60,939 nt of DNA, from NCBI GenBank assembly GCA_937922655.1, contig CALAJH010000025.1, forward strand, positions 1 through 60,939. The letters run 5' to 3'. This DNA is from an uncultured Bacteroidia bacterium. Its GTDB lineage: Bacteria; Bacteroidota; Bacteroidia; J057; CALAJH01. A program made the translations under genes and the position numbers. The notes below the pieces were generated by a model that was not told where the DNA came from, made no database searches, and was given only the letters and a program-made list of their open reading frames with translations. Below are positions 1 through 60,939 of this stretch, piece by piece (position 1 is the stretch's first letter; each line of letters begins with the position of its first letter).

Positions 1-86
1 TCCCCTTTCGGCAAACTCAATACGCCGTCAAGTTCGTGCGGAACCTCCTTGCACAAAGTGAAAAACAGCGCATCGGTGTTCACCAC
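1..86 (-). CDS. 5' end of an unidentified protein (cut by window edge)
   Basis: An open frame runs off the left edge. From a GTG at 86 it reads VVNTDALFFTLCKEVPHELD and continues to base 1; an in-frame TGA lies at 104-102. A TATATTTG promoter element sits directly upstream (95-88), which supports a real gene start here, although the exact start codon (GTG at 86, GTG at 83, or another) is undecided. The opening TDALFF.L.KE.P loosely resembles the start of Rpn/DUF2887 PD-(D/E)XK nuclease proteins, but 28 residues are too few to name it. It diverges from prfB. Confidence 0.4.
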   Translation of the reverse strand, partial: MVNTDALFFTLCKEVPHELDGVLSLPKG

Positions 87-87
87 G

Positions 88-95
88 CAAATATA
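88..95 (-). promoter_or_regulatory. Bacteroidota -7 promoter element TATATTTG
   Basis: The minus strand reads TATATTTG, an exact match to the TAnnTTTG -7 consensus. It ends one base before the GTG at 86, so transcription would begin at or inside the first codons of the leftmost gene. Confidence 0.45.
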
Positions 96-269
96 AAACC
101 ATCACGCCGAAAAAACAACAAGGCACAAAACAATCGTTAAATGGACTAGGCCGCAGCAAAGCCCACGCCCCGACGCCCTCAAATTATTTTCCATCGTCAA
201 AGACAAACAAGCGTCCCGGATTTTTGTCAATATCCGCTTATGACTAACGGCGTTGTGCCGTTTTTTTCT

Positions 270-277
270 TAATTTTG
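270..277 (+). promoter_or_regulatory. -7 promoter element of prfB
   Basis: TAATTTTG matches TAnnTTTG and lies six bases before the prfB ATG at 284. A TTG at 253-255 is a possible -33 element. With a start site a few bases past the G, the mRNA would have almost no leader. Confidence 0.6.
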
Positions 278-283
278 CACGTT

Positions 284-1367
284 ATGACGCAAGAGCAGTA
301 CAAAGAGTTGATAACGAGGGGCGAGGTCCTAAGGAGATGTCTTTGACGTCGAGGCCAAGTTGCAAGCCATCGCCGAAAGTGAAGAGCGCTCCGCCGCCCC
401 CGACTTTTGGGACGACCCCAAATCGGCGGAAAAGTTATTGAAAGAAACCAAGCTTCTCAAAACGTGGACCGAGGCCTACGCCGACGTCGCCCGAAAAATC
501 GAGGACTTGGAGGTGTACTACGAATTTTTTAAGCAGTCCGAAATTTCGGAATCGGAATTGGAAGGCGTCTACCGGGAGGCGCTCAAGGCCGTGGAAGAGG
601 TGGAGTTCAAGGCGATGCTTTCCGAAGAACAGGACGCGATGAGTTGCATGCTGGTCATCAATTCGGGCGCGGGCGGCACGGAAAGTCAAGATTGGGCGGA
701 AATGTTGATGCGCATGTACATACGCTACGGTGAACGTATGAACTTTAAGGTTTCGGTTTTGGACGAACAGGCGGGCGAGGGTGCGGGAATCAAAAGCGCC
801 AGCCTCGAAATCGACGGTCCCTTCGCCTACGGCTACCTCAAAGGCGAGTCGGGTGTGCATCGCTTGGTCAGAATTTCCCCCTTCGATGCCAACGCAAGAC
901 GCCACACCTCTTTCGCCTCCGTTTTCGTCTATCCGCTCGTCGACGATTCGATAAACGTCGTCGTCAATCCCGCGGACTTGGAATGGGACACCTTCCGCGC
1001 GGGCGGACACGGCGGCCAAAACGTCAATAAGGTCGAAACGGCCGTACGCGTGGTCCACAAACCGACGGGCATCGTCGTCGAGTGCCAACAGGAACGAAGC
1101 CAACACCAAAACCGCGAAAAAGCCCTGCAAATGCTCAAAAGCCGGCTCTATCAACTCGAACTCGAAAAACAACTCGAAGAAAAAGCCAAACTCGAAGCGG
1201 GAAAAAAGAAAATCGAGTGGGGTTCCCAAATCCGCAATTACGTTTTTCATCCCTACAAACTCGTCAAAGACCTAAGAACAGGGGTCGAAACTTCCAACGT
1301 CAATGCCGTCATGGACGGGGAAATCGAAGAGTTTATCAAATCTTTTTTAATGACCAAAGCGGTCTAA
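284..1367 (+). CDS. prfB: Peptide chain release factor 2 (programmed +1 frameshift)
   Basis: RF2 recognises UGA and UAA stops and triggers peptide release on the ribosome. The gene is in two frames. A 20-codon leader ORF begins at ATG 284 and stops at TGA 344-346; a +1 slip at CTT (341-343) joins it to the main frame, which continues DVEAKLQAIAESEERSAAPD to the TAA at 1365-1367. The GGQ peptidyl-hydrolysis motif appears as GGHGGQNVNKVETAVR in domain 3, and the C-terminus is the normal RF2 alpha-helical tail. The total of about 360 residues is normal. rbfA follows two bases downstream. A simple gene caller would start it wrongly at 360. The frameshift means low RF2 allows more read-through of the UGA, which is autoregulation. 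Confidence 0.96.
331..347 (+). promoter_or_regulatory. Programmed +1 frameshift site of prfB
   Basis: The sequence AAGGAGATGTCTTTGAC holds an SD-like AGGAG, then CTT, then the in-frame TGA followed by C. Codon register is AGG AGA TGT CTT TGA, the same spacing as the E. coli AGG GGG TAT CTT TGA site. Slippage of tRNA-Leu from CTT to TTT puts GAC in frame. Confidence 0.93.
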
Positions 1368-1369
1368 GT

Positions 1370-1756
1370 ATGGACTCGACGCGACAAAAAAAGTTTTCCG
1401 CCCTTGTGCGACGGGAAATATCCGACCTCATTCGCAAAGAGGTCGAACCCATTGTTGGCGGCATGATAACCGTCAATCACGTAACGACGACGGCCGATCT
1501 GCAAATCATCCGCGTTTACGTTACGGCCCTGCCCGAAACACTAACGAAAAGGGCGCTGACGTTTCTCAACGACGAATCCAAACAAATTCGTTATCAACTT
1601 GGCAAACGGTTGAAAGATTCGGTGCGCGCCATCCCCGAACTTGAGTTTTACGAGGACGATACGCTTAAAACCGCTTTGCATCTCGACGAACTCTTCAACC
1701 AAATTCGGGAGAACGAGGCCCGGCTCAACGCCCAACGCGAAACCCAAGCCGAATGA
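1370..1756 (+). CDS. rbfA: Ribosome-binding factor A
   Basis: RbfA is a small KH-fold protein that binds the 30S subunit and helps mature the 16S rRNA 5' end. The 128-residue product has the family's usual length and pattern: an N-terminal helix (RQKKFSALVRREISDLIRKE), a central strand segment with VTTTADLQIIRVYVTALP, then R.QLGKRL...RAIPELEFYEDDTL near the C-terminus. ATG 1370 is chosen because it begins two bases after the prfB stop and matches the family N-terminus; the frame remains open upstream within prfB, but that stretch is antisense-like junk. The TGA overlaps the ATG of the next gene (ATGA at 1753). Confidence 0.93.
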   Translation: MDSTRQKKFSALVRREISDLIRKEVEPIVGGMITVNHVTTTADLQIIRVYVTALPETLTKRALTFLNDESKQIRYQLGKRLKDSVRAIPELEFYEDDTLKTALHLDELFNQIRENEARLNAQRETQAE

Positions 1757-2712
1757 AAAAACTGGTCATCACCGGAGGTACGGGTTCGTTAGGACGACGA
1801 CTGGCGCGTTATTTCAACGACGCTTGGTGGGTCGTGGTCTTTTCCCGCGACGAATACAAGCAGTTCGAAATGGCCGACGCCTTGCCCGATGTGGAGTACG
1901 TCTTGGGCGACGTTCGCGACGGACGCCGGGTGATGGAGGTTTTCAAAGGCGCCGAAGCGGTCATCCACGCCGCCGCCCTCAAACAAGCCCCCCCCGGAGA
2001 ATGGCAACCCGACGAATACATTAAAACCAACATCGAGGGTACGCGTAACGTTGTGCATGCGGTTGAAACGCTTAAAATACCGATGCTTGTCTCGATTTCG
2101 ACGTGCAAGGCCGTCGCTCCGCTCAACCTCTACGGTGCGACCAAACTGTGTGCCGACAAAATCGTTGTCGCGGCAGGGAACAGACTGCGAGGCAGACAAC
2201 GTTTGGCCGTCGTGCGCTTTGGAAATTTTTGGGGTTCGCGCGGTTCGGTGTTGCCGTATTTTCTTTCGAGACGCGGCGCCTTACCCCTTACCCATCCCGA
2301 AATGACCCGATTTTCCGTCACGGGCGAAGAGGCCGCAGAAACCATCCGACTCGCGATGCGTACCGCCATCGGCGGTGAAATTTTCGTACCCAAATCGCCG
2401 ACTTACCGCGTCGGCGATTTGGCCGCCGCCCTAGACCGCCCCACCGAGATTATAGGCATGCGCCCGGGCGAAAAACTACACGAGGAAATACTCGTCGCCT
2501 ACGACGCACCTTTCACCCTCGCCTTGGAAGGTCATTACATTCGCGTTCCCCGAGATTTTGAGTACTACCAAGCAATCCACGGTGGACGGCCCGTACCGGA
2601 AAATTTTGCGTTCGTCTCCTCATCGTCCGAAAACCGGCTTTCAATAGACCGGTTGCGGGAACTCATCGGCCGCTATCAAGAAAACGCCGCCCGGTTCGGC
2701 GACGGATTTTGA
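1753..2712 (+). CDS. PseB/CapD-like UDP-GlcNAc 4,6-dehydratase family protein, catalytic Asp replaced
   Basis: An extended short-chain dehydrogenase of 319 residues resembling PseB (UDP-GlcNAc inverting 4,6-dehydratase) of nucleotide-sugar pathways for surface glycans. Visible family motifs are the Rossmann loop GGTGSLG (residues 8-14), SRDEYKQFEM, GDVRD, HAAALKQAP, IKTNIEGTRNV, NLYGATKL with Tyr127, VRFGNFWGSRGSVLP, MTRFSVT and EIFVPKSPTY. In PseB the active site reads STDKA; here it is STCKA, with Cys118 in place of the catalytic Asp, while Lys119 and Tyr127 remain. It overlaps rbfA by four bases (ATGA), so it is likely translationally coupled to prfB-rbfA. No other glycan genes sit beside it. 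The substrate is inferred from family only. Confidence 0.85.
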   Translation: MKKLVITGGTGSLGRRLARYFNDAWWVVVFSRDEYKQFEMADALPDVEYVLGDVRDGRRVMEVFKGAEAVIHAAALKQAPPGEWQPDEYIKTNIEGTRNVVHAVETLKIPMLVSISTCKAVAPLNLYGATKLCADKIVVAAGNRLRGRQRLAVVRFGNFWGSRGSVLPYFLSRRGALPLTHPEMTRFSVTGEEAAETIRLAMRTAIGGEIFVPKSPTYRVGDLAAALDRPTEIIGMRPGEKLHEEILVAYDAPFTLALEGHYIRVPRDFEYYQAIHGGRPVPENFAFVSSSSENRLSIDRLRELIGRYQENAARFGDGF

Positions 2713-2723
2713 CCTTTCAGACG

Positions 2724-2731
2724 TATATTTG
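2724..2731 (+). promoter_or_regulatory. -7 promoter element TATATTTG
   Basis: Exact TAnnTTTG match 14 bases before the ATG at 2746, just past the end of the upstream gene; it gives the SUMF1-fold gene its own promoter. Confidence 0.55.
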
Positions 2732-2745
2732 CAAAACCAACCTTC

Positions 2746-3603
2746 ATGCGCCCGGTTATGGCTACGATATACCTTTGGATGCTTTGGATAAATGCGGCAT
2801 TCGCCCAAGAACCCTTGCCCGCGGCGATGATATTCGTTGAAGGCGGACGCTTTGAAATGGGCGACCGCCACCAAACCGGCAAAGAAGACGAACTGCCGAC
2901 GCGAAACGTTACCGTCGCCTCGTTTTACATTTCACGCTACGAAACGACGTTCGAGGAATACGACCGGTTCGTCGAAGAGACTTGGTGTCGCCGGCCCGAC
3001 GACCACGGTTTCGGACGAGACCGTCGTCCCGTAATAAACGTTTCATGGTACGACGCAATATTGTATTGCAATTGGCGCAGCAAAAAAGAAGGACTCACGC
3101 CTTGTTACTCAATTGACAAAATCAACAAAGACCCGAACAACCGCGACGACGCCGACGGCCTTAAATGGACGGTACAATGGGACCGAACGGCGAACGGCTA
3201 CCGTCTGCCGACCGAAGCCGAATGGGAATACGCCGCAAGAGGCGGAAAAAAATCCAAAAACTACGTTGGCGCGGGCGGTAATCTTGTGGATACGGTCGGA
3301 TGGCGGCTGGCCAACGCCAAAGTCGCGACGCGCGAGGTCGGCTTGAAAAAACCCAACGAACTGTTGCTGTTCGATATGTCGGGCAACGTCGCCGAATGGT
3401 GTTGGGACCGATACGCGGCCAACTATACGGACATGGAAACGGACAACCCCTCCGGCCCCAAGTCGGGAAGCCGGCGGGTGATTCGCGGCGGAAGTTGGGA
3501 GGATTTGCCTGCGGATTTGCGCGTTTCGGCCCGCCGTTCCGAAATTCCCGACAGGACGGATTTGCGCTCGGTGGGTTTTCGCGTTGTACGTTCGGCGTTA
3601 TAA
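2746..3603 (+). CDS. Secreted SUMF1/formylglycine-generating-enzyme-fold protein
   Basis: The 285-residue product starts with a hydrophobic signal peptide ending AAFAQ. The rest is an FGE-sulfatase (SUMF1) domain: IFVEGGRFEMGD near the start, then V.ISRYETTFEEYDRFV, PVINVSWYDAILYCNWRS, YRLPTEAEWEYAARGG, DMSGNVAEWCWDRY, RRVIRGGSWEDLPADLRVSARR and GFRVVR at the end. True formylglycine-generating enzymes carry two copper-binding Cys residues in the segment after RGGSW; here that segment is EDLPADLR, with no Cys. It is therefore unlikely to make formylglycine and more likely belongs to the structural or other SUMF1-fold proteins frequent in Bacteroidota (GldJ/GldK are relatives). Its TAA overlaps the stop of the opposite gene in TTATAA. 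Confidence 0.88.
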   Translation: MRPVMATIYLWMLWINAAFAQEPLPAAMIFVEGGRFEMGDRHQTGKEDELPTRNVTVASFYISRYETTFEEYDRFVEETWCRRPDDHGFGRDRRPVINVSWYDAILYCNWRSKKEGLTPCYSIDKINKDPNNRDDADGLKWTVQWDRTANGYRLPTEAEWEYAARGGKKSKNYVGAGGNLVDTVGWRLANAKVATREVGLKKPNELLLFDMSGNVAEWCWDRYAANYTDMETDNPSGPKSGSRRVIRGGSWEDLPADLRVSARRSEIPDRTDLRSVGFRVVRSAL

Positions 3604-4533
3604 TCCCGTCGCCAGCCGCGGCGGACGGAGAAATTCGTCGCCGTTTTTCGGAAACACCGTGCGGTATTTAAAATAACGCCATTCACCCGCTTTACCGACG
3701 CTGTCGGGCGGGCCGTATTGCCAAAACAAAAAGTTTTCGGCTTCGAAGAGCTCTTGGGCGCTTTCGCCCGCGAGCGCCCAAAACGCCGCCGTCAACGCCG
3801 AATCGTTGGCCAATCTTTTAAGCGAAGCGGGAGCAACCGCCAAAATTTTATCGCGTTGCAAACCGTGGGATACCTGCGGCGCCGTCGCGTCGATTAATCG
3901 GAAATTGGTTCCGCCACCGGAAAACACGGCTTCTTCTTCGTAAAAATAAATCTCCATGCGGTAGTTCCCTGCCGGAAGCCCGTCCAAGTCCACCGTTCCC
4001 TCAATTTGCGTCACCCCTGCGGGAAAGTAAACGAATCGGGTTTTTTCGGCCTGAACGTACTCGTAATGTACGGCCTCGTCGCCGGGAATGGGCCGCAGCC
4101 GCTTGTACAAAAACACCCGATACCCCCGCAGCGCCGCCGTCGCACAACGATAATTGAGCCGATATCGCACACGGGATTCGGAAACGGCCCCATTGACCCA
4201 TTCTTTACCCTCCGAATCGAAAAGTTGCCAATCGTCGGTCGGTCCACCGACGCGCAAATCCAGTTCGCTTTCCCACAAGTTGTTTTCGCTTTCCCAAACG
4301 ACGACGTATTTGTCGGGCGGCAAAAGAAACGCATGGTTTGAAACGTTATGCAATCGCGATTCCAAGACAACGCTTCCTTTGGAGTTGCGAAAAGAGGCCG
4401 TTCCCGAAACGGGCGTGGAGGCGGAAAGGTGCGCCGCCGTACCGCCGGCAACAAACTTTCGCGACCAGCGTACGGGAAGGTCGGCGCCCAAACAAAGCGT
4501 CCAAACGACAATCGCAAATACGGCAATTCTCAA
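3598..4533 (-). CDS. Exported protein of unknown function
   Basis: A 311-residue protein with an N-terminal hydrophobic segment (RIAVFAIVVWTLCLG) that looks like a signal peptide. The start is TTG at 4533, nine bases after the clpS stop, so it probably shares the clpS transcript. The body is predicted beta-rich, with no domain I can name with confidence. Near the C-terminus, ENFLFWQYGPPDSV followed by EWRYFKY recalls the tail of GWxTD-domain proteins of Bacteroidota, but the rest does not match well. The gene converges on the SUMF1-fold gene, the two sharing six bases. Confidence 0.7.
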   Translation of the reverse strand: MRIAVFAIVVWTLCLGADLPVRWSRKFVAGGTAAHLSASTPVSGTASFRNSKGSVVLESRLHNVSNHAFLLPPDKYVVVWESENNLWESELDLRVGGPTDDWQLFDSEGKEWVNGAVSESRVRYRLNYRCATAALRGYRVFLYKRLRPIPGDEAVHYEYVQAEKTRFVYFPAGVTQIEGTVDLDGLPAGNYRMEIYFYEEEAVFSGGGTNFRLIDATAPQVSHGLQRDKILAVAPASLKRLANDSALTAAFWALAGESAQELFEAENFLFWQYGPPDSVGKAGEWRYFKYRTVFPKNGDEFLRPPRLATGL

Positions 4534-4542
4534 AGCTCGTGG

Positions 4543-4836
4543 TCAAATGCCATCGTCGGCGTCTTCGACGGTGGCGGTTAATCCCCGGGCGATAAGTTGT
4601 TCCCGCATGTCGCTGATGGAAGCAAAATCGCCGGTTTTGACGCAGGCACGCCCCTTGTAATGCACCAAATGCGCGGCCTGCTCGGCTTGAAGCGGCTCAT
4701 GGCCGCATACCTCCATCAAAGAGGCTATCACCCAGTCGAAAGTGTTGTGGTCGTCGTTGTGTAAAATGAGGTTCCACGCTCCGTAGCCGGAATGAATTTC
4801 TTTTTTGCCCTCTTTGGGCAATATTGATGCCATCAT
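4543..4836 (-). CDS. clpS: ATP-dependent Clp protease adaptor ClpS
   Basis: ClpS hands substrates with destabilising N-termini to the Clp ATPase. The 97-residue product shows the family core: WNLILHNDDHNTFDWVIASL, where the N-D-D-H loop lines the N-degron pocket, then A..AHLVHYKGRACVKTG and a helical tail with ISDMREQLIARGL. Length is normal. The start is ATG 4836 (a second ATG follows at once). The exported-protein gene 3598-4533 follows closely. A Clp ATPase, annotated here as ClpC, lies about 13 kb away in this window. Confidence 0.93.
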   Translation of the reverse strand: MMASILPKEGKKEIHSGYGAWNLILHNDDHNTFDWVIASLMEVCGHEPLQAEQAAHLVHYKGRACVKTGDFASISDMREQLIARGLTATVEDADDGI

Positions 4837-5250
4837 GCCCGTGATTTGTTCGTTTGATTTGTTTTAAAGCGTAGTACGAATAGATGCGGCAAAAGGTTGC
4901 GTTGCGACGACGATTTTTTTCGTTGATACGCGTCGGTGTCGCCCGTACGAAACAAAAACGGGCTTCGACAAACAACGCTCGTTCGAAGAAACGGATTAAA
5001 ACCGCGTTCCGGTTTTATTTTGAGGCCGTTACAACAAGACGGAATTGCAGCGTGTCGTCATAAGTTGTTTCACGTCGGTTTGATTTACGCTTGGCCAAGA
5101 GTCGCAAACATACGATTCCGACCCGCCCAAACCATGCGGCAAGGCGTCAAACGATATTACCGCCGTATGGAAAATTTGCCCAACTACGCCCGTGTTGCGC
5201 ATGGTCCACAAGCAATTGAACCGGGAGCGCCCAACCGAATATAATCGATT
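4837..5250 (-). other. Intergenic region without a convincing gene
   Basis: About 410 bases between clpS and the dockerin-protein gene. Small open frames exist on both strands (for example 4936-5244 + and 5029-5211 -), but their translations look like random sequence. Small inverted repeats are visible, such as AAAACCG/CGGTTTT near 5000 and two AATCGATT copies around 5240-5265. I see no tRNA or other RNA signature. Confidence 0.5.
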
Positions 5251-7239
5251 TTAAGGCAATCGATTGCCTCGAAAGTTTAGCGTAACGGCCAAATCAAAAA
5301 GATTTACCGTACCGTCGCCGTTGGCGTCGGTACGGCTTGCGTCAATAATCTGTTCGCGATACCAAACCGTATCGTTCCATGGTTCAGGGGCGATGTACGG
5401 CCTCCACAACGTTCCAATTTCGGGACGTTGCGTTCCGCTTTTTCCATAAGCGGCGGCGGTCAAATAAAAATCTTCGACGGTAACGATACCGTCGGCATTG
5501 ACGTCTCCGGGATAAAGTATGTCGGCTTGAATCGAAGCCTTGGCCCCGCCGCTTAAATGATAATAAGCGTTGTCTTGCAAAAACAAAGAGCGAACGATAT
5601 AAACGTTTTTTCCGGGCAAAGGGCGCTCGTCGGTCCAAGTGTTGTCCGAGGTTTCGCCCACGAGGGTAAAGCGTTGTTCGTAGGGATGATAACGATAAAT
5701 TTTATATCCCAAGGTGGAATTGTCGGGCCAAACGAGTTGAAACGATAAACCCAAGGGTTGGATTTCGGGTGCGGGATTGGGCGGCAAAGGATGCAAACGA
5801 AGGGTGGGGTCTCCCATGAGCGCGATATGCACCATTGTTTCACCGTACCCCATGGGATAATCTATGGAAGTGGCGTTCATGGTTTTACGCACCACGTCGC
5901 CAATGGTGGCGCCTACGGCCATTTCGTTGAGGGGGAAATACGGCCTTCCGGCCCAGACGTTGGTCAATCCCCATCCGGGCCCGGCCAAAGGCGCCCGCAA
6001 CAAATTGTTGGGCGAATCCCAATCGCCGAAATAACTTCCAATCATGGCGTTAAAGACGGCGGGGGCCGATGCGTTTACGAAATCGCCCGACGATGCAACC
6101 CCTGCGCACGAGGTATACGACCCCGCACCGCAACCGTAAGCCCAAAGATAAGGGCCGGTGGCACGAGCGGAAAGATAGTCCGTTTCCCAAACGTTTTCAC
6201 GAAAAAAGTTGGGGAAATTGCGGTGTGCCGTCGAAGAGAAAGGGGATTCTCCGTTCATGGCCGCCGTACCGAAGTTGTCGTCCAAAACACCGCGAGGCTG
6301 AGCGGTAAACCAACGCGTTCGAAAAGCGTGGTTTTTATCCAAATAGCGTCGTAAAAGCTCGGTTTCCGAGAGTCCGAACGCCGGCATGTTGAACATATCC
6401 ACCCTTCCGACGGACAAATCCACGCCCGCCGGGGCAAACGACCATTGGTCGAACTTTCCGTCGCCGGGAACGTTTCGATTTTCGGGTCTGGAAGCGGTGG
6501 TTCGGTTGACGGTTTGGTCCGTCCATTGGCCGTTCATCGAGCCGTAATAACCATCCGCGGGCCATGCGCCCCAATGGTCTGCGGTATGACCGTCGGGTAC
6601 GATTTCCCCCGAATAAGGAACGGGAACCCGCCCCAACAACAACAAAGCGCTTAAATCCGAATGCCTCCGATATACGGAATCTATTTTTTGCTTGACGAAT
6701 TGCGGAGTTTGATTTCTATCGACGTTGATGCGCAAAACCTTCCAACCTTCACCGTGCAAATCATCCACCAAACGATTGATTTCGTATTGCAAAGCGGGCA
6801 AATGAAAAACGTCTATCAGCAACAAAATTGTCCCGGAATAAACTTTCGGGGCGAGGAACAGCGCCCCGGAAACAAACCCCCATGCGTTGTAATTGCCGCG
6901 ATTTTGCTTCAAACGGTACTCATAACACCCGCCGCTTTGCACGGAAAAATCGACGAATACATTGGCTCCGATAGGAAGCGTCGTAATCGAATCCGTCCAC
7001 CCGACTTGACCGTGCAATCTTCGATGAACAACCGTCGGCGCCTGTGCGGGTTCCGACAATCTAATCGTCAGTTGATTGTTGCTTTCCGCCCAAGCGGAAA
7101 TAGAATAGTCCGCCGCGCTTTGAGCGGTTGCGTATCCCCAGAAAAAAACAACAATGACGAATAAAAAAAGCATAAATGCATAATGAATAAATGTAACCAA
7201 CGGCATAATTTGCAAGCTTTTAAAGAAGTTTCTGGTCAT
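5251..7239 (-). CDS. Secreted gingipain-like (C25-fold) protein with dockerin-type repeats
   Basis: A 662-residue protein from ATG 7239. A long N-terminal region with a strong hydrophobic stretch ends in YATAQ, a plausible signal peptide. The middle resembles peptidase family C25: TILLLIDVFHLPALQYEINRL, ALLLLGRVPVPYSGE, and near its end MVHIALMGDPTLRLHP. At the place where gingipains have GHG (catalytic His) and NCC (catalytic Cys), this protein reads YGCGAGSY and MIGSYFGDWD, so both residues seem absent. The C-terminus has two calcium-loop repeats of dockerin type I, DVNADGIVTVEDFY and DANGDGTVNLFDLA. No T9SS sorting domain is visible. The frame extends upstream to 7320 but lacks a better start. 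Confidence 0.78.
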   Translation of the reverse strand: MTRNFFKSLQIMPLVTFIHYAFMLFLFVIVVFFWGYATAQSAADYSISAWAESNNQLTIRLSEPAQAPTVVHRRLHGQVGWTDSITTLPIGANVFVDFSVQSGGCYEYRLKQNRGNYNAWGFVSGALFLAPKVYSGTILLLIDVFHLPALQYEINRLVDDLHGEGWKVLRINVDRNQTPQFVKQKIDSVYRRHSDLSALLLLGRVPVPYSGEIVPDGHTADHWGAWPADGYYGSMNGQWTDQTVNRTTASRPENRNVPGDGKFDQWSFAPAGVDLSVGRVDMFNMPAFGLSETELLRRYLDKNHAFRTRWFTAQPRGVLDDNFGTAAMNGESPFSSTAHRNFPNFFRENVWETDYLSARATGPYLWAYGCGAGSYTSCAGVASSGDFVNASAPAVFNAMIGSYFGDWDSPNNLLRAPLAGPGWGLTNVWAGRPYFPLNEMAVGATIGDVVRKTMNATSIDYPMGYGETMVHIALMGDPTLRLHPLPPNPAPEIQPLGLSFQLVWPDNSTLGYKIYRYHPYEQRFTLVGETSDNTWTDERPLPGKNVYIVRSLFLQDNAYYHLSGGAKASIQADILYPGDVNADGIVTVEDFYLTAAAYGKSGTQRPEIGTLWRPYIAPEPWNDTVWYREQIIDASRTDANGDGTVNLFDLAVTLNFRGNRLP

Positions 7240-7366
7240 GTTTTGTTGCCGTACACGGCGTGCATGAAGCGTACACCGATTTGATAATCGTTTATCGCCA
7301 CAGACTTTCACCGAAACCAAACATCATAGTTTTAAACGTAAAAATCATCCAATGAGACGCGGGTTT

Positions 7367-8446
7367 TCACGTTTTGGAGGACGTTTTTTTTCCTTTTTGA
7401 CCTCTGCTTTTCGTCTTGCTTTTGGGACGCGGTTTTTCGTGCAAGTTGGACTGACCAACAACGTCGATAAAGTCGGTTGAGGAGTTGGTTGTTTCTTTTG
7501 CGGCCACCAAACTCGGCAGAACAACGCCGTTTTTGTTCATCTTTTGGTATTCGACCACCTCGGCGGCATCCAGCATAATCCAATTGGAGTCGCCGCCGTA
7601 GCTGAACCACATCTTTCTCTTAAAGATGTCGGTTTTTTGTAGATATGCGGTGCCGGTTTCGGTTTTGAGTTCTCGTACGTCGGGAATGTCCCGTAAGGCT
7701 TCAATGTAAACGTCGAGTTCGTAGTTGAGACAACATTTGAGCTTGCCGCATTGCCCTGCGATTTTTGCGGGATTGACGGAAATGTTTTGATACCTTGCGG
7801 CGGCGGTGGTAACGCTTTTGAAGTCGGTGAGCCAAGAAGAGCAACAGAGTTCGCGCCCACAGGAACCCACGCCTCCCAATATCGCGGCCTCTTGACGATA
7901 GCCAATCTGCTTCATTTCAATACGAATCTTAAATTCGTTGCCTAAAACACGAATAAGCTCTCGATAATCTATACGGCTTTCGGCGGTGTAGTAATAAATC
8001 GCTTTGGTTCCATCGGCTTGGAATTCAACTTCGCTCAGCTTCATGTCGTAATTCATCGAACGAATTATGGCACGCGAACGCACCAACAATTCGTTTTCCA
8101 TCGCACGCAATTCGGCAAGTTTGGCCATATCTTCGTCGGTGGCGAGACGCAATATTCTACTCAAATACTTGGGTTCTATGCGTTTCTTTTTCATTTGCAA
8201 ACGCACCAAATCGCCACCCATCGTTATCATTCCGACGTCGTATCCGCGGTCGATGTCTACGACAACGTAATCGCCGGTGACGAGTTCCAAACCATAATGA
8301 TTGATGAAAAAACCTTTTCGAGTGGACTTGAAGCGGACTTCGTAAATGTTGTCGCGTTCGATTTGTTGGGGCGGGAGCATATTGTCCAACCAATCATAAA
8401 CCGTCAAGGCCCCGCAACCTTTGGTTCCACAATTTGTACAAGCCAT
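7367..8446 (-). CDS. ricT: PSP1-domain protein RicT (YaaT)
   Basis: RicT in Bacillus forms the RicAFT (Y) complex that modulates RNase Y and development; the Bacteroidota role is not settled. The 359-residue product starts with a Cys-rich MACTNCGTKGCG, followed by YDWLDNM. The PSP1 core is clear: Y.VRFKSTRKGFFIN, ELVTGDYVVVD, GYDVGMITMGG, then SRIDYRELIRVLGNEFKIRIEMKQIGYRQEA, GSCGRELCCSSWL and AGQCGKLKCCLNYE with clustered Cys suited to an iron-sulfur cluster. The C-terminal 50 residues are Lys/Ser-rich and probably disordered. It is the last gene of the run SNF2 ATPase - membrane protein - ricT, with one base between it and the preceding stop. Confidence 0.92.
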   Translation of the reverse strand: MACTNCGTKGCGALTVYDWLDNMLPPQQIERDNIYEVRFKSTRKGFFINHYGLELVTGDYVVVDIDRGYDVGMITMGGDLVRLQMKKKRIEPKYLSRILRLATDEDMAKLAELRAMENELLVRSRAIIRSMNYDMKLSEVEFQADGTKAIYYYTAESRIDYRELIRVLGNEFKIRIEMKQIGYRQEAAILGGVGSCGRELCCSSWLTDFKSVTTAAARYQNISVNPAKIAGQCGKLKCCLNYELDVYIEALRDIPDVRELKTETGTAYLQKTDIFKRKMWFSYGGDSNWIMLDAAEVVEYQKMNKNGVVLPSLVAAKETTNSSTDFIDVVGQSNLHEKPRPKSKTKSRGQKGKKTSSKT

Positions 8447-8447
8447 T

Positions 8448-8921
8448 TTATTCTTTGAGTTTTAAAACTTTGTCGAAAAATAAGATAATTTTTTCAATAC
8501 CCAAACCCATAAGCATCCAAGCCGGCGCATGAGGAGGATTGATGTATTTGAATATGTGCGGGCCTTTGTAATCCCAAGGACAAGCTCCGATGAGCATGTC
8601 CAAAATCCAGCCCGTCGTCAGTTCAACAAGATAGATTCCGAACATATAAACGGTCATGCGAACGGGTATGGAAAACTTCATCGTCCATGGCATAATTATC
8701 GGAAACAGCCAACCCGAAAGGCCGTAAATGGGAAACATCCAAACATAAGATCCACCCATAAGCCGCCAATCTATACCCGACCCTTGAAGGCCGCCGATGA
8801 TTCCCAATATACCCGTTTTTTCGCTGTGATAACCAAAAACAGCGGTAAAAAAAATTTCCGCCGCCATGCCAAAACAGCCGAAAAAACCAAATAAAAACCA
8901 ACTTTTCTGTACTTTGGTCAT
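8448..8921 (-). CDS. Multi-pass membrane protein, putative ABC_trans_CmpB (PF06541) type
   Basis: A 157-residue membrane protein with about four hydrophobic segments. Features such as WFLFGFFGCFGMAAEIFFTAV at the start, SYVWMFPIYGL in the middle and TGWILDMLIGACPWDYKGPHI near the end recall the small putative ABC-transporter/CmpB family of unknown role. ATG 8921 is chosen because it lies four bases after the stop of the SNF2 gene; an upstream ATG at 8942 would overlap that gene. It ends one base before the ricT start, so the three genes probably form one operon. Confidence 0.75.
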   Translation of the reverse strand: MTKVQKSWFLFGFFGCFGMAAEIFFTAVFGYHSEKTGILGIIGGLQGSGIDWRLMGGSYVWMFPIYGLSGWLFPIIMPWTMKFSIPVRMTVYMFGIYLVELTTGWILDMLIGACPWDYKGPHIFKYINPPHAPAWMLMGLGIEKIILFFDKVLKLKE

Positions 8922-8925
8922 TGCG

Positions 8926-11766
8926 TTAATCAAATAAATCAATAAGGTCGTCTTTATCCAAAGCCTTAAAAAAACCCGATTCGGATTTAATCACTTCTTC
9001 GGCAAGTTTGGATTTGTATTCTTGAAGTTTGACTATCTTCTCCTCGATGCTTTCCTTGGAAATGAATTTGTAAACAAAAACGGAATGGTTTTGTCCGATG
9101 CGATGAGCACGGGAGATAGCCTGCATTTCCACAGCCGGGTTCCACCACGGATCCACCAGCATCACGTATCTTGCGGCGGTCAGGTTTAACCCTACCCCTC
9201 CCGCCTTCATGCTAATCAAAAACACGTTGGTTTCCGAATCACGTTGAAAGTGATTTACCGCGCTTTCACGGTCTTTGGTCGAACCGTCTAAATAACTGAA
9301 CTTAATCTTTTCTTTGACAAGATCATATTTCAGTATCGTCAAAAATTTGACGAACTGACTAAATACAATCACCTTTTCACCCGAAAGATGTAGCTGAAAA
9401 AGCATTTCTTTGATGGCGTTGTATTTACCGGATTCTTTTTTCATGGGGTCGATCATTTGCGGATGAATGGCAATTTGACGAAGCCTTTGCAAGCCCGCAA
9501 GAATTTGCATTTTGTTCTTTTGAAAGTCGGCGTTGTCGCCAAAAAGGGTCGTTCGATACAAAGCCGTTGTTTCCTTGTACAACTTCTTTTGATCGTCCGT
9601 CATTTCGGAATAAATGCAATCTACAATTCTTTCGGGCAAATCCTTGGCCACCATTTCCTTGGTTCTACGCAAAATAATCGGGTAGACCGCGGAAGACAAT
9701 TCGTCCCTTCTTTGCACGGATTGTTGTTTTTCAATTGGATTGGCATAGTAGCGCTCAAAAAAATAAGAAGTACCCAACATTCCGGGATTTAAGAAGTTGA
9801 TTTGCGTCCATAAATCCATCGTGGAATTTTCGATGGGCGTTCCCGTCAGCGCCAATCTGCTTTTCGACTTTAACTTAAATATCGCTTGCGTGATTTTGGC
9901 GTCGCCGTTCTTAATATACTGGCACTCGTCCAAAACAACATATTCGAATTGACATTGGGACAAATACTCTTCATCTTGCCGAACGATACCGTAAGTAGTG
10001 ATTACAACGTCGAATTTGGAACGATTTTTAAGGGTTTTGTCGCGCTTGGGTCCCATATGTTCGAGGACTTTAAGTTCGGGTGCGAAACGTTTGATTTCCG
10101 CCGTCCAATTAAAGACCAGCGAATTGGGCGCGACGATTAAATGCGGATAATCGGAACCTTCTTCTTTGACTTTTTGCAACAACGCAAGCGTCTGCACCGT
10201 TTTTCCCAAGCCCATGTCGTCCGCCAAAATGCCGTTGACGCCAAACTCGCGTAAAAAACAAAGCCAGTCGTAACCGGCCTTTTGATATTCGCGCAGTTCG
10301 GCCTTAAAATTCATCGGAGGGGCTACGGATTTTATCTCTTCGAACGCTTCCGACAAAACAAATCCCCGAACTTTCACGTCGCGAAACGCGCTTCTGATAA
10401 CGCCCGCATGACAACGTTGTACAAACAAATTTCCCGACTCGTCTTCGTCGGCAATTTCAAAGAGCAGACGCAAATTTTCCAACCACGTCTTGGGCAACAA
10501 CACCGCATTATCCTTATTGACAACGTACTTTCGGTCGAAGTTAAGCACGTTCTTTTTAATCCTTGTCAACGGAATCCATGATTTTCCGATTGAAATGCCG
10601 GACTTGATTAAATACCCCGATTCATTTTTTTCGGCTTCGGCGCTAAGCATCGGACGCTCAAAATTAAACTTTTCACCTTCGTATTCCTGTACGAGTTCAA
10701 TGCCTTTTGAGGTCAGGGCCGCGTAATTTTCCTCCATCCATGCCAAAGCTTTTTCGGCGTTCAAACCAAAATCGAAAAGTTGGGATTCGTCTTTTCTCAA
10801 TTTGGCAAAAAATTCGCTAACCCGCAACTCGATTTCAGGATTTCGCTCGACGACAAAAAGCTTTGGGGCGGATTCGCCGTATTCAAGTTGAACATGGACT
10901 CGTTTAAAAGGTTTCCTTATCCATAATCTTAAATCACCGTACTTTGCGGCCAACCGAAAAGTATAAATATCGGCGTTGTCTTTGGTTACCACAAGTTGTA
11001 TATGAGGGGGCGTTGCCGTTCTTGCGACGTCGAAACCCTGCATATCAACCTCGTACAACTCAAGCAATCGAAGAAGAAATTTGGTATAAAACTCGTTTTC
11101 CTGATGGCGGGGAATAAGAATGTTTTGTTTTTTTGTAAAAGGAACAATTTTTTTTCCGTCGATATCCTCTTCCAAAGGAATTACCAGTTGATTCCAAAGA
11201 ATCCATGGCGGGGACGATACCAAAACCCCCGAAATTTCGGCGTTTATGTTCTCTTCTTTATCGTTCAAAACCAATTTTGCCGTATAAAGAGTATCGCTTT
11301 TCGTGCGCTTTACATAAAACTTTATACCCGCTTTCTTGTTTAAAACGGACAATTTTTTCCACGCGGGATAACCGTCTTTACTTTTAAGATAAAAGTTTTT
11401 GCCGGCAAGCATGGCGATGGCTTCCGCCTTTCGTCGTTCGATGTAATCCAAAATTATTTGTTTGTATGTGCTGCCGGCAAATTTATCCACAAACTGCTGA
11501 AAACTCGACTCTCTTGCACCAAACTGTTTGTATAAGCCGTTCAAACTAATTTCATAAAGCAGGTGGGTTAATTTTCGGTCGGCCTCGTCCAATCCATGTG
11601 AGAAAGCGTCGAAGTTTTCGGGCAACAAACGCTGATATTTCAGCGTAAATTTTCCGTCGGAATTGACCTCCACTACATAAGCGCCTATCAAATAGCCGAA
11701 CTGTTCGTGGTGATAAAGTCCGTAAACCGATAAGAAATTGCCATCGGGGTTAACCAAATCCTTCAA
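8926..11766 (-). CDS. SNF2/Rad54-family DEAD-like ATPase
   Basis: A 946-residue SNF2-type double-stranded DNA translocase. The first roughly 480 residues are a poorly conserved N-terminal region typical of bacterial SNF2 proteins. The SNF2_N domain follows with LREYQKAGYDWLCFL, Walker A DDMGLGKTVQTL, and motif III LALTGTPIENS. The C-terminal helicase half has KVIVFSQF, FSYLDGSTKDRE, ISMKAGGVGLNLTAA, DPWWNPAVEMQAISRAHRIGQ. Walker B reads DECQ rather than the usual DEAH/DEAQ; the essential Asp-Glu pair is kept. It stands first in the run leading to ricT. The coding sequence is clearly more AT-rich than its surroundings. Its cellular role is not evident; no defence-gene partners are adjacent. 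Confidence 0.93.
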   Translation of the reverse strand: MKDLVNPDGNFLSVYGLYHHEQFGYLIGAYVVEVNSDGKFTLKYQRLLPENFDAFSHGLDEADRKLTHLLYEISLNGLYKQFGARESSFQQFVDKFAGSTYKQIILDYIERRKAEAIAMLAGKNFYLKSKDGYPAWKKLSVLNKKAGIKFYVKRTKSDTLYTAKLVLNDKEENINAEISGVLVSSPPWILWNQLVIPLEEDIDGKKIVPFTKKQNILIPRHQENEFYTKFLLRLLELYEVDMQGFDVARTATPPHIQLVVTKDNADIYTFRLAAKYGDLRLWIRKPFKRVHVQLEYGESAPKLFVVERNPEIELRVSEFFAKLRKDESQLFDFGLNAEKALAWMEENYAALTSKGIELVQEYEGEKFNFERPMLSAEAEKNESGYLIKSGISIGKSWIPLTRIKKNVLNFDRKYVVNKDNAVLLPKTWLENLRLLFEIADEDESGNLFVQRCHAGVIRSAFRDVKVRGFVLSEAFEEIKSVAPPMNFKAELREYQKAGYDWLCFLREFGVNGILADDMGLGKTVQTLALLQKVKEEGSDYPHLIVAPNSLVFNWTAEIKRFAPELKVLEHMGPKRDKTLKNRSKFDVVITTYGIVRQDEEYLSQCQFEYVVLDECQYIKNGDAKITQAIFKLKSKSRLALTGTPIENSTMDLWTQINFLNPGMLGTSYFFERYYANPIEKQQSVQRRDELSSAVYPIILRRTKEMVAKDLPERIVDCIYSEMTDDQKKLYKETTALYRTTLFGDNADFQKNKMQILAGLQRLRQIAIHPQMIDPMKKESGKYNAIKEMLFQLHLSGEKVIVFSQFVKFLTILKYDLVKEKIKFSYLDGSTKDRESAVNHFQRDSETNVFLISMKAGGVGLNLTAARYVMLVDPWWNPAVEMQAISRAHRIGQNHSVFVYKFISKESIEEKIVKLQEYKSKLAEEVIKSESGFFKALDKDDLIDLFD

Positions 11767-11793
11767 CTTTTTCGTTGGGGTTTAAATGCAAAG

Positions 11794-12609
11794 TTAGTCA
11801 AAAATCAAATATGTCGGCAATAAAAACGGTGTAAATTTCGGCGGTTCCGAAACAATATTTAAGGCTCGCAAATACGAGGTTTTCGTCATAATCCGGGCAA
11901 TGGCCCGCCTTTTCGTCTCTATTTCCACCCATTGCGTATCGGCAACGTTTCTGTCGGGACTAAACTTTTTCGGATTTTGAGGTAAAACGAACATATTATC
12001 ATGTATTTTTAGATTGCGAACTTGAATTGCGGTGTAAACCACCGTCAAATCCATGCCCGAAAAAACGATTTTCTTTTTAAGCGGAAAACCTTTCACTCCC
12101 GGTGTCCAAAAAGGCGAACCGAATTCAATCAAGCGAGCCGTTTCGATTTTAGGCGAAAGGTTCGGGTCCACCCAAATCGTATGCGTCGCCTTACCGCCCA
12201 AATGCGGCGCGTCGATTTCACCCGTCCAAACCGTACATTCCCTCCCGGCAACATATTCTTTGCCTACGGGTGAATAATATTGGTGCGACGACCGTTCGGG
12301 AGTTAACAAATACAAATCTTTGATCAGCGTGTCGTTTGGATACAAACAATAAACTTTGTTCTGCCCGCCGTCAATCAAAATATCCGCGACTTCGGGGATT
12401 TTCGGCGAAAACTTCGCCATAACTTTATCGTCTTTTATGTATATCTTGCACTTGGTCGACGTCAAATCTTTTATGGCTTTTCCCGTTTTTCCTGAAACGT
12501 CAATCGTATACACAATTTCATAATCCTGCGCATATACTACGCCGATACACGCGATGAATACCCTACAAACCATCCCGATTAACAATCTATATCTTATCGC
12601 GATTTGCAT
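11794..12609 (-). CDS. Secreted DUF4412-like protein
   Basis: A 271-residue protein with a signal peptide (MQIAIRYRLLIGM... ending VVYAQ). The mature part begins YEIVYTIDVSGKTGKA and has the layout of DUF4412 proteins: K.YIKDDKVMAKFS, a segment LIDGGQNKVYCLYPND, then AGRECTVWTGE and a terminal WVDPNLSPKIETARL. The function is unknown. ATG 12609 is preferred for its basic n-region; it overlaps the end of the upstream glycosyltransferase gene by 23 bases. ATG 12573 is a second option that avoids overlap but gives a short signal peptide. Confidence 0.7.
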   Translation of the reverse strand: MQIAIRYRLLIGMVCRVFIACIGVVYAQDYEIVYTIDVSGKTGKAIKDLTSTKCKIYIKDDKVMAKFSPKIPEVADILIDGGQNKVYCLYPNDTLIKDLYLLTPERSSHQYYSPVGKEYVAGRECTVWTGEIDAPHLGGKATHTIWVDPNLSPKIETARLIEFGSPFWTPGVKGFPLKKKIVFSGMDLTVVYTAIQVRNLKIHDNMFVLPQNPKKFSPDRNVADTQWVEIETKRRAIARIMTKTSYLRALNIVSEPPKFTPFLLPTYLIFD

Positions 12610-13879
12610 ATATTCGGTAATTTTTCGATTGATAGACCGTTCTCCAATTAGGGGAAACAACGAAGTTGAAATATTCCGTATTTGCATAAGGCCCCGCAAC
12701 AAAATAACCGCCTTCCGTAAGAATGGGGGGCGGTTCCAAATGCGAAACGGCGGGCGGATGTTTCGGTAGTTTTACGTTCTTGCAAAATATCGCTACCGGA
12801 AGTTCATAAGTAAAAACGCGTGTTTCACCCACCGTTTGCGCTATATTTTTTTCTTCTTCGTTCGGTGTATTTAGAATGTATTTTAGCATCGTATACGGAG
12901 TTTTTTGAATAGACGCCGCCAGTAAAACGGCTACAATTAGAAGTTTTTTTTGTGAAAAGAAATATCTCATATACGGAGCGATTCCCATCGCCGCCCCGGG
13001 AATAAGCCACAAGCCAAACCTGTCGTAACCCGCGGACAGCAAATAAAACAATGCCAACGAAAGGTGAAAAAGCAAAAGACCGCCCGGATTGCGGTAAATC
13101 AAAGCCAATGTTCCCAATACTATCAAGGGTTTTGTCAATATGAATCGGATGGGTTCGGTAAAAACAAAAGCGGCAAATTCACTTTTATAACCCCATTTTT
13201 CGACCCAATATTTTTCAATATTTTCGACGGTACCGAACCTAAACGCGTAATAAAAAGCAACCATCGCAAGCGCAATCCCTCCCACGACAAAGACGGATTT
13301 CCACGAGAATTTATAGGCGAAGCCAACCAACAACACCGCTAAAGGCGCGGCAATATACTCTTTGCAAAGGCCGGCCATGCCAAAACAAACACCCGCAAAA
13401 ACCGGACTTTTATCGAGCAACAACAAGCCGAAAAACGTCCATGCCATGGCGGGAACCTCGCCCAAAACTTGCGCGCCGTAAACGGAATATTGCACCGTAA
13501 ACGCGGTTAAAACCACCGCCCACAACGCCATCGTTCTCGCATGTCTCGAATCTTTATATACGTCTTTGGTCAATAAATATATTCCAAACAATCCCAACAC
13601 CGCATAGAAACTCATGAACACTCTTGCCGAATGCATCGAAACGCCAAAGGCTTTCAAAAACCAAGCACAGGGATAATTTACGGCGGGTCCCACGGTGATA
13701 AACGTTGAAAACGGATGGCCGCCAAAGGATTCAACGCCCGTTTCGGCAAGCGATTTAACGGTCAAATAATGACAGGCGTCGTCGTACCAAACGGGCGAAC
13801 GCAAGGCAAACACCTGCAAAACGATAAACGCCGACGCAAATACAACTATTTCCGGTAGATGTTTGCCACCGAATCCCAT
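12587..13879 (-). CDS. Multi-pass membrane glycosyltransferase, GT39/PMT-like
   Basis: A 430-residue polytopic protein with about ten hydrophobic segments. After the first segment it shows PVWYDDACHYLTVKSLAETG, a pattern matching the acidic first loop (D-D/E) of GT-C dolichol/undecaprenyl-phosphate sugar transferases, and later TKDVYKDSRHARTMALWAVVL and VQYSVYGAQVLGEVPAMAW. A soluble C-terminal tail of some 90 residues follows. The donor and acceptor cannot be told from sequence. ATG 13879 is taken as the start; it overlaps the preceding gene by 34 bases. The AT-rich composition matches the neighbouring SNF2 gene. Confidence 0.75.
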   Translation of the reverse strand: MGFGGKHLPEIVVFASAFIVLQVFALRSPVWYDDACHYLTVKSLAETGVESFGGHPFSTFITVGPAVNYPCAWFLKAFGVSMHSARVFMSFYAVLGLFGIYLLTKDVYKDSRHARTMALWAVVLTAFTVQYSVYGAQVLGEVPAMAWTFFGLLLLDKSPVFAGVCFGMAGLCKEYIAAPLAVLLVGFAYKFSWKSVFVVGGIALAMVAFYYAFRFGTVENIEKYWVEKWGYKSEFAAFVFTEPIRFILTKPLIVLGTLALIYRNPGGLLLFHLSLALFYLLSAGYDRFGLWLIPGAAMGIAPYMRYFFSQKKLLIVAVLLAASIQKTPYTMLKYILNTPNEEEKNIAQTVGETRVFTYELPVAIFCKNVKLPKHPPAVSHLEPPPILTEGGYFVAGPYANTEYFNFVVSPNWRTVYQSKNYRIYANRDKI

Positions 13880-14325
13880 CGTATTTTTGTCGTTTGATTG
13901 ACAATCCACGCACCGTTCGACAAACAAACGCTGTAGCGGTCTTGCGCTTCGACGAGAATTTCCCCCGCAGAGTTTCTTACGCCGTCTTTTTCAAAACGAA
14001 GAAGTTGCGTTGTTTTTCTGGGCTTGGTATGCAACAAAACTCCGCGACGAATGCAAAACGTATCCGAAGAAGTACGATATTCACGACCGTTGTCGCAAGG
14101 AATAAAAGCCAACAATTCGGGCAGACCGTCGCCGTTGACGTCGTAGGGCGGAAAAGCGAAAAGCGTACCTTTGCCCAGCAAGGCAACGGCGTGATTTTCA
14201 AGATATTTCTTTAACAAGTCGGGTTCTTTACCCTTTTTCAGACCGAAGTAAAGCGCGAAATACAGCCCTACGGCCAACGCAACGACCGCAGGAACCAGCC
14301 ATTTGCCCTTAAATTTCAATCCCAC
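13846..14325 (-). CDS. Membrane-anchored protein of unknown function
   Basis: A 159-residue protein with one N-terminal membrane helix (WLVPAVVALAVGLYFALYFGL) and a soluble domain thereafter. The segment AFPPYDVNGDGLPELLAFIPCD looks like an FG-GAP/EF-hand-like Ca loop (D-x-N-x-D-G). No known family is clear. It overlaps the nuoA stop by ten bases and the next glycosyltransferase start by 34 bases, so it is translated as part of the same transcript. Confidence 0.65.
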   Translation of the reverse strand: MGLKFKGKWLVPAVVALAVGLYFALYFGLKKGKEPDLLKKYLENHAVALLGKGTLFAFPPYDVNGDGLPELLAFIPCDNGREYRTSSDTFCIRRGVLLHTKPRKTTQLLRFEKDGVRNSAGEILVEAQDRYSVCLSNGAWIVNQTTKIRWDSVANIYRK

Positions 14326-14681
14326 TCAAAACCGCCCTTCCACAAAATATAAATGTAGCCCACGAAAAGAATCGCGACGAAAACCAGCATTTCCATAAAA
14401 GGAAACGAACCGTATTCCAACGCCAACTGCTTGTATTGCACCGCCCACGGATACATGAAAACCACTTCGATGTCAAAGACAATGAAAAGCATGGCGATAA
14501 GATAAAACTTGACGGAAAAGCGGTCGCGAGCCGTACCGACGGGGTCCATACCGCTTTCATAAGGCATGAGCTTTTTCTCCTTTTTGCGCAACGGGCCAAG
14601 CAACTGATTTAGAAGTGGAAGCGCCAAACCCAAAACTATTGCCACGCCCAAGAGCATCGCAAATCCTATGTATTCGCTCAT
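14316..14681 (-). CDS. nuoA: NADH-quinone oxidoreductase subunit A
   Basis: NuoA is a three-helix membrane subunit near the quinone site of complex I. The 121-residue product has helix 1 (GFAMLLGVAIVLGLALPLL), the conserved loop KLMPYESGMDPVGTARDRFSVKFYLIAM, with Cys/Ser at the ESG position, FDIEVVFMYPWA, and a third helix. Length is normal. It is not followed by nuoB-D as in the usual operon; the next gene is a membrane protein of unknown function, and rsmG lies eight bases upstream. The only other nuo gene seen in this window is nuoH, 5.5 kb away. Confidence 0.93.
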   Translation of the reverse strand: MSEYIGFAMLLGVAIVLGLALPLLNQLLGPLRKKEKKLMPYESGMDPVGTARDRFSVKFYLIAMLFIVFDIEVVFMYPWAVQYKQLALEYGSFPFMEMLVFVAILFVGYIYILWKGGFEWD

Positions 14682-14689
14682 TATCGTGC

Positions 14690-15358
14690 TTATTTCGACC
14701 TCAAAAATAATAGAAATTTTGTTTCAAAAAAAGCAAAAGGCAAAACGGCGTGCAAATTCCGAGCCTCAATACGCATTTTTGACTTTTTCCATGCACGTAA
14801 GTCGTCTTTTGAACCGCCGGTGAGATAACAAACGTCGTCGGACTTGCGATTGAGCAGGGGAAAGGCCAAGTGAAAAAATTCCGGCGGCGAACTCACCCCC
14901 CTCCCCCAAACACAATCGTACTTTTCGGCATGTTCTTCGGCGCGTTGCCACAAAGTGCGGGCGTTGTATACGCGAATTTCTTTGAGCATCGAATCGATGG
15001 ATTCGATTTTCTTTCGCGTAGAATCCAACAACGTAAAAGAAACCTCGGGAAACGCAATCGCCAACGGCACGCCGGGAAATCCACCGCCCGTTCCGATGTC
15101 AATTGCCGTCGAACCCGGTTTGGGATTCCAATATTTAATTGCGGCCAACGAATACCACAAATGACGCTCGTACAACCCAACCACGTCCTTGCGGGAAACC
15201 AAATTGATGCGCTTGTTGATTTCCCAAACCAGGCGACAATACGCGGAAAGTTTGTTGAGTTTTTCGTCGTCGAGTTCGGGAAACAAACGTTTTGTTTCTT
15301 CGATTCTTTCGGGCAAAACGTCTCCGAGAACGTCCGTTTCGGATGTGGTTTCCGTCAT
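14690..15358 (-). CDS. rsmG: 16S rRNA (guanine527-N7)-methyltransferase RsmG
   Basis: RsmG (GidB) methylates G527 of 16S rRNA using S-adenosylmethionine. The 222-residue protein shows the family's N-terminal helices (KLSAYCRLVWEINKRINLVSRKD), ERHLWYSLA, and the SAM-binding motif AIDIGTGGGFPGVPLAI, followed by LLDSTRKKIESID and a V.GRGVSSP segment matching the family's usual V.ARAV. Only the final 20 residues look variable. It lies three bases after the redoxin stop and eight bases before nuoA, within a continuous minus-strand run. Confidence 0.93.
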   Translation of the reverse strand: MTETTSETDVLGDVLPERIEETKRLFPELDDEKLNKLSAYCRLVWEINKRINLVSRKDVVGLYERHLWYSLAAIKYWNPKPGSTAIDIGTGGGFPGVPLAIAFPEVSFTLLDSTRKKIESIDSMLKEIRVYNARTLWQRAEEHAEKYDCVWGRGVSSPPEFFHLAFPLLNRKSDDVCYLTGGSKDDLRAWKKSKMRIEARNLHAVLPFAFFETKFLLFLRSK

Positions 15359-15361
15359 ATT

Positions 15362-15970
15362 TTACTTTCCGGGCAAAGCTTGTCCCGCTTTTATCCGTCG
15401 AGTGCATTCGATAATGCATCCGACGGGTTGGGTCGATTCAACGGCAATCTTTTTTCCTTCGACGACGGCTTTGAGTGTGTTGTCCAAGAAAAACTCCGTG
15501 GGTTTGGGCTTTCTTTTGCCAACGGCCTCGAACCAATTGTCGATTTTTCCCCGGTACAAAACCTTCAAGTTTGAATCCACGACGACGACGTCCGGGGCAA
15601 TTTCCGATTCCAACATCATGGTTATTGAACAGTCGTCGTCGGTTAATATCGGAAAGCGAAGTTTGTGGTTTTCAATGTATTTACGCATTTCCAAACTGTC
15701 CACTCCGGGATACCAAATTCCCAAAAACACAATTCCATTTCCTTCGTACTTGAAAATCAATTCGTTCAAGGTGTAAGCCTGCTTTTGGCATATCGGACAG
15801 CCGGGCAAAATCGTTATGAAAACCGTCGCCTTGTTGTTCTTGATTTGCGACAAAGCATACGGACTTCGGTCGGCAAAACTTTGGGTGTTTATTTGATAAA
15901 GTTTTTCCGAAAGGAGTAATTGGGCGTTTACACTTACGGCAATAAACGCCGATAAAACAATAAGGTTCAT
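15362..15970 (-). CDS. Secreted thioredoxin-fold redoxin
   Basis: A 202-residue protein with signal peptide MNLIVLSAFIAVSVNAQ. The thioredoxin fold is visible in VFITILPGCPICQKQAYTLNEL, where the CPIC motif is the redox pair, and in IVFLGIWYPGVDSLEMRKYI, then PDVVVVDSNLKVLYRGKIDNWFEAVGKR and a closing TQPVGCIIE. This layout (RG.IDNWFE.VGKR ... PVGC) is that of redoxin-domain proteins found near cytochromes, probably acting in the periplasm on c-type haem or copper proteins. Partner genes are not adjacent. rsmG starts three bases after its stop. Confidence 0.85.
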   Translation of the reverse strand: MNLIVLSAFIAVSVNAQLLLSEKLYQINTQSFADRSPYALSQIKNNKATVFITILPGCPICQKQAYTLNELIFKYEGNGIVFLGIWYPGVDSLEMRKYIENHKLRFPILTDDDCSITMMLESEIAPDVVVVDSNLKVLYRGKIDNWFEAVGKRKPKPTEFFLDNTLKAVVEGKKIAVESTQPVGCIIECTRRIKAGQALPGK

Positions 15971-15998
15971 GATTTGGGGGGAGCGTTAAATAAAATTG

Positions 15999-17552
15999 TC
16001 ATTTGGGGGTCAGGGTTGCGACGGGAACAATCATTTCCTCCAAACTTATACCGCCGTGTTGAAAGGTGTCTTTATAGAAGTTGGCGTAATAGTTGTAATT
16101 GTTTGGATAAACGAAATAAGCGTCTTCGGTTGCAAAGGCGTAGGTTCCCGTTACGCTGTTTTTGGGAAGTTTGGCTTGAAGCGGATTTTTTACCGTAAAA
16201 ACCAAACGTGAATCGCTGTCGTAGTTGAGGTTTTTTCCCTGTTTGTAACGAAGGTTGGTGGTGGTGGTACGGTCGCCGACAATGCGTATCGGGCGTTTGA
16301 CGCGAATGGTTCCATGATCGGTGGAAAGCACGACTTTTACGTCATGTTCGCGCAACTTCTTAAGTATGGTTAGCAGGGAGGAGTGCTCGAACCAAGACCG
16401 GGAAATCGAACGCACGGCCCGTTCGTCGGGAGCAAGTTCGCGTATAAGGTTCATTTCCGCGCGGGCGTGGGAGAGCAGGTCAATGAAGTTGTAAACGACG
16501 ACGTTGAAGTCGTTTTGCAGCATATTGTTGAGGTTGTCCACGAGTTGATTGCCGTCTTCCGCAGTGATGACCTTGTGATACGAATGGCGAACGTTGATGC
16601 GTTTGCGGGCTAAAAGTTCTTTGAGAAATTCGGCCTCGTGAAGGTTTTTACCGCCTTCGTCTTCGTCGTTTACCCAAAGCTTGGGGAATTTTTCGACAAT
16701 TTCGCTCGGAAAAAGACCGGAAAATATGGCGTTTCTGGCGTATTGGGTTGCGGTCGGGAGAATGGAATAATACGTTTGTTCTTCAACGACGTTGAAATAC
16801 CGCGCGACAATCGGTTCGAACACTTTCCATTGGTCGTAGCGCAGACAGTCTATCAAAATAAAGAAAACGGGTTTTCGGTCGTCGAAATGCGGGAAAACTT
16901 TGGTTGTCAAAATGTCGGGGGAAAGCGTCGGACGGTCTTTGGAGCCAATCCAATCGAGATAGTTGGCGGAAACGAACTTGGAAAAATTGACGTTGGCTTC
17001 GGCTTTTTGCGAGGCCAAAACCTCGTGCATTCCTTCGTCGTCGCTTTTTTCAAGTTCGAGTTCCCAACGAACGAGTTTTTTGTAGATTTCGGCCCATTCT
17101 TCGGCGTTCATGTCGTCAAAAAACGCCATGCCGATGTTGCGAAAATCCTTTTGGTATTCGATGTTTACTTTCCTGCTGACGAGCCGGTCGGCCGAAAGCA
17201 ACTTTTTGAGCGAGATGAGAATTTGGTTGGGATTGACGGGTTTGATGAGGTAGTCGGCGATTTGAGAGCCGATGGCGTCGTTCATGATATGCTCCTCCTC
17301 GCTTTTGGTAATCATGACCACGGGAATTCTCGGCTTGATGGCTTTGATTTCGGCGAGGGTTTCGAGTCCGTTGATGCCGGGCATGTTTTCGTCCAAAAGT
17401 ACGACGTCGACGTCGGCGGCACGCACATGTTCGATGGCGTCGCGGCCGTTGGTGGCTTGGGCCACGTCCATCCCTTTCTTGTTTAGAAAAAGGATATGCG
17501 GGCGCAAGAGGTCGATTTCGTCGTCCACCCACAAGATTTTTATGTTCTCCAT
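15999..17552 (-). CDS. porX: PorX, response regulator with PglZ phosphatase-type domain (T9SS regulator)
   Basis: PorX is the response regulator of the PorY-PorX system that controls T9SS genes, and it has been reported to bind the ECF factor SigP. The 517-residue product has an N-terminal receiver with ILWVDDEIDL (Asp10, Asp11), phospho-acceptor Asp54 in LLDENMPG, and Lys in YLIKPVNPN. A helical linker is followed by a PglZ-type alkaline-phosphatase-superfamily domain: FILIDCLRYDQWKVFEPI, YSILPTATQYARNAIFSGLFPSEI and LSTDHGTIRV. Length and order agree with P. gingivalis PorX. It lies 28 bases upstream of the redoxin gene. Two T9SS-sorted proteins in this window are likely members of the controlled system. 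Confidence 0.95.
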   Translation of the reverse strand: MENIKILWVDDEIDLLRPHILFLNKKGMDVAQATNGRDAIEHVRAADVDVVLLDENMPGINGLETLAEIKAIKPRIPVVMITKSEEEHIMNDAIGSQIADYLIKPVNPNQILISLKKLLSADRLVSRKVNIEYQKDFRNIGMAFFDDMNAEEWAEIYKKLVRWELELEKSDDEGMHEVLASQKAEANVNFSKFVSANYLDWIGSKDRPTLSPDILTTKVFPHFDDRKPVFFILIDCLRYDQWKVFEPIVARYFNVVEEQTYYSILPTATQYARNAIFSGLFPSEIVEKFPKLWVNDEDEGGKNLHEAEFLKELLARKRINVRHSYHKVITAEDGNQLVDNLNNMLQNDFNVVVYNFIDLLSHARAEMNLIRELAPDERAVRSISRSWFEHSSLLTILKKLREHDVKVVLSTDHGTIRVKRPIRIVGDRTTTTNLRYKQGKNLNYDSDSRLVFTVKNPLQAKLPKNSVTGTYAFATEDAYFVYPNNYNYYANFYKDTFQHGGISLEEMIVPVATLTPK

Positions 17553-17602
17553 TTAAGGCTGATTAAGCGTAGAGCTGCCTCGATATTCGTTGAAATGGAT
17601 AC

Positions 17603-17624
17603 GGGGCGAACGGAGGTTCGCCCC
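17603..17624 (-). terminator. Hairpin after clpC
   Basis: A perfect 9-bp inverted repeat, GGGGCGAAC / GTTCGCCCC with a four-base loop, lies 20 bases past the clpC stop. There is no following T-run on either strand, so it may be a terminator of weak type or an mRNA-stabilising stem. Confidence 0.45.
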
Positions 17625-17644
17625 GCGACATGGTGGGGGAATCG

Positions 17645-20164
17645 TTAAACGGTGGCGGCGGAAAGGTCGGCGGCGATGTGTTCTATCACCACTTTTTGCG
17701 CTTCTTTGTCGAACGTAAGTTTAAGGGTTCGGGTGTTTTCGGTTTGGGCCTTGAGAATTTCGTCGGCCACCGGGTCCTCAATATACTTTTGCACGGCACG
17801 GTTGAGCGGACGGGCGCCGTATTGTGCGTCGTAGCCTTTTTCCGCCAAAAATTCTTTGACTTCGTCGTCGATTTCTATTTTCAAACCCAAGGCCTCGATA
17901 CGTTTTATCACCTGACCCAGCGTCAAGTCCACGATACGAAGAATGTGTTCTTTTTCAAGGGGTTTGAAAATGATAACGTCGTCGATACGATTGAGAAACT
18001 CGGGACGGAACACTTTGCGCATCGCACCCTCGAGCGTGGACTTCATGTAGTCGAAGGATTGTGCCGATTTCGCACTCGTCGAAAAACCCACGCCCGCACC
18101 AAAATCTTTAAGTTCTTTGGCGCCGACATTGGAGGTCATGATAATGATGGTGTTGCGGAAGTCCACGCGGCGGCCGAGCCCGTCGGTGAGAATGCCGTCG
18201 TCCAAGACCTGCAAAAGCAGGTTGAAGATATCGGGGTGGGCTTTTTCAATTTCGTCCAACAGTATGACGCAATAGGGTTTGCGGCGCACTTTTTCGGTCA
18301 GTTGGCCGCCTTCTTCGTAGCCGACGTAGCCCGGCGGGGCGCCGATGAGTCGCGAAACGGAAAATTTTTCCATGTATTCGCTCATGTCCACCCGAACCAA
18401 GGAGTCGTCGCCCTCGAAAAGGTAGTTGGCCAGTACTTTGGCCAATTCGGTCTTTCCGACCCCCGTCGAACCCAAGAATATAAACGAACCGATGGGCTTT
18501 TTGGGGTCTTTGAGGCCCGTGCGCGAACGCTTGATGGCCTTGACCAACTTCTCAATCGCCTCGTCCTGACCGATGATTTTTGTCCGGAGTTCGTCGGCCA
18601 TACCGACGAGCTTTTTTGCGTCGCCTTCGGCCACTTTTTTGACGGGAATACCCGTCATCATCGCGACGACCTCGGCCACGTCGTCTTCGGAAACGACGAA
18701 ACGCTGCGTCTTCGTCTCTTCTTCCCAACGGAGTTTGGCCGCGTCCAACTCTTCGAGCAGTTTTTTCTCGTAATCGCGCAGTTGGGCCGCCTGTTCGTAT
18801 TTTTGACTTTTAACGACCTGCGTCTTTTCTTCTTTTATTTTTTCGATTCGCGCCTCGAGTTCGAGAATATTTTTCGGCACGTGAATATTCGAAATGTGCA
18901 CTCGGCTGCCCGATTCGTCCAAGACGTCGATGGCCTTGTCGGGAAAGTTTTTGTCGGTAATGTAGCGTCCCGAAAGGGTTACGCAAGCGGTAATGGCCTC
19001 GGGGGTATAAATGACGTTGTGGTGGTCTTCGTACTTTTGCTTGATGTTCAAGAGAATGTCCCGGGTTTGTTCGGGAGTGGTAGGGTCGACCATCACTTTT
19101 TGGAACCTGCGCTCGAGCGCGCCGTCCTTTTCGATGTATTGACGATATTCGTCGAGGGTGGTGGCGCCGATGCACTGAATTTCCCCGCGTGCCAAGGCGG
19201 GTTTGAACATGTTCGAGGCGTCGAGCGAACCCGAGGCCCCGCCCGCGCCCACTATCGTGTGAAGCTCGTCGATAAACAATATAACGTCCGGCGACTTTTC
19301 CAATTCGGCCAAAACCGCTTTGAGCCGCTCCTCAAACTGACCGCGGTACTTGGTACCCGCCACCAGCGAGGCGACGTCCAAACTGACGACGCGCTTGTTG
19401 AAAAGAATGCGGCTAACCTTGCGTTGCACGATACGCAAGGCAAGGCCTTCGGCGATGGCGGTCTTACCCACCCCCGGGTCGCCGATAAGAACGGGGTTGT
19501 TTTTTTTGCGGCGCGAAAGCACCTGCGCCACACGCTCGATTTCTTTTTCGCGCCCGATGATAGGGTCAAGCCGGCCTTCCTCGGCCATGCGCGTAAGATC
19601 GCGCCCATAGGTGTCGAGTACGGGCGTTTTGGATTTGACGGGGCGACGGCTCACCGCACCGCGCTCCATCGGCGAACCGTATTCGCCCGGTTCCGGCGGT
19701 TCCGTTGGGGTAATAGCCATGCGTATCGTACTGTCAATGGAATTTCTCACCTCTTCGCGTACCTGTTCGTATCGCAAATTGAAATGCGCCAAAATCTGTG
19801 CCGGAATGCTGTCCTCGTCGCGCAAGAGCGCCAAAAGCAAGTGCTCCGTGCCGACAACGTCGCTACGAAACTGACGCGCCTCCAAATGCGCCATACGAAG
19901 TACTTTGTCCGCTTGCTTGGTTAAGGGCATGTTTCCCGAAATCGTTCCCGAACCGACGATGCGCACCGAATCCTCTATCGCTTTGCGCACCTTTTGAGGC
20001 TCGACGGACAAATTCGACAGTATCTTCATGGCCACGCCTTCCCCCTCGCGAATAATACCCAAAAGCAGGTGCTCGGCGCCGATATAATCGTGGCCGATAC
20101 GCTGCGCCTCCTCGCGACTGTAAGCAATCACTTCGCGCAAACGGGGGGAAAAATTCGCTTCCAT
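17645..20164 (-). CDS. clpC: ATP-dependent Clp protease ATPase subunit ClpC
   Basis: ClpC is a double AAA+ unfoldase feeding ClpP. The 839-residue protein has two N-domain repeats ([23 protein letters not shown] and [27 protein letters not shown]), then AAA-1 with Walker [14 protein letters not shown] and Walker [15 protein letters not shown], a UVR-containing middle domain ([20 protein letters not shown]), and AAA-2 with [37 protein letters not shown] and [13 protein letters not shown] ClpP-type IGF-like loop was not confirmed by eye. The start is ATG 20164 (MEANFSPR); an upstream ATG at 20254 lies inside nuoH. It begins 20 bases after nuoH, which suggests cotranscription. Confidence 0.94.
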
Positions 20165-20184
20165 ACCCAAAAAAATTACGATTA

Positions 20185-21234
20185 TTAAAGCAATCCAAAG
20201 ATTATGGCCGCCGCTACCATCAGGTTGAGTATCGAAATCGGCAAGAGCCTTTTCCAACCCAAGTCCATGAGTTGATTGTATTTAAAGCGGGGCAGCGTCC
20301 ACCTTACCCAGATAAACACAAAAACGAAAAATAAAGTTTTGACGCTGAACCATGACACCCCCCATAGAACTTGGGCCAACCAGGACCAGCTTTGTACGCC
20401 CAACGCCGACTCAAACGGCCCCAAATAGCCGCCCAAAAACAGCGTCGAAATCATTGCCGAGGCAATAATAACGTTCAGATATTCGCCGACGAAAAACGCG
20501 CCGAACTTCATGCCGCTGTATTCGGTGTGAAAACCGCCGACCAATTCTTGTTCCGCCTCCACAAGGTCGAAAGGCGTACGATTCGTTTCCGCAAAGGCGC
20601 ACGTAACGAAAATAAAAAACGCTATCGGATTGACGAAAACAAACCAAACGCTTCTTTGCGATTCAACTATCGAGGAAAGACGCAAATATTCTTGGCCCTC
20701 GGGCGTGAAGTAGTTGCACCAAAGCAGAACGCTCACTATCGAAAGGCCCATCGACAGTTCGTAAGAAATCATTTGCGCCGAAGATCGCAACCCGCCCAAA
20801 AGAGCGTATTTGCTGTTCGAACTCCAACCCGCCAACGTAATGCCGTACACCGAAATCGATGTCACGGCCAAAACGAACAAAATGCCGATGTTGGCGTCGA
20901 ATATTTGCACGATATTGACCGTACCGTCGGCGTCCACGTAACGCGCGAAGGGAAGCATGGCAAAACCCAAAACGGCCAGCGTCGTAACCAACGCGGGCGC
21001 CAAAAAGTGCATAAACCGATTGGCGCCGTAGGGAATGATGTCCTCCTTAAAAAGAAGTTTGACGGCGTCGGCGGCGGGCTGAAGCAGACCGAACGGCCCG
21101 ACGCGATTCGGCCCTTTGCGTTGCTGTATCAATGCGGCTATTTTACGTTCGGCGTATACCGTGTAAGCCGCCGCCGTCAAAAAGACGAACACGCAAATCA
21201 GAATTAATATCAACGTCGATAATATCGGATCCAT
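20185..21234 (-). CDS. nuoH: NADH-quinone oxidoreductase subunit H
   Basis: NuoH is the membrane subunit that forms the quinone chamber of complex I. The 349-residue product has the expected helices and motifs: AERKIAALIQQRKGPNRVGPFGLLQPAADAVKLLFKEDIIP at the N-terminus, then YGITLAGWSSNSKYALLGGLRSSAQMISYEL, and CAFAETNRTPFDLVEAEQELVGGFHTEYSGM. The start ATG 21234 fits the family. Partners nuoG, nuoI and others normally beside it are missing; clpC follows instead. A near-consensus -7 element lies about 40 bases upstream, so this small unit may be transcribed on its own. Confidence 0.95.
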   Translation of the reverse strand: MDPILSTLILILICVFVFLTAAAYTVYAERKIAALIQQRKGPNRVGPFGLLQPAADAVKLLFKEDIIPYGANRFMHFLAPALVTTLAVLGFAMLPFARYVDADGTVNIVQIFDANIGILFVLAVTSISVYGITLAGWSSNSKYALLGGLRSSAQMISYELSMGLSIVSVLLWCNYFTPEGQEYLRLSSIVESQRSVWFVFVNPIAFFIFVTCAFAETNRTPFDLVEAEQELVGGFHTEYSGMKFGAFFVGEYLNVIIASAMISTLFLGGYLGPFESALGVQSWSWLAQVLWGVSWFSVKTLFFVFVFIWVRWTLPRFKYNQLMDLGWKRLLPISILNLMVAAAIIFGLL

Positions 21235-21270
21235 TTTTGACCTTGGGGTTTGAAAAACCCAATTTGCGTG

Positions 21271-21278
21271 TAAAATTA
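21271..21278 (-). promoter_or_regulatory. Possible -7 element of nuoH
   Basis: TAATTTTA differs from TAnnTTTG only at the last base and would give a leader of about 30 bases. No clear -33 element was identified. Confidence 0.3.
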
Positions 21279-21436
21279 CAAAAAAATCGGAATTCGATTT
21301 TTCCCGACGCAAAATATTTGCCCACCGCTTCCTGCCGAACGCCTTGACGACAACAAAGCGTGTCGCAAGAAAACCGTCGTTTTGTCGTCAATTTTAAGCT
21401 TGTTCGGCGCGGTTTGCGGTAAACGACGGCGCCCAA

Positions 21437-21901
21437 TCACGAGCTTTGGGAGAGGATGCGCTGTTGGTCGGCGAACTGTTCGAGTAGGGCGATGACGTCG
21501 GAACCGGGTTCGTTGTGACCGAGTTTTTCCATTCTCAATGCTTCAATCATCGAGCGAAGGTTGCCCCACCGCTTGAGTGCGTCCAAATGGCGTTCGTAAC
21601 GCATCAAGAGCCAATATTCGAGGGTCGTCTCCCAACGCCGCGCCCACGATTGAGGCACAAGCGCGGCCACCAAGCCCATGAGGTGTCCGGCGTAATAGAA
21701 CAGCCGGGCGAAAGGCCCCTGAGAAACCCCCCGGCGGCGCAAAAGCTCCAACAAAAACGCTTGATGCCGGGCCTTCCTTTCCCGCAACCCGCGGTATTGA
21801 ACCCCGTCGCCTCTTTGCCGATACCACCCCAAACGCATCATCTCCCGGGCGTGCAAGTCTTGTAGACATCGAAAGGTTTTTTTGTCAAACTCCTCGCTCA
21901 T
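21437..21901 (-). CDS. Degenerate Coq7-like (ferritin-fold hydroxylase) protein
   Basis: A 154-residue protein from ATG 21901. The sequence DLHAREMMRLGWYRQRG, E.KARHQAFLLELL, FARLFYYAGHLMGLVAALVPQSWARRWETTLEYWLLMRYERHLDAL follows the spacing of Coq7/DMQ hydroxylase family proteins (VDHAGE, E..H, PLW..G..LGA..A..G, VE..I..HY..QL). The metal ligands are incomplete: the second E-x-x-H and the terminal HY are replaced (E....H and RY). Bacteroidota normally make menaquinone, not ubiquinone, so a DMQ role is unlikely. It may be a divergent diiron or structural protein. An in-frame extension upstream to 22093 is not supported. Confidence 0.5.
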   Translation of the reverse strand: MSEEFDKKTFRCLQDLHAREMMRLGWYRQRGDGVQYRGLRERKARHQAFLLELLRRRGVSQGPFARLFYYAGHLMGLVAALVPQSWARRWETTLEYWLLMRYERHLDALKRWGNLRSMIEALRMEKLGHNEPGSDVIALLEQFADQQRILSQSS

Positions 21902-22295
21902 GTCGTCTAAACGCCGCAATTTAGGCGCCGCGTTCCGTTTTTGCAACCGTTTTGAGGAAAAACCGTCCGCCGTGTAAAAAAATCGTTGTGAATAAAAGTA
22001 GGAAAAATTTATTCGCCCTTTATCGGGCCGCCGTTCACGATTTTTCCATAGCTTTGCAAACACTACGGACGGAGTTTTACCGCATCGGCCCACAAGCCAT
22101 GCACAAAACGCCTATACACCTTGAATTATCCTTACTTGCCGGCCTATGCAGCACTTTTCCAAAATATTTCGGTTTCGTATCGCCAAAACGACGCAGGCCT
22201 CCTTTACGCCCGCTTTTGCGTTTTCTTCCATACCCTCGTTACCATAGCTACGGAGACCGCGGTTTGGTTGCCTAGATTTTCGTTTTCCCTCAACA
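21902..22295 (+). other. Intergenic region before murE
   Basis: About 390 bases between divergent genes. Open frames on either strand (for example 21952-22275 +) show no recognisable protein. A TAGATTTT at 22273-22280, 15 bases before the murE ATG, is a poor match to the -7 consensus and is the only candidate promoter I see. No RNA gene was recognised. Confidence 0.45.
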
Positions 22296-23747
22296 ATGAA
22301 AACGCTTGCGGAATTGACGATGCCCGGCGGCGAAATCGTCCGGGGTGAAGGAACGACCCCCGTTCCCGACTTTACCGCCGATTCGCGTTCGGTCGTCGAA
22401 GGCGGGCTGTTCGTCGCCGTGCGCGGCGCCGGCGCCGACGGCCACGACTTCATTGCCCATGCCATACAACAAGGCGCCCAATCCGTCGTCTGCGAACGCC
22501 TGCCCGACAACCCCGCCCCCCACGTGAACTTCGTCGTCGTCAAGGATACAAGCAAGGCTCTGGCAACCATCGCCTCGAAGTTTTTCGACGAACCCGCCCG
22601 CAAGCTCAACGTCGTCGGCGTAACGGGCACCAACGGCAAAACCACCACCGCAAGCCTGCTTTACGAACTCTTCGCTCGAAAAGGGGAAAAATGCGGATTG
22701 ATTTCGACCGTCGGCTCGCGCATCGGCAACGTTGAAATTCCCGCCTCCCTTACCACCCCGGACCCCAAAACCCTCCATGAACGGTTCGCGCAAATGCTTC
22801 GGGCGGGTGCAAAGTGGTGTTTTATGGAAGTAAGTTCGCATGCCGCCGTTCAAAACCGCGTCTACGGCGTACCGTTTTACGGCGGCATTTTCACCAACAT
22901 CACCCGCGACCACCTCGATTACCACAAAACCTTCGCCAATTATATTAAGGCCAAAAAAAAATTTTTCGACGAACTTCCCCCCTCGGCCTTTGCCCTCGTC
23001 AATATCGACGATAAAAACGGACGGGTCATGACGCAAAACACGTCGGCAAGAATCCGAACCTTCGCCCTCCAAACGCCCGCCGACTATAAGGGTAAAGTCG
23101 TCGAAATGCGCATCGACGGAATGCTTTTGGATTTCAACGGCATAGAGGCTTGGCACCGGCCGACGGGGCGCTTCAACGGTTACAACCTTACGGGCATTCT
23201 AGGCGCGGCCGTCGAATGCGGCATGGAGGCATGCGAGGCGGTGTTGACGGCGAGCGCCTTGCCGCCCGTTCGCGGAAGGCTTGAGGTCATCGCCCTGCCC
23301 GGCGACGTTTTCGGCGTCGTCGATTACGCCCACACCCCCGACGCCCTGCGCTCGGTCATCGAAACGCTCAACGAATTGCGTCCCGACCACGGCAGGCTCA
23401 TTACCGTCGCGGGATGCGGCGGCGAGCGCGACGCCGGCAAACGCCCGCTTATGGGTGAAGTGGCCGCACAACTTTCCGACCTCGCCCTTTTCACCTCCGA
23501 CAACCCCAGAGGCGAAAACCCCGAGGCCATTATCGAGCAAATGTACGCCGGCGTTTCGGCGTCGCGCCGCGCCGTAGTCGAAAAAATCACCGACCGACGC
23601 ACGGCCATCGCCCGTGCCCTCGAAATCGCCCGGGCGGGCGACGTCGTCCTCGTTGCCGGCAAAGGACACGAAACATATCAAGAAATCCACGGAAAACGCC
23701 TGCCCTTCGACGACAAAACCGAACTGCTTAAAGCCTTCGCCCGATAA
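22296..23747 (+). CDS. murE: UDP-MurNAc-tripeptide synthetase (meso-DAP adding) MurE
   Basis: MurE adds the third stem-peptide residue in the cytoplasm. The 483-residue protein has the Mur-ligase layout: N-terminal DSRSVVEGGLFVAVRG, ATP loop GVTGTNGKTTTASLL, EVSSHA, TNITRDHLDYH, and the C-terminal DYAHTPDALRSVI, GCGGERDAGKRPLMG and GKGHETYQ. SDNPRGENP contains the DNPR motif tied to meso-diaminopimelate specificity. It opens a three-gene block with mraY one base downstream and murD next; the usual ftsI upstream and ftsW/murG downstream are missing. Confidence 0.96.
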   Translation: MKTLAELTMPGGEIVRGEGTTPVPDFTADSRSVVEGGLFVAVRGAGADGHDFIAHAIQQGAQSVVCERLPDNPAPHVNFVVVKDTSKALATIASKFFDEPARKLNVVGVTGTNGKTTTASLLYELFARKGEKCGLISTVGSRIGNVEIPASLTTPDPKTLHERFAQMLRAGAKWCFMEVSSHAAVQNRVYGVPFYGGIFTNITRDHLDYHKTFANYIKAKKKFFDELPPSAFALVNIDDKNGRVMTQNTSARIRTFALQTPADYKGKVVEMRIDGMLLDFNGIEAWHRPTGRFNGYNLTGILGAAVECGMEACEAVLTASALPPVRGRLEVIALPGDVFGVVDYAHTPDALRSVIETLNELRPDHGRLITVAGCGGERDAGKRPLMGEVAAQLSDLALFTSDNPRGENPEAIIEQMYAGVSASRRAVVEKITDRRTAIARALEIARAGDVVLVAGKGHETYQEIHGKRLPFDDKTELLKAFAR

Positions 23748-25145
23748 ATGCTCTATTTTTTATTCGACTGGCTCGACCGACTCTACGACCTTCCGGGCTT
23801 CGGGGTCTTTCGATACATCAGCTTTCGGGCGGTGATGGCGGCGTTGTTTTCGTTGTTTTTGTCGGTGGTCGTCGGCAAAAAAATCATCGCGGCGCTCAAA
23901 CGGCGACTGGTCGGCGAACGCATACGCGACCTCGGCCCCGAAACCCACAAAAAAAAGGCCGGCACCCCCACCATGGGTGGAATTATCATTATTTTAGCCG
24001 TCGTCGTACCGGCGCTGCTTTGGGGCAACCTCAAAAACGCCTATGTCATTCTCATGATTGTTTCCACGCTTTGGATGGGAATCATCGGTTTCGCCGACGA
24101 TTACATCAAAGTTTTCCGAAAAGACAAAAAGGGACTGCACGGCAAATTCAAAATTTACGGGCAAATCGGGTTGGGCCTGATAGTCGGTTTGACGATGACG
24201 CTTCACCCCGATTTTCGAGGGGTCAAACCGCGTATCAACGGCGAGGGCGTCGTGCGCGTCAACGAGCTTCTGCAACGCTACGGCTTTAAAAAAGGCGACA
24301 AAATCCTCAAAGCCGACGGCCTCGCCCCGCAATGGATTGACGCGCAAAAAGACCCCGCTATCGCACGTTACGAGGTCGAACGCGAAGGAAAAACGCTCCA
24401 ATTGGACGTACCGGTAGGTGCACGGTCGGTGGTGGCGAGGCAAATTTTCGGCCACGGCGACATAGCCTTCGCCACCTCCACCGACATTCCCTTTTTCAAA
24501 TTTCGCGCCTTCAACTACGGAAAACTCGTCTTTTGGGACGACCCCAACGAATTTTGGTCCCGTGCCATTTACGTCTTGGTGTGCATATTTATCGTTACGG
24601 CGGTTTCCAACGGCGTAAACATCACCGACGGCTTGGACGGCTTGGCGGCGGGAACGACGGCCATTGCCGTCGGAGCCCTCGGCGTTTTCGCTTATTTGTC
24701 GGGCAATTTCATTTTTTCGGGCTATTTGAACATCAGCTACATCCCCCACGCCGGCGAACTGTTTATTTTTTCGGCGGCGTTAATCGGCGCGTGCATCGGT
24801 TTTTTGTGGTACAACACCTATCCGGCGCAGGTGTTCATGGGCGACACGGGCAGTCTTGCATTGGGCGGCGCGGTCGGCACGCTCGCGCTCATGACCAAAA
24901 AAGAACTACTTTTGCCGTTGATTTGCGGAATTTTTTTCGTCGAATCGCTTTCGGTCATCATTCAAGTTTCGTATTTCAAATATACCAAACGCAAGTACGG
25001 CGCGGGTCGGCGGATATTTTTGATGTCGCCTCTGCACCACCACTACGAACTCAAAGGTTGGGCCGAGCCCAAAATCGTCGCCCGGTTTTGGATTATCGCG
25101 GTAATATTGACGCTGGCGGCGTTTTCAACGTTAAAATTACGGTAG
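23748..25145 (+). CDS. mraY: Phospho-MurNAc-pentapeptide translocase MraY with extra PDZ-like insert
   Basis: MraY joins phospho-MurNAc-pentapeptide to undecaprenyl phosphate, forming lipid I at the inner membrane. The family motifs are complete: ETHKKKAGTPTMGG, FADDYIKVFRKD with the Asp pair (117-118), NGVNITDGLDGLAAG, FLWYNTYPAQVFMGDTGSLALGGA and HHHYELKGWAEPKIVARFWI. At 465 residues it is about 105 longer than E. coli MraY. The extra length, about residues 155-245, falls in the periplasmic loop after the fourth membrane helix. It contains NELLQRYGFKKGDKILKADG and ARYEVEREGKTLQLDVPVG, which has the look of a PDZ fold. It sits directly after murE and ends one base before murD. Confidence 0.95.
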   Translation: MLYFLFDWLDRLYDLPGFGVFRYISFRAVMAALFSLFLSVVVGKKIIAALKRRLVGERIRDLGPETHKKKAGTPTMGGIIIILAVVVPALLWGNLKNAYVILMIVSTLWMGIIGFADDYIKVFRKDKKGLHGKFKIYGQIGLGLIVGLTMTLHPDFRGVKPRINGEGVVRVNELLQRYGFKKGDKILKADGLAPQWIDAQKDPAIARYEVEREGKTLQLDVPVGARSVVARQIFGHGDIAFATSTDIPFFKFRAFNYGKLVFWDDPNEFWSRAIYVLVCIFIVTAVSNGVNITDGLDGLAAGTTAIAVGALGVFAYLSGNFIFSGYLNISYIPHAGELFIFSAALIGACIGFLWYNTYPAQVFMGDTGSLALGGAVGTLALMTKKELLLPLICGIFFVESLSVIIQVSYFKYTKRKYGAGRRIFLMSPLHHHYELKGWAEPKIVARFWIIAVILTLAAFSTLKLR

Positions 25146-25146
25146 A

Positions 25147-26508
25147 ATGGGAAAATTGGCGGTATTGGGCATCGGGGAAAGCGGAGTGGGTGCGGCGCTT
25201 TTGGCGCAAAAGCACGGCTGGGACGTGTTTTTGTCCGATGCGGGCCGTCCCAAGCCGTCGTATCTCGAGACCGTCGTGCGCAAGGGTTGGCGCCACGAAA
25301 CGGGCAAACATACGCTCGACGAACTGTTTTCGGCCGACGTCGTGGTCAAAAGCCCGGGCATCCCCCCAACGGCAAGCGCCGTCGTCGCTTTGCGCGAACG
25401 CGGTGCGGAAGTGATTTCCGAAATCGAATGGGCCTACCGCTTTTGCAACAATGCCCGTATCATCGCCGTGACGGGCAGCAACGGCAAAACCACAACGAGC
25501 ACGCTGATTCACCTTCTTTTGACGGGCGCGGGACGCAAAGCGGCGCTTTGTGGAAACATCGGCCGTTCGTTTTCGGCGCAAGTGGCCCAAGCGCCCGCCG
25601 ATTGGTACGTCGTCGAAGCGAGCAGTTTTCAACTCGAAGACGTCGTGCGTTTTCGGCCGAAGGTGGCGGTGTTCACGAATATCAGCCGCAACCACCTCGA
25701 CCGTTACGACGGCAGCATGGAAAAATATACGGCGGCGAAAATGCGGCTGACGGAAAATATGGGGCCGGACGATTTTATCGTCGCCTACCACGACAGCCCG
25801 GCGCTCAAAGCGGCGCTCGAGGCGCGACGCGGCCAATGTCCCGCTCAAATCCACTATTATTCGGAAAAATACACTCAGGGCCTTTCCGCTTGGATGGCCG
25901 ACCGACAATTAATTTATCAAGATATGAAAGGAAATAAACGCACCTCGGGAACGGACAACGAATCGTTGTTCACCCCCCCCAACAACCAAAATCTGACGGC
26001 GGCATGGCTGGCGACCGAACTCGTCCACTGCCGCAACCAAAACATACGGGAAATGCTGTCGGGGTTTGAGAACCTCGACCACCGCTTGGAGCGCGTACGC
26101 TTTTTGGACGGCGTGGCTTACCTCAACGACTCCAAATCCACCACCGTATATTCGACGTGGTACGCCCTCGAACGCTTCGACGCCCCCATCGTTTGGATTA
26201 TGGGCGGACGCGACAAAGGCAACGATTACGGCGAACTTTTGCCGCTGGTCAAGGAAAAGGTCAAGGCGCTCATCGCACTGACGACCGAAGTCGAAAAAAT
26301 CCGGGCGGCCTTCGCGCAAGTGGTGCCTACGTTTATCCACGTAACGGACATGAAGGAAGCCGTGCGCATCGCGCGAAGTTTGGCCGTTGCCGACGACATC
26401 GTATTGCTTTCGCCGGCGTGCGCAAGCTTCGACCTTTTCGATAGCTACGAACAGCGCGGCGAAGCCTTCAAAGAGGCCGTCTTGGCCCTCGAAGAGAAAA
26501 AAGATTAA
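25147..26508 (+). CDS. murD: UDP-MurNAc-L-Ala-D-Glu ligase MurD
   Basis: MurD adds D-Glu to UDP-MurNAc-L-Ala. The 453-residue protein shows the N-terminal VLGIGESGVGAALLA, VVKSPGIPP, ATP loop VTGSNGKTTTSTLI, EASSFQLED, TNISRNHLDRYDG and the C-terminal NDSKSTTVYSTWYALE, IMGGRDKGNDY and LLSPACASFDLFDSYEQRGEAFKEAV. All are family hallmarks. It closes the murE-mraY-murD unit. A strong hairpin follows and faces the convergent MoxR gene, so transcription probably stops here. Confidence 0.96.
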   Translation: MGKLAVLGIGESGVGAALLAQKHGWDVFLSDAGRPKPSYLETVVRKGWRHETGKHTLDELFSADVVVKSPGIPPTASAVVALRERGAEVISEIEWAYRFCNNARIIAVTGSNGKTTTSTLIHLLLTGAGRKAALCGNIGRSFSAQVAQAPADWYVVEASSFQLEDVVRFRPKVAVFTNISRNHLDRYDGSMEKYTAAKMRLTENMGPDDFIVAYHDSPALKAALEARRGQCPAQIHYYSEKYTQGLSAWMADRQLIYQDMKGNKRTSGTDNESLFTPPNNQNLTAAWLATELVHCRNQNIREMLSGFENLDHRLERVRFLDGVAYLNDSKSTTVYSTWYALERFDAPIVWIMGGRDKGNDYGELLPLVKEKVKALIALTTEVEKIRAAFAQVVPTFIHVTDMKEAVRIARSLAVADDIVLLSPACASFDLFDSYEQRGEAFKEAVLALEEKKD

Positions 26509-26518
26509 ATCTCCAACC

Positions 26519-26545
26519 GGGTGCGGGGCGCAATACCCCGCACCC
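26519..26545. terminator. Hairpin between convergent murD and moxR
   Basis: A 10-bp perfect stem, GGGTGCGGGG and CCCCGCACCC with a seven-base loop, lies between convergent genes. No T-run follows on the plus strand. It can serve both directions. Confidence 0.5.
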
Positions 26546-26563
26546 GCCGGTCCGTTTGCGTTC

Positions 26564-27400
26564 CTACCTGAATTTGGGCTTGTTCGCCACCCGTTCCATC
26601 AGCCGCACGTCCTGTTCGTTTTTCAACAACGCCCCCAAATACGGCGGCAACCCCTTTCCCGCCTGCCACTGCGCCAACTCCTCGGCCGAAGACCTGTCGT
26701 AAACCAAAAGTTTTATCCAATCGATGAGTTCGCTCGTCGAAGGCCGCTTTTTGAGTCCGGGCATATTGCGCACCTCGTAAAACTTGGCCAACGCGTTTTT
26801 CAACAAGGTTTCGGGAAGTCCGGGAAAATGGGTTTCGACGATTTTGTTCATCGTTTCAGGGTCGGGAAAGGCAATGTAATGAAAAAAACAACGCCGCAAG
26901 AAAGCATCGGGCAATTCCTTTTCGTTGTTCGAGGTGATGATGACAATCGGACGGCGGCGGGCGAAAACCGTGCGGTCGAGTTCGTAACAATAGAACTCCA
27001 TGCGGTCGAGTTCCTGCAAAAGGTCGTTGGGAAATTCGATGTCGGCTTTGTCGATTTCGTCGATGAGGAGAACGACCTGCTCCTCGGACTCGAAGGCCTC
27101 CCAAAGTTTGCCTTTTTTAATGTAGGCTTCGATGTCGTCGACGGGCCGTCCGAGTTGGGAGTCGCGCAGGCGGGCGACGGCGTCGTATTCGTACAAACCT
27201 TGTTGGGCGGTGGTCGTGGATTTGACGTGCCAGGTAATCAGGCGTTTGCCCAAGCCTTTGGCCACTTGAAACGCGAGCATGGTCTTACCCGTTCCGGGTT
27301 CGCCTTTGACCAACAACGGCCGCTCCAAACGAATTGCGGCATTGACCGCGACCGACAACTCGTCCGTCGCCACGTATTCTTGAGTCCCTTGAAAATTCAT
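26564..27400 (-). CDS. MoxR-family AAA+ ATPase
   Basis: A 278-residue single AAA+ domain protein with Walker A VKGEPGTGKTMLAFQVA, Walker B VVLLIDEIDKADIEFPNDLLQELD, sensor VIITSNNEKELPDAFLRRC, and a C-terminal helical part with LKKRPSTSELIDWI, all typical of MoxR-type ATPases, which act as metal-insertion chaperones with VWA-domain partners. No VWA gene is adjacent, so the client is unknown. Start ATG 27400 is supported by a promoter element six bases upstream; an upstream in-frame ATG at 27484 would place that promoter inside the gene. Confidence 0.9.
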   Translation of the reverse strand: MNFQGTQEYVATDELSVAVNAAIRLERPLLVKGEPGTGKTMLAFQVAKGLGKRLITWHVKSTTTAQQGLYEYDAVARLRDSQLGRPVDDIEAYIKKGKLWEAFESEEQVVLLIDEIDKADIEFPNDLLQELDRMEFYCYELDRTVFARRRPIVIITSNNEKELPDAFLRRCFFHYIAFPDPETMNKIVETHFPGLPETLLKNALAKFYEVRNMPGLKKRPSTSELIDWIKLLVYDRSSAEELAQWQAGKGLPPYLGALLKNEQDVRLMERVANKPKFR

Positions 27401-27406
27401 CGTGTG

Positions 27407-27414
27407 CAAAAATA
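27407..27414 (-). promoter_or_regulatory. -7 promoter element of moxR
   Basis: TATTTTTG on the minus strand matches TAnnTTTG; six bases separate it from ATG 27400, so the mRNA would be nearly leaderless. Confidence 0.55.
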
Positions 27415-27511
27415 CGGCAAAAACGCACCCGAAATACAGGTCTCTAAAACCAACGCGCGTCCTCAACGACGAACCCAAAAACAAAAGACGGCCTGCGTCC
27501 CCATCAACGTG

Positions 27512-27585
27512 CAGTCCCTACAGGACTCGAACCTGTAACCGTCGGATTAGAAATCCGATGCTCTATCCGGTTGAGCTAAGGGACC
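27512..27585 (-). tRNA. tRNA-Arg (anticodon TCT)
   Basis: The minus strand folds as a 74-base cloverleaf: acceptor GGTCCCT / AGGGACT, D-arm GCTC...GAGC, anticodon stem TCGGA / TCCGA with loop TTTCTAA (anticodon TCT, reads AGA), variable loop CGGTT, T-arm ACAGG TTCGAGT CCTGT, discriminator G. CCA is not encoded. The first acceptor pair is G-U. It sits between the moxR gene and the bifunctional-nuclease gene. Confidence 0.95.
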
Positions 27586-27632
27586 GATACGCAAAACTAA
27601 TGCAAAAAGACAAAATTGACAAAGCGCCGGGC

Positions 27633-28226
27633 CTAACCTCCCAATTTGTTGATTTCGTCGCGCAATCTGGCGGCTTCTTCGTAGTCTTCGCGACGGATGG
27701 CCTCGTTCATGCGTTCGTGAAGTTTTTTGATTTGCTGTTCTTTTCCTAAGGGCGACGACGATTGGGATTGAGCGGCGGGGGAGACGGCGGGAGCGCGAAA
27801 ATCGCCCGGTTCGGCGATGATTATCCCCGCTTGACGCAAAATAAAATCGAAAGTGTAAATGGGGGCGCGAAAACGGACGGCAAGGGCCACGGCGTCGCTC
27901 GGACGAGCGTCAATTTCATGAACCGTCTCGTCGTCTTCGCGACGCATCAACACCCGGGCGTAAAACACGCTTTCGCGCAAATCGGAGATGACGACCTCAA
28001 AAACCTCGATGCCGAACTCTTTGGCCATATCGACAAAAAGGTCGTGGGTCATCGGGCGACTTGGACGCATGTTTTCCAACTCCAAGGCAATGGCTTGTGC
28101 CTCGAAAGCGCCGATAATGATGGGCAAGCGACGATTGCCGCCCAATTCACCCAACACCAGCGCATAAGAATTGGTATTGGAATGGCTCGAAGACAAGCCC
28201 AGTACGTCAAGCTGGATTTTTTCCAT
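27633..28226 (-). CDS. Bifunctional nuclease (DUF151) and UVR domain protein
   Basis: A 197-residue protein with two parts. Residues 1-135 form a DUF151 bifunctional-nuclease domain (IQLDVLGLS, LPIIIGAFEAQAIALELE, RPMTHDLFVDMA, ARPSDAVALAVRFRAPIY). Residues 165-197 form a UVR motif (ERMNEAIRREDYEEAARLRDEI). This pairing is common in Bacteroidota; its DNA or RNA substrate is uncertain. A clear promoter element lies 13 bases upstream of the ATG. Confidence 0.9.
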   Translation of the reverse strand: MEKIQLDVLGLSSSHSNTNSYALVLGELGGNRRLPIIIGAFEAQAIALELENMRPSRPMTHDLFVDMAKEFGIEVFEVVISDLRESVFYARVLMRREDDETVHEIDARPSDAVALAVRFRAPIYTFDFILRQAGIIIAEPGDFRAPAVSPAAQSQSSSPLGKEQQIKKLHERMNEAIRREDYEEAARLRDEINKLGG

Positions 28227-28239
28227 TCGTTTCGCACCG

Positions 28240-28247
28240 CAAACTTA
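28240..28247 (-). promoter_or_regulatory. -7 promoter element of the DUF151 gene
   Basis: TAAGTTTG on the minus strand is an exact TAnnTTTG match, 13 bases before ATG 28226. Confidence 0.6.
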
Positions 28248-28529
28248 TACATTCCCCGCCAAATTCACAATATTTTTTCAACGTTCGGTGAAACGTCCCC
28301 CCAACAACCTTAAAATTTTCAAGCCGCTATTCAACCGATAACGACGATAATAAAGACAATTCCTCACCGTTTAAAATTATCTTTTATATTTAAGGATAAA
28401 TAAATTACTCGCCGACTTACCCGAGGCCCCGTTCGACCGCCTTTCGCGCTCCTCACGGTGAAAACGCAAGAACTTGTGCCAACCATCGTATCCCAAATAC
28501 CCTATGCCGCATCGAAAATGATGTCTACG
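28248..28529. other. Intergenic region after the DtxR-type gene
   Basis: About 280 bases between the stop of the metalloregulator and the DUF151 promoter. It is AT-rich around 28350-28410. No protein or RNA gene was recognised and no strong terminator hairpin was seen. Confidence 0.45.
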
Positions 28530-29192
28530 CTATTCGACCCAAACGAGCACGTTGTCGGTAACGGACTTGGCCAAAGTCAGCGATTGGGATTCGACGGCAA
28601 CAATCATGGTCGAATCAAACTCGAAGCGTTCAACGACGGTAAGGCTAACGCCGATTTTCAATCCCAAACGTTCCAAGAGCCTTAAAAAAGGAGGGGAATC
28701 CAAAAGAACCCCCACCATTTTCCCTCGCGCCCCGACGGGTAAGGTCGAAAGCGGTCGCCCGTCGTGGAAGCGGATTCGACCGTGTACGTCGGGGATGGGG
28801 TCGCCGTGGGGGTCAAACTTGGGAAAACCCAAAAACTCGTCCAGACGCTCGACGACCTTTTCCGAACGCACGTGTTCAAGTTCTTCGGTCGCCTCGTGAA
28901 CCTCGTCCCAAGTCAGTCGTAATTTTTCGACCAAAAAGACCTCCCACAAACGTTGGGTGCGCACGACCTTCAAGGCCCTCGTACGCCCGCTTTCGGTCAA
29001 GACCACGCCGTGGTAAGGCCGATATTCGACGAACGCTTTGGATTGCAAACGTTTGAGCATTTCGGAAACCGAAGGTTGGCTGGCCGACAAACGCGCGGCC
29101 AACTCCTTGACCGTCGTTTCTCCGCCGTCGGGCCGACAAAGGTAAAGCGCTTTGAGGTAATGTTCTTCGGTAACGGTCAAAAAATCGCTCAT
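28530..29192 (-). CDS. DtxR/MntR-family metal-dependent transcriptional repressor
   Basis: A 220-residue protein with the three DtxR parts: a winged helix (residues 1-65; VTEEHYLKALYL, TTVKELAARLSASQPSVSEMLKRL, VVLTESGRTRALKV), the dimerisation/metal-binding domain (RLWEVFLVEKLRLTWDEVHEATEELEHVRSEKVVERLDEFLGFPKFDPHGDPIP) with the usual His and Glu ligands, and a FeoA-like SH3 domain (about 150-220). It binds Fe(II) or Mn(II) and represses uptake or haem-linked genes. Its ATG shares one base with the stop of the flavoprotein gene upstream (TAATG), so the two are coupled. Confidence 0.93.
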   Translation of the reverse strand: MSDFLTVTEEHYLKALYLCRPDGGETTVKELAARLSASQPSVSEMLKRLQSKAFVEYRPYHGVVLTESGRTRALKVVRTQRLWEVFLVEKLRLTWDEVHEATEELEHVRSEKVVERLDEFLGFPKFDPHGDPIPDVHGRIRFHDGRPLSTLPVGARGKMVGVLLDSPPFLRLLERLGLKIGVSLTVVERFEFDSTMIVAVESQSLTLAKSVTDNVLVWVE

Positions 29193-30502
29193 TACTTTTT
29201 TGTGTCAACGATGCGTTGGGCGGCACGCAGCCCCGAAACCAGCGCCGCCTCGGTATACGGACCAACCAAATAATCGCCGGCAAACTCTATGCCCGCGGTG
29301 GGCTTGCGGCGCTCAAAGTCACGCAAGCGGCGAACATAACCCCGGTAAAACATCGGCAACATTGGACGCCAACGTATCACCGCCGTATCGAAAGCTTCCA
29401 AACGCCCAACCGGGGTTTTCGCCAATTCGGCGATAAAAAATTCGACAACCTTTTCGTCGGGTTCGTTCATATATTTTTGCGCGGCGGCTTGCGTCAAGGC
29501 CCCGTTCAACAAACCCATTCCCTCGGGCACGCATCCGGGCTTGTAATGGTCCATCGCCACGCCGTAAACGCCTATGCCCTCCGGCGGAGAAAACGCCAAA
29601 CCGTAGTACGGAACGTGTTTGGGCGCCGAACGCAAGAGCAGATACACGACCATACCCTCGCAATAACTGACAAGCTGAAAAAAACGTACCTCGTCCACCG
29701 TCAGCAGATCTTTGGCCAAACCCAAAACCTTCGTGCCGGGGACGGCAAATATTATCCGTTCGGATTCGTAAACGCCCTTGTTGGTATGGATGCAAAAACG
29801 GGCGCCGGTTTTTTCCACCGATTCTACCTCAACGCCGTAGTCCACGGGAACGAGGGCGGCCAACGATTGGGTGAAAAACCCCGTTCCCGCATCGAAGCAA
29901 CGCAAGCGAAAACCCGTAAGCACAAATTTGACGACCGACCAAAGAAAAAGGGCGGACATGTTTTCGGCGTCGGCGTCGAAGGTGGCGCCAAGGGCCGGCG
30001 CAAAAAGATAATCGAGAACGGGTTTTCCAAAACGTCTTTCGACGTATTCGGGCATGGTCTCGTTGTCGAAATCCGCCGAGCGTGAGATGTCCATAGGCTT
30101 GACCCCCGAGCGATAAACGTCCCACAACAAACGGGGAAGCCGAACTTTGGACGACCACGGCACCAAAGAAGAACGAAAAAAAACGCCGGGCCGATCGTAG
30201 TCCCCGGGATGAAAAACCCCGTTTTTATAAATGCCGTTGGTCGTAACGAGTACGTCGCGTATGCGGTCGTGGACGCCGATTTGCTTGCAAAGGGCGTGCA
30301 TTTGCCGGTAACCCGACGCAATAAACTGGGCGCCGCGGTCGATGAGAAACGGGCCGTAAGGCGTTTGGCGGACTTCGGTGCTCATGCGCCCGCCCGGATA
30401 ATCGTTCGCTTCCAAAACCCGCACCTCCACGCCGGCAACCTTTAAACAATAGGCCGCCGTCAAGCCCGCGATGCCCCCCCCGATGACCGTTACCCGTTCC
30501 AT
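29192..30502 (-). CDS. Protoporphyrinogen-oxidase-like FAD flavoprotein
   Basis: A 436-residue flavoprotein with FAD-binding start ERVTVIGGGIAGLTAAYCLKVAG, LEANDYPGGRMST, and a C-terminal FAGDYLVGPYTEAALVSGLRAA, the pattern of amine-oxidase/HemY-type enzymes. Protoporphyrinogen oxidase (late haem synthesis) is the likeliest role but phytoene-desaturase-like or other amine oxidases remain possible. ATG 30502 is chosen over an upstream TTG because it begins one base after the preceding stop. It is the middle gene of a three-gene unit ending with a metal-responsive repressor, which fits haem/iron control. Confidence 0.8.
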   Translation of the reverse strand: MERVTVIGGGIAGLTAAYCLKVAGVEVRVLEANDYPGGRMSTEVRQTPYGPFLIDRGAQFIASGYRQMHALCKQIGVHDRIRDVLVTTNGIYKNGVFHPGDYDRPGVFFRSSLVPWSSKVRLPRLLWDVYRSGVKPMDISRSADFDNETMPEYVERRFGKPVLDYLFAPALGATFDADAENMSALFLWSVVKFVLTGFRLRCFDAGTGFFTQSLAALVPVDYGVEVESVEKTGARFCIHTNKGVYESERIIFAVPGTKVLGLAKDLLTVDEVRFFQLVSYCEGMVVYLLLRSAPKHVPYYGLAFSPPEGIGVYGVAMDHYKPGCVPEGMGLLNGALTQAAAQKYMNEPDEKVVEFFIAELAKTPVGRLEAFDTAVIRWRPMLPMFYRGYVRRLRDFERRKPTAGIEFAGDYLVGPYTEAALVSGLRAAQRIVDTKK

Positions 30503-30503
30503 G

Positions 30504-31490
30504 TTACGCGCCAAAATCGATGCTCATGTTGTCGGCCACGTTCACCGACCGTTGTTTGCCAATCATGACCGCGTCGTTGCCGACAATCGAACCGCTTAAA
30601 ATCACGGTCTCCAAACGCGAATAACTCCCCAAAATCGAGTCCTGTACGATGCAACGACTGATGTGGGCGTGGTCGGCGATGGCAACGTAAGGGCCAATGA
30701 TGGCGTGGTCTATCACACATCCCTCCCCCAAATACACCGGGGGAATGATAATCACGTACGGAAAAACGGGAAAGGGTCCGGCGGGAGCACGGGTCAAAAG
30801 CGTACGGTTGGCTTGGAGAAGCCGTTCTTTGTCGCCACAGTCGAACCAGTTTTTTACGGGCGCGGAAACGATTTTCACGCCCCGACGCCGCATTTCGTCC
30901 AAAACGTCGGTTAAATGGTATTCGCCTTCGACGCGCCGCTCCATAACCGCGTCCAGCGCCTCGATAAAAACGTCGGTTTCCTTGATTTTGTACAAACCGA
31001 CCATGGCCAAATTGCTTTTGGGAATCATGGATTTTTCCACAAGGGATTCGACCGTTCCGTCGGGGCCCAAACTCACGACCCCGAAGCGATGCGGGTCGTC
31101 GACGACGTGAACGGCGACGGTCGTATGCGCCGCCGCGGCCACGTCGTTGATGTCGGCGTCGATGATGGCGTCGCCAAAGGCGATGAGCAACTCCTCGCCG
31201 CCAAAGTGCGGCTTGCACAACGAAAGCGCATGTGCCGTCCCCAACCTCGGCTCCTGATAAACGAACGTATAGTCGAAGCGGCCTTTGTATTCCGAGTCAA
31301 TGAAATCCTTGATTTTTTCGGCCATATAGCCGACGACGAAAACAAAATCACGCACCGGCGTTTGCAAAATATTTTCGACGATGTGGGCAAGGATGGGTTT
31401 GCCCGCCACGGGGATGAGCGGTTTGGGTTGGGTGTAGGTGTAGGGACGAAGCTTGGTACCCGCGCCCGCCACAGGGATGACGGCTTTCAT
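30504..31490 (-). CDS. Sugar-phosphate nucleotidyltransferase with left-handed beta-helix tail
   Basis: A 328-residue NTP-transferase of the glucose-1-phosphate thymidylyltransferase type. The N-terminal part has the nucleotide loop AVIPVAGAGTKLRPYT followed by PKPLIPVAGKPILAHIVENIL, with LIAFGDAIID and EYHLTDVLDEM further on. The C-terminus has hexapeptide-like repeats (VYLGEGCVIDHAIIGPYVAIAD...SILGSYSRLETVILSGSIVG) of a left-handed beta-helix. The sugar is not determined. It heads the operon with the flavoprotein and DtxR-type genes; the spacing between its stop and the next ATG is one base. Confidence 0.85.
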   Translation of the reverse strand: MKAVIPVAGAGTKLRPYTYTQPKPLIPVAGKPILAHIVENILQTPVRDFVFVVGYMAEKIKDFIDSEYKGRFDYTFVYQEPRLGTAHALSLCKPHFGGEELLIAFGDAIIDADINDVAAAAHTTVAVHVVDDPHRFGVVSLGPDGTVESLVEKSMIPKSNLAMVGLYKIKETDVFIEALDAVMERRVEGEYHLTDVLDEMRRRGVKIVSAPVKNWFDCGDKERLLQANRTLLTRAPAGPFPVFPYVIIIPPVYLGEGCVIDHAIIGPYVAIADHAHISRCIVQDSILGSYSRLETVILSGSIVGNDAVMIGKQRSVNVADNMSIDFGA

Positions 31491-31498
31491 TCGACGCG

Positions 31499-31505
31499 CA
31501 ATTTA
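31499..31505 (-). promoter_or_regulatory. Possible promoter element TAAATTG
   Basis: TGTAAATTGCG appears eight bases before the nucleotidyltransferase ATG, one base shorter than TAnnTTTG. The same string precedes the M1 peptidase gene at 58161-58168. Confidence 0.35.
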
Positions 31506-31754
31506 CACATTTACCGCCAAAATAATTAACGTCCACGTTGGCCAATGGCGTATCGTATTCTAAATCGGCGCCGTCTTACCCAAGTCGTTTCACCGACCGC
31601 CGCGGCGGCAAAAAACGATTCGGAAATTCGACGTTCGGATTTCTTTGCCGACAACGATGTTTTTACGGCGCCGTCATCGCTTGATTGACCGCACAAGCGG
31701 GACGGAATGGTTTGTCGTCCGTTCCCATTTTTTCGATTCCGGGCCGTATTCACA
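31506..31754. other. Intergenic region between the nucleotidyltransferase gene and the T9SS protein gene
   Basis: About 250 bases with no convincing coding sequence; a frame on the minus strand translates to random-looking sequence. The right end runs into the terminator hairpin at 31755-31787. Confidence 0.45.
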
Positions 31755-31787
31755 GAAAAAAAGCCCCGCAAACAAGGTTTGCGGGGC
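31755..31787 (-). terminator. Rho-independent terminator of the 31812-35069 gene
   Basis: On the minus strand an 11-bp perfect stem GCCCCGCAAAC / GTTTGCGGGGC (31763-31787) with a three-base loop is followed by a run of seven or more T. It lies about 25 bases after the stop codon. Confidence 0.9.
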
Positions 31788-31811
31788 GGGAAAATTATAT
31801 AAACGGCCGAG

Positions 31812-34800
31812 TTACTCGACAACGACTTTTTCGGAAAACACCGTTGAACCGGCAACGGCGCGAAGCACGTACACGCCTTTGGCCAACGATTCTTTACCGA
31901 CGGTCAAGGAATTGGCGCCGGCGGCGGCAATAAACGTTTGTGAATAGACCGTTTTGCCGGCAAGGTCGTAAAGCGCGATTTGCACCGGGGTTTCGACGGC
32001 GGAGTCGAATTTGAACGTGAACACGCCCGAGGACGGGTTGGGATAAACGGAAGCGGAAACACTCTGTTCAAGCCCGAAACGTCCCAAAGGCATGGCAAAG
32101 CCGACATAAGCGGGGATGGGGGCAAGGGCGTTGGAACAGCGAGTACGTACACGGACGATATAAACGGCGCCCGGCGTCAAACCCGTGAGCGTCAGTGTCG
32201 GGTCGAGGGCCGCCGAGCGCTGTACCGTCGTCCAGACGCCCGATACATCGGCGCGTTTCCATTGAATAATGTAATTGAACGCGCCCGCAACGGGGGTCCA
32301 GCTCACTACCGCCGTATTTTGACCCGAAGGCGTTACGCCAAACTCGGGATTGACGCACGCCTCCACGGGAACCGCGGGCGTCGTAAACGAAACCAACGCC
32401 GAATATTCCGAACCGAATCCGCACGAGGTGCAAAGGGCGCGAACTTGTGCGATATAACGTATTTGGGGAGTCAGGCCCGTTATTGTCGCCGACGTGCCGG
32501 CGCCCACCCACGCGCTCCACGTGCCGCCTATCAACGGCCGCCAACGCACCTCGTATTCTTTCGCCTGTTCGACCGCCGCCCACGACACCGTCGCCGTCGT
32601 CGACGTCAATGCATTAATCGTAAGGTTGGTGGGAAGGTTGCAAACCTCTTGGCCCCCGACACGGATGTTGTCCAAATGAACGTCGTAGTCGGGCGCGTCG
32701 TCCACCAATCCATCCGACGCAAAAAAGATAATTTCCACCGCTTGTCCCGCGTATTGGCAAATGTCCAAATCGATGCGTTTGAACTGGTTGGAAACGCCTT
32801 GCGCGTCTTTGTTGCCGGCATTGAGTTCGTATATCAAATCCACGTTTTCGCCGCAGTTCGTCGCAACGTATACTTGAAAGACGTCGTCCGAACCCATGGC
32901 GGTGTTGGCCGTACCGTTCCACATCGTTAAGGCCAAATCAAAAAAGACTTTGGTGTTGGCTTCGACCGTAACGGGAGCGGAGAGAATGCCGCCGCGATTG
33001 AAATTGCTCCAAAGGTTGATTCGCGCGGTCGTCGAGCCAAAGTACGTTGTTTGCGTGGCGTTGGAGGCCGTCCAGCTCGATTCGCCAAAATTCAAACTGC
33101 CGCCGCTGACAATCAATTCGGAAAATCCATTGTTCGGTACGGCCAAAGACAAAATGTTGCTTCCCGTATATGCCGTAAAGTTTTGCAACGCCTCGGCTTG
33201 CGCGACGGAAAGTATGAGCGCGTTGTTAAACGCGTTGTTGCTCGCGTCTTCGTCGGCTTGAGAGCTTAGGGATACCGAAAAAGCGTAATTTCCGGCAAGC
33301 GATGCGGGCAAACTTCCCACGTTCACGTTCGTTTGGGCGCCGGCGGCAAGAATGCCTTCCGAAACCTCGACGCTAAGCGTTTCCACCGAACCCGACGGCG
33401 AAGTTACATTGACCGTCACCGTTACGGGCGAAACCGAAAAATCAAAATCGTTGACGCCTTGGTTGGAAAGCGAAACGGCAATGGGAACGGAACCGTTGTA
33501 ACAACGCGTATCCAAGCCCGCCAAGGCGCCGGCGGCAAGGTCGAACGCCGGACGGTTACGTATGACGACGTTGGCGACGTGAACGTCGAAATCCTCGGGG
33601 TTGCTTACCGTACCCGAAGAGGCGAAAAACGCAATACGCAACTGTTGGCCGGCGTACGCGGCCAAATCTATCGTAAAGCGGGTCGGGGCGTTGGTCAGAC
33701 CCAATTCGGATTGGGTGCTTTGGGTAAAGGCCAAAAGATTTTGGTACGAAAGGCCGCAATCGGTGGAAATGCGAACGGCGAAAACGTCGTCCGAACCGAT
33801 GCCCGAAAATGCGGTGGTGTTGAAGGCAAAAATCGCCGCGTCAAAAGAAATTTCGGTTGCGTCCGTAGCCACGAACTGAGGGGAAACAATCCAGCCGTGC
33901 CGATTGATGGAATAGACGTTGAAACGCGCCGACGGCCCGCCCATGACCGCCGCTTGGTTGGTTGGCGGCGTGGTCCAGAGTCCGTTTTCCAAAAGCGGAT
34001 TGACGGGGCCCGAAGCCTCCGCCCATCCGTCGTTGGGCGCGGCCAGCGACGGCAAATTCGAACCGTTGTAACCGGAGAAGTTTTGCACGATGGACAAGGG
34101 ACGGTTGGCGGCAACGGTACGGCTTGCGGAAAACGCGTTGTTGCCCGGGGCTTGGTCGTCGAAAACGTCTATGGTTCCCGAAAACGAATACGTTCCCGCA
34201 TCGGCCATCGAAAACGCCGCATCCAACAAAATATTCAGCGACTGTCCGGCGGGCAAAACCCCTTCGTTAATAAGATATTCGTAGAAATAGGTGCCGGACG
34301 GCGTATTCGCCGTAACGACGACGAACGCGGGGTAGACGGAAAAATCGTGGTCGGTAAACGAATTGTTTTGAACGGCCACGCTCAACTCTTCGGAGTCCGA
34401 ATAGCATCCCAAGCCCGGGGCCGCCAAACCCGTCAGCGCCAAATCCACCCCCGAAAGTGGCGGGAAGGTCAAACGAATGTTGGGGCGGTTTCCGGAAGCC
34501 GTACCGTTGCCCGTCGGCGGGGTGTTGTCGGCGTTCCAAAATTGAAAGCGGCCCGTAACCGTCGAATAACGAAAACGTTTGCCGAGCGAACCCTCGTTGC
34601 CGGTGCCGGTGGCGTTGGTCAAAACGATAACCTCCAAGTTGCCGCCCGTGTATTCGAAGGGGGTGTCGAAATCGATGTTAATCCATTCGTTGGCAATCAA
34701 GGCGGAACCCGGAATCGTGGCGTCGAAAACCAGCGTCGCGCCGGTTATCGCCGCCGCCACCGTCGAAGGGGTAATGGAATTGAGCACGGAGTTTTTGAGG

Positions 34801-35069
34801 TAAATTTGCGTGGGCGCGTCTCCCGGAGAGCTGACGCTCGCCACATAAAACGCCAATCCCGAAATTTCGTCGGGGCCGCGGCCGATTTCCGAGGCCAAAT
34901 ACAACATGTGGGAGCGCTCGAAGCCCCACCACGTTCCCAAGGGTTGACGGACGCTGCCGCTCGACGGGTTGCCGTCGGGTATCGTTACATACGACACCTG
35001 CGCACCGACGTTAAGCCCCGAAAATATCAGGGTAAACAACGCAATTGCGCGTAAAACTATTGACTTCAT
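31812..35069 (-). CDS. Large T9SS-exported protein with cleaved-adhesin-like and Fn3 domains
   Basis: A 1085-residue protein with signal peptide ending GLNVGAQ. After an N-terminal module there are two similar segments of about 300 residues, each with NFSGYNGSNLPSLAAPNDGW or NFTAYTGSNILSLAVPNNGF followed by a choice-of-anchor/MAM-like beta domain (IFAF...DDVFAVRISTDCG; LTMWN...DDVFQVYVATNCG), then two Fn3 domains (TSTTATVSWAAVEQAKEYEVRWR and QNTAVVSWTPVAGAFNYIIQWK), and a C-terminal T9SS sorting domain: VYPNPSSGVFTFKF, IALYDLAGKTVYSQTF, LAKGVYVLRA, EKVVVE. It is expected on the cell surface or secreted. It has its own terminator. Confidence 0.93.
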   Translation of the reverse strand: MKSIVLRAIALFTLIFSGLNVGAQVSYVTIPDGNPSSGSVRQPLGTWWGFERSHMLYLASEIGRGPDEISGLAFYVASVSSPGDAPTQIYLKNSVLNSITPSTVAAAITGATLVFDATIPGSALIANEWINIDFDTPFEYTGGNLEVIVLTNATGTGNEGSLGKRFRYSTVTGRFQFWNADNTPPTGNGTASGNRPNIRLTFPPLSGVDLALTGLAAPGLGCYSDSEELSVAVQNNSFTDHDFSVYPAFVVVTANTPSGTYFYEYLINEGVLPAGQSLNILLDAAFSMADAGTYSFSGTIDVFDDQAPGNNAFSASRTVAANRPLSIVQNFSGYNGSNLPSLAAPNDGWAEASGPVNPLLENGLWTTPPTNQAAVMGGPSARFNVYSINRHGWIVSPQFVATDATEISFDAAIFAFNTTAFSGIGSDDVFAVRISTDCGLSYQNLLAFTQSTQSELGLTNAPTRFTIDLAAYAGQQLRIAFFASSGTVSNPEDFDVHVANVVIRNRPAFDLAAGALAGLDTRCYNGSVPIAVSLSNQGVNDFDFSVSPVTVTVNVTSPSGSVETLSVEVSEGILAAGAQTNVNVGSLPASLAGNYAFSVSLSSQADEDASNNAFNNALILSVAQAEALQNFTAYTGSNILSLAVPNNGFSELIVSGGSLNFGESSWTASNATQTTYFGSTTARINLWSNFNRGGILSAPVTVEANTKVFFDLALTMWNGTANTAMGSDDVFQVYVATNCGENVDLIYELNAGNKDAQGVSNQFKRIDLDICQYAGQAVEIIFFASDGLVDDAPDYDVHLDNIRVGGQEVCNLPTNLTINALTSTTATVSWAAVEQAKEYEVRWRPLIGGTWSAWVGAGTSATITGLTPQIRYIAQVRALCTSCGFGSEYSALVSFTTPAVPVEACVNPEFGVTPSGQNTAVVSWTPVAGAFNYIIQWKRADVSGVWTTVQRSAALDPTLTLTGLTPGAVYIVRVRTRCSNALAPIPAYVGFAMPLGRFGLEQSVSASVYPNPSSGVFTFKFDSAVETPVQIALYDLAGKTVYSQTFIAAAGANSLTVGKESLAKGVYVLRAVAGSTVFSEKVVVE

Positions 35070-35071
35070 AT

Positions 35072-35079
35072 CAAATATA
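35072..35079 (-). promoter_or_regulatory. -7 element TATATTTG before the T9SS protein gene
   Basis: Exact TAnnTTTG match on the minus strand, two bases before ATG 35069, so the start site would fall at or just inside the ATG. Confidence 0.45.
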
Positions 35080-35376
35080 TTTTATAATATGGAATGGTGT
35101 TCCGTTGAATCGTTTACGGGGAAAAAGTGAAAATTTATTCAACCGTTTATCCCGAAAGAAATTTGTATTCCGAATGCCGTGCAAATTTAACTTAATTTCG
35201 ATTACAACCAATAACTTCGTCCGATATTTTAGTGTTTTTCGCAACCGGGTTTTTAGACGAACGGCGCGTTTTTATCGTTATACGTAAAATGCGGCCCGCC
35301 TCGTAGCGCGTTTTTGGGATATGCGGGCAACAAAATTCGCCGTCGATTCGTTTATTATTGAGAATTGAAAACACCT

Positions 35377-35556
35377 ATGGCAAAATGGATAATGACGGCG
35401 CTGATGATTTGGAGCTTGGGAACGGCGCCGGCGTTTTCGTCCCCGGGCGTTCCGGGCAAACCCAAGCGTGAGCTTTTCAAGAAAAAAAAGAAAAAAAACG
35501 CCGGTACACCGCAAAAAAAATGCAATTGCGGTTCCAAACCCGTTTACCACCGTTAG
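35377..35556 (+). CDS. Small exported Lys-rich protein
   Basis: A 59-residue product from ATG 35377. The first 22 residues (AKWIMTALMIWSLGTAPAFS) look like a signal peptide, followed by PGVPGKPKRELFKKKKKKNAGTPQKKCNCGSKP. The mature part is tiny, basic and carries a C-x-C pair. No family was recognised. Support is the signal-like start and a weak -7-like TATTATTG at about 35353; a lone small ORF remains uncertain. copA follows about 80 bases downstream. Confidence 0.45.
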   Translation: MAKWIMTALMIWSLGTAPAFSSPGVPGKPKRELFKKKKKKNAGTPQKKCNCGSKPVYHR

Positions 35557-35626
35557 ACGCGGACGCTCGACGCGAGTTTATCGTTTGAGCGACCGGTTTG
35601 GCGTGAATTAATCGCGCGGACTTGCT

Positions 35627-35634
35627 TAACTTTG
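35627..35634 (+). promoter_or_regulatory. -7 promoter element of copA
   Basis: TAACTTTG, an exact TAnnTTTG match, five bases before ATG 35640. Confidence 0.6.
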
Positions 35635-35639
35635 CGGTA

Positions 35640-37790
35640 ATGACGCAAACGACCCAACACGCGGTATACGGCATCACGGGCCTGACGTGCCTGAGTTGCG
35701 CCCAAAGCGCCGAAGAGGCGCTGGCGGGGGTGGCCGGCGTTCGCTCGGTCAAGGTTCATTTTGCGGGAAAAGCGGCGGAAATCGAATACGACCCTAGCCA
35801 AGCCGATTTTGAACGCTTGCGTCGCGCCGTCGCGCCCTTGGGCTACACCCTTGTCGCCGACCGCAACCAAATCGCCGCCGCGCAGGAAAAGTTCATGTCC
35901 GAATTGCGGCGCAAGGTGGCTTGGGCCGTCGTGCTAACGCTGCCTTTGTTGGCCGCACACCTGACGGGAAACGAAATTCCGGGTTCTCCGTGGTCGGCGT
36001 TGGTTTTGAACGGCGTGGTCGCTTTTTATTGCGGCTCGGGTTTTTTTGTTGCGGCGTTTCGGCAGGCGTTGCAGGGGAGCGCGAGTATGGATTCGTTGGT
36101 GGCGCTTGGCGCGGGCGCGGCATGGGTTTACGACGCAATAACGGCCTTCACCGGCGCTCATGCGCATTTGGAAAGCGCGGCCGTCATCGTCGCCTTTGTT
36201 TTAACGGGCAAATGGCTCGAAGAAATGGCCAAGGCCCAAAGCGAAGACCCACGCGAACGTCTTTCGGCCTTGAGCGTCGAAACCGCCCGCGTCCTCGACG
36301 ATTCCGACAACGAAATTCCCACTTCCGTTCGCGCCCTTGTCCCCGGCATGCGCGTGCGCGTTTTGGCCGGCGAACGCTTCCCGTCCGACGGTCAAGTTCT
36401 CGAAGGCGAAACCTACGCCGACGAATCGATGCTTTCGGGCGAAGCCCAACCGGTCCTAAAACGCCGACACGACCTCGTTTGGGGCGGCGTCTTAAATCTT
36501 TCGCGACCCGTCGTCGTCAAAATCAATACGGTTTACGCCGAAAGCGCGGTGGAAAAAATCATTCGCGAGGTCGAAATCGCCGAATCCTCACGGGCCTCCG
36601 TCCAACGTTGGATAGACGCGGTCGTGGCGCGGTTCGTGCCGGGCGTGGCGTTGTTGTCGGTGGCGGCGTTTATAGGAACGTATTTTTTGACCGACGGCGG
36701 CTGGTTCGAGGCCTTTCGTACGATGCTCACGGTCATGGTCGCCTCGTGTCCGTGCGCCTTGGGCTTGGCCACGCCCGTGGCGATAAAAGTGGCCGTGGGC
36801 GCGGCGGCCAAACGCGGTATTCTTATTCGTCGGGCGGCGGCGCTGGAAATCTTGGCCCGCGTCGACGCCGTCGCCTTCGACAAAACCGGCACCTTAACCG
36901 TTGGCAAGCCCGAAGTCCAATCCGTTGAATGGAACGAAAAATTAAGCCCCGCCTTCGGCGCGAACCTAGCTTACCTTACCGGCGCCTTGAACGAATCCAC
37001 CCACCCGCTGTCCAAATCCCTTTTGGCTTTTTTGGAAGGTTTTTCGCGCCGTCCGGTCAAACCCGTCGTTTTTGACGAACAGCCGGGCAAAGGCTTTCAG
37101 GCCGCATTCGACGACGGTACGCTCGTTACGGTGGGAAACGCCCAATGGCTTCGTGAAAATCGCGTTTCCCTACCCGTCGAGGACGACAAAAAAACCTTCG
37201 CCGCCGTCAATAAAGATTGGCTGGCAACGTTTGAACCGGTGGACGCGGTCAAGCCCGAAGCACGGGAAACGGTACAAAAGCTTCAAGCCCGCGGCGTGGA
37301 ATGCGTCATGCTTACGGGCGACCACGCCGACAACGCCGTTCCCGTGGCCGCCGCCGTCGGTATAAAACGCGTTTTGTCCCGAATGCTTCCCGTGCAAAAA
37401 GCCGACGAAATTCGAACCATGCAAGAACGCGGCAAGACCGTGGCCATGGTCGGCGACGGAATCAACGACTCGGTGGCCTTTGCGGCGGCAAACGTCGGCG
37501 TGGCCATGGGCAACGGCGCCCAACTTGCCGTGCGGCACGCCGACGCGGTATTGATGGGCGGCGACCTTCGCAAACTCGAATCGCTTTTCGTCCTTGCCCG
37601 CCGCACGCGTGCCGTCGTTGTTCAAAACGTTGTTTGGGCCTTCGGATACAATGTCGTGGCGCTGCCTTTGGCGGCGGGACTTTTACATCCTTGGCACATT
37701 TCGCCCGGGGCGGCGGGCGGACTCATGGCCCTGAGTTCGTTGGCCGTCGTACTCAACAGTTTGAGACTCAAGATTTTGCCGAAAACCTAA
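35640..37790 (+). CDS. copA: P1B-type heavy-metal (copper) ATPase
   Basis: A copper exporter of 716 residues. One N-terminal HMA domain has GLTCLSCAQ (Cys17, Cys20). Membrane motif CPC appears in VMVASCPCALGLATPV; the P-loop DKTGTLTVGKPE, the STHPLSKS (HP) motif, TGDHADNAVPVA and GDGINDSVAFA follow in order. The actuator loop reads SGEAQPV instead of TGESQPV, keeping the Glu. ATG 35640 is supported by the promoter five bases upstream. Copper export is inferred from the CPC and CxxC motifs. It has no copper chaperone or CueR-type neighbour. Confidence 0.92.
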   Translation: MTQTTQHAVYGITGLTCLSCAQSAEEALAGVAGVRSVKVHFAGKAAEIEYDPSQADFERLRRAVAPLGYTLVADRNQIAAAQEKFMSELRRKVAWAVVLTLPLLAAHLTGNEIPGSPWSALVLNGVVAFYCGSGFFVAAFRQALQGSASMDSLVALGAGAAWVYDAITAFTGAHAHLESAAVIVAFVLTGKWLEEMAKAQSEDPRERLSALSVETARVLDDSDNEIPTSVRALVPGMRVRVLAGERFPSDGQVLEGETYADESMLSGEAQPVLKRRHDLVWGGVLNLSRPVVVKINTVYAESAVEKIIREVEIAESSRASVQRWIDAVVARFVPGVALLSVAAFIGTYFLTDGGWFEAFRTMLTVMVASCPCALGLATPVAIKVAVGAAAKRGILIRRAAALEILARVDAVAFDKTGTLTVGKPEVQSVEWNEKLSPAFGANLAYLTGALNESTHPLSKSLLAFLEGFSRRPVKPVVFDEQPGKGFQAAFDDGTLVTVGNAQWLRENRVSLPVEDDKKTFAAVNKDWLATFEPVDAVKPEARETVQKLQARGVECVMLTGDHADNAVPVAAAVGIKRVLSRMLPVQKADEIRTMQERGKTVAMVGDGINDSVAFAAANVGVAMGNGAQLAVRHADAVLMGGDLRKLESLFVLARRTRAVVVQNVVWAFGYNVVALPLAAGLLHPWHISPGAAGGLMALSSLAVVLNSLRLKILPKT

Positions 37791-37818
37791 TTTTTACCGT
37801 TTCGACGGCCGATTTTTT

Positions 37819-37826
37819 TATTTTTG
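37819..37826 (+). promoter_or_regulatory. -7 promoter element TATTTTTG
   Basis: Exact TAnnTTTG match, 15 bases before ATG 37842, immediately after the copA stop. Confidence 0.55.
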
Positions 37827-37841
37827 CATTTTAGACGAACG

Positions 37842-38669
37842 ATGAATTATTACGACGCGGGCGTTTTGAACGGCTTTTCGCAAAAACGTTTCGGATACTT
37901 GAAGCTCGTCCATTCGGACAAAACCCTCTACATAAACCTTAATCGGCCCGAGAAAAAGAACGCGATGAACCCGGGGATGATGAACGAATTGGCTTACGCC
38001 ATGGCCTACGCTCATCACAATCCCGACGTTTGGGCGGTGGTTTTGCGTGCCGAAGGGGACGTTTTTTGCGCGGGCGCCGACTTGAAGGCGTTTGCGGGCG
38101 CGGGCGGCGACGGCGTCGTTTCCGACATTCCCGACCCCGGCAAGGAAATACTTTTGGGCGAACTGTTTTTGACCGTCCACAAACCGTGCATCGCCCGGGT
38201 ACACGGACCCGTTTACGCGGGCGGATTTTTGTTGATATGCGGTTGCCATTACGTTGTAGCGGCCGAAGGCGCGAGTTTTTCGTTGCCCGAGGTCAAGCGC
38301 GGGCTTTTCCCGATGCAGGTGATGGCGAGCCTGCTTCAGATTTTGCCGCCGCGCAAAACGCTCGACTTGTGCCTTCGGGGCAAGGCCCTGACCGCCGCCG
38401 AAGCTTTGGAAATCGGCTTGGCGACCCACGTTTGCCCGGCGGACAAACTCGACCAAACCGTCGAAAATTTGATTGCCGAACTTTACGAAAGCTCCCCCAA
38501 CGCCGTACGCATGGGCTTGAAAGCTTTCGACGGATTGCGTTCGGTTCCCGCCGCCGAAGCCCACGCTTACCTCAAATCCATGCTCGGACAAACCATCGCT
38601 TCCGAAGACTTCAAAGAAGGTTTGGCCGCATTCACCGAAAAACGCAAACCCGTCTGGAAAGGACGATAA
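37842..38669 (+). CDS. Enoyl-CoA hydratase/isomerase family protein
   Basis: A 275-residue crotonase. Motifs include TLYINLNRPEKKNAMNPGMMNELAYAM, VLRAEGDVFCAGADLKAF (oxyanion hole), and PVYAGGFLLICGCHYVVAAEGASFSLPEVKRGLFP. The first catalytic Glu of enoyl-CoA hydratase (in GGGCELA) is Leu here; the second Glu in SLPEVKRG is kept. It could be a hydratase with a changed mechanism, an isomerase, or a related crotonase such as methylglutaconyl-CoA hydratase. The promoter at 37819 favours its own transcript; the small membrane protein follows 13 bases downstream. Confidence 0.85.
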   Translation: MNYYDAGVLNGFSQKRFGYLKLVHSDKTLYINLNRPEKKNAMNPGMMNELAYAMAYAHHNPDVWAVVLRAEGDVFCAGADLKAFAGAGGDGVVSDIPDPGKEILLGELFLTVHKPCIARVHGPVYAGGFLLICGCHYVVAAEGASFSLPEVKRGLFPMQVMASLLQILPPRKTLDLCLRGKALTAAEALEIGLATHVCPADKLDQTVENLIAELYESSPNAVRMGLKAFDGLRSVPAAEAHAYLKSMLGQTIASEDFKEGLAAFTEKRKPVWKGR

Positions 38670-38682
38670 CCCCAAAAATCAA

Positions 38683-39054
38683 ATGGTATTCGTTGCAATC
38701 TACGTTCTGCTTTTGGTTTATGCGATATGGTCAACGACCCGGGTTTATATGGATTCCGACCGTCTTGGCGAGGCCGTTTCCCAAAAAGAAATTCGGAAAA
38801 AAGCCCGCGACGCCTTCTTGATTCAGTTTTTGGGCCTAACGGGTTATTTCGGTACCGGCCTCGTGCTCGGACGTTACGTGTTCAATCAAGGCGGGGTCGT
38901 GCAGATATTTTTGTTTTCGGCGCTGATTTTGGCGGGCGGAGCCGCAGGGTTCGTCTATCTCATTTTCCGTTCCCACGTCGAAAACGAACGTTTGTTGGAG
39001 CGCCTGATACAGGCGGAGAAAGCGTTGGAAGACGGACGCAACCCGGACGTTTGA
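38683..39054 (+). CDS. Small membrane protein of unknown function
   Basis: A 123-residue protein with three hydrophobic stretches (VAIYVLLLVYAIW, FLIQFLGLTGYFGTGLVLG, IFLFSALILAGGAAGFVYLIF) and a short helical tail. No family was recognised. It begins 13 bases after the crotonase stop, so it likely shares its mRNA. A promoter for kynU lies about 60 bases downstream. Confidence 0.6.
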   Translation: MVFVAIYVLLLVYAIWSTTRVYMDSDRLGEAVSQKEIRKKARDAFLIQFLGLTGYFGTGLVLGRYVFNQGGVVQIFLFSALILAGGAAGFVYLIFRSHVENERLLERLIQAEKALEDGRNPDV

Positions 39055-39117
39055 CGCGCCGCGTCCCGTTTACTCGACACCCGTCGCCGTCGTTGCCATT
39101 TCGTCGTCGTTATTTGC

Positions 39118-39125
39118 TAATTTTG
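39118..39125 (+). promoter_or_regulatory. -7 promoter element of kynU
   Basis: TAATTTTG, an exact consensus match, 19 bases before ATG 39145. Confidence 0.55.
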
Positions 39126-39144
39126 GGAAACGAAACGTAAACGC

Positions 39145-40374
39145 ATGGATTGGGAGGCATACGCGCGCGAGGCCGACGCGCGCGACCCGTTGAAAGGTTA
39201 CCGAAACGATTTTTTTTATCCCGAAGGGAAAATATACTTTTGTGGCAACTCGTTGGGCCTCCAACCCAAGGGCGTTCGCGAATCGGTCAATGCGGTATTG
39301 GACGATTGGGCGAAATGGGCCGTGGAGGGCCACGTGGTCGGTCCGAGGGCGTGGAAACCGTACCACGAACGTTTAACGGGAGCGTTGGCGCGATTGGTCG
39401 GGGCCGAAGCGCGCGAGGTCGTCGCCATGAACGGCCTGAGCGTCAATTTGCACCTGCTTTTGACGACGTTCTACCGTCCGTCGGGGGAACGCCGACTGAT
39501 ATTAATGGAAGACCGTCCGTTTCCCTCCGACCGATACGCCGCCGTGTCGCACGCACGGCTCATGGGTTTCGACGACGCGGTGGTTCATTGGCCGCGCCGT
39601 TCGCCCCACGAACCGCTTTATCTTGAAGACTTGTTGCGTTTTTTGGACGAACACGGCAAAAAAGTGGCCTTGGCGCTCGTCGGCGGCGTAAATTATTACG
39701 ACGGCCAAAAATACGATATCCAAACGATAACCGAAGCCGGACACCGGGCGGGATGCGTCGTCGGCTGGGATTTGGCGCACGCCGTCGGCAACGTCGAACT
39801 CAAACTGCACGACTGGGACGTGGATTTTGCGGCATGGTGCGGATACAAGTACCTCAACGGCGGACCGGGGGCGGTGGCGGGCGTTTTTATTCACGAAAAA
39901 CACCTGCGCGACGAAACCAAGATGCGTCGCGAAGGTTGGTGGGGCCACGACAAAGCCACGCGCTTTGCCATGCCCCCCGATTTTGTTCCCATCCGCGACG
40001 ACGAGCACGTGATTACCGCCGAATCGTGGCAACTGTCCAACCCCGCGATTTTGCCCATGGCCGCTTTGGAACCGTCTTTGGCGCTTTTCGACCGCGTGGG
40101 TATGCCCGCCCTCCTCGAAAAACAAAAATCGATGGGAACGCTTATGGAAAACCTGCTCCGCGACGTGCCGAACGTCAAAGTATTGACCCCCGCCGAACGC
40201 GGCTGTCAGTTTTCCATCGCCGTCGAAAACCCAAAAGTGTACGAAAGATTGACGGCCGCCGGCGTCGTCGGCGATTGGCGCGAACCCGACGTGGTGCGCG
40301 TCGCCCCCGTGCCTTTTTACAACACCCATTCGGAAATCGTGGAATTTGTACGTATCCTCAAAACGACGGTATGA
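39145..40374 (+). CDS. kynU: Kynureninase
   Basis: Kynureninase cleaves kynurenine to anthranilate and alanine with pyridoxal phosphate. The 409-residue protein has GNSLGLQPKGVRESV at the start, NGLSVNLHLLL, GVNYYDGQKYDI, GWDLAHAVGN, and the PLP lysine Lys235 in WCGYKYLNGGPGA, then REGWWGHDKATRFAM and a C-terminal small domain. It overlaps lptE by four bases (ATGA). The IDO gene, which makes formylkynurenine, lies 1.4 kb downstream in the same direction. No kynurenine formamidase or hydroxylase is in the window. Confidence 0.95.
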   Translation: MDWEAYAREADARDPLKGYRNDFFYPEGKIYFCGNSLGLQPKGVRESVNAVLDDWAKWAVEGHVVGPRAWKPYHERLTGALARLVGAEAREVVAMNGLSVNLHLLLTTFYRPSGERRLILMEDRPFPSDRYAAVSHARLMGFDDAVVHWPRRSPHEPLYLEDLLRFLDEHGKKVALALVGGVNYYDGQKYDIQTITEAGHRAGCVVGWDLAHAVGNVELKLHDWDVDFAAWCGYKYLNGGPGAVAGVFIHEKHLRDETKMRREGWWGHDKATRFAMPPDFVPIRDDEHVITAESWQLSNPAILPMAALEPSLALFDRVGMPALLEKQKSMGTLMENLLRDVPNVKVLTPAERGCQFSIAVENPKVYERLTAAGVVGDWREPDVVRVAPVPFYNTHSEIVEFVRILKTTV

Positions 40375-40856
40375 AATACATCGGTATAGGATTGATGTGG
40401 GCTTTGGGGGCATGTTCGTACTCGTTTACGGGCGGTTCGGTGCCGACGACGGTCAAGACCGTAACGATAACGACGTTCCAAAGCGAGGCGCCGGCCGTTT
40501 CTCCAACCTTGGCCCAAGAATTTACCGAGGCCCTAAGAAACCGTTTCCAAACCCAAACCAAACTCATCCTTGCCCGCGACGACGGCGATTGGACGTTCGA
40601 GGGCGCCATCACCGAATACGCCGTCAGCCCCATCACCGTCCAACAAGACCGCGCCGCCCAAAACCGGCTGACCATGTCGCTCGTCGTGCAACTCGTCCGC
40701 AAGGACGACCCCGAAGCCGGTTGGAAACAATCGTTTTCCAACTTCGTGGACTTTCCCGCCGAAGAAGATTTCGCCGCCAACGAAGCCAAACTCGTCCGGG
40801 AATTGACGGACAAACTCGTCCAAGACGTATTCAACAAGGCCCTCTCCAATTGGTGA
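40371..40856 (+). CDS. lptE: LPS-assembly lipoprotein LptE
   Basis: A 161-residue lipoprotein with lipobox WALGACS, then YSFTGGSVPTTVKTVTITTFQSEAP, and VQQDRAAQNRLTMSLVVQLVRKDDPEAGWKQSFSNFVDFP. This is the Bacteroidota LptE family, which plugs LptD in the outer membrane to insert lipopolysaccharide. Its start overlaps the kynureninase stop. The link to tryptophan metabolism is probably only physical. Confidence 0.88.
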   Translation: MKYIGIGLMWALGACSYSFTGGSVPTTVKTVTITTFQSEAPAVSPTLAQEFTEALRNRFQTQTKLILARDDGDWTFEGAITEYAVSPITVQQDRAAQNRLTMSLVVQLVRKDDPEAGWKQSFSNFVDFPAEEDFAANEAKLVRELTDKLVQDVFNKALSNW

Positions 40857-40926
40857 ATATTTACCCCGATGATTTTAGTTCATCCCCAAAAGCCATCGCC
40901 GTTGTCGCGGACGACGTTATGAAATT

Positions 40927-41295
40927 ATGGAAGCACAAAACAACAAAAGCCTCCGAGAATTGCAGGCCGAAGTGGACGCATGGATTCAAACCGTCGGCGT
41001 GCGTTATTTCAACGAACTGACCAACACCGCCATTTTGATGGAGGAAGTGGGGGAATTGGCCCGGGTCATGGCCAGAAAGTACGGCGAACAGTCGTTCAAA
41101 GCGGGCGAAACCGAAAATTTGGCCGAGGAAATGGCCGACGTGCTTTTCGTCTTGATTTGTCTGGCCAACCAAACGGGAGTGGATTTGGCGGCGGCGTTCA
41201 GGCAAAAAATGGAACTCAAAACCTCTCGCGACCAACAACGCCATCGCAACAACCCCAAAATCCAAACCGAACCTGCTACTAAAAACGAGGGTTAA
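40927..41295 (+). CDS. MazG-like nucleotide pyrophosphohydrolase
   Basis: A 122-residue all-alpha NTP pyrophosphatase: LRELQAEVDAWIQTVGVRYFNELTNTAILMEEVGELARVM, then AEEMADVLFVLICLANQTGVDLAAAF. The Glu/Asp quartet (EE-x-x-E and E-x-x-D) of the MazG fold is visible. Enzymes of this family hydrolyse non-canonical or surplus dNTPs; the target here is unknown. It starts 70 bases after lptE with no clear promoter of its own. Confidence 0.9.
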   Translation: MEAQNNKSLRELQAEVDAWIQTVGVRYFNELTNTAILMEEVGELARVMARKYGEQSFKAGETENLAEEMADVLFVLICLANQTGVDLAAAFRQKMELKTSRDQQRHRNNPKIQTEPATKNEG

Positions 41296-41734
41296 AAAAC
41301 GAACGGCGACGACAATCAACACGGAAAACGAAAGAATATGAAATAAGATAATCCGGGGTGTGGCGTTAAGCGACGGAAGACGATTGCCCAACGGACTCGC
41401 TTGGAAAACGCTCGCGCGGATTAAAACAATGCGACGCCCTTCGCCCTGAAAAGCCGCAATCCTTTTCCATCGGCCTCAAGAGCATAATACGGAAAAAACG
41501 ACGCCGTTCCCATTCGGCGGGGAAACGACGGCTTCCCGATGTTCGGTTTTGGGGCAAGCGTGCCGAACTCGCACCGGTGGATAGACCGCTTGCACAAACG
41601 AAGTTTACGGTTGTCGTGTAATTGTTTCGGGAATCGTCGCCGTTTGTATTCGCGCCGGACGACGACGATTCTTTGATTTTAACAAGACGCGATACAAAAA
41701 CGATGTTGGTGATTGGGCCGTGGCAAAAAATTTT
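41296..41734. other. Intergenic region before the IDO gene
   Basis: About 440 bases with only random-looking frames, including a 132-codon minus-strand frame (41366-41764) that I do not believe. No RNA signature was seen. Confidence 0.45.
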
Positions 41735-41742
41735 TAAGTTTG
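41735..41742 (+). promoter_or_regulatory. -7 promoter element of the IDO gene
   Basis: TAAGTTTG, exact consensus, with a TTG about 20 bases upstream (41713-41715) as a -33 candidate. Leader of about 30 bases to ATG 41778. Confidence 0.6.
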
Positions 41743-41777
41743 CACGTTCTAAACAAAACATCAACTTTGAAAAAAAT

Positions 41778-42941
41778 ATGATACGTTTGGAAGAATATCA
41801 AATCAGCGCAACGACGGGTTTTTTGCCCGAAAACGACACGGATACGGCGGCCGGACCGTCGCTCAATCCCGAATGGGACGATTTGGCCCTGCAAATGCCA
41901 AAGTATTTGCCCGGCGGGGGAATACAAAAACGCATCGAGACATTGCCGCCGTTCGTTTTGTCGTCCGCCGACGCGCCCAAGGCCACGTGGGAACGCGATA
42001 TGCGCACGTTGTCGTATCTCGGCCACGCCTATCTTTGGGGCGATAAAACCGTTCCCGCCGCGTTTCCCGCCGTCATTGCCCGTCCGTGGCACGACGTGGC
42101 CGTCAAAATCGGCAGACATCCCATTCTTTCCTATCCTTCCTACTGTCTTTTCAACTTTCGGCGCTTCGACCCGTCCCAACCCGCCCACATCGGCAACATC
42201 GCCATCGTTCAAAACTTTTTGGCGGGCCTCGACGAAGACTGGTTCATCCTTATTCACGTGGACATCGAGGCACGGGCGGCGCAAGCCATTGCCGCCATCC
42301 CCACCCTTATGGACGCCGCGGAAAAAGGCGAAATCGACGTTGTCGTCGACGGACTCAATCAAGTTCGCAACGGCCTCGTCGAAATGAACGCCGTCCTCAA
42401 CCGCATGCCCGAAGGTTGCGACCCCTACATTTATTATACCCGTGTCCGGCCCTATATTTTCGGCACAAAAAACAATCCCGCCGTTCCCAACGGCATGGTG
42501 TACGAAGGTTGTTACAACGGACAAGCGCAATTTTTTCGCGGCGAAACGGGGGCGCAATCGGGCATCGTACCGACGCTCGACGGCCTGCTCGGCATTCGAC
42601 ACCAAGACGACCCACTCAAAGAATACCTGCTTGAAATGCGCAACTACATGCCGCCGGCGCACCGAAGGTTCTTGGAGCGCGTCGAAAACGAAAGCAAGGT
42701 GCGTTCGCGCGTCGAACAGAACCGTTCGCACGGTCCGCTCGTCGAAGCTTACAACAATTGTTTCGACGAACTTTACGCCTTCCGCGCCAAGCACCTCGAA
42801 TACGCCTCCTCTTACATCCACAAACAGTCCTTGCGCTCGAACAACAGCACGACCGTCGGTACGGGCGGCACGCCGTTCATGTCCTATCTTGCCAAGCACC
42901 GCGACGAAACCCGCATCGAAGTGCAAAGAGCGATGAAATAG
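41778..42941 (+). CDS. Indoleamine 2,3-dioxygenase (haem)
   Basis: IDO opens the indole ring of tryptophan to N-formylkynurenine. The 387-residue protein has the family pattern: YLPGGGIQKRIETLPPF at the N-terminus, WHDVAVKIGRHPILSYPSYCLFNF, and the haem-ligand segment LYAFRAKHLEYASSYI with His339, then the closing GTGGTPFMSYLAKHRDETR. It is full-length. The start is taken at ATG 41778, consistent with the promoter upstream. IDO is the eukaryote-type enzyme; bacteria more often use tetrameric TDO, and kynU nearby suggests a tryptophan-to-anthranilate route. Confidence 0.93.
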   Translation: MIRLEEYQISATTGFLPENDTDTAAGPSLNPEWDDLALQMPKYLPGGGIQKRIETLPPFVLSSADAPKATWERDMRTLSYLGHAYLWGDKTVPAAFPAVIARPWHDVAVKIGRHPILSYPSYCLFNFRRFDPSQPAHIGNIAIVQNFLAGLDEDWFILIHVDIEARAAQAIAAIPTLMDAAEKGEIDVVVDGLNQVRNGLVEMNAVLNRMPEGCDPYIYYTRVRPYIFGTKNNPAVPNGMVYEGCYNGQAQFFRGETGAQSGIVPTLDGLLGIRHQDDPLKEYLLEMRNYMPPAHRRFLERVENESKVRSRVEQNRSHGPLVEAYNNCFDELYAFRAKHLEYASSYIHKQSLRSNNSTTVGTGGTPFMSYLAKHRDETRIEVQRAMK

Positions 42942-43115
42942 CGCCCCCGCCAATATGCACGGGCGTTCGCCGTCAAACCGTGTTTTTTTCGTCCCAATTG
43001 GGCACAAAAAAAGTTTTGGTTTGCCGTACGGGGGATGGCGTCGTCATAACGGACGAGCGCAATATTATTTTTCATTCCCGAACGCGATGGGTTTGCCGCG
43101 TGTTCCAAAAATTTG

Positions 43116-43123
43116 TTGATTTG
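43116..43123 (+). promoter_or_regulatory. -7-like element TTGATTTG
   Basis: One mismatch to TAnnTTTG (T for A at position two), four bases before ATG 43128. Confidence 0.4.
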
Positions 43124-43127
43124 CACG

Positions 43128-43742
43128 ATGACCCGAACCGAACTTGAATACGACGCCGTTGTGGAAAAATGCAAACGGCTCTTTATGCTCAAAGCGGTGG
43201 ATTACGGTTTGTCGTGGCGCGTGCTGCGTCCCGAATCCGTTACCGACCAAATATACATCAAGCTCAAGCGCATCCGGACGATAGAAGAAAAAGGCGAAAG
43301 GCGCGTGCCCGACGACCTCGAAACCGAATGGGTCGGCGTGGCCAATTATTGCGTGGTGGCGTTGATGCTTCTTTCCGCCGGCGCCGACGACGACGCTTTC
43401 GCCCAAGCCCAAACCGCACCCAACATTCAAGTCCTTGGCGCCGAATACGACCGCGTCGTCTCGGAAATCAAGCGGGTGATGCGCGACAAAAACCACGATT
43501 ACGGCGAGGCGTGGCGCGATATGCGCCCCGAGTCCTACACCGACCTTGCGCTCGTCAAAATTTTGCGGGTCAAGGCCATTGAGGCCAAGGGGGGGCAAAC
43601 GCTGATTTCCGAAGGAGTCGAACCCAACTACCGCGACGTTTTCAATTACGCCGTCTTCGCCCTGATACGCATCGAAGAAGGGGAGTCCGTGCCCGACGTC
43701 GAAAGCCCGCCCAACCCCACCGCGGAATGGTTGGGGCCTTAA
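43128..43742 (+). CDS. DUF1599 protein (nucleotide-modification-associated domain 1), tandem duplicated
   Basis: A 204-residue protein made of two related halves. Residues 5-80 (ELEYDAVVEKCKRLFMLKAVDYGLSWRVLRPESVTDQIYIKLKRIRTIEEKG...NYCVVALM) and residues 105-185 (EYDRVVSEIKRVMRDKNHDYGEAWRDMRPESYTDLALVKILRVKAIEAKG...NYAVFALI) align closely, each with DYG..WR..RPES. The Pfam description ties the family to nucleotide modification; the catalytic role is unknown. It stands alone between a promoter and GtrA. Confidence 0.88.
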   Translation: MTRTELEYDAVVEKCKRLFMLKAVDYGLSWRVLRPESVTDQIYIKLKRIRTIEEKGERRVPDDLETEWVGVANYCVVALMLLSAGADDDAFAQAQTAPNIQVLGAEYDRVVSEIKRVMRDKNHDYGEAWRDMRPESYTDLALVKILRVKAIEAKGGQTLISEGVEPNYRDVFNYAVFALIRIEEGESVPDVESPPNPTAEWLGP

Positions 43743-43841
43743 CCCTTTACCAAGGCGCGACGGCGTTTTTTTAGCGTGTTTTTTTCTTGGCGCGGATACG
43801 GATGGGAGGCGTTCCATGGGGCGCCGTTGTCAAAAATTCAT

Positions 43842-43849
43842 TATTTTTG
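43842..43849 (+). promoter_or_regulatory. -7 promoter element of the GtrA-adhesin unit
   Basis: TATTTTTG, exact consensus, nine bases before ATG 43859. Confidence 0.6.
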
Positions 43850-43858
43850 CGTTTTTGA

Positions 43859-44269
43859 ATGCGGAGGTTTGTCAAATATTTGGCGGCGGCGGGTACGGCG
43901 ACCGTCGTAGACGTGGCGGTGTATCAGGCGTTGGTGGCGAGCATCCTTGCCGACGGCCTGCTTGTCGCCCTGTGTCTGAGCTATACCATAGGTCTATTGA
44001 CCAACTTCATTATTAGCAAGTATTTGGTGTTTTCGGAATCGGAAACGGGAACGCGGCGCCAGTTCATGCGTTTTACCGTCGTGGCCGGTACGGTCTTTAT
44101 CGCCAACTATTATTTAATGAAACTGCTTTATCTGCTTTTGCCGCACGTGCCCGCCGGCGCGGTGGTGGAAGTATTCGGAAAACATACGACGGTACGCGGA
44201 TTTTCCGCGGCGGTCGTTGCCGTTTTAAGTTTTTTTTCCCACAAATTTTATTCTTTTTCCATTCGATGA
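43859..44269 (+). CDS. GtrA-family membrane flippase-like protein
   Basis: A 136-residue, four-helix GtrA protein: RRFVKYLAAAGTATVVDVAVYQAL, LCLSYTIGLLTNFIISKYLVFSE, QFMRFTVVAGTVFIANYYLMK, and VRGFSAAVVAVLSFFSHKFYSF. Such proteins help move polyprenyl-linked sugars across the membrane. Its stop overlaps the adhesin start (ATGA at 44266), so both are probably made from one mRNA; whether the sugar modifies that adhesin is not shown. Confidence 0.9.
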   Translation: MRRFVKYLAAAGTATVVDVAVYQALVASILADGLLVALCLSYTIGLLTNFIISKYLVFSESETGTRRQFMRFTVVAGTVFIANYYLMKLLYLLLPHVPAGAVVEVFGKHTTVRGFSAAVVAVLSFFSHKFYSFSIR

Positions 44270-47200
44270 AATTTTTAACGATATTAACGGCGCTGTTATG
44301 GGGCGTTGCGCGAGCGCAATGCGACAACGCAATTGCCGATTTTTACGCCCCGCCCGTATGCGCGGGCCAAGCCACCGTTTACGCCAACTTTTCCCAGGGT
44401 TTTTCGGCGAACGCCCTTTACGAATGGGATTACGAATCCGACGGCGCGGTGGACTTTATCGGTTTTAATCCGCCCCCCTTTACGTTTCCCGGTCCGGGCG
44501 AATACCAAACGACGCTGACGGTCGTGGACGAAAACGGTTGTACGGGCGTTGTTTTCCGTGCGGTCGACGTTCTTTCCTCCGACGTCGGGTTTTCGTTTTA
44601 CGAAAGCGTTTGCGCCGTCGACGGCCCGTTTCCGTTGGTAGGCAACGCGGCCGCGGGTGTTTTTTACGGACAATACGTTTATTCCGACGATGCGGGGGAA
44701 AACTATTATTTCGACCCGTCCGGGGCCATGGCTCCCGACGTTGTAACCATATATTACGAGGGTTACAATCAAAACCAATGTTTTTTTTCGACGTCGCGGA
44801 CGGTATACGTACAAACGCCGACAACGGCGACGATAACGGGCTTGGCGCCGAGTTATTGTACGGGGCCGGCGTGTGTGGCGTTGAACGGCTTTCCGGCGGG
44901 CGGATTTTTTTCCGGTCCGGGCGTCAGCGGCAATTTGTTTTGTCCCGGCGCGGCCGGCCCCGGTACGCACACCCTTACGTATCAAAGCGCCGGCGGCGAC
45001 GGATGCCCCTTCTTTACCTCCCGAACCGTAGTCGTGCGACAAACGCCGACGGCTCAAATTTTGGGCGCCGAATCAAGTTATTGTCCGCAGGCGCCGTGCG
45101 ACACTTTGACCGGAATTCCGGCGGGCGGAACGTTCTCCGGCCCCGGCATCATAGGCAATCGCTTTTGTCCCGCACTTGCCGGCTTGGGAACGCACACGAT
45201 TCGTTATTCGGGTAGTCAAAACGGCTGCGCTTATTTTTCGACGGTTCAAGTCACGGTAGCGGCCCCGGCGGCGACGGCCGCCATCTCGGGACTCTCCAAT
45301 CTTTATTGCTCGAATTCGCTTTGCGTGCGTATGTTCGGCACGCCCGAAGGAGGAACGTTTTCGGGCAACGGGGTGATTGGCGACCGTTTTTGTCCGGGTT
45401 CGGCGGGTCCGGGTACGCACGTCATTGGTTACACCGTTAATTTGGGCGACGGTTGCGTCGTTTCCACCACGCGTACCGTAACCGTCAATGCCGCGCCGAC
45501 GGCGACGCTTTCGGGTTTGCAAGAGATTTATTGTTTGCCCACGGCCGATTGTTCGGTTATGTCGGGAACGCCCGCCGGGGGTAATTTTACGGGTCCCGGC
45601 GTTTTGGGGGACGTGTTTTGTCCTTTGGCCGCCGGCCCCGGCACGCATACGATTCGTTACACGGGCCGGATAAACGGCTGTTCTTACGTTACGACCAAGA
45701 CGGTGGTGGTCAAGTCGCCGGTTTCGGTTTCGATTTTGGCGCCCGACCGTTTGTGCCAAACCGACGAACCCGTCGCCATCGGCGTAACCTTGCCCGGCGG
45801 CACGCTTTCCGGCCCCGGTTTGGACGACGCCGGCGTCTTCGACCCCGCCTCGCTCGCTCCCGGTTCTTATTTGTTGGCTTATACCGGCGTTTACGAAGGC
45901 TGTGCCTATCAGACGTATCGGGTAATTGAAGTGGCTCCGGCGCCCCAAACCTACGTTCTCCCCCTTGAACCCAAATATTGTCGTACGGACACGCTCATCG
46001 CCCTTGTCGGCTATCCCGTTGGCGGAACGTTCGACGGCGACGGAGTCGTTGAAATCGGCGGACAATACTTTTTCAATCCCGTTTTGGCCGAAGCCGGTTT
46101 TCACGTCTTTACTTATTCGGGAACGACGACGGACGGTTGTCCTTACACATCCTACGCCGCGACCGCAACCATCGAGCCGCCCGTCCCCCAAATTTCCAAC
46201 TTGAACCGTTATTACTGTTCGCTGGACGCTCCGGTGGTTTTGGACGTTTATCCGCCCGACGCCGAAGTGTTGGGAACGGGGTCGTTGGTCGACGGTGTGT
46301 TTTACCCCGGCGCTTTCGTCGGTTCGCACACCGTTACCGTTCGCGGATACGAATCGAATTGTTACTACGAACGCACGTTTGCCATAGACGTGGCCGTCGA
46401 ACCGGTGGTGGACATTACGGTACAACCGGGCTTCGACGGCGGCCCCGGCGTAATACGCGTACATATCTTGAACGCGGCCGTCGGCGTCGATTATTTGGTT
46501 TTGATAAACGGCGATACGGCCCATTACGGTCAGTCCGTCGAAGCTTTGGTTTTTGGGCGTCCGTCGGGATTGTATACCGTCGAAACCCGTTTGGGACAAG
46601 CCTGTTCGTTTGTCCGAACGGTAACGTTGTTGTCCCTCGACTCGAACTGTTTGCCGCCGACGAACCTGCAATTTATTGCCGCACCCGACTTTTCGGGGGG
46701 ACGGGTGCGTTGGCAAGCCTACGCGGGCGCCGAATCTTACACCGTTCGTTACCGCGAGCTCGACAATCCCAACTGGACCTACGTTAACGTTTCCGCACCC
46801 GAAATGGTTTTTCCGTCTTTGAACGCGAACGCGACTTATCGCATCGAGGTGGCGAGCGAATGTTTCAACGGCTTGACTTCGGAATTCGCGGGGTACTATT
46901 TTACTCTTTTCCCGCCACAGGCGGGTTGCGGAAATATTGCGCCGGCCGTTACGTCGGTGTACAAGACGGGGGTAACGACGGCGGGAATCACATTCACGTT
47001 GGTACAAGGGGCGATAGCCTACGAGGTACGTTACCGCGCGGGTACGCAGGGCGAATGGCAATATACGGCGAGTCCGCAAAATTCGGCGGCGTTGTTGGGT
47101 TTGACTTCGGGCTTGACGTACGAGATACAAGTACGGGCGGTGTGTTCGGACGGGGTGTTTTCACCGTGGAGTTCTCCGGCGACGTACGTGGCGTGTCCGC

Positions 47201-47742
47201 CGCCGTCGGCGACGCTTTCCGTTGTCGGAAGCATCGTTACGGCCCAATGGGCAACCTATCCGACGGCGACGGGCTACACCGTGGCGTGGCGGCTCAACGA
47301 ACCGGGCGCGGCGTGGTATCAGGTGGCTTTGCCCGCCAACGTTTCGATTTTCACCCTGCCCCAACTGCTCCCCAACCGCAATTACCTTTTCCGCATGCGG
47401 GCGCGTTGCGGTCAAATCGTTGGTTCGTGGTCGGGCGAACAAGGCTTTTCGACGACGGCGCCGGGCGGTCGCTTGGCCGCCGCATCCGTTTCCGGCGCCG
47501 AACTTTTCGTCTATCCCAATCCCAACGCGGGCGTTTTTTCGGTGCGCTTGCCCGCCGGCGCTTCAATTTTTCTCCGTCTTTTCGACATGAGCGGAAAATG
47601 CGTTGCCGCCGTCGAGCGTTCGGCCTCCGAATTTGAAACCGAAATCGAATTGGGCCGCGAACAGCCGCTGACCTCCGGCTTGTATCTTTTGCGCGGCGAA
47701 TCGTTTGAAGGCGTTTGGACGAAAAAAATCGTCGTCAAATAG
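44266..47742 (+). CDS. Large T9SS-sorted adhesin with eight Cys-containing repeats and Fn3 domains
   Basis: A 1158-residue protein with signal peptide ending GVARAQ. A PKD-like part (ALYEWDYESDGAVDFIG... PFTFPGPGEYQTTLTVVDENGC) is followed by eight modules of about 75-80 residues, each with a pattern like GTFSGPGIIGNRFCPALAGLGTHTIRY and ending GC....T.TV.V. Modules two to five have four Cys; the first and the last three have two. Three Fn3 domains follow (for example GAESYTVRYRELDNPNWTYV and GYTVAWRLNEPGAAWYQVAL). The C-terminus is a T9SS sorting domain (VYPNPNAGVFSVRL, LRLFDMSGKCVAAV, GLYLLRGESFEGVWTKKIVVK). SprB-type surface adhesins have similar layouts. A terminator follows. Confidence 0.93.
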   Translation: MKFLTILTALLWGVARAQCDNAIADFYAPPVCAGQATVYANFSQGFSANALYEWDYESDGAVDFIGFNPPPFTFPGPGEYQTTLTVVDENGCTGVVFRAVDVLSSDVGFSFYESVCAVDGPFPLVGNAAAGVFYGQYVYSDDAGENYYFDPSGAMAPDVVTIYYEGYNQNQCFFSTSRTVYVQTPTTATITGLAPSYCTGPACVALNGFPAGGFFSGPGVSGNLFCPGAAGPGTHTLTYQSAGGDGCPFFTSRTVVVRQTPTAQILGAESSYCPQAPCDTLTGIPAGGTFSGPGIIGNRFCPALAGLGTHTIRYSGSQNGCAYFSTVQVTVAAPAATAAISGLSNLYCSNSLCVRMFGTPEGGTFSGNGVIGDRFCPGSAGPGTHVIGYTVNLGDGCVVSTTRTVTVNAAPTATLSGLQEIYCLPTADCSVMSGTPAGGNFTGPGVLGDVFCPLAAGPGTHTIRYTGRINGCSYVTTKTVVVKSPVSVSILAPDRLCQTDEPVAIGVTLPGGTLSGPGLDDAGVFDPASLAPGSYLLAYTGVYEGCAYQTYRVIEVAPAPQTYVLPLEPKYCRTDTLIALVGYPVGGTFDGDGVVEIGGQYFFNPVLAEAGFHVFTYSGTTTDGCPYTSYAATATIEPPVPQISNLNRYYCSLDAPVVLDVYPPDAEVLGTGSLVDGVFYPGAFVGSHTVTVRGYESNCYYERTFAIDVAVEPVVDITVQPGFDGGPGVIRVHILNAAVGVDYLVLINGDTAHYGQSVEALVFGRPSGLYTVETRLGQACSFVRTVTLLSLDSNCLPPTNLQFIAAPDFSGGRVRWQAYAGAESYTVRYRELDNPNWTYVNVSAPEMVFPSLNANATYRIEVASECFNGLTSEFAGYYFTLFPPQAGCGNIAPAVTSVYKTGVTTAGITFTLVQGAIAYEVRYRAGTQGEWQYTASPQNSAALLGLTSGLTYEIQVRAVCSDGVFSPWSSPATYVACPPPSATLSVVGSIVTAQWATYPTATGYTVAWRLNEPGAAWYQVALPANVSIFTLPQLLPNRNYLFRMRARCGQIVGSWSGEQGFSTTAPGGRLAAASVSGAELFVYPNPNAGVFSVRLPAGASIFLRLFDMSGKCVAAVERSASEFETEIELGREQPLTSGLYLLRGESFEGVWTKKIVVK

Positions 47743-47765
47743 ACTTGTCGATTTGTTTTTTTTTC

Positions 47766-47805
47766 AAAGACGCCGTATCTTTTCGGAGTACGGCGTCTTT
47801 TTTTC
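47766..47805 (+). terminator. Rho-independent terminator after the adhesin gene
   Basis: A 12-bp stem AAAGACGCCGTA / TACGGCGTCTTT (47766-47777 and 47789-47800) followed by a T-run, 24 bases after the stop. Confidence 0.9.
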
Positions 47806-47832
47806 GTCGTATTTTCAAGTCGCTTTTTTGCC

Positions 47833-47840
47833 GAATTTTG
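47833..47840 (+). promoter_or_regulatory. -7-like element of argS
   Basis: GAATTTTG, one mismatch to TAnnTTTG, seven bases before ATG 47848. Confidence 0.45.
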
Positions 47841-47847
47841 CGCAAAT

Positions 47848-49614
47848 ATGTACGCAATAAAAGAACGGTTGCGCACGGCGGCGGGGGCGGCCGTCGAAAG
47901 CCTTTACGGCGTCCGGGAAACGCCGCAAATTCAAGCCACCCACAAAGACCATTCGGGCGACTTGACCCTCGTCCTTTTTCCGTTGGCCAAATACAAACTC
48001 GGCGCCGTTGAAGCGTTGGGGGAGGCCGTCGGGAAAAAAATGCTCGAATTTACCCCCGAAGTCCGCGAATTTAACGTCGTCAAGGGTTTTCTCAATTTAA
48101 CGCTGAGCGACGAATATTGGCAATCGGTATTGGCCCGCTCCGAGGACGACGATTTTTTTCGCCCCCCTCCGCGCCGCGAAAAAGTCATGGTCGAATACTG
48201 TTCGCCCAATACCAACAAACCCATTCATCTGGGGCATATGCGCAATATGGCCATCGGCGAAGCGGTATGTCGTATTTTGGAAGCGGCGGGCGCCGAAGTC
48301 GTTCGCGCGTGCCTGTTCAACGACCGCGGCATTCACATTTGCAAGTCCATGTTGGCTTATCAAGATGCGGGCGGCGACGATTCCCCGGAAAAGTCCGGAC
48401 TCAAAGGCGACCATCTTGTCGGTAATTATTACGTCGAATTTGAAAAAAAATATCGTGCCGAGGTCAAAGAATTGGTCGAATCCGGCATACCCGAGGCCGT
48501 TGCGGAAAACGACGCGCCGTCAATGAAGCGTTGTCGGCAAATGCTTTTGGACTGGGAGGCCGGCGAAGCCCGAACCCGCGCCCTTTGGAAAAAACTCAAC
48601 GATTGGGTTTACGAAGGTTTTCAACAAACGTTCGAGCGCTACGGCATACGTTTCGACCTTCTTCTTTACGAAAGCGAACTTTGGCAACGCGGCAAAACCG
48701 CCGTTTTACAATCGCTCCAAGCGGGCGCCTTTTACCAAAAAGACGACGGTTCGGTTTGGATTGACCTCGCGAACGAAGGCCTCGACCAAAAACTCGTTCT
48801 CCGTTCCGATGGAACCACCGTTTACATCACCCAAGACATCGGCGTCGCCGACCATAAAGACGAACTTCATCGGCCCGACCGTTCGGTATACGTCATTGCC
48901 AACGAACAGGACTACCACATGAAAGTTCTTAAATTGACGCTTCAACGTATGGGTCGAAAGTATGCCGACGGTTTGGTGCATTTGTCCTACGGGATGGTGG
49001 ATTTGCCGACGGGCAGAATGAAGTCGCGCGAAGGCACCGTGGTGGACGCCGACGACATTTTGCAGGAAATGTACGACACCGCCAAAGCCGCCACCGACGA
49101 ACTCGGCAAAACCGAATCGCTTTCTTCCGAAGAGCTTTGTGTTTTGTATGAAACCTTGGGTCAGGGCGCGTTGAAGTATTTTCTTTTAAAGCCCGAACCC
49201 GCCAAACGCATCGTTTTCAATCCCGCCGAATCCATCGATTTCAAAGGACATACGGGGACGTTTATTCAATACGTTCACGCCCGGGCGTGCAGCGTTTTGC
49301 GCAAGGCACAAGGGCTTTCTCCCGACGACGGCGGCGCCGGGCCGTTTCACGAACTCGAAATTGCGATGCTCAAACAGCTGGCCGCATTTTCGGAAACGGT
49401 GGGCGAAGCGGCCGAAAAGCTCAATCCCGCCCTCGTCGCCCATCGCGTTTACGACCTCGCGCGCGAATACAACCGGTTCTATTACGAATTGCCGATACTC
49501 AAAGCCGAAACGCCCGCATTGGTCGCCCGGCGAGTTAAAATCTCTCGGCTTACCGCCCGTGCCGTACGTTTCGGTTTGTCGTTGTTGAATATCCAAGCTC
49601 CGGAAAAAATGTAA
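47848..49614 (+). CDS. argS: Arginyl-tRNA synthetase
   Basis: A 588-residue class I synthetase: N-terminal Add1 domain, HIGH signature HLGHMRN in SPNTNKPIHLGHMRNMAIGEAV, FNDRGIHICKSM, YITQDIGVADH, YGMVDLPTGRMKSREGTVVD (KMSK-like), and a C-terminal anticodon domain with ALKYFLLKPEPAKRIVFNPAESIDF, then AREYNRFYYELPIL. All motifs are in the ordinary ArgRS order. The GT2 gene begins 14 bases later. Confidence 0.96.
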   Translation: MYAIKERLRTAAGAAVESLYGVRETPQIQATHKDHSGDLTLVLFPLAKYKLGAVEALGEAVGKKMLEFTPEVREFNVVKGFLNLTLSDEYWQSVLARSEDDDFFRPPPRREKVMVEYCSPNTNKPIHLGHMRNMAIGEAVCRILEAAGAEVVRACLFNDRGIHICKSMLAYQDAGGDDSPEKSGLKGDHLVGNYYVEFEKKYRAEVKELVESGIPEAVAENDAPSMKRCRQMLLDWEAGEARTRALWKKLNDWVYEGFQQTFERYGIRFDLLLYESELWQRGKTAVLQSLQAGAFYQKDDGSVWIDLANEGLDQKLVLRSDGTTVYITQDIGVADHKDELHRPDRSVYVIANEQDYHMKVLKLTLQRMGRKYADGLVHLSYGMVDLPTGRMKSREGTVVDADDILQEMYDTAKAATDELGKTESLSSEELCVLYETLGQGALKYFLLKPEPAKRIVFNPAESIDFKGHTGTFIQYVHARACSVLRKAQGLSPDDGGAGPFHELEIAMLKQLAAFSETVGEAAEKLNPALVAHRVYDLAREYNRFYYELPILKAETPALVARRVKISRLTARAVRFGLSLLNIQAPEKM

Positions 49615-49628
49615 TGATTTTTTAGGCG

Positions 49629-50675
49629 ATGTTCGACGCCCTTTTTTATACGGCGTGTGTTTGTGCGTGGGCCGGCGAAATCGTTACGCTTGCAGGATGG
49701 ATTAAATTTTCGGCGACGCGAAAAGCTTCGAACGAACGCCCGCGTTTTTCCGTCGTCGTTTGTTTTCACAACGAAATCAAGGTCGTCGAACGCTGTTTAA
49801 CGGCCTTGGCCGCGTTGGACTATCCCGACTTTGAGTACGTTTTGGTAGACGACCGCTCCACCGACGGCACGACCGAACGACTCAAAGCGTGGGTGCAAAA
49901 CCGTTCCAACGCCAAATACGTCCGTGTGGAAAGCGTCGAGTTTTCGCCGAAAAAGCAGGCGTTGTTGGCGGGGGCGAGGGCGGCCGACGGAGAATGGCTT
50001 GCGCTTACCGACGCCGACTGCGCCCCGCCCCCTCATTGGTTGCACGCCCTTGCCCGAGCCGTTCGTCGGGGCAAGCCCGTCGTCGTCGGTTACTCGCCTT
50101 ACCTTGTAAAACCGGGATTGTTGGGTTTTTTTATTCGTCATGAAACGGAAAAAACGGCGTTGGAATATTTGGGCAGGGCGGCTTTGGGTTGGAATTACAT
50201 GGCCGTCGGACGCAACATGGCCGTCAAGCGTCAAACGTTGTTGGACGACGGTTTTCGCGGGCATCGAAATCGCTTGTCGGGTTCGGACGATTTATTGGTG
50301 CGGCGCCACGCGGCGGCGCCGTGCGTCGAGGCGCAGGCGCCGACATTGCCGCCGCAAAACCTCATGCAATGGTGGAACCAAAAGACGCGTCATGTTTCCG
50401 CCTCCTCCGGTTATTCTTTGGCGACCCAAACGGCTTTGTTCGTTTTCCACGCGGGACGCTTTGCTTTATGGTTTTCGGCTTTGGCGTACGGCCGTTGGGA
50501 AGGATTGGTTGTGTTTTGGACTTTACAAACGCTATTGTATTTTGTTGCAAAAAAATTTTTATCTTTGCATCCAAATATTCTCTTTTTGGCTTTCTTTGAC
50601 AGTTTGCTGATTATTTATCAAATGACGGTGGTTCCGGCGGGAAGGCTGCGCAGGCCGATATGGAAAAAGATTTGA
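49629..50675 (+). CDS. Glycosyltransferase family 2 protein, membrane-anchored
   Basis: A 348-residue GT2 enzyme. An N-terminal hydrophobic stretch (FDALFYTACVCAWAGEIVTLAGWI) precedes the GT-A domain: RFSVVVCFHNEIKVVERCLTALAALDYP, EYVLVDDRSTDGTTERL, ALTDADCAPPPHWL (DxD as DAD), GSDDLLVRRHAA, then Q..QQ-like NLMQWWNQKTRHVSA (Q/RxxRW-like). C-terminal membrane helices follow (ALFVFHAGRFALWFSALAYG, FFDSLLIIYQMTV). It overlaps the sigma-factor start by 16 bases. The substrate is unknown. Confidence 0.9.
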   Translation: MFDALFYTACVCAWAGEIVTLAGWIKFSATRKASNERPRFSVVVCFHNEIKVVERCLTALAALDYPDFEYVLVDDRSTDGTTERLKAWVQNRSNAKYVRVESVEFSPKKQALLAGARAADGEWLALTDADCAPPPHWLHALARAVRRGKPVVVGYSPYLVKPGLLGFFIRHETEKTALEYLGRAALGWNYMAVGRNMAVKRQTLLDDGFRGHRNRLSGSDDLLVRRHAAAPCVEAQAPTLPPQNLMQWWNQKTRHVSASSGYSLATQTALFVFHAGRFALWFSALAYGRWEGLVVFWTLQTLLYFVAKKFLSLHPNILFLAFFDSLLIIYQMTVVPAGRLRRPIWKKI

Positions 50676-51265
50676 AGCCGTCCGCTCGAGCGGATGAAGA
50701 CAAGGCGATTATCGCACGCATCATCGACGGCGACGACAAAGCCTTTGAATCCTTGGTGCAAAAATACCGCAAGTCGGTGTATTATTTGGTGTTCAAAATC
50801 GTGCGTAACGCCGACGATGCCGAAGACCTAACCCAAGATTCATTCGTCAAGGCTTATTCTTTTATTCATAAGTTCGACCCGAAGTATGCATTTTCCACAT
50901 GGCTGTTTAAAATCGCAACCAACAACTGCATTGATTTTATCCGCCGACGCAAAATGCAGACCCTTTCCATTGATTCGCCTCAAAATTTTGACGACGGCTC
51001 CCCGCTCTACATCCAAATTCAAGACCGGGGACCGTTGCCTTCCGACAGCCTGCTGCTTAAAGAACGAAGAGAAATATTGACGGTGGCGATAGAACGCTTG
51101 CCCGAACGCTATCGCAATCTTTTGCATATGCGCTATTTTGACGAACTAAGCTACGAGGAGGTGGCCGAACGGCTCCGGCTTCCGATGGGCACCATCAAAG
51201 CCCAGCTCCATCGCGCCCGCGAACTGCTTTTTTCCGAAATAGCGGGTATACAAAAAAATTTATGA
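50660..51265 (+). CDS. ECF-type RNA polymerase sigma factor
   Basis: A 201-residue sigma-70 family protein. Region 2 is visible in KAIIARIIDGDDKAFESLVQKYRKSVYYLVFKIVRNADDAEDLTQDSFVKAYSFIHKFDPKYAFSTWLFKIATNNCIDFIRRRK; region 4 in ERLPERYRNLLHMRYFDELSYEEVAERLRLPMGTIKAQLHRARELL. No anti-sigma gene is adjacent. The sequence type is widespread in Bacteroidota; P. gingivalis SigP, the PorX partner, is an ECF factor too, but I cannot say that this is its ortholog. It is coupled to the GT2 gene by overlap and lies about 65 bases before the repeat-rich protein gene. Confidence 0.92.
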   Translation: MEKDLKPSARADEDKAIIARIIDGDDKAFESLVQKYRKSVYYLVFKIVRNADDAEDLTQDSFVKAYSFIHKFDPKYAFSTWLFKIATNNCIDFIRRRKMQTLSIDSPQNFDDGSPLYIQIQDRGPLPSDSLLLKERREILTVAIERLPERYRNLLHMRYFDELSYEEVAERLRLPMGTIKAQLHRARELLFSEIAGIQKNL

Positions 51266-51330
51266 CCTATATTCTTTCACCGCCGTCCGACGTTTCGGGC
51301 AACGAACCGACGGCGCTCTAAAAACATTTT

Positions 51331-52923
51331 ATGGGTTTTTTGGATATCTTTAAATCCAAGTCCAAAGAAAGCGGCGACAAGACCCTTTCCCTCATTGTTT
51401 TCGACTTGGATTCCCTTGGCCACGAACTTCCCGACCTCAAATTTTTGGCGGGACGCAGCCAAGTAATTTTTTGGTTGTTTTATCGCAGGCCCGTGCCGCA
51501 TCTTCAAAAGCGGCTCTCGGAATACGGGCGTGTCGAGAGCTTTGACGAAGAAAAAGGGCGCACGCTCGAATTGATTGTCGGATACGAACTCGGCCACAAT
51601 CCCAACTACAAAGAGGTCGTGTTGGTGACGGCCGAAGGGAAAAAAGAAGGATTGCAGTCGTTTTTTAAGGACAAAGGGATAAATTTTCAGCATATGCGTA
51701 CGGGAGTGCGGATACAGCCAAAACGCGAATCGATGGCGCGTCCCGAAGCCTCCAAATCCCGTGTGCCGGAACCCCTCGTCAAAAACGGTTCGCGCAACGT
51801 TTCGAGTGGGGTGGCGGCGCGTCCCGACCCTCTCGGCAAACCCATGCGTCAAAACGAACCAAAGTCCGGAGGATTGCGCCCCGACCCCGCATTGGACCGA
51901 AGCGCTCCCGACCGCGGCGATTTGCGTCTTGACCCCCGTCAGATGCGCAGCGAGCCAAAGACGGCGGCGCATCACGACGCGCCGGTTGCCCCGCGTCAGG
52001 AACGGATTTCGCCACCCCAACCGGCGCGTCAAGAACGCTACGACGCGCCGGTTGCCCCGCGTCAGGAACGGGTTTCGCCGCCCCAACCCCCGCGTCAAGA
52101 ACGCTTCGACGCGCCGGTTGCCCCGCGTCAGGAACGGATTTCACCGCCACAACCGGCGCGTCAAGAACGCTTCGACGCGCCGGTTGTCCCGCGTCAAGAA
52201 CGGGTTTCGCCGCCGCAACCCCCGCGTCAGGAACGCTACGGTCAAGATTACGAACCCGTTTACCCCTCCCGAAACGACGATTTCTATTCGCGTCCCATAA
52301 CCGAACCCGAACCTTTTTGGGATGAAAGCGGCAAATCGTTGCCGTTTACCAACGAAGACGACTATCGTACCGGAAGCGAGGAATTTGTGGAACCGGATTT
52401 TTACGCCACCCCGCGCATGGAACCGGGCAAGCCTTCGCGTCCCAAACGCGAAGAATTCGACGACGCACCCGCCTACGCCGCCCCGCGCATGGAACCGGCC
52501 AAACAGCCGGTGGCGTTAAAACCGATTCCGCATCAGGATGTACGGATGGGCGGAGAGACCTTGCCTCCTCTCGACCCAATGCGCAAACACAAGCCGCTTG
52601 CCGGCGAGTACGTGCCGTCGGAAGAAGATTTTGTCAAAATATCCCACCATTTCGCGATAAACTTTTTGGTCGGCAACACTTATCTTAAAAGTTTTTTGGG
52701 TATGGCCATCAACCAAGCTACGGGTAAAACCGTACAAGAGATTTTTGTTTCCAAAGGGGTAAAGCCGGTTTTTGCTTTTTTGGTCAAGACGGGCTACTTG
52801 GAAGAGGTGGACAACCAAAATTTCCGGGTTTTGGCATGCCCTACGGCGGAGACGTTTATAGAAGCACGCAACTACGCTTCGAGTCTTATGCCCGAACCCG
52901 CCGTTCGACCGCAAAATCGTTAA
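51331..52923 (+). CDS. PIN/NYN-like protein with long disordered repeat linker
   Basis: A 530-residue protein of unusual build. The first 125 residues look like a folded alpha/beta domain: LSLIVFDLDSLG, QVIFWLFYRRPVPHLQKRLSEYGRVESFDEEKGRTLELIVGYELG, VVLVTAEGKKEGLQSFFKDKGINFQH, whose order recalls PIN/NYN-type nuclease domains. Residues about 130-440 are Pro/Arg/Glu-rich and probably disordered, including four perfect 22-residue repeats (DAPVAPRQER[I/V]SPPQP[A/P]RQER[Y/F]). The last 90 residues are folded again, with EEDFVKISHHFAINFLVGNTYLKSFLGMAINQATG and LVKTGYLEEVDNQNFRVL. No known family covers the whole. It follows an ECF sigma gene and precedes a WG-repeat gene by 12 bases. Confidence 0.8.
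   Translation: MGFLDIFKSKSKESGDKTLSLIVFDLDSLGHELPDLKFLAGRSQVIFWLFYRRPVPHLQKRLSEYGRVESFDEEKGRTLELIVGYELGHNPNYKEVVLVTAEGKKEGLQSFFKDKGINFQHMRTGVRIQPKRESMARPEASKSRVPEPLVKNGSRNVSSGVAARPDPLGKPMRQNEPKSGGLRPDPALDRSAPDRGDLRLDPRQMRSEPKTAAHHDAPVAPRQERISPPQPARQERYDAPVAPRQERVSPPQPPRQERFDAPVAPRQERISPPQPARQERFDAPVVPRQERVSPPQPPRQERYGQDYEPVYPSRNDDFYSRPITEPEPFWDESGKSLPFTNEDDYRTGSEEFVEPDFYATPRMEPGKPSRPKREEFDDAPAYAAPRMEPAKQPVALKPIPHQDVRMGGETLPPLDPMRKHKPLAGEYVPSEEDFVKISHHFAINFLVGNTYLKSFLGMAINQATGKTVQEIFVSKGVKPVFAFLVKTGYLEEVDNQNFRVLACPTAETFIEARNYASSLMPEPAVRPQNR
51976..52239 (+). repeat. Four 66-bp tandem repeats inside the PIN-like gene
   Basis: Four direct units of exactly 66 bp (51976-52041, 52042-52107, 52108-52173, 52174-52239) encode 22-residue repeats. 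Units one and three carry ISPPQPA, units two and four VSPPQPP, so the array is two copies of a 132-bp pair. Few bases differ between units, which suggests recent duplication. Confidence 0.95.
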
Positions 52924-52935
52924 ATTTTCGCTTAT

Positions 52936-54072
52936 ATGCTTGCACCCGTTGTTTTTGCAATATGGATAACGTCCTTGGCGGTTGCGCGGGGATGGGGGCA
53001 AAACCCCGGACCGCTGGCGCCGGCCAAAGTGGGCGGCCACTTCGGTTTCATCGATACGTCGGGCATAGCGATAATACCTCATCGCTTGGCGCTGGGCCAG
53101 TTGGCGTTTCGTGAGGGCATGACCGACATGCGCGACGCCGAAGGACGTTGGGGCTTTATTACCGCCGTCGGTGCAGAGGCCGTAGCCCCCACCTTTGACG
53201 ACGTGGAATTTTTTTCGGAGGGCCTTTGCGTTGTTAAAAGGGATGGGCGTTATCAATACGTGGACAAAAACGGTGGCCGTCCGTTTGAATTGGATTTTGA
53301 CGCGGCGGGGCCGTTTCGAGAAGGCAAGGCCGTCGTTCAAATCGGTTCGTTGTGGGGGTTTATCGACAAAACGGGAAAAACGCTCTTCGAGCCGACGTTC
53401 GACGACGCGCTTTATTTTTCCGAAGGGTTTGTGCCGGTCAAAAAAGGAGGGAAGTGGTCGGCCGTAGACGCTTCGGGCCGTCCCGTGGCGCCGTTTGATT
53501 TCGAGGAGTTTTATCCCTTTCGCAATGGACGCGCCAAAGTCAAAAAAAACGGCTTGTACGGCGTGATAAACCCAAGCGGCAAATTCGTTTTGGCGGCCAA
53601 ATACGAAGAATTGACCGACTTTGACGAAACGGGACATTGCGGCGCGAAGTTGGACGGGCGTTGGGGAATCGTCGATACGTCGGGCCAATCGACGGCGCCT
53701 TTTGTTTACGACGGGCTTTTACCGCCACGCTCGGGAACGTTCGCGGTGTTAAAGTTGCGTCCGAACAAAAATCGTACGGACTCGCTGTGGGGCGTGGTTT
53801 CGGCAAAAGGCGCCATTATGTTGTCTTACGATTATTCACGACCGCCCGAATACGGCGACGGAATGTTTTTAATCTATCAAAACGGCCTTTACGGTTATAC
53901 CAACGAGCTGGGTGTGGTACAAATAGCTCCGCGTTTTGCGGAGGCGCGACCGTTTTCCTTCGGATTGGCCGCCGTAAAAGAAAAGGACTTGTGGGGTTAC
54001 ATCGACCGTACGGGGCGCTACAAAATCGAACCGAAGTATGAAAACGCGGGCAGTTTTGCGCTTACGGAGTAG
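52936..54072 (+). CDS. WG-repeat protein
   Basis: A 378-residue protein with signal peptide (VVFAIWITSLAVARGWGQ). It has about eight WG-type repeats such as GHFGFIDTSGIAIIP, GRWGFITAVGAEAVAPTFDDV, SLWGFIDKTGKTLFEPTFDDA, GLYGVINPSGKFVLAAKYEEL, GRWGIVDTSGQSTAPFVYDGL and DLWGYIDRTGRYKIEPKYENA. WG repeats are structural modules with no set enzyme activity. The gene starts 12 bases after the PIN-like gene and its end overlaps the opposite-strand NAD(P)HX repair gene by 11 bases. Confidence 0.93.
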   Translation: MLAPVVFAIWITSLAVARGWGQNPGPLAPAKVGGHFGFIDTSGIAIIPHRLALGQLAFREGMTDMRDAEGRWGFITAVGAEAVAPTFDDVEFFSEGLCVVKRDGRYQYVDKNGGRPFELDFDAAGPFREGKAVVQIGSLWGFIDKTGKTLFEPTFDDALYFSEGFVPVKKGGKWSAVDASGRPVAPFDFEEFYPFRNGRAKVKKNGLYGVINPSGKFVLAAKYEELTDFDETGHCGAKLDGRWGIVDTSGQSTAPFVYDGLLPPRSGTFAVLKLRPNKNRTDSLWGVVSAKGAIMLSYDYSRPPEYGDGMFLIYQNGLYGYTNELGVVQIAPRFAEARPFSFGLAAVKEKDLWGYIDRTGRYKIEPKYENAGSFALTE

Positions 54073-55615
54073 ATTTGAGAATTTGGAACAGGGCGGCGCC
54101 GATGTTTCTGGACGTTTTGCGCGCCGTAACGCCTTCGACGCCCTGCGTTTCGGCAACAAGGTCGCCGGCGCGCGCATGGACGTAAACGCCCAGCGCCGCC
54201 GCTTTTAAAGCGGGATAGCCTTGCGCCATGAGTCCGGCGATAACGCCGGTAAGCACATCGCCCATGCCGGCGCTGGCCATGCCCGGATTGCCCAACGGAC
54301 AAAAATACACCGAACCGTTGGGTGCGGCCACCAACGTCCCGGCTCCTTTAAGTACGACGATAATCTTTCTTTCGACGGCCAACTGCATCGCCGATTCAAA
54401 GCGTCGTTCTTGGATTTCTTCGGTACCGGTACGCAAAAGCCGGGCCATTTCGCCGGGATGGGGGGTAACCACGGTTTGGGCGAGCGTTTCGTGAGGAATA
54501 AGTTCCCAAAACGCCGGATTTTTGGCCATGATGTTGAGCGCGTCGGCGTCCATGACCATCGGCACGCGAATATGGGGAAGTATTCCTTTTAAGAAGGCGG
54601 TGGCGTCGGCGTTGTCTCCGAGGCCGGGACCGACGGCCAAGACCGTTTTGTCTTTGAGGTAGTCGGGAAAAATGTCGGCGGAAACGTCGTTGAGGTAGGG
54701 GGTGGATTCGGTTCCATAAGGTATGGACATACCTTCGAGAGTGTTGCGATGGAAGGCGCAGGCCGCGCTTCCGGGAATGAAGGCGGTAACGAGTCCGGCG
54801 CCGACGTCGAGAACGGCCGAGGCGGTTAGTGCAGGGGCGCCGCCTTTTCCTCGGCTTCCGCCGGCCACCATCACGTGTCCGAACCGATTTTTGTACGCTT
54901 CCATTTGCCGCGACTGCCGCCACGAACGCACCATCGCGTCGGTTATCATTTCCGTTTTGACCCCCAAGCGTTCTTGGACGTTGCGGTAAATGTCGATATC
55001 CACGACGACCACTTCGCCACAGTACAAAGACGCGGGAGTAACACAATGACAAATTTTCGGAAGCTGAAAGGTAAGGGTAACCTCGCATTTGAGCGGTACG
55101 TTAATCACCGCGCCCGTGTCTCCCAAGAGTCCGGACGGCATATCGATGGCGACGACGGGCGCCGATTGCGCCTGCAACAATTTGATTATGCTCAAAAACG
55201 GTTCGCGCAATTTTTGCCGCAAACCCGTGCCTATCATGGCGTCGACAACGACGGCGCCCCCGCCTTTAAGGTATCCCGCAACGTCAAAATCGGGAAAAAC
55301 ACGGTAAGGAATGCCGCGTTTTTCTATGATTTTAAGATTGGTGTGCGCATCGCCCGTACATTTTTCCGGCGATTCGGTGAAAAGAATCTGTACGTTGAAA
55401 TCGCGGGCGGTGAGGTAACGCGCGATGACCAGTCCGTCGCCCCCGTTGTTGCCCGTGCCGCAAACAATCAAAAAACGCTTGCCCGCATAACGTTCGGCCA
55501 AAAATTCCGCCGATTTTCGCCCCGCCGTTTCCATCAAAAGCAAACCCGGATAATCGAACTCTTCGATCATCAGCCGGTCTATTTCTTGCATTTGCGCGGC
55601 GTTGGCCACCAGCAT
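54062..55615 (-). CDS. nnr: Bifunctional NAD(P)HX epimerase/dehydratase
   Basis: This enzyme repairs hydrated NAD(P)H: the epimerase interconverts R and S forms, and the dehydratase uses ADP to restore NAD(P)H. The 517-residue protein starts with the YjeF-N epimerase domain (about 1-215): MQEIDRLMIEEFDYPGLLLMETAGRKSAEFL, VCGTGNNGGDGLVIARYL, and AIDMPSGLLGDTG. The YjeF-C dehydratase (about 235-517) has VMVAGGSRGKGGAPALTASAVLDVGAGL, MDADALNIMA, VTPHPGEMARLL and the nucleotide-binding NPGMASAGMGDVLTGVIAG. It has its own promoter and overlaps the WG gene at its end. Confidence 0.95.
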   Translation of the reverse strand: MLVANAAQMQEIDRLMIEEFDYPGLLLMETAGRKSAEFLAERYAGKRFLIVCGTGNNGGDGLVIARYLTARDFNVQILFTESPEKCTGDAHTNLKIIEKRGIPYRVFPDFDVAGYLKGGGAVVVDAMIGTGLRQKLREPFLSIIKLLQAQSAPVVAIDMPSGLLGDTGAVINVPLKCEVTLTFQLPKICHCVTPASLYCGEVVVVDIDIYRNVQERLGVKTEMITDAMVRSWRQSRQMEAYKNRFGHVMVAGGSRGKGGAPALTASAVLDVGAGLVTAFIPGSAACAFHRNTLEGMSIPYGTESTPYLNDVSADIFPDYLKDKTVLAVGPGLGDNADATAFLKGILPHIRVPMVMDADALNIMAKNPAFWELIPHETLAQTVVTPHPGEMARLLRTGTEEIQERRFESAMQLAVERKIIVVLKGAGTLVAAPNGSVYFCPLGNPGMASAGMGDVLTGVIAGLMAQGYPALKAAALGVYVHARAGDLVAETQGVEGVTARKTSRNIGAALFQILKSTP

Positions 55616-55636
55616 ATTCGGTAGTGTTTAATTATG

Positions 55637-55644
55637 CAAAGTTA
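55637..55644 (-). promoter_or_regulatory. -7 promoter element of the NAD(P)HX repair gene
   Basis: TAACTTTG on the minus strand, exact consensus, 21 bases before ATG 55615. Confidence 0.6.
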
Positions 55645-55719
55645 CCCGTCCCCGTGCGAAAGGTCAAAAGAAAAAAATCCACGCGAGCGGGAACGGACCC
55701 CAAAAAGGGACGTGCAAAA

Positions 55720-58152
55720 TCAGCCCGTAATTTGTTTGACGATTTGCTTTTGTTCGGCGTTAAAATCCCTAGACTTAAAATATTTGTCGATGACGCCGCG
55801 GCCTTCGTGTTGAGCGTAAAAATGCTTGAGAACGTCTTTGGCAACGGCTTGCAAACGCGAATTCGTACTCAAAAGGGCGTGGGTCATGTGGGCGACGGCT
55901 TTGTCGTCGATGTAGTTGAGGCGTTGAAACGCTTGCATGGCGTTTTGACGGGTGCGGAATTCATAGGTGGCCGAGGCGTATTCGACCAAACGGCGCAAAG
56001 CGCTTTTGTCGCCGCCGTAAGCATAGGCCACTTCCAACCACTTGATTCGAACCCGATGCCCTTCGCCGACGTCGTTTTGGGTTAAGGCAAGATAGCGTTT
56101 GAGGTTTTTGGGGTACTGACGGGCGAGTTTGTCAAGTGTTTCGAGAACGATGTTGTACGACGAATCGGCAAGCAGGCGTTCGTAATAAGGCAAAAGCAAA
56201 AGGCGCACGTCTTTGGTGTTGGAAACGACGGCGCGACGGACTTCGGGGTCGGGGTCGAAGATGGCGTTCTGGATAAGTTCGATGCTTTCGGGGGCGCCGT
56301 CGTCGATAAGTTGGGCGACGATTTCCCCTTTGGGGTAATGATATTTTTCTTGGTAATACGCTTTGACCAACGTGGAACGGCGGGTTTCGATGGGGAAGTC
56401 GCGCATGGCGTAAAGCGCGTCGTAACGGTCTATCATATTCGGCGCCTTGAACGCTTGGGCTTTGAGTTCGTCGAACGTTCGGGGAAAGGTAAGTTTTTTG
56501 AGAATATAGCTTCCGGGGTCGAAAAGAACGAACTCGACTTTTTTACCGCCGGGGTTGGGGACGAGGATTTTTTCCGTTTCTTTTTCGACCCATTGCCGGA
56601 CCCGTTGGGTTCCGCCGCCGTCGTAATACACTTCGACGACGACGGGCATTTTAAACAGGCCGACGAGGTCGTGGCGGGGATGGATTTGTTTGACGGTGAT
56701 TTCGGTGAAAGCCTCGCCGTTTTTGGAGACGGGCTGGTAGGAGACGTGGTAATGGGGTTCGCCGCCGCGATAAATCCATTGGTCGAAGAACCATTCGGGG
56801 GTTTTGCCAAGCGTGTCTTGGAAGGCACGTTCGAGGTCGATGGTTTCGACGTTTTTGTATCCGTGTTTTTTGAGGTAATGATAAATGACGCGACGATACT
56901 CGTCTTCGCCGTAGACGTACATCAACATATCGAGCACGGCCGAACCTTTGAGATACCAACGCGACGTGCCGGCTTTTGTACTTCGGATGGGATAATCGTC
57001 TTTTTTGGTGGCTTCGATCGCGGCGTTCTGCTCGGTTCTGCGCGAATGTTGGTATTTGTCCTCGCCCCAAATTTTTCGTGCAAAGAGTTTGGGATAAAAG
57101 GTGGCGAAGCTTTCCTGCAGCCATATTTCTTTGGCGCTTCGGCCCGTGATAAGGTCGCCGAACCATTGGTGGGTCAGCTCGTGGACGTTGACGTTGATGT
57201 AGTTGCGGTCGATGAAATCGCGTTTATCGACGCAGAAGAAGTCGCCGAAAATGGTGGCCGTGGTGTTTTCCATCGCGCCGTAGATGTAGTCCTGCACCGG
57301 CACTTGGGCGTAGGATTCCCACGGGAAGGGCATCATGGTATGTTCTTCCATGAAGTCGATGGATTCGAGGCTGTATTTGTAAATGTTGTCGAAACGGTCT
57401 TCATGGTCGGGGTAATACCACAATTGCACGGGCAAGCCGCGTCGGGTGGTCAAGGATTTGATTTTGTAATCGCCGATGGCGAGCATGAGCAGATAAAGCG
57501 CGTGGGGTTTGCTCATGGCGTAATGCCACGTTTTGGTACCGTCGGCGTTGTCTTTGACGCTTTTGAGCGTGCCGTTGGAAAGGACTTTGTATTTGCCGTC
57601 GAAGGTGGTGATGGTTTCGGTGATTACCTTGTCGTTCATGTCGTCGTAGCAGGGTATCCAATGGCGGTGGTCGATGCCTTGTCCCTGCGTCCAGATTTGT
57701 TTGCGTTTGATTCCCTTGGGGTCGTCCCAGCCCGTGAAGTAGATGCCTTTTTTGGGGAAGGCGCGGTAAACGAAAACGATGCTGTCTTTTTGGTCCCAAT
57801 GGAGCGGGCCGTTGGGGTAGACAATCACGCCTTCGGGAACGGTTTTAAACTTGACGTCACGACCCGTGATTTGGGCCGAAAGGATTTCTATACCCGGGCC
57901 GTCGAAAAAGAGGGTGTCCACCCGGTTTTGCAACACCTTGAAATAGTGCGTTACCTTGCCGTCGACCCTTGCCGCATAAGGGTCGAACGACGTTTCGACT
58001 TTGACCCTTTCGATGTCGAGCGAATGCTCGCGCGGGGCGACGTCGTCCGCATGGCGGTAATGACACACGTGGTCGGGAGCTTGGGCCGCCAACGGCGTCC
58101 ATGCGGCAACTACCCATATTCCCAATAACAATATTCGCATAGCGTTGGTCAT
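55720..58152 (-). CDS. M1-family zinc aminopeptidase
   Basis: An 810-residue peptidase with signal peptide ending TPLAAQ. The M1 motifs are GAMEN (292-296) and HELTHQW with zinc ligands His324, His328 and Glu347 (Glu325 catalytic; WLQESFATFY holds the third ligand). The N-terminal beta domain and the C-terminal HEAT-like helical region (from about 590) complete the usual layout. It is exported and should trim peptides in the periplasm or at the surface. The NAD(P)HX repair gene lies about 105 bases downstream on the same strand, but has its own promoter. Confidence 0.95.
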   Translation of the reverse strand: MTNAMRILLLGIWVVAAWTPLAAQAPDHVCHYRHADDVAPREHSLDIERVKVETSFDPYAARVDGKVTHYFKVLQNRVDTLFFDGPGIEILSAQITGRDVKFKTVPEGVIVYPNGPLHWDQKDSIVFVYRAFPKKGIYFTGWDDPKGIKRKQIWTQGQGIDHRHWIPCYDDMNDKVITETITTFDGKYKVLSNGTLKSVKDNADGTKTWHYAMSKPHALYLLMLAIGDYKIKSLTTRRGLPVQLWYYPDHEDRFDNIYKYSLESIDFMEEHTMMPFPWESYAQVPVQDYIYGAMENTTATIFGDFFCVDKRDFIDRNYINVNVHELTHQWFGDLITGRSAKEIWLQESFATFYPKLFARKIWGEDKYQHSRRTEQNAAIEATKKDDYPIRSTKAGTSRWYLKGSAVLDMLMYVYGEDEYRRVIYHYLKKHGYKNVETIDLERAFQDTLGKTPEWFFDQWIYRGGEPHYHVSYQPVSKNGEAFTEITVKQIHPRHDLVGLFKMPVVVEVYYDGGGTQRVRQWVEKETEKILVPNPGGKKVEFVLFDPGSYILKKLTFPRTFDELKAQAFKAPNMIDRYDALYAMRDFPIETRRSTLVKAYYQEKYHYPKGEIVAQLIDDGAPESIELIQNAIFDPDPEVRRAVVSNTKDVRLLLLPYYERLLADSSYNIVLETLDKLARQYPKNLKRYLALTQNDVGEGHRVRIKWLEVAYAYGGDKSALRRLVEYASATYEFRTRQNAMQAFQRLNYIDDKAVAHMTHALLSTNSRLQAVAKDVLKHFYAQHEGRGVIDKYFKSRDFNAEQKQIVKQITG

Positions 58153-58160
58153 ACGTGTCG

Positions 58161-58168
58161 CAATTTAC
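58161..58168 (-). promoter_or_regulatory. Possible promoter element TAAATTG before the M1 gene
   Basis: TGTAAATTGCG occurs eight bases before ATG 58152, the same string as before the nucleotidyltransferase gene at 31499-31506. Confidence 0.35.
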
Positions 58169-58401
58169 AACTTTTTTCGCACGCGCGGCAAAAAGAATAC
58201 CCGGGATAATGTAAATAAGCAATGACAACAACGGCGACGGTTTCTCGGCGTTTTCAAAATTATTCCTTTAATTAAAAGGATTGGCTTTCATAAACGCCGA
58301 TTTTTCATTGTTTTAACATCACCCGAATTTCGCGTCCAAGGTCTTTTTTAGAAAAAATTTGATTTTTGTATGATAATTTTTAAGGCGTTCTATTTTTTTG
58401 T
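58169..58401. other. Intergenic region between the M1 and GMC genes
   Basis: About 230 bases of AT-rich sequence between divergent genes. A small inverted-repeat-like stretch around 58267-58285 (AATTAAAAGG...) is too weak to call. No gene is seen. Confidence 0.4.
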
Positions 58402-58409
58402 CTAATTTT
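58402..58409 (+). promoter_or_regulatory. -7 promoter element of the GMC gene
   Basis: TAATTTTG, exact consensus; leader about 40 bases to ATG 58449. Confidence 0.55.
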
Positions 58410-58448
58410 GGCAACAATTTACAAACATTCAAACAACATATCAAAAAC

Positions 58449-60068
58449 ATGCAACGTTTTGGCATGAGCCGCCGGGAGTTTATGAAGACGGCGGCTCTTG
58501 GGGGGGCGGGTTTGGCGCTTTGGGGTTGCAAGCCCGAACCCGACGCCCCGACCGCACCCGTGGACAGCGAGGCCATCGTGGTCGGCTCGGGATTTGGCGG
58601 GGCGGTCTCGGCCCTGCGTTTGGGGCTCAAAGGCGTTCAAACGACGGTACTCGAACGCGGACGCCGTTGGGAACTCAGCCCCAACTACGACACCTTTACC
58701 CACGGCATCAATTTCGACAAGCGCACGATGTGGTTGCGCGACCGCGTCGTTTTGCCTTTCATCCCCCAAGGCATTAATTTCGACATCGAACGATACACGG
58801 GCCTGCTCGACGTCGTCGAGTTTTCAAACATGAAAGTTTACTCGGGCGCGGGGGTTGGAGGCGGGTCTTTGGTCTACGGCGGCATGACGGTCATGCCCCG
58901 TGCCCAAGAATTCAACGAAATTTTCGGCGATTTGGCCGCGTATTCCGAAATGGTTCCCTACTACCAACGCGTCCAACGGATGCTCAACGCCGTTCCCTTC
59001 GACCAAAACCCTTATTTCCAAGCCTTTAAGGATTCGGGATACTGGGAATTTACCTTCCGGTGCGCCGAGGACGTCGAAACCACCCGAAGCGTCAACCCCA
59101 CCCTCCGTTATCAGTACATTCCCCAAGCCTATCAATGGGACGTGATTTATAAAGAACTTATCGGCGAAATTCCAAAATCGGCGCTGATAGGCGAACTGAT
59201 TTTCGGCAACAACAGCGGCGCCAAAAATTCGCTCGACCTTACGTACCTCAGGCAAGCCGAAGCCACGGGAAAAGTTGTCGTTCACCCTTTTCACAAAGTC
59301 GAAAGCATCGGTCGCGACGCCGAAAAACGTTATACGCTCGACGTTTCGATTATCAACGACCGGGGCGAGGTCGTGGATACCCGAACCCTGCGTTGCAAGT
59401 ATTTGTTTTTGGGGGCGGGCTCGATGGGAACGTCGCGTTTACTGCTTAAAGCCAAACGCGAAGGCACGCTCAAAGACCTCAACGACGAGGTCGGAAAAGG
59501 TTGGGGCTCGAACGGCAACGGCATGTTTATGCGCCAAAGCCTGCCCAAGCCCACGGGTGAAAAACAAGCCACCCCGCCCGTTATCGCCGTAACCGACTTC
59601 GACAATCCCTACGGACCCGTTATCGCCGAATGCGCCCAATATCCTCTGGGCTTTGAATGCAACTGTTTGTTGTATTTGGGTTTGGGCGTTCACACCAAAC
59701 GCGGCGAATACCGTTACGAACCCGGCGCCGCCAACGACGGCCTCGTCCTCGATTGGCCCGACGACGGCAACGAAGAGAGCCGGCAGGGCATTCGCCACAT
59801 GGGCCGACAACTCAACGACGCCGCCGGCGGCTCGTTCGATACCGACAAATTTCCCGACGAGGTGTCCAAAGAGTTTACTTACCATCCGTTGGGCGGGGCG
59901 GTTATGGGTAAAGCCACCGACAAATACGGACGGGTCAAAAACTACGACCGTCTTTACGTTACCGACGGCGCCGCCATCCCCGGCAACACCGCCTGTTCCA
60001 ATCCGTCTTGGACCATCGCCGCCATCGCCGAACGCAATCTCGAACGCATTCTCGCCGAAGATTTTTAA
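58449..60068 (+). CDS. Tat-exported GMC (cholesterol-oxidase-like) FAD oxidoreductase
   Basis: A 539-residue flavoprotein. The N-terminus carries a twin-arginine signal, MSRREFMKTAALGGAGLALWGC, ending in a lipobox-like WGC, so it may be a membrane-tethered Tat lipoprotein. The FAD domain begins AIVVGSGFGGAVSALRLGLKG, with LERGRRWEL, YSGAGVGGGSLVYGGMTVMP, and near the end TYHPLGGAVMG and CSNPSWTIAAIAERNLERI, the GMC-oxidoreductase C motif. These match cholesterol-oxidase-type enzymes, but the alcohol substrate is not known. Start ATG 58449 is taken; the next ATG (58464) lies at the RR motif. Confidence 0.9.
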   Translation: MQRFGMSRREFMKTAALGGAGLALWGCKPEPDAPTAPVDSEAIVVGSGFGGAVSALRLGLKGVQTTVLERGRRWELSPNYDTFTHGINFDKRTMWLRDRVVLPFIPQGINFDIERYTGLLDVVEFSNMKVYSGAGVGGGSLVYGGMTVMPRAQEFNEIFGDLAAYSEMVPYYQRVQRMLNAVPFDQNPYFQAFKDSGYWEFTFRCAEDVETTRSVNPTLRYQYIPQAYQWDVIYKELIGEIPKSALIGELIFGNNSGAKNSLDLTYLRQAEATGKVVVHPFHKVESIGRDAEKRYTLDVSIINDRGEVVDTRTLRCKYLFLGAGSMGTSRLLLKAKREGTLKDLNDEVGKGWGSNGNGMFMRQSLPKPTGEKQATPPVIAVTDFDNPYGPVIAECAQYPLGFECNCLLYLGLGVHTKRGEYRYEPGAANDGLVLDWPDDGNEESRQGIRHMGRQLNDAAGGSFDTDKFPDEVSKEFTYHPLGGAVMGKATDKYGRVKNYDRLYVTDGAAIPGNTACSNPSWTIAAIAERNLERILAEDF

Positions 60069-60151
60069 GCAATCCAAGCGGCGGCGTTTGCCGTCGTTTT
60101 TGAGGACGCACGCAAAAAACGCATGCCTCGAACGGATGCGAAGCGGATTGA

Positions 60152-60195
60152 AAAACGCCCGTTTTGCCGACAAACACGCAAAAAACGGGCGTTTT
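60152..60195. terminator. Terminator hairpin between convergent genes
   Basis: A 14-bp inverted repeat AAAACGCCCGTTTT / AAAACGGGCGTTTT with a 16-base loop lies between the GMC gene and the convergent coiled-coil gene. It can end transcription in both directions. Confidence 0.7.
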
Positions 60196-60279
60196 CAGGG
60201 TAGCCCCCCCCTTTCGACGTCGGCCCGCAAAACGCTTGACGGAATTTTTACGAGCCGACTCTTTTTCGCCCTATGGGCT

Positions 60280-60894
60280 TTAACGCGTGGAGAGTTCTTC
60301 TTTAATGGCCGCGTTTTCTTGCCGCACGTCATAAACGGCCAAATTAAGCGAACGTATTTCCGCTTCCATACGGTCTTGTCTTTTTTCCATTTCCTCGTTT
60401 TTTGCAATCGCCCTTTCGAGTTTAAGGTCGATGGAGTTCAAACGTTCGACAATCATATCGAATTTTTTGTCAAACTTTGAATTGAGATAAGCGAAAACGC
60501 CGCCGCCGAGGGCAATCAGAATACCGAACATCCAAAGCATACGCTCGTTGGTAGTTTCCAAACCTTTATTGGTGTCGTCGATGCGGCGATTCATGTCGTC
60601 GACGCGATGATTCATGTCGTCGATGCGGCGATTCATGTCGTCGATGCGGCGGTTGGTGGCGGCGATGAGTTCTTTGAGCGCTTCGATATTGATTTCAACG
60701 GTATGCAGGCGGTCGCGGTCCCCCAGCGTGAAGGGGACGGGGGTGTTGAGACGCGGGTCGTCGTACTTGTCCTTTCGCGCCTCTTGCGCAAAAATACCGG
60801 AAAGGCCGAAAAACCCCGCCAATAACACAAAAATCGCCGTGTGTTTCATAACTTGGACCGCCGCATGTCGGTTGTCTTTGCTTGTACGCTTCAT
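60280..60894 (-). CDS. Membrane-associated coiled-coil protein
   Basis: Up to 204 residues. A signal-like segment (HTAIFVLLAGFFGLSGIFAQ) is followed by KELIAATNRRIDDMNRRIDDMNHRVDDMN..., a heptad-type coiled coil, then a membrane helix MLWMFGILIALGGGVFAYL and a second coiled coil (IVERLNSIDLKLERAIAKNEEMEKRQDRMEAEIRSLNL). No known family. ATG 60894 follows a near -7 element (TAATTTTA, 60912-60919); ATG 60849 is an equally plausible start. The gene converges on the GMC gene. Confidence 0.65.
   Translation of the reverse strand: MKRTSKDNRHAAVQVMKHTAIFVLLAGFFGLSGIFAQEARKDKYDDPRLNTPVPFTLGDRDRLHTVEINIEALKELIAATNRRIDDMNRRIDDMNHRVDDMNRRIDDTNKGLETTNERMLWMFGILIALGGGVFAYLNSKFDKKFDMIVERLNSIDLKLERAIAKNEEMEKRQDRMEAEIRSLNLAVYDVRQENAAIKEELSTR
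60574..60657 (-). repeat. Four 21-bp repeats coding a heptad coiled coil
   Basis: On the plus strand, four units of 21 bp starting GTCGTCGATGCGGCGATTCAT lie end to end (60574, 60595, 60616, 60637). In the minus-strand gene each gives a seven-residue RRIDDMN-type heptad. Confidence 0.9.
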
Positions 60895-60939
60895 GGTTGC
60901 AAAACGTTGCCTAAAATTACGAAACATTCTTCAAACCTT

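Follow-up and report, generated by a model that had tools for sequence, protein, structure and literature searches.

A small Bacteroidota protein family joining a NYN-like domain to a predicted winged helix through a disordered linker of variable length

LOTUS-domain proteins nucleate ribonucleoprotein (RNP) granules in animal germ cells; to our knowledge, their bacterial relatives have been little studied. Bacterial proteins that combine a NYN domain with an OST-HTH domain have been predicted to be RNases whose winged helix binds RNA; the hallmark of OST-HTH is an insert of helical structure that separates its helices 2 and 3, and structure 2qip was used to define the bacterial DUF88/LK-nuclease (PMC2848206). 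The NYN domain of MARF1 carries a patch of four Asp residues; SMG5 lacks these four residues and has no RNase activity (PMC6294520). The reference NYN proteins used here for comparison have seven nearly invariant acidic positions, including D12 and D14 in strand 1, D76 and D82 in a helix and D101/D103 after strand 4. In Bacteroides Rho, a charged disordered region of about 300 residues drives RNA-dependent condensation (PMC13269538).

The window analysed here is the whole of a 60,939-nucleotide stretch from an uncultured Bacteroidia bacterium (contig CALAJH010000025.1). One of its genes encodes a two-ended protein, the features of which, with the flanking genes, are as follows (lineages are designated by f numbers).

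50660–51265, forward strand: ECF sigma-70 gene, the upstream neighbour, 65 nt before the gene described here
51331–52923, forward strand: whole gene, NYN-like/disordered linker/winged-helix protein of 530 residues (ORF calling, homologs, AlphaFold2)
51331–51351, forward strand: motif M[GA]hF.[FIL], here MGFLDIF, kept in 7/8 members of the order/f77 branch
51379–51705, forward strand: alpha/beta Rossmann-like, NYN/DUF88-like domain, residues about 17–125 (AlphaFold2, VIA-align, profile comparisons)
51403–51411, forward strand: D25-L-D27 at the end of strand 1, the sole NYN-type acidic pair still conserved (alignment)
51706–52620, forward strand: disordered linker, residues 126–430, about 305 residues (AlphaFold2, composition)
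51974–52240, forward strand: in-frame tandem repeat, 66 bp × 4, 90% matches
52621–52887, forward strand: winged-helix domain, residues 431–519 (AlphaFold2, Foldseek, VIA-align, homologs)
52936–54072, forward strand: WG-repeat gene, the downstream neighbour, 12 nt after the gene described here

The closest described proteins are those of the LabA-like type, which combine DUF88/LK-nuclease NYN (PF01936) with OST-HTH (PF12872). The window family shares with them D-x-D in strand 1, a linker and a C-terminal winged helix, and probably an N-terminal alpha/beta domain of the PIN-superfamily-like kind; a short predicted helix lies where OST-HTH has its insert. Unlike them, the window family lacks the strand-4 and middle catalytic acids and has no Pfam NYN or OST-HTH match, its linker reaches 305 residues where theirs is short, and it carries an N-terminal MGxFxF motif. 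NYN plus OST-HTH proteins occur in f3, a sister family in the same order as the window, where most genomes have them. A PIN-like domain without catalytic acids is also found in eukaryotic SMG5, the PIN domain of which is non-catalytic (PMC6294520); its context and domain architecture are unrelated, and no SMG5-type function is implied for the window protein. Like Rho of B. thetaiotaomicron (PMC13269538), the window protein has a charged region of about 300 residues, predicted to be disordered, in an otherwise folded protein, with no known sequence relation between the two. The family is undescribed, yet its layout is a variant of the known NYN plus winged-helix arrangement. We tentatively read the family protein as quite possibly a nuclease-dead, strongly diverged relative of the NYN/DUF88 (LabA-like) plus OST-HTH proteins that serves as an RNA-binding (RNP) scaffold and not as a nuclease.

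The open reading frame at 51331–52923 (+) starts with ATG and is a real gene, as other genomes hold full-length homologs with the same layout. The AlphaFold2 model consists of a folded N-domain, a low-confidence middle and a folded C-domain; together with the homologs, it bears out the two-ended protein proposed in the first-pass annotation. An antisense ORF of 273 residues (51277–52098, −) runs across the GC-rich repeat region of the gene and has no signs of coding. No match to the 530-residue protein was obtained in Pfam, NCBIfam or PADLOC, and no defence-system match was found. A search of 60 related genomes gave homologs in five other genomes of the window's order, and profile searches brought in G007 as the seventh member from the order, together with one f77 genome (G335) and nine f50 genomes. 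The carriers are thus 17 genomes including that of the window, the others being 16 sampled Bacteroidota genomes. Sampling of 395 genomes across the phylum gave no further convincing member, and the distribution of the family is therefore narrow. A scan of named genomes produced one record with a homolog (Bacteroidetes MAG JAHBTG010000010.1), the window's own protein retrieving none as query, and no viral relatives were found.

The N- and C-domains are linked in all order and f77 members, that is in 7/22 genomes of the order (G000–G021) plus f77; homologs with both ends joined, on which the first-pass annotation had made its proposal depend, therefore exist. The f50 N-domain is clearly homologous to the N-domain set of the order (hhalign profile–profile comparison, 98.5%, 2e-15). 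The f50 C-terminal tail resembles a winged helix, and its homology to the C-domain of the order is only weakly indicated (hhalign score 18.4, p 0.011). As judged from sequence, these proteins form an undescribed, unnamed small Bacteroidota family that current annotation libraries do not contain. The earlier statement that the linker and the C-terminal domain match no known family stands with respect to curated sequence families and falls with respect to fold, as the C-domain is by its predicted fold an ordinary winged helix.

The linker was predicted to be disordered, with pLDDT almost entirely below 50 over residues 126–422, and its composition (P 19%, R 12%, E 9%, D 7%) and length of 305 residues agree with the Pro/Arg/Glu-rich disordered segment of about 300 residues noted initially. 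The 66 bp repeat encodes DAPVAPRQER[IV]SPPQP[AP]RQER[YF], and its copies are distinguished by changes in ten codons, of which six are silent. Linker length is 305 residues in the window, 293 in f5, 78–88 in f6 and about 50 in f2, and the linker is nearly gone in the f50 member L036. When homologs were compared by linker, both ends were kept over the whole range, from 305 down to roughly 15 residues. Linker composition also differs by lineage: Pro and Arg characterise that of the window, whereas f6 has an Arg-rich linker, f5 one of Lys/Glu and f2 one rich in Lys.

The C-domain was modelled with a pLDDT of about 88–96 over most of residues 431–519 in the full-length prediction, and with a pLDDT of 92 and a pTM of 0.81 when predicted alone from eight sequences. 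Its predicted topology, H-E-H-h-H-E-E-H (alpha-beta-alpha-alpha-alpha-beta-beta-alpha), identifies it with high confidence as a winged helix; the domain previously described as helical is thus folded, but of mixed alpha-beta type. The best structural matches were the winged helices of MCM, cullin WHB, Rok and KIN17 (best Z 6.0) and, the winged helix being a common fold, they name no family for the domain. A five-residue helix (46–50) lies between helices 2 and 3, before the recognition helix, at the site of the OST-HTH insert, for which the criterion is at least two helical turns. Weak Foldseek matches included Cdc6/ORC and Oskar LOTUS (5a49, E 0.61), the latter not being among the 50 VIA-align matches listed. 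Pfam OST-HTH (PF12872) had no match to the family C-domains, and assignment to OST-HTH by sequence was rejected (hhalign scores 8.6–12.5, with no detectable LOTUS similarity).

The N-domain (residues 17–125) was predicted from six sequences with block pLDDT of about 55–85, the model showing a Rossmann-like beta-alpha domain at residues 19–123. Foldseek gave no match at E ≤ 0.001, the best being thiamine pyrophosphokinase at 1.9e-3. With VIA-align the model matched the Vibrio DUF88/NYN structure 2qip over residues 12–128 (Z 8.2, 113 residues), a score tied with hydrogenase, photolyase and USP folds. A family profile of 16 N-domain sequences scored 19.3–24.8 against four NYN sets from related genomes, compared with 15.3 for HAD, 12.8 for PIN and 11.3 for USP, and none of 22 unrelated neighbourhood families exceeded 18.9; none of 40 column-permuted NYN sets reached any of the four real NYN scores. 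Taken alone, the link to NYN was not significant (hhalign probability at most 12%), and the similarity was local, peaking in strand 4/helix 4, a motif common to many Rossmann-like folds. In global hhalign, an in-register full-length alignment was obtained only with the combined NYN set (16.2, p 0.004), HAD being second (12.1), and in a class search the N-profile of the order retrieved a genuine NYN protein (E 3.5e-4). No Pfam NYN (PF01936) match was found in any of the 16 members at E up to 10, and a PDB sequence search with the N- and C-domain profiles gave no relevant match. The N-domain is therefore NYN-like and probably related to NYN, with membership unproven and a link that is weak but above every alternative compared; we place moderate confidence in its descent from NYN/DUF88. 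Of the PIN/NYN-like N-terminus suggested at the outset, the best profile match among all controls and a compatible fold are retained, while 2qip itself is tied with other Rossmann-like folds.

Numerous Rossmann folds score as well as 2qip, and it is possible, though unlikely, that the N-domain is another Rossmann-like domain (HAD-like, USP-like or a CARF-type sensor) joined to a DNA-binding winged helix in a ligand-sensing or transcriptional regulator. The strand-1 sequence FDLD is similar to motif I of HAD, the CARF-HTH protein 8y75 is among the VIA-align matches (Z 6.8), the C-domain of one f50 member weakly matches a CARF-wHTH profile (E 0.032), and MCM and further winged helices linked to DNA are among the best fold matches of the C-domain. 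However, the HAD, PIN and USP profiles all score under NYN, and the N-domain has only about 105 residues, is modelled without the HAD flap/cap strands and has no conserved Lys/DD motifs. When the HAD set (DxDxT motif I, motifs II–IV and flap/cap) was looked for in the family, only D-x-D was present. The gene context is also not conserved, unlike the expectation for a local regulator.

The N-terminal motif suggests a different role, which we consider distinctly unlikely, as a membrane-tethered or protein–protein adaptor in which the MGxFxF peptide docks on a membrane or partner and neither domain binds nucleic acid. The motif is specific to the family, with a single outside match, to an FtsY-like protein, among about 200 neighbourhood ORFs; FloA lies downstream in f2, and winged helices can bind protein, as in the cullin WHB-like matches. 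Yet the motif is missing from the f50 branch and FloA is a neighbour only in f2. An amphipathic membrane helix was rejected for the motif, the hydrophobic moment of which is not above background except in f8. The sole non-family match (L052:15540–16520, G008), assigned to FtsY by eye only, starts MGLFDFFKK.

The acidic residues were compared with those of NYN. D25 and D27 align with D12 and D14, reproduce the D-x-[DE] feature at the end of strand 1 and are acidic in 15/16 members at each position; the f77 member has Gln at D25. Position 86 is likewise acidic in 15/16. The strand-4 Asp pair (S[GS]DxDF), which shows little or no variation across all the reference NYN proteins, is lost in 16/16 aligned members. 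The middle-helix Asp is present in 8/8 f50 members and in 1/8 of the order/f77 branch, the alignment there being uncertain, and is missing from the window's own order, including the window protein. The acidic set is thus only partly kept, through D25 and D27, in agreement with the first-pass annotation. Catalysis is unlikely because of the losses in strand 4 and, in the window's order, in the middle helix, and comparison with the MARF1 patch and inactive SMG5 makes it likely that activity has been lost, above all in the window protein. A non-canonical NYN/PIN ribonuclease that is active through D25/D27 with non-equivalent acids (E86, or E/D-E/D-D in f50) would fit the near-constant acidity of D25, D27 and E86 and the three middle acidic residues kept in f50 (8/8), but is very improbable given the strand-4 and middle losses and the Gln in f77. 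The window's genome also has one separate, genuine NYN protein of 338 residues with the strand-4 DxD intact (L080, G000:C5:137471–137734).

The family protein is more likely to bind or organise RNA than to cut it. Computation gave the two-ended architecture, a disordered linker of varying length, the fold of the winged helix and the loss of the strand-4 acids, and from them we infer RNA as the ligand and a scaffold role. As an RNA-binding scaffold, the protein would retain the arrangement for binding RNA but would not cleave it: its NYN-like domain and winged helix would each serve as a binding module, and the charged disordered linker between them would add reach and weak multivalent contacts and tolerate large changes in length. 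It might then act on RNA as a tether or scaffold, perhaps close to the maturation of ribosomes or tRNA. If this is true, a dead-nuclease two-module family with a long linker offers a simple test of RNA scaffolding by bacterial NYN-wHTH proteins. The analysis also sets a boundary for a family that is missing from present annotation libraries.

The immediate neighbours of the gene vary by lineage. The sigma/WG context occurs only in the window's lineage among those examined, and the proposed unit with the ECF sigma and WG-repeat genes was not upheld, as neither recurs beside homologs; an operon with them was rejected on the same ground. By Pfam, the neighbours are Era in f50, TrmD in f77, SUI1 and RsmE in f8 (clustered on the same strand, the gap to SUI1 being 12 nt), a convergent GluQRS-like tRNA synthetase in f6, QueF and FloA in f2 and Ig/FtsX-type proteins in f5. 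An RNA-modification or translation gene lies within two genes of the family gene in 5/7 lineages (binomial p about 0.003–0.05, depending on the assumed background); as the category was picked with the data already in view, this enrichment is only a hint, and the tie to RNA is suggestive and post hoc.

No OST-HTH domain scored above the cut-off in any of the 17 family-bearing genomes. NYN-OST-HTH proteins occur in 0/17 of these and in 13/24 other genomes (Fisher p 1.5e-4 by genome, 0.25 by family), and in view of the latter value the complementary distribution may reflect phylogeny alone. The family may replace NYN-OST-HTH in its carriers, or the pattern may be only phylogenetic. A bolder version, in which an undescribed Bacteroidota scaffold organises RNPs in place of NYN-LOTUS by combining a dead NYN domain with a LOTUS-like winged helix and a multivalent linker that evolves fast, is quite improbable.

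Elsewhere in the window, a tRNA gene at 27512–27585 (−) was the sole Rfam match. The product of 44266–47739, 1157 residues long, contains fibronectin III domains and carries a type IX (Por) secretion signal at its C-terminus, and a similar protein is encoded in G004 near its family homolog.
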